Shown piece after piece: positions 1 through 20,480 of a stretch of DNA of 20,480 nt. The stretch is from a virus, in IMG/VR virus record IMGVR_UViG_3300025508_000197, positions 1 to 20,480 of that record. One strand, given 5' to 3'. Position 1 is the stretch's first letter; the number at the start of each line of letters is the position of its first letter. Position numbers and translations under genes: made by a program. The notes beneath the pieces were generated by a model that did no database searches, was not told where the DNA came from, and saw only the letters and a program-made list of their open reading frames with translations.

Positions 1-495
1 TTTAGGAATACCACCGCTAAACGCTTTACGTCTTATTAATCTGTCATGATTACCAATTGTAACAGTTGCTTTTGGGAATGCTTTATACCATCGTTGTAAC
101 TTGTTAATAGCAAGTGTAAGTTCATCGCCACCGCTTAAACCATTAGGGTCTGACTCATGGTAACTTGAATAATGGTTATCAATAACATCTCCAATAAAAA
201 CAACCTCGGAACAATTATATTTTTCTTGAACACTCTTGCAATGTGATAGATATTCTTTTAGACAAAATGGCTCATGTAAATCCCCTATAACTAAAACATT
301 ATTACTATTTGGTTTCATTGGTTTGTTTTTATTAAGTTTATTGTAATCTCTTCTAATATTAACCTCCCTCCATTGCTTAGCAGTTAACCTGTATCTATTC
401 TGCTTTCGTTTTCCATCATTCTCTTTAGGTGGTAAATCTAATAATATAGCCTCAGACTTGTTTAACCATCTTACACTTTTCTCTTGTTTGCTCAT
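1..495 (-). CDS. Metallophosphoesterase, C-terminus beyond the window
   Basis: The frame is open from the ATG at 495 to the window edge, giving 165 residues with no stop, so the C-terminus is missing. Three metal-binding blocks of the calcineurin-like phosphoesterase fold appear in the right order: GDLHE (residues 71-75), GDVIDNH (102-108) and GNHDR (148-152). Residues 1-65 are basic and precede the catalytic fold; they resemble no domain I recognise. Enzymes of this family hydrolyse phosphomonoesters or phosphodiesters with two metal ions. In phages they often sit next to replication genes, as here, downstream of a helicase. The substrate cannot be told from the sequence. The gene starts 2 bases after the preceding stop, so it is in the same operon. 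Confidence 0.85.
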   Translation of the reverse strand, partial: MSKQEKSVRWLNKSEAILLDLPPKENDGKRKQNRYRLTAKQWREVNIRRDYNKLNKNKPMKPNSNNVLVIGDLHEPFCLKEYLSHCKSVQEKYNCSEVVFIGDVIDNHYSSYHESDPNGLSGGDELTLAINKLQRWYKAFPKATVTIGNHDRLIRRKAFSGGIPK

Positions 496-497
496 CT

Positions 498-695
498 TTA
501 TTTAGTTTTATAATTATTAATCCATTTTAACCCAGCTTTATACGCTTCTTCTGAGGTGTCAAAATCCGCTAAGACATCTTCTGTAATCCAAGTAGTTTTA
601 CCTTTCCGTAATATACCAACTAGCCAGTAGTCTTGAAAACGAGCCATTACTGTGACATTCAACCACCAACCTAAAGGAATTTCTTTTGTATTCAT
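498..695 (-). CDS. Hypothetical protein, 65 aa
   Basis: This is a short, Trp-rich protein (WW near residue 10, further Trp at about 24, 36 and 58). The order strand-strand-helix, ending in an EEAYKAGLKWI helix, suggests a small alpha/beta fold. I do not recognise the family. It sits between the helicase and the metallophosphoesterase, and a Bacteroidota-type promoter lies directly upstream at 710-740. Confidence 0.6.
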   Translation of the reverse strand: MNTKEIPLGWWLNVTVMARFQDYWLVGILRKGKTTWITEDVLADFDTSEEAYKAGLKWINNYKTK

Positions 696-709
696 ATTTA
701 TAATTTAAG

Positions 710-739
710 CAAATGTATATAAATTAATTAACCCCACCT
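710..739 (-). promoter_or_regulatory. Promoter for the 65-aa gene and phosphoesterase
   Basis: Read on the minus strand, a TACATTTG box (710-717) fits the Bacteroidota -7 consensus TAnnTTTG and lies 15-25 bases upstream of the ATG at 695. Further upstream is TTAGGTGGGG, which resembles the TTAGGTTGG and TTAGGTTTG elements at the other two left-arm promoters (7573-7581 and 5867-5875). The -33 box itself is poor. Confidence 0.5.
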
Positions 740-742
740 AAT

Positions 743-1765
743 TTAAAACGGAATTTCTTCTTCTCCAAATGCATCAATAGCAGAAATAGTTGGTAATTGT
801 TTCTTTTCATCCTTAAATTCTTTTAATTCAGTATCTAAAGGGTTGTAAAGTTTAATTGCCTCTCCAATAGCATCTAAATCTTGTGAGTAATTAACCTTCA
901 TATAAATATCTATCTTATCTGGATACCATTTTATAACTAAAGGATTGTCTTTTTTTGTAGTGTCACCTCCTGTATGCTTGTTTCTAACGTTATCAATTAC
1001 TAACTCATTTTCGTTATCTTCTTTTTGATTTAAATACCATGTAAAAGACGCTTTATTTAATAACCAACCACCCTCACCATCGTAACTTGTAACATCTTCG
1101 CTAGAACGTTGTGCGCTCATTGTAGGGTGTTGAGAAACGTGGACAGAACAATGCTTTTTGCTAAAGTTTAGTATTTTAATACCTAATATCTTACCATCAG
1201 CATAAGCGTTCCCCGTGTCCTGCCATCCGTTCATAAATGAGTTAATAGGGTCCAAAAACAATGCGTGTACATCTACTCCCTTTTTTATTAAATCCTCAGT
1301 AAAATCACAAGCTTCCTTAACGCTCTCAACATCTATAAAGTAAAAATGCTTATCCATCCAAGCAGATGCCCTGTTAAATAGTTCTGGGTTTGTCTTTCTT
1401 ACATTTTTAGCCAAGTCACCTAAAATATAATTCATATAATTTAACTTCATTGACCACTCGCTGTTTTCTTGGAATGCTACTACAAATATTAAGTCATTAC
1501 AAATTGCTCCTAAACATTGTAATACTATATTTATACTCGTTTTACCTTCTCCTTTTCTGCCAGTACATAAATAAAACTCATTCTTTTTAAATAGAAAATA
1601 CTCGTTTAAAGTTGTAGAAGTACTTTTAAACCCTTGTGGTATTACTCCACTAATATAGTCTTCTATATCTTTATTAATCTCTTTATGCGGGATTAAATGC
1701 TTTTTATGTACGTCTTCTGCACTAGGGTCTTCTAACTGTTGGTTAGTGTTTATTAGTTGTATCAT
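743..1765 (-). CDS. DnaB/RepA-like replicative helicase (RecA-fold ATPase)
   Basis: The 340-aa protein has a Walker A motif GRKGEGKT (residues 69-76), a Walker B segment ALFLDP (168-173) and a VHVSQHP segment (208-214) where DnaB/RepA-type helicases carry motif H3. It is shorter than DnaB (about 450 aa) and lacks the N-terminal primase-binding domain, like other single-domain phage helicases of the RepA/gp41 kind. Its expected role is unwinding at the phage replication fork as a hexamer. The start overlaps the end of the methyltransferase gene by 23 bases, so the two are probably translated from one message. The replisome organizer lies upstream in the same operon. The last 35 residues are acidic and probably disordered. 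Confidence 0.85.
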   Translation of the reverse strand: MIQLINTNQQLEDPSAEDVHKKHLIPHKEINKDIEDYISGVIPQGFKSTSTTLNEYFLFKKNEFYLCTGRKGEGKTSINIVLQCLGAICNDLIFVVAFQENSEWSMKLNYMNYILGDLAKNVRKTNPELFNRASAWMDKHFYFIDVESVKEACDFTEDLIKKGVDVHALFLDPINSFMNGWQDTGNAYADGKILGIKILNFSKKHCSVHVSQHPTMSAQRSSEDVTSYDGEGGWLLNKASFTWYLNQKEDNENELVIDNVRNKHTGGDTTKKDNPLVIKWYPDKIDIYMKVNYSQDLDAIGEAIKLYNPLDTELKEFKDEKKQLPTISAIDAFGEEEIPF

Positions 1766-2510
1766 TTATTCTTTTTAGTGCTATGTTAAAATAGTTTTCG
1801 TCTTGTTCTATTCCTATAAAGTTTCTATTAGTATTCTTTGCTGCTACTCCAGTAGTACCTGAGCCCATCGTAAAATCTAAAACAGTTTCGTTTTTGTTTG
1901 TGTAGGTCTGTATTAAATACTCCATTAACTCAATAGGTTTTTGTGTTGGGTGTACTGGCTTACCTTTAACTTCTAAATCAAATTCTAAAATACTTTGAGG
2001 GTAATTAGTAAATTCTTGAACTGTATCTCTATGTGATGGTCTTTTACCAAATGATACTTCCTCATCTCTATATTTGGTTGGCTTTTTTCTTGTCTTCTCA
2101 CACTTCAATAAACCTTGTGGATAATACTCCATTCTATTTTTACTTTGTGATTTATGGGCTACTTTTCCAAAGCTGAAAACAGATATATTTTCGTGTTTTT
2201 TAAGGGGTGAGTTCTTTGCGTGTGCAAAACCACTATTATATTTAGTTTTTCTCCATATCCAATCATACTTATAATTCTTAATATTACTCATTCTCAAAGC
2301 ACTACTAAAAGGCTCTGAACCAAACAAAACTATAGCACCATTTGGCTTTATAACTCTATTCAGTTGTTCCCACATCAAGTCAAAGTCTATAACGCTATCC
2401 CATTTACAAGCAGTAGTTCCATAAGGTGGGTCTGTTATAATAGCATCAATACTATTATCTTCAATTGTTTTCATAATCTCAAGGCAATCGCCTTTATGTA
2501 GTTTTATCAT
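1743..2510 (-). CDS. DNA methyltransferase, beta class (N6-adenine or N4-cytosine)
   Basis: The 255-aa protein has catalytic motif IV DPPYG (residues 27-31) at the N-terminus and the SAM-binding motif I DFTMGSGTTG (212-221) near the C-terminus. This is the permuted beta-class order. DPPY favours N6-adenine methylation. The KPVHPTQKP segment just before motif I is typical of phage and type II enzymes. No restriction endonuclease partner lies beside it. It is embedded in the replication operon, between a Cys-rich small ORF (overlap 17 bases) and the helicase (overlap 23 bases). It could protect phage DNA from host restriction or mark replication or packaging sites. Target sequence unknown. Confidence 0.9.
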   Translation of the reverse strand: MIKLHKGDCLEIMKTIEDNSIDAIITDPPYGTTACKWDSVIDFDLMWEQLNRVIKPNGAIVLFGSEPFSSALRMSNIKNYKYDWIWRKTKYNSGFAHAKNSPLKKHENISVFSFGKVAHKSQSKNRMEYYPQGLLKCEKTRKKPTKYRDEEVSFGKRPSHRDTVQEFTNYPQSILEFDLEVKGKPVHPTQKPIELMEYLIQTYTNKNETVLDFTMGSGTTGVAAKNTNRNFIGIEQDENYFNIALKRINDTTNKH

Positions 2511-2634
2511 TATTTATTTTTTTTATTTTATTTTTTAAATCTATAATTTCTTGGTCTTTACAACAGGAACTGCATTGGTTTTCACAACCTTTCATTTTAG
2601 TTCTATTATAAAATCCACATAAAAACTCACTCAT
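2494..2634 (-). CDS. Cys-rich small protein, 46 aa
   Basis: An ATG at 2634 opens a 46-codon frame ending in TAA at 2494-2496, overlapping the methyltransferase start by 17 bases. It has five Cys residues (6, 17, 21, 24, 25); the cluster CENQCSSCC could bind a metal. The C-terminal half is Lys/Ile-rich and helical. It fills the gap between 2510 and 2653 exactly in operon order. Family unknown. Confidence 0.5.
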   Translation of the reverse strand: MSEFLCGFYNRTKMKGCENQCSSCCKDQEIIDLKNKIKKINNDKTT

Positions 2635-2652
2635 ACGTATTTGGTTTTTATT

Positions 2653-3108
2653 TTAAAATCTGTTTAACGCTTCTGTTATCATATTGCCTAATTTATTATT
2701 AACAAAGTCTTGTGTGAAAGTTTCTTTATAGTTTTTGTAAGTCTTTAAAACCTCTTCTTTTGCAATGTCTGTTTTTGCTTCTAATAATTTATTAAGTTGG
2801 TTGTCTTGCAAATCTCGGTAAAAAGAATCATAAAACAAAGACAAATCTGTATTTAATATTTTACTTAAATCTTTTTGCGCCAAATCATCTATTATAGTAG
2901 TTCCATAATGTCTAATATTCATAGTTAAATGATAAATATATAATTTAGCGAATAGAACGTTGTTATTAAGCGTTTCTTTTTTCTGACGGTTAATCCATCC
3001 AAAAATAGTATTGAGTGCCTCTATGTCGTCTTGGTTAGGCTTAAACGGCTTATCTGAACCAAACCTCCAAGATAATTTATTAACTGCCTTTTCTAAGTTG
3101 TATTTCAT
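2653..3108 (-). CDS. Hypothetical replication-module protein, 151 aa
   Basis: This is a soluble, mostly helical, charged protein with no motif I can name. It lies 3 bases downstream of the replisome-organizer-like gene and upstream of the methyltransferase and helicase. That is where many phages encode a helicase loader, but no sequence feature here proves it. The N-terminal half contains a PFKPNQDDIEAL segment and is rich in aromatic residues up to about position 60. Treat as unknown. Confidence 0.65.
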   Translation of the reverse strand: MKYNLEKAVNKLSWRFGSDKPFKPNQDDIEALNTIFGWINRQKKETLNNNVLFAKLYIYHLTMNIRHYGTTIIDDLAQKDLSKILNTDLSLFYDSFYRDLQDNQLNKLLEAKTDIAKEEVLKTYKNYKETFTQDFVNNKLGNMITEALNRF

Positions 3109-3111
3109 AGT

Positions 3112-3879
3112 TTATAAATCTTTGTCTAAATCTTTGTAAAGATTCCTTGTTTGTTCTTTAATGGTTTCTACTTTCTGCAAATTAAGCCAGCGTTTATAGT
3201 GTATTTGATATTCTTTTAAATTGTCTTTTATTTTACGTTCAGAAATTAAGTGAGCGTTAAAGTTTGCAAGGTAAAAAGAAACTGTTTTTATATTTGTTCT
3301 TTTATTCATTGCAATACTTTCTAAATACAATTTATCTTTTACTGTTAAATCTTTAAATTTTATATGATTACTATAATCTGGTTTTGCTTCTTTTACTAAA
3401 CCGTTACTATTTAAATTAGTATTAATATTTAATTTAGTTTCATATTCTACTTCTACTTCTACTTTCGGAACCATACCGTAACCCTTTGAAAGCCTTTCGA
3501 ACCCTTCCGAAGGGTTAACTTTAGATATAACTAAACCTTTAATCTTTAATGAATTAGGTAAATTATTATAAGTATCAATAGCAGACTTTTTCATATTTGT
3601 ATTATAATTCTGATGTTTCATGTAATTTATCAGAATCACTCTATTATCAATATATTTAACCTTATTAGCTTTTTCAAAGTCTTTTAAATATGTTTTTACA
3701 ACTATTTGTGTTATACCTGTTTCAAAAGATATCTTCTTTACAGATGCTTCATAAATACCTAACATATTAGTTTTTTCATTAGTTACTAAATATATAAATA
3801 GTAGCTTTTGCATTGGTTCTAATTCTTCCACCCAAGTATCTGACCAGAAAGCGGTGTTTAAACTTCTTAGTTTGCTCAT
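3112..3879 (-). CDS. Replisome organizer / replication initiation protein
   Basis: The 255-aa protein starts with LNTAFWSDTWVEELEP and continues with YLVTNEKTNMLGIYE and ISFETGI. This is the winged-helix N-terminal domain seen in phage replisome organizers of the O/DnaD type (roughly residues 1-110). A low-complexity linker follows (about 115-165, including VEVEVEYE), then a helical C-terminal domain (170-255). By analogy with lambda O the N-domain would bind origin DNA and the C-domain recruit the helicase or its loader. The linker DNA contains GC-richer repeats and a perfect dyad beside an AT-rich stretch, so the origin may lie inside the gene. It overlaps the end of the preceding small gene by one base. 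Confidence 0.75.
   Translation of the reverse strand: MSKLRSLNTAFWSDTWVEELEPMQKLLFIYLVTNEKTNMLGIYEASVKKISFETGITQIVVKTYLKDFEKANKVKYIDNRVILINYMKHQNYNTNMKKSAIDTYNNLPNSLKIKGLVISKVNPSEGFERLSKGYGMVPKVEVEVEYETKLNINTNLNSNGLVKEAKPDYSNHIKFKDLTVKDKLYLESIAMNKRTNIKTVSFYLANFNAHLISERKIKDNLKEYQIHYKRWLNLQKVETIKEQTRNLYKDLDKDL
3390..3525 (-). other. Possible replication origin inside the initiator gene
   Basis: Within the linker-coding part of the initiator gene lie a perfect 7-bp dyad AACCCTT-CCG-AAGGGTT (3500-3516) and further AAGG/CTTT and GGTTACGG-like repeats (about 3470-3500). These are unusually GC-rich for this genome. An AT-rich run of about 60 bases (3390-3440) adjoins them. This is the layout of lambda-type origins; function is inferred only. 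Confidence 0.3.
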
Positions 3880-4088
3880 TACTTTCTCATTTTAGATTGG
3901 ATATGCAGTAAAGCACCTATAAACTGTCTTAATTCTTCTTTAGATAAATAATGATTAACACCTCCACAATTAACACTATTTAAGAAATCTGTATATTCTA
4001 TAGATATATTTACATACTCATTAAAATCTTCAATTATTAAATCACTTTTACAGTCTTCTGTTACTGCATTTTCAAATACTACTTTCAT
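3879..4088 (-). CDS. Hypothetical protein, 69 aa
   Basis: This is a small acidic protein with a predicted beta-rich first half (residues 1-45) and a C-terminal helix (LSKEELRQFIGALLHIQSK). Family not recognised. Its stop overlaps the start of the initiator gene by one base. It is the first gene after a promoter with a dyad and an inverted-repeat leader (4139-4248), so it may mark the start of the replication sub-operon. Confidence 0.6.
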   Translation of the reverse strand: MKVVFENAVTEDCKSDLIIEDFNEYVNISIEYTDFLNSVNCGGVNHYLSKEELRQFIGALLHIQSKMRK

Positions 4089-4138
4089 AAAATATAAATT
4101 TAAGTTAAACTAAAAAATCTCCTTAAAATCAAAGCTAA

Positions 4139-4201
4139 AGTGGAATTTGCTCATCATCTAAGAAGATTATAAAATGTTTTTGCTACGTGTAAAATTCCAC
4201 T
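4139..4201 (-). repeat. 10-bp inverted repeat in leader RNA
   Basis: AGTGGAATTT (4139-4148) and AAATTCCACT (4192-4201) are perfectly complementary and enclose 43 bases. They lie downstream of the promoter at 4219-4248 and upstream of the gene at 4088. A 15-codon frame starting in the loop (ATGATGAGC on the minus strand) reads through the inner arm. It could be an attenuator, a leader peptide or a small RNA. There is no U-run, so it is not a simple terminator. Confidence 0.4.
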
Positions 4202-4203
4202 AA

Positions 4204-4248
4204 TACACTAACGTGGTGTAAATATAGTTCTTTTTATTCAATAAACAA
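4204..4248 (-). promoter_or_regulatory. Promoter with operator-like dyad
   Basis: On the minus strand, TTG (4246-4248), a 19-base spacer and TATATTTA (4219-4226) match the Bacteroidota promoter. A dyad TACACTAACGTGGTGTA (4204-4220, arms TACAC/GTGTA) overlaps the edge of the -7 box and the expected start point, where a repressor operator would sit. It would drive the replication genes from 4088 downward. Confidence 0.45.
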
Positions 4249-4251
4249 GAT

Positions 4252-4572
4252 TTATTTTATTTTTATTAATTCTAAGGTACACTTATTTTCTTTTCCCTTC
4301 TTTACATTTACGCAGATTTGCCTATTGTCTTTGTCTTGCTCAAATAGTTTGTCTTCAATAATTTTACAGTAATGAAACACATTAATAGTATCTAATCTTC
4401 TACCAATAAACTCAAATGTAAAATTAAGAGAATAACCACCTTTAAAAGTTTTATTAGTAGAAGAAGACGTTAATAGCCTTAAAGTGTCTTTAAACTTCTT
4501 TTGTGTTGCCCAGTGCTGGTTTTTGTACTTGTTAAAAGATAGTTTTGTTAAGTTGTTTATTTCAATTTTCAT
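4252..4572 (-). CDS. RusA-like Holliday junction resolvase
   Basis: The 106-aa protein has the size and key layout of RusA family resolvases: RRLDTIN (residues 58-64) corresponds to the conserved RRDLDN block, followed by D74 (IIEDKL) and D80/D82 (EQDKDNRQI). These acidic residues bind the metal. RusA cuts four-way junctions symmetrically as a dimer and would resolve recombination or replication intermediates before packaging. The first 30 residues are basic. It overlaps the upstream HNH gene by 4 bases (ATGA). The sequence is diverged from E. coli RusA, so the assignment rests on motif spacing. Confidence 0.65.
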   Translation of the reverse strand: MKIEINNLTKLSFNKYKNQHWATQKKFKDTLRLLTSSSTNKTFKGGYSLNFTFEFIGRRLDTINVFHYCKIIEDKLFEQDKDNRQICVNVKKGKENKCTLELIKIK

Positions 4573-4850
4573 ATTAATTTATCTTTTATTTGGTGGCATC
4601 TTCTGCATAACATTGTAATATTATTCGCATCAAAACATAACTCTGTTTCTCCGTTTTCTTTCGCCTTCTTTACACTTATATCATGGCTGCAATCTAAGTA
4701 AGTGCCAGAAGATATTAAACATTCTTCACAGAAATTGTAACCGTGTTCATCAAATTGTTGTTGTACTTTATAACGTTTTGCTTTAGTAATTAAACGTTCT
4801 ATTACAGACTGTTTTAAACGTGTTCCGTCACTACATTTGTAGGTATTCAT
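4569..4850 (-). CDS. HNH-type zinc-binding protein (possible endonuclease)
   Basis: The 93-aa protein carries two Cys pairs, CEEC (41-44) and CRRC (82-85) followed by H86, and between them CSHDISV (54-60) and DANNITML (74-81). This is the HNH pattern: His in the first strand, Asn in the middle, the terminal CxxCH as zinc ligand and active-site helix. Such small HNH proteins are common in phages and may nick or cut DNA, sometimes with terminase. It overlaps its neighbours by ATGA on both sides. Free-standing specificity cannot be read from the sequence. Confidence 0.7.
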   Translation of the reverse strand: MNTYKCSDGTRLKQSVIERLITKAKRYKVQQQFDEHGYNFCEECLISSGTYLDCSHDISVKKAKENGETELCFDANNITMLCRRCHQIKDKLI

Positions 4851-4984
4851 AATAGTTTATATTGGTTAATACTATTTAGTAAATTCTCTAATTCTATTTC
4901 TTTTAACTGTATTTTATTGGCAACCTCTTTTTTGAGTTTATTAAGTTCTTTGATTTCTAACTTTAAAGATTCTTCATTACTCAT
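4847..4984 (-). CDS. Small coiled-coil protein, 45 aa
   Basis: An ATG at 4984 overlaps the stop of the upstream gene, and its TGA stop (4847-4849) overlaps the HNH start (ATGA). The frame gives 45 residues, almost all helix-forming with a Leu/Ile heptad pattern (LKLEIKELNKLKKEV), a short coiled coil. The perfect fit between overlapping neighbours supports a real gene. Function unknown. Confidence 0.6.
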   Translation of the reverse strand: MSNEESLKLEIKELNKLKKEVANKIQLKEIELENLLNSINQYKLL

Positions 4985-5169
4985 TACAACTCTCTAATTG
5001 CTCTTTTTAAATACAGTGCTTTATCTAACGTTTCTTCGTAAGCGTGTTGTAACCATCCTTTTAAATCAATATCGGTTCTATCTAAAGTTGTATTGTATTT
5101 TTCTATTCCAACGTTAGAACGTTCTATCAAATCTTTTCTTACCTCTGCTACTATCGTGTCTTTAATCAT
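4984..5169 (-). CDS. Small phage protein, 61 aa, MazG-like pattern
   Basis: The sequence has the pattern R.NVGIEKYNTTLDRTD followed by WLQHAYEETLDKALYLKRAI. I have the impression of a small protein common in Bacteroidota and Firmicutes phages. The EE..D...YL helix resembles one half of the MazG/dUTPase-like nucleotide pyrophosphohydrolase core, but the protein is too short for a full domain. Start and stop overlap both neighbours by a few bases. Confidence 0.6.
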   Translation of the reverse strand: MIKDTIVAEVRKDLIERSNVGIEKYNTTLDRTDIDLKGWLQHAYEETLDKALYLKRAIREL

Positions 5170-5614
5170 GTAAATTGTATTTATTAATATATGTTTTATA
5201 TTCTTTTTTAACTAAATGATTTTCTTTTAATTCTTTAAACTTTGATAAATATACGTAATATCTACGCTTTCTAACACCCAAAAAGCAAGTTATTTTATTA
5301 GGGTGTATCTTTAAAATATGTGTTGCAATGTGGGAAAATACTTGTCTTTTTCTGCTATAAATAACAGTGAAATCTTCCTCAATAGTTTGTTTAAGAATCT
5401 TTAGTTTTGCTAAGGATAATTTATCCATATTCATACCAGAAGCAAAAGTTTCTATTACATAAGAACTATTTAAACTTTCTGTTGCTCTTTTATGTTCTTT
5501 CATTAAACTATGTATTTCATCGTTAGATACATTTAAACCACCTATTTCTGAGTGAATGTATTTTATCAATTCATTACAATATTTTATATCATTTTGGTAG
5601 TCCGTAATAGTCAT
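5162..5614 (-). CDS. Hypothetical protein, 150 aa
   Basis: This soluble protein is helical for the first 110 residues and has a basic C-terminal third (KIHPNKITCFLGVRKRRYYVYLSKFKE) that could contact nucleic acid. No family recognised. It overlaps the upstream gene by ATGA at 5611-5614 and the downstream gene by 8 bases, so it is translated as part of the operon. Confidence 0.6.
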   Translation of the reverse strand: MTITDYQNDIKYCNELIKYIHSEIGGLNVSNDEIHSLMKEHKRATESLNSSYVIETFASGMNMDKLSLAKLKILKQTIEEDFTVIYSRKRQVFSHIATHILKIHPNKITCFLGVRKRRYYVYLSKFKELKENHLVKKEYKTYINKYNLHD

Positions 5615-5826
5615 ATTTTACTTATTAAATATACTTTATACAACCTATCAAAATAAGGCTTGTATATTGGGTTGTCTATATTGGGTCTAATTGCTAATAC
5701 ATGAGAGCGAACAAAAGTACGCAAATCTTGGATAGTCTGGCAGCCTTCTATTTCTATCGGTTTAAAATCTTCGAATTTATACGTACTATAAAAGTGTATA
5801 ATCTCGTTTAGTTTTTCTATTGTCAT
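5611..5826 (-). CDS. Small phage protein, 71 aa (DUF6965-like)
   Basis: The pattern I.GCQTIQDLRTFVRSHVLAIRPN followed by YKPYFDRLYKV resembles a small family often found in Bacteroidota phages (C.xI.D...fv..H...l..N...k.ykPYyDRL). No function is known to me. It is the first gene after the promoter at 5843-5875. Confidence 0.6.
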   Translation of the reverse strand: MTIEKLNEIIHFYSTYKFEDFKPIEIEGCQTIQDLRTFVRSHVLAIRPNIDNPIYKPYFDRLYKVYLISKI

Positions 5827-5842
5827 AATTTTATCTCTTATT

Positions 5843-5875
5843 CAAATCTACAACATTATATATATACAAACCTAA
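5843..5875 (-). promoter_or_regulatory. Promoter, minus strand
   Basis: On the minus strand, TTAGGTTTG (5867-5875), a 16-base AT spacer and TAGATTTG (5843-5850) match the Bacteroidota promoter. The first 21 bases are nearly the same as in the promoter at 7549-7581, so this is probably a duplicated early promoter. Confidence 0.6.
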
Positions 5876-6295
5876 TTATTCTAATAATCTTTTTAATTGG
5901 TCCTTAGAAGGAAACTCTATTACTATGCCTTTTTCACCAAAATAATTGGCTAAAACATCTACTATTTCGTTTATCTGTTTACCATTCATTTGAGTAGTGC
6001 TATCTAAGTCAAATAACGCTTTCATTATTGGATGCCATATTTGATACTTTACAGTCATTTGATTATGTCTTGTACAAATCACTTGTCCTTTTAATCCAAA
6101 GTACTTAAAATCCATTCCTACATCGTTTAGTTTATTGTAAATAATACTATAAAGTAAATGCAAAGCAGAATTTTGTTTACTGGTTATGGTAACCTTCTTC
6201 TTAGTTAAGTCTACTGTATGACCGTTTTTAAGGTAAAAAGCAGACTTATTTTTAAATTCGTCTGCTTCGTTTTCGTTTTGTAGGTTAAAAATCAT
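5876..6295 (-). CDS. NinB-like recombination protein (tentative)
   Basis: The 139-aa protein has SKQNSALHLLYSIIYNKLND early (residues 38-57), then a GLKGQVICTRHNQMTVKYQIWHPIMKALF block and a C-terminal TKQINEIVDVLANYF-like helix. The Lys-Gln-Asn start of the helix and the later Trp-containing block recall the NinB/Orf family, which binds single-stranded DNA and SSB to help recombinases load. This assignment is a resemblance, not a firm match. The neighbouring Sak3-like annealing protein two genes upstream fits a recombination role. It overlaps the previous gene by ATGA. Confidence 0.45.
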   Translation of the reverse strand: MIFNLQNENEADEFKNKSAFYLKNGHTVDLTKKKVTITSKQNSALHLLYSIIYNKLNDVGMDFKYFGLKGQVICTRHNQMTVKYQIWHPIMKALFDLDSTTQMNGKQINEIVDVLANYFGEKGIVIEFPSKDQLKRLLE

Positions 6296-6528
6296 TTATA
6301 TTTATGATTATTGTTTAAAATGTAATCTATCCTTTTGTTCTTTAACTCTTTATTAAGTTTCACTAACTTTTTAAAATGCTCATCCTCCTGGTACATTTTA
6401 TCCGTATTTTCTAAATGTTGGAATGATATCAAATCAAATTTACCGCTTAGCCAGTTTTCAAATTCTGTAACATTATGGTTATTTAATTTAACTGTTATAT
6501 TTACGGTGGTTTTATCTTCTAAATTCAT
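6292..6528 (-). CDS. Hypothetical protein, 78 aa
   Basis: This is a small charged protein: a short beta-prone N-terminus (TTVNITVKLNNHNV) followed by helices and a very basic, Asn-rich tail. Family unknown. It is coupled to the annealing-protein gene upstream (one-base overlap at 6528) and to the NinB-like gene downstream (ATGA). Confidence 0.6.
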   Translation of the reverse strand: MNLEDKTTVNITVKLNNHNVTEFENWLSGKFDLISFQHLENTDKMYQEDEHFKKLVKLNKELKNKRIDYILNNNHKYK

Positions 6529-7052
6529 TATTTAAGTGTTAGTTTTAGTTCATCTTTTAAATCTAACATTGCCGTTTGTTCTGTTCTTGTGAGCGATAAA
6601 AATACTCTCTTTAGCTCATCTTGTGTTTTACATTCATTTAACTTTTCAGAAGGTTTTTTAATTTCTTCTTCTGGTAAATCTTCGCCAGCATAAATATAAA
6701 GACCAAGACCATGCAAAGCAATTGCTTTAACTGTACATCTTTGTATTGCTTTATTAATATCCATCATATTAACCTTGTCTGGTGTTATTGCTGCATTTCT
6801 AAAATCCATTACAGGTAAGTAGTTAATGTGTTCTAAATCATCAATAGTAATACCTACTTTTACAATTACACCAGCTTTAGATGCAAAGTATGGCATATTA
6901 GTATTTTTATCGTGGTAAACTTTAGCGGTTGCAGTTGGAGAAACTTTCTTTAATTCTGCCCAAGCAAATGCCCAAGATAAATAAGTAAATTTACCTTTCT
7001 TTTCTGTTTTATTATTTACATCAATTGCACTTAGTGTTTTAAATATTTCCAT
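6528..7052 (-). CDS. Single-strand annealing protein, Sak3/DUF1071-like
   Basis: The 174-aa protein begins MEIFKTLSAIDVNNKTEKKGKFTYLSWAFAWAELKK; the segment YLSWAFAWAELKK and the later MDINKAIQRCTVKAIALHGLGLYIYAGEDLP are characteristic of the DUF1071 (Sak3-type) annealing proteins of phages. These proteins bind single-stranded DNA and anneal complementary strands, in the same functional group as Red-beta and Erf. The C-terminal 40 residues are charged and variable. It heads the recombination genes of the left operon, two bases after the upstream stop. No paired exonuclease is visible in the window. Confidence 0.8.
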   Translation of the reverse strand: MEIFKTLSAIDVNNKTEKKGKFTYLSWAFAWAELKKVSPTATAKVYHDKNTNMPYFASKAGVIVKVGITIDDLEHINYLPVMDFRNAAITPDKVNMMDINKAIQRCTVKAIALHGLGLYIYAGEDLPEEEIKKPSEKLNECKTQDELKRVFLSLTRTEQTAMLDLKDELKLTLK

Positions 7053-7053
7053 T

Positions 7054-7344
7054 TTATAGTTCTTTTATTAAAATTGTTAATAATATTGTTAATTTTTCTA
7101 ATTGCTCAGTTGTAAGGTAATCACCGTTAAAATCTGCGCTTGTAATTTCTACAAATTCAAGAGCGAAAATGTCTTCTCCTTTTTTGCCAGTCACTAAAAA
7201 GTCAGCAAATAATAAATTAAATTTGTAATCTACGTAAATACTTATAGATTCAACGAACCTACCTAATGGTGCGTTCTCAAATAGGTGCCTATCTTCTTTT
7301 AAATCTATCTTGTTTAATAGTTTTTTAAACACTTTATCGTTCAT
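7054..7344 (-). CDS. Hypothetical protein, 96 aa
   Basis: This is an acidic soluble protein with alternating predicted strands in the middle (FVESISIYVDYKFNLLFADFLVT) and a C-terminal leucine-rich helix (TTEQLEKLTILLTILIKEL). Family not recognised. It is tightly packed between its neighbours (2 and 1 bases apart). Confidence 0.6.
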   Translation of the reverse strand: MNDKVFKKLLNKIDLKEDRHLFENAPLGRFVESISIYVDYKFNLLFADFLVTGKKGEDIFALEFVEITSADFNGDYLTTEQLEKLTILLTILIKEL

Positions 7345-7346
7345 AA

Positions 7347-7529
7347 TTAATTGTTAAAATTGTTAGTATAAGATTCTCCAAAATTGCTAAACACTTTTAA
7401 TAGAGTGTTGTGATTTTCAATGGCCACTGAATTAATAGGGTTTTGTAAAACTTGGTTATTATCATAAAGAGTTTTAACGTTCTTTATGTTACCGTTTTTT
7501 TTGTAAGTAATCGTAGTTTCTGTATTCAT
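7347..7529 (-). CDS. Hypothetical protein, 60 aa
   Basis: This is an Asn-rich polar protein with no recognisable motif. It is the first gene downstream of the promoter at 7549-7581 and 2 bases upstream of the next gene. Confidence 0.5.
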   Translation of the reverse strand: MNTETTITYKKNGNIKNVKTLYDNNQVLQNPINSVAIENHNTLLKVFSNFGESYTNNFNN

Positions 7530-7548
7530 TTTATTGTTTTTAGTTAAG

Positions 7549-7581
7549 CAAATATAGTTTATTATATATATACCAACCTAA
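7549..7581 (-). promoter_or_regulatory. Promoter, minus strand
   Basis: On the minus strand, TTAGGTTGG (7573-7581), a 16-base AT spacer and TATATTTG (7549-7556) fit the Bacteroidota consensus. It lies 20 bases upstream of the ATG at 7529 and closely matches the promoter at 5843-5875. Confidence 0.65.
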
Positions 7582-7586
7582 TTTAA

Positions 7587-7736
7587 TTAAACATTTCTTA
7601 AATTATATTTCTCAATTATAATGTTTATACTTTTTTTGCTTGTTGTATTTTTTAGTTTTAAATAATCAGAAGATAAAATTATTTCTCCTTTGTCCTTTAA
7701 TTGGTTTAATTTCTGTATTGCTAATTTTTGGTTCAT
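7587..7736 (-). CDS. Small basic protein, 49 aa
   Basis: An ATG at 7736 opens a 49-codon frame ending at TAA 7587-7589. It is Lys-rich with two amphipathic helices (NQKLAIQKLNQLKDKG and SINIIIEKYNL), possibly a small DNA-binding protein, although no helix-turn-helix is certain. It starts one base after the previous ORF's stop. Confidence 0.5.
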   Translation of the reverse strand: MNQKLAIQKLNQLKDKGEIILSSDYLKLKNTTSKKSINIIIEKYNLRNV

Positions 7737-7737
7737 G

Positions 7738-7881
7738 TTAATGGTTGTCTTTAATTATTAATGATTCTAAGTATTTGTTAAAACTGCGTTTGTTGCCGTA
7801 TAATTTAATCGAATTATCTACACCAATTTTGTGTATAGATTTATTAAATGATACCAGTGATTTGAATTTGTGTTCGCTCAT
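7738..7881 (-). CDS. Small basic protein, 47 aa
   Basis: An ATG at 7881 opens a 47-codon frame ending at TAA 7738-7740. It is basic (11 Lys/Arg) with a central IKLYGNKRSFNKYLESLII segment. As the first gene after the leftward promoter at 7910-7941 it is a candidate early regulator, but no family is recognised. Confidence 0.5.
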   Translation of the reverse strand: MSEHKFKSLVSFNKSIHKIGVDNSIKLYGNKRSFNKYLESLIIKDNH

Positions 7882-7909
7882 TATTATATGTTTATAAATT
7901 AATATTACG

Positions 7910-7941
7910 CAAATATATATAAAAATTAATTAACTAGCAAA
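7910..7941 (-). promoter_or_regulatory. Leftward promoter of the early operon
   Basis: On the minus strand, TTTG (7938-7941), 20 bases and TATATTTG (7910-7917) match the Bacteroidota consensus exactly in sequence and spacing. It drives the small ORFs at 7881 and below. It is divergent from the rightward promoter that ends at 7992. Confidence 0.7.
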
Positions 7942-7960
7942 TAAAATATATATAAAAAAG

Positions 7961-7992
7961 TTTTTTTATATGAATATGTTTTTGTAAATTTG
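7961..7992 (+). promoter_or_regulatory. Rightward promoter into the cassette array
   Basis: TAAATTTG (7985-7992) is a good -7 box; the -33 region 20 bases upstream is a T-run (7961-7967). The -7 box overlaps the first attC-like left arm (TTTGCTTAAC, 7989-7998), so transcription would start at the very beginning of the array, as the Pc promoter does in integrons. Confidence 0.55.
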
Positions 7993-8144
7993 CTTAACGG
8001 GATTGTGTAACAGATTTAGCGAATAAAAAAACAAAATGAGTAAAGAAGCAGAAGAATTTTTTAGACAAAAGACAATAGAAAATAAATAAACAATAACCTT
8101 TAACGTTAGACATAGCAAGTATTAATTTTGTACGTTGTTATGCC
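7989..8144 (+). repeat. attC-like site 1
   Basis: The left arm is TTTGCTTAAC (7989-7998) followed by GGGATTGTGTAAC. The right arm is TTTTGTAC-GTT (8126-8136), then unit start GTTATGCC (8137-8144). The loop holds a 17-codon ORF and a second, degenerate left arm TTTAACGTTAGACATAGC at 8100-8116. GTTATGCC is exactly complementary to GGCATAAC at 12083-12090, not to the next left arm. Confidence 0.45.
8036..8089 (+). CDS. Possible leader peptide, 17 aa
   Basis: This is the first ATG after the rightward promoter. It encodes a 17-residue, Glu/Lys-rich peptide ending in TAA at 8087-8089. It may be a leader peptide or a cut-down cassette gene; there is no independent support beyond position. Confidence 0.25.
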   Translation: MSKEAEEFFRQKTIENK

Positions 8145-8153
8145 AAGTAAATT

Positions 8154-8324
8154 ATGACAACAAATGATTTTATAAAAAAGCTACAAAGTATTAGTAAGGA
8201 CAAACGTAAGTTGCCTTTAAAAATAACTTGCCCTAATGGATTAGAAGTTGAACCAAAAATAAAGATGGGAACTGATGATGAAACTATATTTGGCAACGTT
8301 ATAAAAATGTATATAACTTATTAA
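8154..8324 (+). CDS. Hypothetical cassette protein, 56 aa
   Basis: An ATG at 8154, 17 bases after the unit start GTTATGCC, opens a 56-codon frame ending 6 bases before the next left arm (8331). The first half is basic (KKLQSISKDKRKLPLKITC) and the second acidic. No family recognised. The tight fit between two array boundaries supports it as cassette cargo. Confidence 0.5.
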   Translation: MTTNDFIKKLQSISKDKRKLPLKITCPNGLEVEPKIKMGTDDETIFGNVIKMYITY

Positions 8325-8330
8325 TTTATT

Positions 8331-8399
8331 TTTTACAACGTATTGTATAAGGTTAAGCGATAGCGACCCGCAGGGTTAACTTTATACGTTGTTATTATT
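8331..8399 (+). repeat. attC-like site 2 (compact)
   Basis: TTTTACAAC (8331-8339), then L'' GTATAAGGTTAA (8345-8356), a 19-base loop, L' TTAACTTTATAC (8376-8387), GTT, and unit start GTTATTATT (8391-8399). L''/L' pair over 12 bases with one G-T pair. At 69 bases this is the size of a classical attC site and gives the clearest fold. Confidence 0.65.
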
Positions 8400-8431
8400 A
8401 GTGCGAATTAATTAACTAAAATTATATTAAG

Positions 8432-8695
8432 ATGACAGATAAAGAAGTATTTGAAAAGTTTATGGGGTGGATGGGTATGAAAGTATCTAAAGCTAAAGAT
8501 ATTGATAAGCAAATAGCAGTTGAGTATGACGATACATATAACTGCGATGTTAGATTTACAAAATGTGGATACGATGAATTTTATGCGGGAGCGATATTTG
8601 ACGAAAACGGAAAAATGGTAAAGGCTTATGTTGATAGCCACGTTGCTTATACTTCTGATAATTGCGTTATAATTAATGAAATACTAAAAGACTAG
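8432..8695 (+). CDS. Hypothetical cassette protein, 87 aa
   Basis: This is an acidic soluble protein with a helical start (TDKEVFEKFMGWMGMKV) and a beta-rich middle (DVRFTKCGYDEFYAGAIFDENGKMVKAYV). I cannot name a family. It is the single gene of the unit 8391-8708, whose ends GTTATTATT and AATTATAAC are complementary with one mismatch. The ATG is preceded by an AT-rich leader of about 40 bases, as in the other cassettes. Confidence 0.65.
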   Translation: MTDKEVFEKFMGWMGMKVSKAKDIDKQIAVEYDDTYNCDVRFTKCGYDEFYAGAIFDENGKMVKAYVDSHVAYTSDNCVIINEILKD

Positions 8696-8699
8696 CATT

Positions 8700-8935
8700 A
8701 ATTATAACGTATTTGTGTATGCCATGTTGCTGATTAATAACTAAAACTTATAAAAATGATAGTAGTAATAAATTTTTTGATTAAAATAGTAACAAGTATT
8801 CTATGCATGTTGATGTTCTGGCTTAACTTAATTATAGTTATAATAATGTGGGACGGAAAATTTATGGTGGTATTTAAACTACTTGATTTAATATGGGACA
8901 AACCTAAGCAATGTGATATACACGTTGTTGTGAAA
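8700..8935 (+). repeat. attC-like site 3 (large loop)
   Basis: The left arm is AATTATAAC (8700-8708) with GTATTT-GTGTATGCC; the right arm is TATACAC-GTT (8918-8926), then unit start GTTGTGAAA (8927-8935). The 200-base loop contains the start of the ORF at 8756, which reads on through the junction. Confidence 0.5.
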
Positions 8936-9034
8936 TCGTTTTATTGCAATTGTGATAGTCCAGATATTACTTGGTACGGAAATGAATTTGATAAAAAATA
9001 CTTTTGCTTTAATTGTAAAAAAGAAGTAAACTAA
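8756..9034 (+). CDS. Membrane-anchored zinc-ribbon-like protein spanning a junction
   Basis: The 92-residue frame has two hydrophobic segments (about residues 3-20 and 22-33) and a hydrophobic stretch to about 47. A C-terminal part follows with CNC (residues 65-67) and CFNC (84-87), probably a zinc ribbon. The attC-like junction GTTGTGAAA falls at residue 58, so the membrane part and the Cys part belong to different units. The junction itself is translated as KQCDIHVVV, nearly the same as KQCVLHVV in the next ORF. It may be a fusion made by cassette joining, or the segment may be a normal part of a conserved gene family. The stop lies just before the next left arm. Confidence 0.5.
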   Translation: MIVVINFLIKIVTSILCMLMFWLNLIIVIIMWDGKFMVVFKLLDLIWDKPKQCDIHVVVKSFYCNCDSPDITWYGNEFDKKYFCFNCKKEVN

Positions 9035-9089
9035 TGTTTTACAACGTAATATTGTAAGGAAAGTTGAGGATAGATTAAAACAAAAATAA
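9032..9089 (+). repeat. 58-bp direct repeat, copy 1
   Basis: From the stop codon of the ORF at 8756-9034 onward, about 55 bases match 11760-11817 with only two or three differences. The repeat includes the left arm TTTTACAAC and the leader up to the next start codon. The genes before and after the two copies differ. Confidence 0.75.
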
Positions 9090-9169
9090 ATAAAGATATG
9101 AATTTGATTAAACGATTATTTCGTAAAAAAGAAAATAAAAAACAATGTGTTTTACACGTTGTTAGAACA
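9037..9169 (+). repeat. attC-like site 4
   Basis: The left arm is TTTTACAAC (9037-9045), followed by GTAATATTGTAAGG; the right arm is TTTTACAC-GTT (9150-9160), then unit start GTTAGAACA (9161-9169). TTTTACAAC is complementary, apart from one G-T, to the start GTTGTGAAA of its own unit at 8927. The loop holds the start of the ORF at 9098. Confidence 0.5.
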
Positions 9170-9322
9170 CGGTTATTATGTTTAGATAAATACACAATTT
9201 GGTGTGATTTAACTATTGGAAGTGAATATCAATTAGTAAGCCAAGATGAAATAGATTATACAGTAATTAATGATATTGGGGAAAAATGCAAATATGGAAA
9301 ACACCTTTTTAAGATAATTTAA
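9098..9322 (+). CDS. Small SH3-like protein spanning a junction, 74 aa
   Basis: The N-terminal 20 residues are strongly basic (NLIKRLFRKKENKKQC). They are followed by a beta-rich part with LTIGSEYQLVSQDEIDYTVINDIGEKCKYGKHLFKII. The latter resembles small SH3-like phage proteins (L..G..Y.V..ed...y.I.ND.Ge...Y....F). The junction at 9161 cuts between residues 21 and 22, so the basic tail comes from the preceding unit's loop and the SH3-like part from the unit 9161-9339. The SH3-like half alone is the usual size of that family, which suggests the N-terminal tail was added by read-through. Confidence 0.55.
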   Translation: MNLIKRLFRKKENKKQCVLHVVRTRLLCLDKYTIWCDLTIGSEYQLVSQDEIDYTVINDIGEKCKYGKHLFKII

Positions 9323-9374
9323 CAATAATTTTCTCTAACTTAATTGGATATGAAATGTTAAAGTTTTAAAATTA

Positions 9375-9406
9375 TTTGGTTTATAAATAATTTATATATA
9401 CATTTG
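9375..9406 (+). promoter_or_regulatory. Internal promoter of the array
   Basis: TTTG (9375-9378), exactly 20 bases, then TACATTTG (9399-9406) is a textbook Bacteroidota promoter. It is placed 24 bases before the ATG at 9430. The spacer closely resembles that of the promoter at 10603-10634. Confidence 0.75.
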
Positions 9407-9429
9407 TTAAAGAATTAAAAAATATAATT

Positions 9430-9627
9430 ATGGAAACTGCAATAAAAAATCAAATAAAGAAAATAGTAAAAAGAAATGGAGCACATTTTGGGGTTGTAAA
9501 AAATATAATTACAAGTAATAATCCCGATGTTGATTTTGGTCTATATACTGAATATGTTAATGGTTTATTTAATAAAAAATTTAGCAATGTGCAAACAAGT
9601 ATTCGTAAAAATATAAGATTTCAATAA
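9430..9627 (+). CDS. Hypothetical cassette protein, 65 aa
   Basis: This is a basic protein (pI clearly high) with an N-terminal Lys-rich helix (ETAIKNQIKKIVKRNGAHFGVVKNII) and a second helix near YTEYVNGLFNKKFSNVQTSIRKNI. Family not recognised; a nucleic-acid-binding role is possible but unproven. It lies inside the loop of attC-like site 5 and has its own promoter. Confidence 0.6.
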   Translation: METAIKNQIKKIVKRNGAHFGVVKNIITSNNPDVDFGLYTEYVNGLFNKKFSNVQTSIRKNIRFQ

Positions 9628-9650
9628 CCTTATTATTACTTATGCACATT

Positions 9651-10560
9651 GTTACCTGTAGTTTTTTAAAAAAGGGCATTGCTGACGTTAGGAAGCAAAA
9701 TTAAACACAAAGATATGAAAAAAGCAAAGAATAATATAACTAATTGGTTAGATAAAAATGGAACTAAAGAAATGAAGGAACAAATAGAAAAAGAATTATT
9801 TTATAATAAAATATTTAATGAGAATTGCCTTGATACAATGGCAAAAATGCCTGATAACTTTATTGATTTAACAGTTACATCCCCTCCTTATGATAATTTA
9901 AGAACATATAAAGGTTATAGTTTTGATTTTGAAAGCATAGCAAAAGAATTATTTAGAGTAACCAAAGAAGGTGGTGTAGTTGTTTGGGTAGTTGGTGATG
10001 CAACTGTAAAAGGAAGTGAAAGTGGAACAAGTTTTAGACAAGCATTATATTTTATGGAATGTGGCTTTAAATTGCACGATACTATGATATTCAAGAGTGC
10101 TAAACCACCATTAACACATAAACGCTATGAGCAAGAATTTGAATATATGTTTGTATTTGTAAAAGGTAAAATAAACACTTTTAATGGTATAAAAAGAAAA
10201 GCAAAAACAGAAGGTGGTAGTAGTGGTAGTTTTATGCACAAAAATAACGCTAAATTTAAAAAAGCAAATACAATAAAAAAGACACCTAAAGAAGTTTTAA
10301 GGGGTAATATATTTGAATATAAAACAGGTTATACAAGAAACGGACACCCAGCGGTTTTTCCAGAACAATTAGCAAACGACCATATAATTAGTTGGAGTAA
10401 TGAAGGTGATATTGTTTACGACCCTTTTATGGGAAGTGGAACAACTGCAAAAATGGCAAAAATAAACAACCGTAATTGGATAGGTAGTGAAATTTCAAAA
10501 GAGTACTGCGATATCATTTCCGCAAGAGTGAGTGCCCTTTTTTAACAAATTACAGGTAAC
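9651..10560 (+). mobile_element. Methyltransferase cassette with exact end complementarity
   Basis: The unit starts with GTTACCTGT (9651-9659) and ends with ACAGGTAAC (10552-10560), a perfect 9-base inverted pair 910 bases apart, with one gene between. In integron terms the start supplies R' and the end R'' of the cassette's own attC site once circularised. It is the strongest single case in the array. Confidence 0.65.
9715..10545 (+). CDS. DNA methyltransferase, beta class (probably N4-cytosine)
   Basis: From the ATG at 9715 the protein has 276 residues; an upstream in-frame TTG at 9679 would add 12 residues but falls in a leader shared with the other cassette methyltransferase. Catalytic motif IV is TSPPY (residues 55-59), which favours N4-cytosine over N6-adenine methylation. 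The SAM-binding motif I DPFMGSGTT is at 236-244; order IV then I is beta class. The segment between (about 140-205) is basic and should hold the target-recognition region. No endonuclease gene is next to it. It is the only gene of the perfect-ended unit 9651-10560. Likely use: protection of phage DNA from host restriction. Confidence 0.88.
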   Translation: MKKAKNNITNWLDKNGTKEMKEQIEKELFYNKIFNENCLDTMAKMPDNFIDLTVTSPPYDNLRTYKGYSFDFESIAKELFRVTKEGGVVVWVVGDATVKGSESGTSFRQALYFMECGFKLHDTMIFKSAKPPLTHKRYEQEFEYMFVFVKGKINTFNGIKRKAKTEGGSSGSFMHKNNAKFKKANTIKKTPKEVLRGNIFEYKTGYTRNGHPAVFPEQLANDHIISWSNEGDIVYDPFMGSGTTAKMAKINNRNWIGSEISKEYCDIISARVSALF

Positions 10561-10688
10561 GTACTTGTATAAGGTTTGTAGTGAAATAAATATGTAAAAA
10601 TATTTGGTTAAGAAATAAATTATATATAAATTTACAGAAAATTAATATTAACAATAAGTAACTATAAACTTTATACGTTGTTGGTTAC
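10552..10688 (+). repeat. attC-like site 6 (16-bp stem, promoter in loop)
   Basis: ACAGGTAAC (10552-10560), spacer GTACTT, L'' GTATAAGGTTTGTAGT (10567-10582), a 78-base loop, L' ACTATAAACTTTATAC (10661-10676), GTT, and unit start GTTGGTTAC (10680-10688). The L arms pair over all 16 positions (14 Watson-Crick, 2 G-T). The loop has a promoter and no ORF. Confidence 0.7.
10603..10634 (+). promoter_or_regulatory. Internal promoter in the loop of site 6
   Basis: TTTG (10603-10606), 20 bases, TAAATTTA (10627-10634) fits the Bacteroidota promoter, and the stretch ATTTGGTT...TTATATATA is shared with the promoter at 9375-9406. It would start transcription about 70 bases before the ATG at 10718. Confidence 0.65.
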
Positions 10689-10717
10689 TGTTTAACGAAT
10701 AAACAAACAAATAAATT

Positions 10718-10840
10718 ATGAAAAAACAGAAAAGACCTAAAACAACCACAAGTATGAAAAGCGGTGGAATAGATAACAATACGCTCTTAATTGTGATAGT
10801 AATTTGGTTAATAACTCTATTAGCTATAACAAATAGTTAA
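10718..10840 (+). CDS. Small single-span membrane protein, 40 aa
   Basis: An ATG at 10718 opens a 40-codon frame ending in TAA at 10838-10840, just before the left arm at 10845. The first 20 residues are basic and polar, then residues 23-38 form one transmembrane segment (LLIVIVIWLITLLAI). The Lys-rich side would stay in the cytoplasm. It is the only frame in the unit 10680-10852, whose ends GTTGGT and ACCAAC are complementary. Function unknown. Confidence 0.55.
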   Translation: MKKQKRPKTTTSMKSGGIDNNTLLIVIVIWLITLLAITNS

Positions 10841-10844
10841 ATTG

Positions 10845-11144
10845 TTACCAACGGATTGTGTATGAGTAGTAAATAAAACGGAATAATTAAAACTAAATAT
10901 TATGAGTAACGAAAAATTATATTGGACAATGAAAAATGGCGATAAAATAGACGTTGACCAAATGACAGAAAGCCATTTAAGAAACACTTTGAAATTAATA
11001 ATAAGACGAAGCCAACAAGTGCAAACTACTTGCCCTAACAATATTGAGGATGCGATGGATATGGCTAATTATGACGATACGCCATTTTGTGATGATTGGA
11101 TGTGGAAGTAGTTTTATTTATTACTTATACACGTTGTTGTGGTG
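10845..11144 (+). repeat. attC-like site 7 (large loop with gene)
   Basis: The left arm is TTACCAAC (10845-10852) with GGATT-GTGTATGAG; the right arm is CTTATACAC-GTT (11124-11135), then unit start GTTGTGGTG (11136-11144). The loop contains the ORF at 10902-11111. Confidence 0.5.
10902..11111 (+). CDS. Small phage-type protein, 69 aa
   Basis: The sequence LYWTMKNGDKIDVDQMTESHLRNTLKLIIRRSQ resembles a small protein widespread in phages (W...G..i.i.dM...HL.N....I.R), followed by an acidic, Asp-rich tail ending in DDWMWK. No biochemical function is known to me. It sits wholly inside the loop of attC-like site 7. Confidence 0.65.
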   Translation: MSNEKLYWTMKNGDKIDVDQMTESHLRNTLKLIIRRSQQVQTTCPNNIEDAMDMANYDDTPFCDDWMWK

Positions 11145-11164
11145 TCGTTTTAATGCACTACAAC
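11136..11164 (+). repeat. Gene-less mini unit 1
   Basis: GTTGTGGTG-T-CGTTTTAATG-CACTACAAC (11136-11164): a 9-base stem (one mismatch or G-T) around the loop CGTTTTAATG, with no gene. It has the start and end signals of a cassette only. The same loop is in the next hairpin (11180-11189) and in mini unit 2 (13090-13099). Confidence 0.7.
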
Positions 11165-11211
11165 GGTTTGTATAAGGTGCGTTTTAATGCACTTTATACG
11201 TTGTTATATTT
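11156..11211 (+). repeat. attC-like site 8 (compact)
   Basis: CACTACAAC (11156-11164), GGTTT, L'' GTATAAGGTGC (11170-11180), loop GTTTTAAT, L' GCACTTTATAC (11189-11199), GTT, and unit start GTTATATTT (11203-11211). The L arms pair over 11 bases with one G-T. At 56 bases it is the shortest full site and a good reference for the family. Confidence 0.7.
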
Positions 11212-11241
11212 TAGTTATGAACGATTAAAAAACGATAAATT

Positions 11242-11475
11242 ATGAGTACACACATAGAAACATTAAAAGGAATAAAAGAATCAGGATTAAACACAGAAAG
11301 AATTGAAACAACTATGAGTCTAACAAGGTTTTGGGGAGGTGCTGAAAAGGGTAGAATGTTACAATTAACAGTAAGTAACTCTGATGGCTACATACAATTA
11401 ACAGAACAAGAAACTATTGAGTTAGCAAAGACCTTGCTTAATTCTTTTGATGATACGATATACCCAAGTGAATAA
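11242..11475 (+). CDS. Hypothetical cassette protein, 77 aa
   Basis: The protein has a beta-rich middle (TTMSLTRFWGGAEKGRMLQLTVSNSDGYIQLT) followed by a helix (EQETIELAKTLLNSF). This pattern is seen in small phage proteins of unknown role. It is the single gene of the unit 11203-11486, whose ends GTTATATTT and AAATATAAC are perfectly complementary. Confidence 0.65.
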   Translation: MSTHIETLKGIKESGLNTERIETTMSLTRFWGGAEKGRMLQLTVSNSDGYIQLTEQETIELAKTLLNSFDDTIYPSE

Positions 11476-11477
11476 TT

Positions 11478-11679
11478 AAATATAACTTATTTGTGTATGA
11501 TTAGTAGCGTATAAATAAAAACAACTTAAATAAATAAACGATGAAAAAAGCAGAAAAAATATTAGAAAAGCACATAGTTTTAAATGATTGTATAGGTTAT
11601 CTTGGAAGAGATGGAAGATTATACAAAGCCATTATAGATGCGATGGAAGAAGCTATTAATTATACACGTTGTTGTGAAA
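11478..11679 (+). repeat. attC-like site 9 (large loop)
   Basis: The left arm is AAATATAAC (11478-11486) with TTATTT-GTGTATGA; the right arm is ATTATACAC-GTT (11658-11670), then unit start GTTGTGAAA (11671-11679). The ORF at 11541 starts in the loop and reads through the junction. Confidence 0.5.
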
Positions 11680-11762
11680 CGTTACCTTGTAATTATGCGG
11701 AAGGTTATAATGATGCAATAGCCAAAATAAAAGAAGAAGCCAAGTACATAGAAAAGCAATAA
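11541..11762 (+). CDS. Small helical phage-type protein spanning a junction, 73 aa
   Basis: The first half (KKAEKILEKHIVLN ... YKAIIDAMEEAINYTR) is helical and looks like a small protein common in Bacteroidota phages. The second half (CCETLPCNYAEGYNDAIAKIKEE) is a Cys-containing turn and a further helix. The junction GTTGTGAAA at 11671 falls at about residue 44. The stop codon is directly followed by the 58-bp direct repeat (copy 2). As in the other two cases, either the C-terminus was replaced by cassette joining or the right arm evolved into coding sequence. Confidence 0.55.
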   Translation: MKKAEKILEKHIVLNDCIGYLGRDGRLYKAIIDAMEEAINYTRCCETLPCNYAEGYNDAIAKIKEEAKYIEKQ

Positions 11763-11817
11763 TGTTTTACAACGTAATATTGTAAGGAAAGTTGAGGGTA
11801 GATTAAAACAAAAACAA
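11760..11817 (+). repeat. 58-bp direct repeat, copy 2, with attC-like left arm 10
   Basis: It nearly duplicates 9032-9089 and contains the left arm TTTTACAAC (11765-11773), complementary (one G-T) to its unit start GTTGTGAAA at 11671. No matching right arm follows before the next left arm at 12083, so one boundary is missing or degenerate here. Confidence 0.7.
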
Positions 11818-11823
11818 ATAAAA

Positions 11824-12078
11824 ATGGACGAAATAAAATATCTAAAAGATACTAAAGTAGAAATTACTGCTAGGAGAATAGACAATGATGTTTACATACA
11901 CCAAGCAAGTGTAATAGAGTTGTTAAAAGACTATAAGCAACAATTTTCTTTACAAGGTGTTAGCCAACAACGTGAACTGTTAGTTGGTTTTATTAATTGG
12001 CACGATAAAACTCTTGGCGTTGATGCAGATAAAGAATCAAATACCTTATTTGTTAATGAATACCTAAAAACCAATTAA
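11824..12078 (+). CDS. Small phage-type protein, 84 aa
   Basis: The protein contains VSQQRELLVGFINWHDKTLGVDADKESNTLFVNEYLK. The QRELL..F..W......d....d.fl pattern is common in small proteins of Bacteroidota phages and elements. The N-terminus is beta-prone (KVEITARRIDNDVYIHQASVIELLKDY). The function is not known to me. It starts right after the direct repeat copy 2 and ends 4 bases before GGCATAAC (12083). Confidence 0.65.
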   Translation: MDEIKYLKDTKVEITARRIDNDVYIHQASVIELLKDYKQQFSLQGVSQQRELLVGFINWHDKTLGVDADKESNTLFVNEYLKTN

Positions 12079-12082
12079 TTGT

Positions 12083-13088
12083 GGCATAACGTACTTGTGT
12101 ATGGTGTGTAGCATTGATAAGCAGAAAGTTTGAGTTAAGAAACAAAGTAATAATTATAATTTTTTCGAGCGTTGGCAAATTGCTGACGATAGGAAGCAAA
12201 ACAGAGAATAAATGATATTAAGAAGACAAGGTAATAAGCAAAAGTTAGCAAAGTTAATAGTGCCAATGATGCCACCACATAAGATTTATATTGAGCCGTT
12301 TTTTGGTGCTGGTGGTATGTTTTTTAATAAACCAAAAGTAAAACACAATATAGTTAATGACCTTGATGACGATGTTTTTAACTTATTTCAAATAGTTATT
12401 AAAAGCAGTAAAGAATTAGAAGATGGTTTTTATAAAATGCCAACACATAGCAGTCTTTTAGATTATTGGAAAACTAACAAAGAAGATGACCCTATACAAA
12501 AGGCTTTAAGATTTTTATTATTAAGTAATATGACTTTTATGGGTGCTGGCGCTTCTATACAAGGTGGAACAGGAAACACAAAAGAAGCATTTTACAAAAA
12601 CATAGATAAGACTTATGAAATGATAAACGATGTGAAGTTTTTTAATTGTGATGCTGTTACTTTTTTAAGTAAAAAGGTTGCTTTTGGGGAATCTGCACCT
12701 GTGAAAGACTGCTTTATATATTGCGACCCTCCATATTTAGGAACTGGCGACAATTACTCTGATAGTTATACTGAAGATATGAGTGCAGAATTATTTGATT
12801 GTTTAGTTAGTATTGGTTGTAAGTTTGCTTTAAGTGAGTTTGACCATCCATTTATAATTGAACAAGCGACAAAGCACGGACTTAATATAATTTATGTAGG
12901 TGAGCGTACAAACTTAAAAAATAAACGAACAGAGGTGCTTATTACTAATTATGAAGATAGACAAAAAAGCCTTTTTGCGTAAGTTGCTAAAAAAGGGAAG
13001 GAAAAAAAAATATAATTATGGGTAAACAAACACAAACGATTGAGGTTATAACAGACTTTAGCTATACATTATACACGGTGTTAGCAAA
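12083..13088 (+). repeat. attC-like site 11 (arms 1 kb apart)
   Basis: The left arm is GGCATAAC (12083-12090), GTACTT, GTGTATGGTGTG; the right arm is ACATTATACAC-GGT (13066-13079), then GTTAGCAAA (13080-13088). A weak extra start GTTGGCAAA lies at 12171. The methyltransferase gene at 12212 lies between the arms. GGCATAAC is the exact complement of the array's first unit start GTTATGCC. Confidence 0.4.
12212..12982 (+). CDS. Dam-like D12-class DNA adenine methyltransferase
   Basis: The 256-aa protein has the alpha-class order: motif X RRQGNKQKLAKLI (residues 4-16), SAM-binding motif I EPFFGAGGMFF (28-38), then catalytic motif IV DPPYLGT (172-178). This is the D12 class of N6-adenine methyltransferases (Dam, DpnM, M.EcoRV type). 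The usual length is 260-290 residues, so it is complete. No endonuclease neighbour. It lies in the last large segment of the array, preceded by a leader (ATTGCTGACG-TAGGAAGCAAAA) shared with the other cassette methyltransferase. A protective role against host restriction is likely; the target sequence cannot be read from the protein. Confidence 0.9.
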   Translation: MILRRQGNKQKLAKLIVPMMPPHKIYIEPFFGAGGMFFNKPKVKHNIVNDLDDDVFNLFQIVIKSSKELEDGFYKMPTHSSLLDYWKTNKEDDPIQKALRFLLLSNMTFMGAGASIQGGTGNTKEAFYKNIDKTYEMINDVKFFNCDAVTFLSKKVAFGESAPVKDCFIYCDPPYLGTGDNYSDSYTEDMSAELFDCLVSIGCKFALSEFDHPFIIEQATKHGLNIIYVGERTNLKNKRTEVLITNYEDRQKSLFA

Positions 13089-13107
13089 TCGTTTTAATGT
13101 TTGCTAA
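13018..13107 (+). CDS. Possible 29-aa ORF reading into mini unit 2
   Basis: An ATG at 13018 follows an A-rich leader and opens a 29-codon frame that runs through the right arm (as YTLYTVLANRFNVC) and stops at the TAA inside TTTGCTAAC. It may be a cassette gene truncated by the junction or a chance frame. Confidence 0.25.
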   Translation: MGKQTQTIEVITDFSYTLYTVLANRFNVC

Positions 13108-13108
13108 C
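13080..13108 (+). repeat. Gene-less mini unit 2
   Basis: GTTAGCAAA-T-CGTTTTAATG-TTTGCTAAC (13080-13108): a perfect 9-base stem around T plus the same CGTTTTAATG loop as mini unit 1. It is the last boundary of the array; the left arm is not followed by a recognisable L'' segment. Confidence 0.7.
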
Positions 13109-13139
13109 TACCTATAAACAAACAAAATGTATTACAATT

Positions 13140-13358
13140 ATGAGGAAATACACTAAAGTCAAGGTTTTACGAATTTCAAAAGAACAACACAGTACTCTTG
13201 TTAAGATGAAATTACTTAATATTGATGTAGGTAACTTTATAAGAAGTGCTATTAAAGAAAAAATAGATAAAGAACATAGTTATTTAATTGACAAAGAAAA
13301 GCCGTTAGAAGATGAGTTTTCTTTGTCGTTAAAATTAGCTTTACTTAAACTTGAATAA
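13140..13358 (+). CDS. Ribbon-helix-helix-like DNA-binding protein, 72 aa
   Basis: The ATG at 13140 is preferred over the in-frame ATG at 13101, which lies inside the TTTGCTAAC arm. The protein starts with a basic strand KVKVLRISKEQHSTLVKMK followed by NIDVGNFIRSAIKEKI. This is the strand-helix-helix layout of ribbon-helix-helix regulators or relaxosome-type proteins. The C-terminal third is acidic and helical. It could regulate the array or nearby late genes. Its end overlaps the convergent spanin gene by 18 bases, so no terminator separates them. Confidence 0.5.
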   Translation: MRKYTKVKVLRISKEQHSTLVKMKLLNIDVGNFIRSAIKEKIDKEHSYLIDKEKPLEDEFSLSLKLALLKLE

Positions 13359-13784
13359 CAAAAATATTATTAATCCCTCAAATATAATAATTCCCAAAAC
13401 CCATAAAGGAGTGCGAAATTTAACTATTTCAATCTCCTTTATTTGTACCTCAGATTTATAATTTTGTTTAAATTCTCTTATTTTAAAATTAACCACACTA
13501 TCTATATCTACAGTGGCTACTAAGTCCCCTTTAATCGACTTTAAAGACACTTTTACACCTCCAGAACGTATTTGCCTATCAAAGTCTTTTAACTGTCCTA
13601 AAGTGTCGCATGGTTGTTCTATTAAGATAGTGTCATTTACTTGTTTAGTAATGTATCTATCGTTTTTACTATAGCTTGAATCCATCTTAATAAATTCTTT
13701 AAATTCCGTAGTGGTCTTTTTAGCAACACAACTATTAAGTAGAGAAATAAAAAGTATAGTAAAAAAAAATAATCGCTTAATCAT
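13341..13784 (-). CDS. Probable unimolecular spanin (lysis lipoprotein)
   Basis: The 147-aa protein begins with a lipoprotein signal (IKRLFFFTILFISLLNSC, lipobox Cys at residue 19) and ends with one transmembrane segment (about 126-145, WVLGIIIFEGLIIFLLF) and a short basic tail. A lipid anchor at one end and a membrane span at the other, linked by about 105 soluble residues, is the hallmark of unimolecular spanins such as T1 gp11. These bridge the two membranes and fuse them at the last step of lysis. The Asp-rich middle is beta-prone. It follows the DUF5675 gene and three small membrane-protein genes, which fits a lysis cluster. It lacks sequence identity I can recognise; the call rests on topology. 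Confidence 0.6.
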   Translation of the reverse strand: MIKRLFFFTILFISLLNSCVAKKTTTEFKEFIKMDSSYSKNDRYITKQVNDTILIEQPCDTLGQLKDFDRQIRSGGVKVSLKSIKGDLVATVDIDSVVNFKIREFKQNYKSEVQIKEIEIVKFRTPLWVLGIIIFEGLIIFLLFKFK

Positions 13785-13915
13785 GTTGTTTATTTAAAAT
13801 GTTTTTTAATTCGGGTTTTAAACCGATATTTGCATAATTCGGGTTATATGCTTAAGAATATAATTAACTTATTTTTACCGTTTTTATATGTTAATGAAAC
13901 TATTTTACCCTGGTA
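13785..13915 (-). other. Intergenic stretch with possible gene remnant
   Basis: A minus-strand frame with no start codon runs from a TAA near 13853 to the TGA overlapping the spanin start, and reads NPNYANIGLKPELKNILNKQ, protein-like in composition. AATTCGGGTT occurs twice (about 13807 and 13836). It may be the end of a decayed gene. No promoter or terminator is clear. Confidence 0.25.
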
Positions 13916-14326
13916 TTAATGAACTATTAACTGTATTTCCTTTAAACCTTCTAAAACTTTGTGAAATTTCTTCATAGTGTTTTGACTGTTTAAGACATCT
14001 CTAAAGCCATCGTTATTGATATCTAACAACTTACTACCCAAAGCAACACAACCGTTTAAATCATGCCAGTAATTAGCTGAATGAAACTTACACTCACTTC
14101 TGTTTTCCACTCCTTTTATTTCCCATAAATCACAATCAAATTTATTAGAATATTCCAATACACATAAGTATTCGCCTCGTGGAATACAGCTGATGTTTCT
14201 TTGGTTGTTATTGTCTGCTCTTTCTAACGACTTTGCTAAAAATAAATCTTTACCGTTTTTAGTTATGGCGCATTCCCCTATAGTTTGTTTGTCTTCGTAC
14301 TCTAATCTAAATAGTTCTATTTTCAT
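13916..14326 (-). CDS. DUF5675-family protein (lysis cluster)
   Basis: From ATG 14326 (MKIELFRLEY) the protein has 136 residues; an in-frame ATG at 14338 would add four. The start at 14326 forms an ATGA overlap with the 24-aa ORF upstream and is preferred. The pattern GECAITKNGKDLFLAKSLER, CIPRGEYLC, FHSANYWHDLNGCVALG is that of the DUF5675 family, which is found in many Bacteroidota phages and prophages. CVALG and H/S residues suggest a fold related to L,D-transpeptidase-like or small peptidase domains, but no activity is established to my knowledge. Its position next to holin-like and spanin-like genes suggests a lysis role, possibly the endolysin. Confidence 0.65.
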   Translation of the reverse strand: MKIELFRLEYEDKQTIGECAITKNGKDLFLAKSLERADNNNQRNISCIPRGEYLCVLEYSNKFDCDLWEIKGVENRSECKFHSANYWHDLNGCVALGSKLLDINNDGFRDVLNSQNTMKKFHKVLEGLKEIQLIVH

Positions 14327-14397
14327 GGATTCCACCATTTATAAATTTTATCAATTAGCGGGCACAACCAGCAAGGTTTAATCATTTTTTCTGACAT
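14323..14397 (-). CDS. Tiny ORF with CxxC, 24 aa
   Basis: An ATG at 14397 opens a 24-codon frame whose TGA overlaps the ATG of the DUF5675 gene (ATGA). It contains CWLC and two Trp near the end. The precise coupling suggests it is translated. Function unknown. Confidence 0.4.
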   Translation of the reverse strand: MSEKMIKPCWLCPLIDKIYKWWNP

Positions 14398-14408
14398 AAT
14401 TTTATTTT

Positions 14409-14717
14409 TTAATCGCCTAAATAATCTTTTCTTAATTCTAAGAAGTCATCTAATTCTGTTTTTTCTGTTAATTGGTTTTCTTTTATTTTTAAATCTACTT
14501 TGTTAATTTTTCTCTTATGGTTTAATTCTATTATTTTAAAAGGTATTTGTATTATAAAATATATTAACCCTAAAAACGCAAAAACTTGTTTTAAGTCTGT
14601 ATTCAATAAATTCAAATAATCTAAGTCTATAAAGTGCACCATATCCGCAATTGTTAACCCCCAGAAACTAAATACTAATCTATTTGCGTAAACAATTGCA
14701 GCGCTTAAATGGTTCAT
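14409..14717 (-). CDS. Small membrane protein, holin candidate, 102 aa
   Basis: It has two hydrophobic segments (about residues 6-26 and 42-63) followed by a charged, Lys/Glu-rich cytoplasmic tail (residues 65-102). Two spans plus a charged tail, and the place between other membrane genes and the DUF5675 and spanin genes, make it the best holin candidate in the window. No family recognised. It overlaps the upstream gene by ATGA. Confidence 0.55.
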   Translation of the reverse strand: MNHLSAAIVYANRLVFSFWGLTIADMVHFIDLDYLNLLNTDLKQVFAFLGLIYFIIQIPFKIIELNHKRKINKVDLKIKENQLTEKTELDDFLELRKDYLGD

Positions 14718-14908
14718 TTTATTAACTTATTTAATACACTTTTAATAAATACTTTTGTTTCGGATATCTTAAATAAAAACAAAGCCAATCCAACAATTAA
14801 AAGCGTTAAAATAAAATATAAACTTTTATCATTTTTGTAAGCGTCAAAGGAGAAAAACCATAATATAACTCCTAAAATGTTTGTTGTTGTATTTTTAAAT
14901 TTATTCAT
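14714..14908 (-). CDS. Small membrane protein, 64 aa
   Basis: Two likely transmembrane segments (about residues 10-21 and 30-46) connected by a short polar turn, with a basic C-terminus. It is coupled to both neighbours by stop/start overlaps. A holin or antiholin role is possible from position and size alone. Confidence 0.55.
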   Translation of the reverse strand: MNKFKNTTTNILGVILWFFSFDAYKNDKSLYFILTLLIVGLALFLFKISETKVFIKSVLNKLIK

Positions 14909-15351
14909 TATATTTTTCTTAAAATTATAAACATTCCAATTATAATTACCGTAGAGATAACACTTGCTAATTTTGTTTGATTTAGTGTAAATTTTATACC
15001 ATTTTTATGTTTGTGAAAATAAAATGTTGGTTTAAATTTCTTTGGAAAAAATATAGTTAAGTATAGTTTCTTATCAATCCAATCCAAAAAATTACCTGCA
15101 ACTAAACTACATATCATAAACCAAAAATGACCGCTAAAAATAGCTAATATTAGGTATATAACACTTGATACTCCTTCAAATATTAACACCTCCTTTTTGC
15201 TTAAACTGCTTTCAAATAAGAAATCTAAAAAGTAGTGAGAAATAATTGCTAAAGGCATACCAACTGCATAAGCTAAAGTTTCGTTTTGCGTTAATGCGTA
15301 AACGGTTGTCATTATTGATAACCCTGTTGCTGCGTGTGGTATACTATACAT
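14908..15351 (-). CDS. Integral membrane protein, YdjM/DUF457-like, 147 aa
   Basis: Four or five hydrophobic segments. His and Asp residues at membrane edges (IPHAATG, ISHYFLDFL, GNFLDWIDKK, FHKHKNG) resemble the membrane-bound metal-dependent hydrolase-like family (YdjM/DUF457), whose members carry HxxxG and HxxxD patterns. The substrate is unknown. In the phage lysis region it may modify the envelope or aid holin function; this is inference. The start overlaps the upstream stop (TAATG). Confidence 0.5.
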   Translation of the reverse strand: MYSIPHAATGLSIMTTVYALTQNETLAYAVGMPLAIISHYFLDFLFESSLSKKEVLIFEGVSSVIYLILAIFSGHFWFMICSLVAGNFLDWIDKKLYLTIFFPKKFKPTFYFHKHKNGIKFTLNQTKLASVISTVIIIGMFIILRKI

Positions 15352-15656
15352 TATATTTTAGTTTTAAATTCATGGCTAGGTGTATTTGGTATTACTTCAT
15401 ATTTGCCCCAACCCCACGCGCTGCTCCCCCTCCAAAAAATATCAACATCATATGTTAATCCCTCTTTCACAAGTACATTTTCCTCTGTTAATTCATCATA
15501 TTCATAAATATTTTGAAATCCTAAACAAACAATTCCATGAGTTGTTTCTGTAACTGTAATTTTATCAAAATCTAACTCATTGTCTATATTCGCTAACTTT
15601 AATATTAATTCTTTTGCTTTTACTTCCGTTGGAAAACTGTATCTTTTTGTAGCCAT
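15351..15656 (-). CDS. Hypothetical late protein, 101 aa
   Basis: Soluble, mixed alpha/beta, with an aromatic C-terminal third (YDVDIFWRGSSAWGWGKYEVIP) suggestive of a beta-sheet protein. No family recognised. It follows the 325-aa tail/receptor-type protein and may be its partner or chaperone. Coupled to the downstream gene by TAATG. Confidence 0.6.
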   Translation of the reverse strand: MATKRYSFPTEVKAKELILKLANIDNELDFDKITVTETTHGIVCLGFQNIYEYDELTEENVLVKEGLTYDVDIFWRGSSAWGWGKYEVIPNTPSHEFKTKI

Positions 15657-15675
15657 TTTTTAATTATTTTAATAA

Positions 15676-16653
15676 TTAAACTATATAAGGTAAATCTACT
15701 TGCGCTTCTGCTATTGATTTGTAAACTCTTAATTTTTTTGTTTTACAATACATCGGAGAGTTACCATCGCTTCTATCGAAGTTGATTTCACTCAATGTGT
15801 TTGGAGGAAATGTTACACCTGTGTTCGTCGTAGGTGTTATCTCTAAACCATCAATGTATAAAGCTAATTTATTTAATCCCCAGACAAATACGTATTCGTG
15901 AATATCTGTTATATTAACTACATCTATAAATGATTTTGATAAAGCAGTTATACCGTCTACTATTATATACATTGTAACCCTACTCGCTTGAGTATATCTA
16001 ATAAATACCCTATTATTAACGCTACCATCAGATAGGGAAAAATCTCTTTCTTTTATATCCGATTCGTCATTTTTTCCAATGTTTATCACAAAAACCCCTT
16101 CTTCCGAGTTAAATGTATTAACATCTCCTGCGCCATCAATTCTATCGGCTAAACGAGTTACCGTAGTCCCTATTGTTCTAATTCTTGATGTAGCGTATGG
16201 TAGCTTCTCTAATTGCGCTTCGTTTACAGTGCCAGTAACCGTACTTAATAATGCTCCAGCCGTAGATGTAAACGTTAATTGAACCAAATCATTTACACCA
16301 GTTCCAACTAAAGAACCTGTAAAAGTTCCGCTTAAAGCAATTGTACCCGTTCCTTCAAATGAAACGGTATAGGTGTCAGCAACCGTTGTAGTTGTCTGAG
16401 TAACCATCGCCTGCGAATTTAAATAATCATTAGTAGATTGGGGTTCTGTTAATAATACGGGGCAGCCTCCATCAGAATAATCTAATCTCGGAACGTCTGC
16501 CGCCATTGTTTCTATTATACCATCCGAATTAACTCTTGTTGCTATTGATGGTCTTGATACTGTAAAATCCCCTGCGCCGTCAGATGGTAAAACAGAAGCT
16601 AAAACTCCGCTTTTAAAGGCTGACGGTATCATTAATAAACTAGGTGTTGGCAT
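15676..16653 (-). CDS. Tail or receptor-binding structural protein, 325 aa
   Basis: The N-terminus (SAFKSGVLASVLPSDGAGDFTVSRPSIATRVNSDGIIETM) and following VPRLDYSDGGCPVLLTEPQSTN are typical of tail-associated proteins in Bacteroidota phages. In the middle is a Thr/Gly-rich beta stretch (about residues 85-150). The C-terminal part (about 185-325, with HEYVFVWGLNKLALYIDGLEI) looks like a LamG/concanavalin-type jelly roll, often carbohydrate-binding. It is likely at the virion tip or surface. The start ATG 16653 is 5 bases from the upstream stop. The receptor is unknown. Confidence 0.6.
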   Translation of the reverse strand: MPTPSLLMIPSAFKSGVLASVLPSDGAGDFTVSRPSIATRVNSDGIIETMAADVPRLDYSDGGCPVLLTEPQSTNDYLNSQAMVTQTTTTVADTYTVSFEGTGTIALSGTFTGSLVGTGVNDLVQLTFTSTAGALLSTVTGTVNEAQLEKLPYATSRIRTIGTTVTRLADRIDGAGDVNTFNSEEGVFVINIGKNDESDIKERDFSLSDGSVNNRVFIRYTQASRVTMYIIVDGITALSKSFIDVVNITDIHEYVFVWGLNKLALYIDGLEITPTTNTGVTFPPNTLSEINFDRSDGNSPMYCKTKKLRVYKSIAEAQVDLPYIV

Positions 16654-16658
16654 ATCTT

Positions 16659-16850
16659 TTAATTAAAATTATTTGTAGCATCATTAACACAATCTAAAGC
16701 CTCTAAAGTAAATCCTGCTGCTGTAGTTCTATTTATGTAAGCCGTTGTGATTTCGTTATAAGTGCTTGATAAATCGTAATAAATACCACCAAAACCTCCT
16801 TGAACAGGGTTTCCCCACCATGTACTATCGTATATTTTCCCAAAACTCAT
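16659..16850 (-). CDS. Small late protein, 63 aa
   Basis: It starts MSFGKIYDSTWWGNPVQGG, a beginning seen in small structural proteins that precede tail-fibre-type genes in Bacteroidota phages; Gly/Tyr-rich, then a polar half (ITTAYINRTTAAGFTLEALDCV). Probably a minor virion or assembly protein. Confidence 0.55.
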   Translation of the reverse strand: MSFGKIYDSTWWGNPVQGGFGGIYYDLSSTYNEITTAYINRTTAAGFTLEALDCVNDATNNFN

Positions 16851-16852
16851 AA

Positions 16853-16927
16853 TTATTTAGTTTTATTTCTTAAGTAAGTTGTTAATTTAACTATATTAAC
16901 TACTTTTGGCTTGTAAGTATTCTTCAT
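16853..16927 (-). CDS. Small basic peptide, 24 aa
   Basis: An ATG at 16927 overlaps the stop of the connector gene (TAATG); 24 codons, 7 Lys/Arg, ending 2 bases before the next gene start. The exact fit in the operon supports translation. Function unknown. Confidence 0.4.
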   Translation of the reverse strand: MKNTYKPKVVNIVKLTTYLRNKTK

Positions 16928-17427
16928 TATAGGACCCAATTTGATGAATTTGTATTTTTATCTGGATAAATATCCGAATTTGTGTTATTATTATACTCTG
17001 GAAATAAATTGGAATAGTTACAGATATAATCTACAAATCTTCGTGTATAATATTCCGCAAAATCCCTTTCTTTTTGCACTAAATAATCTACTTCGCCCTT
17101 TGAAACGCTCTCAGAATTTTCAGAAGTGTGCTTAAATACACCACCATTTTTTACTTGATACGCTGCGAATGGCAAATAGTCCGTCATAGCGTAATGAATA
17201 AGCATAGGCTGCACGTAATCGTTTACTAAAGTCAAATAATTACCCGTTAAACTACCTGCTATTATGTCATTTGATATCTTATCGTATAATTTACTACCTA
17301 AATAGTTTTGTATATGTATTTCTTGCGATATTTTAATGAACTGTATAAACTTATCTGTGTCTACATTACCGTCAATTATAGTATTTTTAACTAAATCTGT
17401 TCTGCTTATAAATAATGCTGTTGCCAT
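16927..17427 (-). CDS. Head-tail connector-like protein, 166 aa
   Basis: It starts with ALFISRTDLVKNTIIDGNVDTDKFIQFIKISQEIHIQNYLGSKLYDKI and continues with an all-helical core and PMLIHYAMTDYLPFAAYQVKNGGVF. This pattern matches the connector or adaptor protein usual after portal genes in Bacteroidota phages (DUF6712-like). It would form the ring below the portal. The last 25 residues are Asn/Ser-rich. It is directly adjacent to the portal gene (no gap), which fits the role. Confidence 0.65.
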   Translation of the reverse strand: MATALFISRTDLVKNTIIDGNVDTDKFIQFIKISQEIHIQNYLGSKLYDKISNDIIAGSLTGNYLTLVNDYVQPMLIHYAMTDYLPFAAYQVKNGGVFKHTSENSESVSKGEVDYLVQKERDFAEYYTRRFVDYICNYSNLFPEYNNNTNSDIYPDKNTNSSNWVL

Positions 17428-19245
17428 CTATCTCTTTTTGTTTACAAATCCGTTATTAGGCATATCTGTTGGTCTTTTTGCTACTTCTTTTGCATTAATT
17501 TCGGGTTTAAATCCTTCTTTTTTAGCTTTATTTACGCTTATTTCTGCGTTTGGGTTACCTACATCAGCCGTTGTACCCTTCTTTTTCGCTCTGTAAGTCT
17601 TTCTCATCCAAAAATGATGGCAATCCCCGCCCCCTTTATATAAAAATATGTCGTAATTATCAGCACCATTAAGACCCCAACCAGCATTAACGCTGCTTTT
17701 ACTCATCATTTGTATATCTTCTTTTCTATATATCTTCTTTTTAGCAACCATTTTCTTGCAAAAATCTCTGCTATCTGAACTAGCAGTTAATGGTGCGTAT
17801 TGATAACGTACTTTGAACTTAAAACCTTTAGCTTCTCCATCTTGTGAACTCTTTGCGTTTGGTCTTGCGGTACCTGTTGTTGCTAAATTCCAGATTTTAG
17901 ACAATAAACTTGGCTTATTAAGTTCGTTTATCTCTTCATCTAATTCATTTTCTGTATCGTAATCTACTTTTCTTTCGTCTATTAAATCCCATTCTTTTAA
18001 ATCCTCATCTTCTCCAAATTCTTCTAATTTAGAAAACATTTGTTTCATTTTCACACCCGTTTCTTCTTCCCTCGTTTCTTTGTCATGAACGTTTTCTAAA
18101 TCCGTAAATTCTAAAGGTTGTAGTGTCTTAAAGTATAGTTTTAAGCTAATATTATTAACCGCGAGTATTTGTGTATACGCATCAATTAATAAGTCTTGAA
18201 AAGGTCGTATAACAGTGTTGTCCATTAGTATCGTAGCAGTCTTTAATTCTTCTGCGTTGTTACCTAAACCACTTGCATCTTTAATACCCATTAACATAGG
18301 AGAAATTACCCTATGCGATACCATTATCTTTTTTTGTGATTCATCAGATAAAAATTGATATTGGTTATGCGCATCACTTAATTGTACAGCGTCAATTGTT
18401 GCTGCTGATTCTTTATTATCGTTAAAAGCAATTATAGGAGTTCCAGACCTTGAAGAACCACCGTATTTTGATTTGATTTTCTGCTCTGTTAGTCTTTGCG
18501 TTTCATCATCTGGCACACCATTATTAAAATTAATTAATAGTCCAGGACTTAAACCGTTTTGAACATTATTAATGTGATAGTTTCCTATTTCTTCTTCTAA
18601 TTCTGCGTATTGTAGTCCACCTTGATAATCTGGTGTAGAATAATAATACATACCCGCTCTATAAGGCTTTACATATAAAATCTCAATCGCTGCGTGCTTT
18701 TCTGTAGAATTAAAAGCTGGTATTCTTAGAGGTTCATCGCTTGGCTTTATGTTTGCCCAATCTGGATGGTAATAATAAGCCTTTACCATTTTGTCACCTT
18801 CCTTACATTTTTCTGCTCTTAAAGTTTCAATCGGTAAATGCTCTACTTTTTCTACTGTTTTTCTATCCTTAGAAAATATTACTTGAATAGCGGTCTGTCC
18901 TGCTAGTTTTAAATCTGAGGCATTTCTTCTTGTATCGTCTTTTTTAAACAACGAAATCATACGAGCGTATGAATCTGGTTTTTTAGAAGAGTCTAAAGCA
19001 TCTAAACCTTTACCAAATATCATTTGACTAATACCGTTAATAGCTGCGTTATTTGTAGCACTACCGTTATATCTATCAATTAGGTATTGAAAGTAGTTGT
19101 TATCTGCTCCAAATTCCACCCATTCATTTCTCGTAGATTCTACAATTACAGGCGAAGTATAACTTGCTAATTCAACAACTTTAACTGCTGATTTACTTTT
19201 ACTAATACTTGGTGTATTTCGGTGTTTATTTATATATTTACTCAT
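17428..19245 (-). CDS. Phage portal protein, 605 aa
   Basis: The N-terminal part (VIVESTRNEWVEFGADNNYFQYLIDRYNGSATNNAAINGISQMIFGKGL), the central KKIMVSHRVISPMLMGIKDASGLGNNAEELKTATILMDNTVIRPFQDLLIDAY and the helical stem are typical of Bacteroidota phage portal proteins. The dodecameric portal is the DNA entry channel of the capsid. The C-terminal quarter (about 450-605) has a Cys/His cluster (GGGDCHHFWMRKTYRAKKKG) and a Lys-rich tail, often seen in this family and perhaps a capsid-maturation or metal-binding extension. It overlaps the previous gene by 4 bases. No terminase is visible in the window; it should lie to the right. Confidence 0.85.
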   Translation of the reverse strand: MSKYINKHRNTPSISKSKSAVKVVELASYTSPVIVESTRNEWVEFGADNNYFQYLIDRYNGSATNNAAINGISQMIFGKGLDALDSSKKPDSYARMISLFKKDDTRRNASDLKLAGQTAIQVIFSKDRKTVEKVEHLPIETLRAEKCKEGDKMVKAYYYHPDWANIKPSDEPLRIPAFNSTEKHAAIEILYVKPYRAGMYYYSTPDYQGGLQYAELEEEIGNYHINNVQNGLSPGLLINFNNGVPDDETQRLTEQKIKSKYGGSSRSGTPIIAFNDNKESAATIDAVQLSDAHNQYQFLSDESQKKIMVSHRVISPMLMGIKDASGLGNNAEELKTATILMDNTVIRPFQDLLIDAYTQILAVNNISLKLYFKTLQPLEFTDLENVHDKETREEETGVKMKQMFSKLEEFGEDEDLKEWDLIDERKVDYDTENELDEEINELNKPSLLSKIWNLATTGTARPNAKSSQDGEAKGFKFKVRYQYAPLTASSDSRDFCKKMVAKKKIYRKEDIQMMSKSSVNAGWGLNGADNYDIFLYKGGGDCHHFWMRKTYRAKKKGTTADVGNPNAEISVNKAKKEGFKPEINAKEVAKRPTDMPNNGFVNKKR

Positions 19246-19628
19246 AAAATTATAAAATCATTATTACCACTCTCTTCAATGTATTCGTCTTTATTAACGG
19301 TGTAGTTTTCATTCGCTGATTGGTCCGTAGATTGCGCCGTGCAAAATATTTTATCCCTATAAATTATATCTGCATTTGTAACAGTACCTTGTCCGTTGTA
19401 TATCTTTAAATCGTAAAACCTCCCTTCTTTTAATTCGTAAAATCTACCGTTTTCGATAGGAAAATCAGTTGTTAATTTAATGTAATTACCTTCATTTACT
19501 CCATTAATTAAAAACGATGTAACCTCATTAGAACTGTCATCCCTTAAAGTTAACGTAACAGAAGTAGCATATATTCGTGGAATAATGTATATGATTTGCT
19601 CACTTGTTACGGGTAGTAGATGTTTCAT
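19242..19628 (-). CDS. Hypothetical virion-associated protein, 128 aa
   Basis: The start is placed at ATG 19628 (MKHLLPVTSEQIIYIIPR). A longer frame to 19715 would run through the terminator hairpin at 19671-19702, so its first 29 residues are unlikely to be real. The protein is beta-rich (VTLTLRDDSSNEVTSF, YIKLTTDFPIENGRFYELKEGRFYDLKIYNG), like small head or neck proteins. It overlaps the portal gene by ATGA. Confidence 0.6.
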   Translation of the reverse strand: MKHLLPVTSEQIIYIIPRIYATSVTLTLRDDSSNEVTSFLINGVNEGNYIKLTTDFPIENGRFYELKEGRFYDLKIYNGQGTVTNADIIYRDKIFCTAQSTDQSANENYTVNKDEYIEESGNNDFIIL

Positions 19629-19670
19629 AGTTATATAATAAGAAATAGCACTAAATTTATTTATTAAACC

Positions 19671-19702
19671 AAAAAAAACCCTAAACATAGCGCTTAGGGT
19701 TT
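19671..19702 (-). terminator. Rho-independent terminator after the tail-tube-like gene
   Basis: On the minus strand AAACCCTAA (19702-19694), a 9-base loop, TTAGGGTTT (19684-19676) and a run of eight T in total make a perfect 9-bp hairpin plus U-run. It lies 20 bases after the stop of the 175-aa gene. Confidence 0.85.
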
Positions 19703-19721
19703 CTAAAACAAACAAATCATA

Positions 19722-20249
19722 TTATGCGTTAGGGTCAATTACTGTAGCACTAACATCTTCTGTAATAACTAAAGGAGTAACAAAATAAGCAGGTGCTTTC
19801 TCTTGCCCCTCGAATACTAAAGTAAATCCACTTAAATCTCCCATAGCAGCACCAGTAACAATAGTACCACCCGTTACTTCTGCGCCATTCTCTAAACCAA
19901 CTAGAAAGAAATTACCGTTGTAATCCTCAACCGCTACGTGTGGTCTTGAAACTGATAATAATTTGATTTCCTCTTGTGTTGCTTTATCTAAAATTGGTAA
20001 AGTAATGTTTAAATTTTGTGTGTAAAATGTAGTTCCATTTTCTCTTGAACTCGTAATTGTGTTTTCTAAAGTTGACGCTCCTTTGATTTCGTACTTAAAC
20101 CAATCTGGAGTGCCGGCTAATACCGTGATTTCTCCAGCAACTATTGTCGCTGCTCCTAGCGTTCCGTAATCTGCAAAGTAAATGTTTTTTAAACCACCAA
20201 CTTTAGATTTACAACCTAGACTTCTTCCCGTTGTTAATAAACAAGCCAT
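19722..20249 (-). CDS. Tail-tube-like major structural protein, 175 aa
   Basis: It begins MACLLTTGRSLGCKSKVGGLKNIYFADYG and has a WFKYEIKGASTLENTITSSRENGTTFYTQNLNITLP segment, then a C-terminal MGDLSGFTLVFEGQEKAPAYFV. This beta-sandwich protein is common in Bacteroidota tailed phages right next to the capsid gene and is usually considered a tail-tube or major head/tail structural protein. It has its own terminator downstream and one upstream, like a highly expressed single-gene unit. The start ATG is 20249. Whether it is tube or capsid decoration cannot be decided by eye. Confidence 0.6.
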   Translation of the reverse strand: MACLLTTGRSLGCKSKVGGLKNIYFADYGTLGAATIVAGEITVLAGTPDWFKYEIKGASTLENTITSSRENGTTFYTQNLNITLPILDKATQEEIKLLSVSRPHVAVEDYNGNFFLVGLENGAEVTGGTIVTGAAMGDLSGFTLVFEGQEKAPAYFVTPLVITEDVSATVIDPNA

Positions 20250-20268
20250 ATTTTTATATTTTTTAGTT

Positions 20269-20303
20269 AAAAAAAGGGTAAGTAGATTAACTACCTACCC
20301 TTT
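20269..20303 (-). terminator. Rho-independent terminator after the capsid-type gene
   Basis: On the minus strand AAAGGGTAGGTAG (20303-20291), loop TTAAT, CTACTTACCCTTT (20285-20273) and a T-run (T7 in total) form a 13-bp stem with one wobble. It lies 20 bases after the stop at 20324. Confidence 0.85.
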
Positions 20304-20323
20304 AATATTATTATTAATTAATT

Positions 20324-20480
20324 TTATAGTTCTAAACCGTAAGAAACAATTTCATCAACTATTGCATAGTTTACTGCTGCTGTATAACGAGCAATAAATC
20401 TAAAGTTTTGAGAACCATCTAAGTCTGCCATATCTAAAGTTTTAACTTCGTTTTGGTCGCTTAATAAACCACAAGCAAAA
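20324..20480 (-). CDS. C-terminal end of a structural protein, probably major capsid protein
   Basis: The frame enters from the right edge and ends at TAA 20324-20326, giving about 52 residues including DLDGSQNFRFIARYTAAVNYAIVDEIVSYGLEL. The ending is like the C-terminus of capsid proteins, and the gene has a strong terminator directly after it and the tail-tube-like gene downstream. The N-terminus is outside the window, so the identification is tentative. Confidence 0.5.
   Translation of the reverse strand, partial: FACGLLSDQNEVKTLDMADLDGSQNFRFIARYTAAVNYAIVDEIVSYGLEL

Follow-up and report, generated by a model that had tools for sequence, protein, structure and literature searches.

The stretch of DNA analysed here (the window) is an IMG/VR virus record of 20,480 bases in which genes for a portal, a Sak-type annealing protein and primase/helicase functions are present. 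It also contains an integron-like array, the parts of which are listed below; a slash after AAC marks the boundary behind its last base.

8105..13108, + strand: integron-like cassette array, about 11 cassettes of small + strand genes with AAC junctions, the last bases of which are 8104, 8339, 8708, 9045, 9339, 10560, 10852, 11164, 11486, 11773, 12090 and 13108
8928..9045, + strand: hairpin with an enlarged loop, GTTGTGAAA-TCGTTTTA...ATG-TTTTACAAC, the loop taking in the 3' end of ORF 8756-9034
9340..10560, + strand: two-ORF cassette, with ORF 9430-9627 between L arms and an N6_N4 DNA methyltransferase at 9715-10545
10853..11164, + strand: single cassette with a leader, ORF 10902-11111 (69 aa), L' arm 11124-11132 and 3' hairpin 11136-11164
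11136..11164, + strand: 3' recombination hairpin ('y-type'), GTTGTGGTG-TCGTTTTAATG-CACTACAAC, the first of two 'empty units' of a first-pass annotation
11165..11486, + strand: the following cassette, with 5' hairpin 11170-11199, ORF 11242-11475 (77 aa) and terminal ATATAAC
11170..11199, + strand: 5' recombination hairpin ('x-type'), GTATAAGGTG-CGTTTTAATG-CACTTTATAC, attC-like, with AAC and GTT outside
12091..13108, + strand: D12-class adenine DNA methyltransferase cassette, with the methyltransferase at 12212-12982 and 3' hairpin 13080-13108
13080..13108, + strand: 3' recombination hairpin, GTTAGCAAA-TCGTTTTAATG-TTTGCTAAC, the second 'empty unit'
13109..13122, + strand: possible degenerate attI, AAC/TACCTATAAACAAA at the array end, its likeness to the consensus AAC/TATTATATATA judged by eye only

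ORF 12212-12982 matches Pfam PF02086 (E 1.6e-21) and ORF 9715-10545 matches PF01555 (E 7.2e-43), the latter gene being flanked by GTTACCTGTA (9651) and TTACAGGTAAC (ending at 10560). A 69-nt segment of the window, 9650-9718, has 98.6% identity to Polaribacter phage P12002L. The methyltransferase cassettes (9650-9718 and about 12166-12212) have a common leader, GCTGACG(A/T)TAGGAAGC, which recurs in P12002L, and the inner stem of AAAAAAGGGCA with TGCCCTTTTTT is also found in the methyltransferase cassette at 9650-9718. Across the array, GTTATGCCA near 8137 (8137-8145) pairs with TGGCATAAC ending at 12090 (12082-12090), as if later insertions had split one cassette or ends had been exchanged. The reading frames of three ORFs (8756-9034, 9098-9322 and 11541-11762) continue across the GTT core and into the R-stem loop (for example ...IHVVVKS... 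and ...YTRCC...), so translation would include the site. No tRNAs were found in the window, and the 20,480-base record gave neither a PF00589 match nor a tblastn match to the recombinase described below; ORF 13140-13358 stands in its place after the possible attI. With 12 AAC junctions and no recombinase gene in the record, the window conforms to the definition of a CALIN.

Hairpins and their common loop

The first-pass annotation had pointed out two 29-nt hairpins with a common loop at 11136-11164 and 13080-13108, and direct reading of the sequence bears this out: the former has a 9-bp stem including one G.T pair and the latter a perfect 9-bp stem. The third loop, in the 11170-11199 stem, and the near copy CGTTTTATTG (8937-8946, after GTTGTGAAA) are likewise where it had placed them. 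It was also right that GTT...AAC hairpins and L-arm hairpins have one default loop in common, and that genes elsewhere fill the equivalent position, whether between GTT/AAC stems or between L arms; genes between L arms are not known from ordinary integrons. Its reading of the hairpins as gene units that happen to be empty was not borne out: each adjoins an ORF, and default-loop hairpins follow a + strand stop codon at a median distance of 33-34 nt. Like attC sites, they are imperfect palindromes with AAC and GTT R boxes plus L boxes. The arrangement occurs in two mirror versions, with the hairpin after the gene or before it. Each has a variable inner stem, an outer stem made jointly with the adjacent cassette, and the loop TCGTTTTAATG.

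Calculated DNA folding gave z scores of -2.5 for 11136-11164, -2.9 for 11162-11205 and -4.4 for 13080-13108; for the composite 11119-11184, which includes outer arms, z was -3.65, and none of 200 shuffles was as good. Within the window alone the loop word, with one mismatch allowed, was seen 5 times versus 3.5 expected, which is not significant. The search that the first-pass annotation had proposed, for the loop with complementary flanks, found at least 120 IMG/VR matches to GTTN6-TCGTTTTAATG-N6AAC, and all six variable pairs were complementary in 109 of the 123 matches listed, though the stems differ. The pattern TAAC...TCGTTTTAATG...GTT also had at least 120 IMG/VR matches, and the same 11-nt loop caps hundreds of IMG/VR hairpins with differing, complementary stems. 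In 257 Gb of prokaryote genomes, GTTN6-loop-N6AAC was matched 57 times, with six pairs in 17 cases, five in one and four or fewer in 39. Most of these 39 lack the flanking motif and resemble coding sequence matched by chance; a few four-pair matches with TATA-type upstream context (L163, L161, L142) may be real.

In the listed viral loci, 301 of 355 CGTTTTAATG words form hairpin loops, as compared to 1 of 32 control words. The stems covary: across 35 distinct hairpins, 94.3% of cells are paired versus 69.1% after shuffling, and 91 double-change cells were counted versus 28.6 in shuffled sets, with 0 of 500 shuffles doing as well. A chance or low-complexity origin of the loop word is ruled out by the genome scans, the control words and this covariation. 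On contigs found through the recombinase, for which the loop was not used in selection, the same loop was again the commonest. It is not the sole loop on these recombinase-anchored contigs: of 17 distinct GTT/AAC hairpins 7 are capped by TCGTTTTAATG, as are at least 12 of 24 L-arm hairpins.

Cassette boundaries and the linked recombinase

Alignments of related contigs break off abruptly after the final C of AAC, and the AAC of hairpins of the 11136-11164 type is a mosaic end in relatives. An unbiased tally of bases at every alignment end gave limited information, since AAC is also where the conserved cassette leader starts, and the cut cannot be placed inside AAC because all partners have these bases in common.

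A family of tyrosine recombinases was found by clustering the ORFs of the listed array loci, and in most of its 18 loci the gene stands just downstream of the array's last AAC. An attI-like AAC/TATTATATATA is present in 78 of the 79 listed recombinase contigs (67 distinct), the one miss having only 27 nt upstream. In at least 19 contig pairs, attI and the gene are 88-100% identical and the DNA left of AAC is unrelated, identity continuing there for only 4-7 nt; all such contig counts are lower bounds. Recombinase-only contigs contain 72 loop words upstream of the gene on the same strand in 231 kb and 0 on the opposite strand, with 0 downstream in 293 kb. As in an integron, attI lies by the 5' end of the recombinase gene and cassettes are inserted at a fixed base. 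Array genes and recombinase gene share one strand, the array coming first, and the cassette genes point toward attI rather than away from it.

One member of the family scored 172.6 bits with the NCBIfam model XerA (cut-off 220), which ranks before the integron integrase model TIGR02249 (155.5 bits, cut-off 265); all nine members match TIGR02249. About 48 residues present in IntI4 (2a3v), the insert specific to IntI that lies between the catalytic patches, are missing from the phage recombinases, which have ∼33 residues there versus ∼81; in the alignment with the XerA-like 4a8e this gap does not occur. The closest PDB structures are 4a8e and 5hxy, and at the level of sequence comparison the predicted fold can be taken as settled. 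In a tree, 19 of 21 phage recombinases form a clade together with one from a host genome (L403) (96/96), apart from IntI (100/100); two others found beside arrays (L047 and L063) fall outside the main clade. IntI was therefore rejected as the linked enzyme, given the score below the TIGR02249 cut-off, the missing insert and the separate clade.

Freya and Danklef are co-isolated, cultured Polaribacter phages. The base-by-base comparison of the Freya genomes covered the interval between the gene preceding the array and the recombinase gene start; the remainder was judged from gene tables. Freya_1, 2, 5, 8 and 9 correspond to Freya_10 minus exactly 4942, 4100, 3198, 902 or 307 nt of the array; every deletion end is AAC/, and the ends have in common only AAC plus a few chance bases. 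Freya_6 lacks part of the array and carries a different 469-nt cassette at attI, which was absent from the other phage records searched except Freya_7. Danklef_3 and 4 are without exactly one 781-nt adenine-methylase cassette, from AAC/ to AAC/. Whole cassettes are gained or lost between two sites in these isolates. The Danklef recombinase gene is truncated to its C-terminal part (L425, Danklef_5, 7464-7983), so the exact cassette difference may stem from a different enzyme or from an event that came earlier. In the paper describing these phages, the integrase is taken as a hint of a possible temperate lifestyle (PMC8776804), and a word search of its text found neither 'integron' nor 'cassette'. 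The Freya and Danklef enzyme may be a cassette recombinase rather than a sign of temperate lifestyle.

Proposed mechanism and competing explanations

The hairpins are very likely the recombination sites of a phage-borne, integron-like cassette system of Bacteroidota phages. A cassette runs from one AAC/ to the next, and its default-loop form usually comprises one small gene and one TCGTTTTAATG-closed hairpin. The 3' form is L'-GTTN6-loop-N6AAC/ after the gene, and the 5' form /spacer-L''-loop-L'-spacer-GTTN6-gene-N6AAC/. Both are one stem of R and L boxes seen from opposite ends, the loop capping one end and the gene filling the other. The phage tyrosine recombinase, its gene following the attI-like AAC/TATTATATATA downstream of the array, most likely swaps cassettes at AAC/, and by analogy with IntI acting on attC bottom strands the exchange would probably take place on a folded single strand. 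The loop, a trait of many lineages, would perhaps aid hairpin folding or recognition; it is not essential, because no TCGTTTTAATG loop was found in the Freya arrays. Arrays without a recombinase gene, such as that of the window, would be served in trans.

The first-pass annotation had instead proposed that the loops are points where genes are inserted or replaced, CGTTTTAATG being an empty place. Genes do fill a topologically equivalent position, between GTT/AAC stems or L arms, and coding sequence does enlarge the loop in 8928-9045. The annotation's expectation of empty and occupied loops in related strains failed: the 11-nt loop is retained in 375 shared flank pairs, and in the 16 with other spacing the default loop was intact after the left arm wherever the arms matched exactly (one query/subject combination gave no exact arm match). 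In this comparison no ORF was found in place of another contig's default loop. Breakpoints in contigs fall at AAC/, cultured phages change exactly from AAC/ to AAC/, and each hairpin accompanies a neighbouring gene. Insertion at the loop is thus highly improbable; of that interpretation, the shared loop and the equivalent gene position stand, and the empty units and the loop as gene entry point do not. It is very unlikely, too, that the hairpins work at the RNA level, in transcription termination, processing or translational coupling, with the mosaics reflecting homologous recombination at conserved junctions. Such a role would fit hairpins just past stop codons on the coding strand, a loop that includes TAATG, and a phage that encodes a Sak-type annealing protein, but the Freya deletion ends offer little common sequence, the breakpoint is confined to one base position although a break anywhere in the conserved stem and loop would be possible, a recombinase gene stands at the array's fixed end, and an Rfam search gave no match at E 0.1.

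Ordinary integron cassettes (CALINs) moved by a bacterial IntI of the host would account for the attC-like AAC...GTT architecture, and one P12002L site, attC2, is recombined with attI1 by IntI1 in E. coli, the only assay reported for a related phage (PMC9892861). This explanation is unlikely, as the linked recombinase (155 bits to TIGR02249) lacks the ∼48 IntI4 residues and separates from IntI in the tree, the genes run toward attI, and the loop is conserved rather than variable. Three Flavobacteriaceae genomes contained no TIGR02249 match above the cut-off. A broader reading is somewhat more likely than not: Bacteroidota phages, some of hundreds of kilobases, would have an integron class of their own, with a non-IntI tyrosine recombinase, mirror-image cassettes, inverted polarity and an invariant loop, and would use it to trade anti-restriction and other accessory genes.

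Cargo, spread and relation to known systems

DNA methyltransferases are the commonest ORF cluster of the listed array loci (43 loci, e.g. L006 and L083), and clusters of Mom-like and Dcm-like appearance are also frequent near hairpins, so the cassettes look rich in DNA-modification genes. At two loci (L008 and L078) a tRNA-like 3' sequence, ggttcgactcccacctccca, stands at the cassette end just before the hairpin, and some cassettes may carry tRNA genes. Sites 80-89% identical to an L-arm-type query are found in LR756500, LR745206 and LR756504, phage records of 462-636 kb; these are very large uncultured phages with such sites. A 27-nt match (E 0.3) to the site within cas1 of Vibrio phage ICP1 was put down to chance.

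If the proposed system is real, phages would have dedicated, site-specific swapping of single genes, including genes that protect DNA from bacterial defences, and some of the mosaic structure seen in flavobacterial and very large phages would be explained. Freya and Danklef would provide a cultured model in which cassette gain and loss could be watched directly, and the requirements of an integron (attI, folded sites, modular cassettes) would be separated from IntI itself.

CALINs in virulent phages, including Polaribacter phage P12002L, have already been published (Qi et al. 2023, PMC9892861). The part of that paper considered here describes phage clusters without integrase and with divergent site directions, suggests that they may have arisen by illegitimate or homologous recombination, and mentions neither a dedicated phage recombinase nor an attI or a conserved loop. 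P12002L resembles the window in having the same sites, the same TCGTTTTAATG loop and methyltransferase cassettes. No description of a system of recombinase, attI and array was found in the open-access literature searched; within it, the enzyme, the gene polarity, the attI and the invariant loop seem to be new.

In sequence, the closest relatives of the phage recombinase are XerA, XerC and XerD and the chromosomal tyrosine recombinases of Bacteroidota, a relative at E 1e-60 being present in 86 of 296 Bacteroidota genomes. The chromosomal relatives differ in their surroundings: among 20 loci, 16 of them with a readable gene, only L403 has the attI motif upstream, and no loop word was found within about 1.5 kb on each side. 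With the classical integron, the phage system has in common a tyrosine recombinase gene beside a primary site, mostly one-gene modules in an array, a boundary that reads G^TT on the complementary strand, palindromic R and L boxes, and a first cassette that varies at attI while attI and the gene are constant. In classical integrons, cassette genes read away from attI and loops are variable. In the phage system, by contrast, the recombinase is not IntI, the genes point toward attI and may sit between L arms, the loop is invariant, and the whole is borne by phages.
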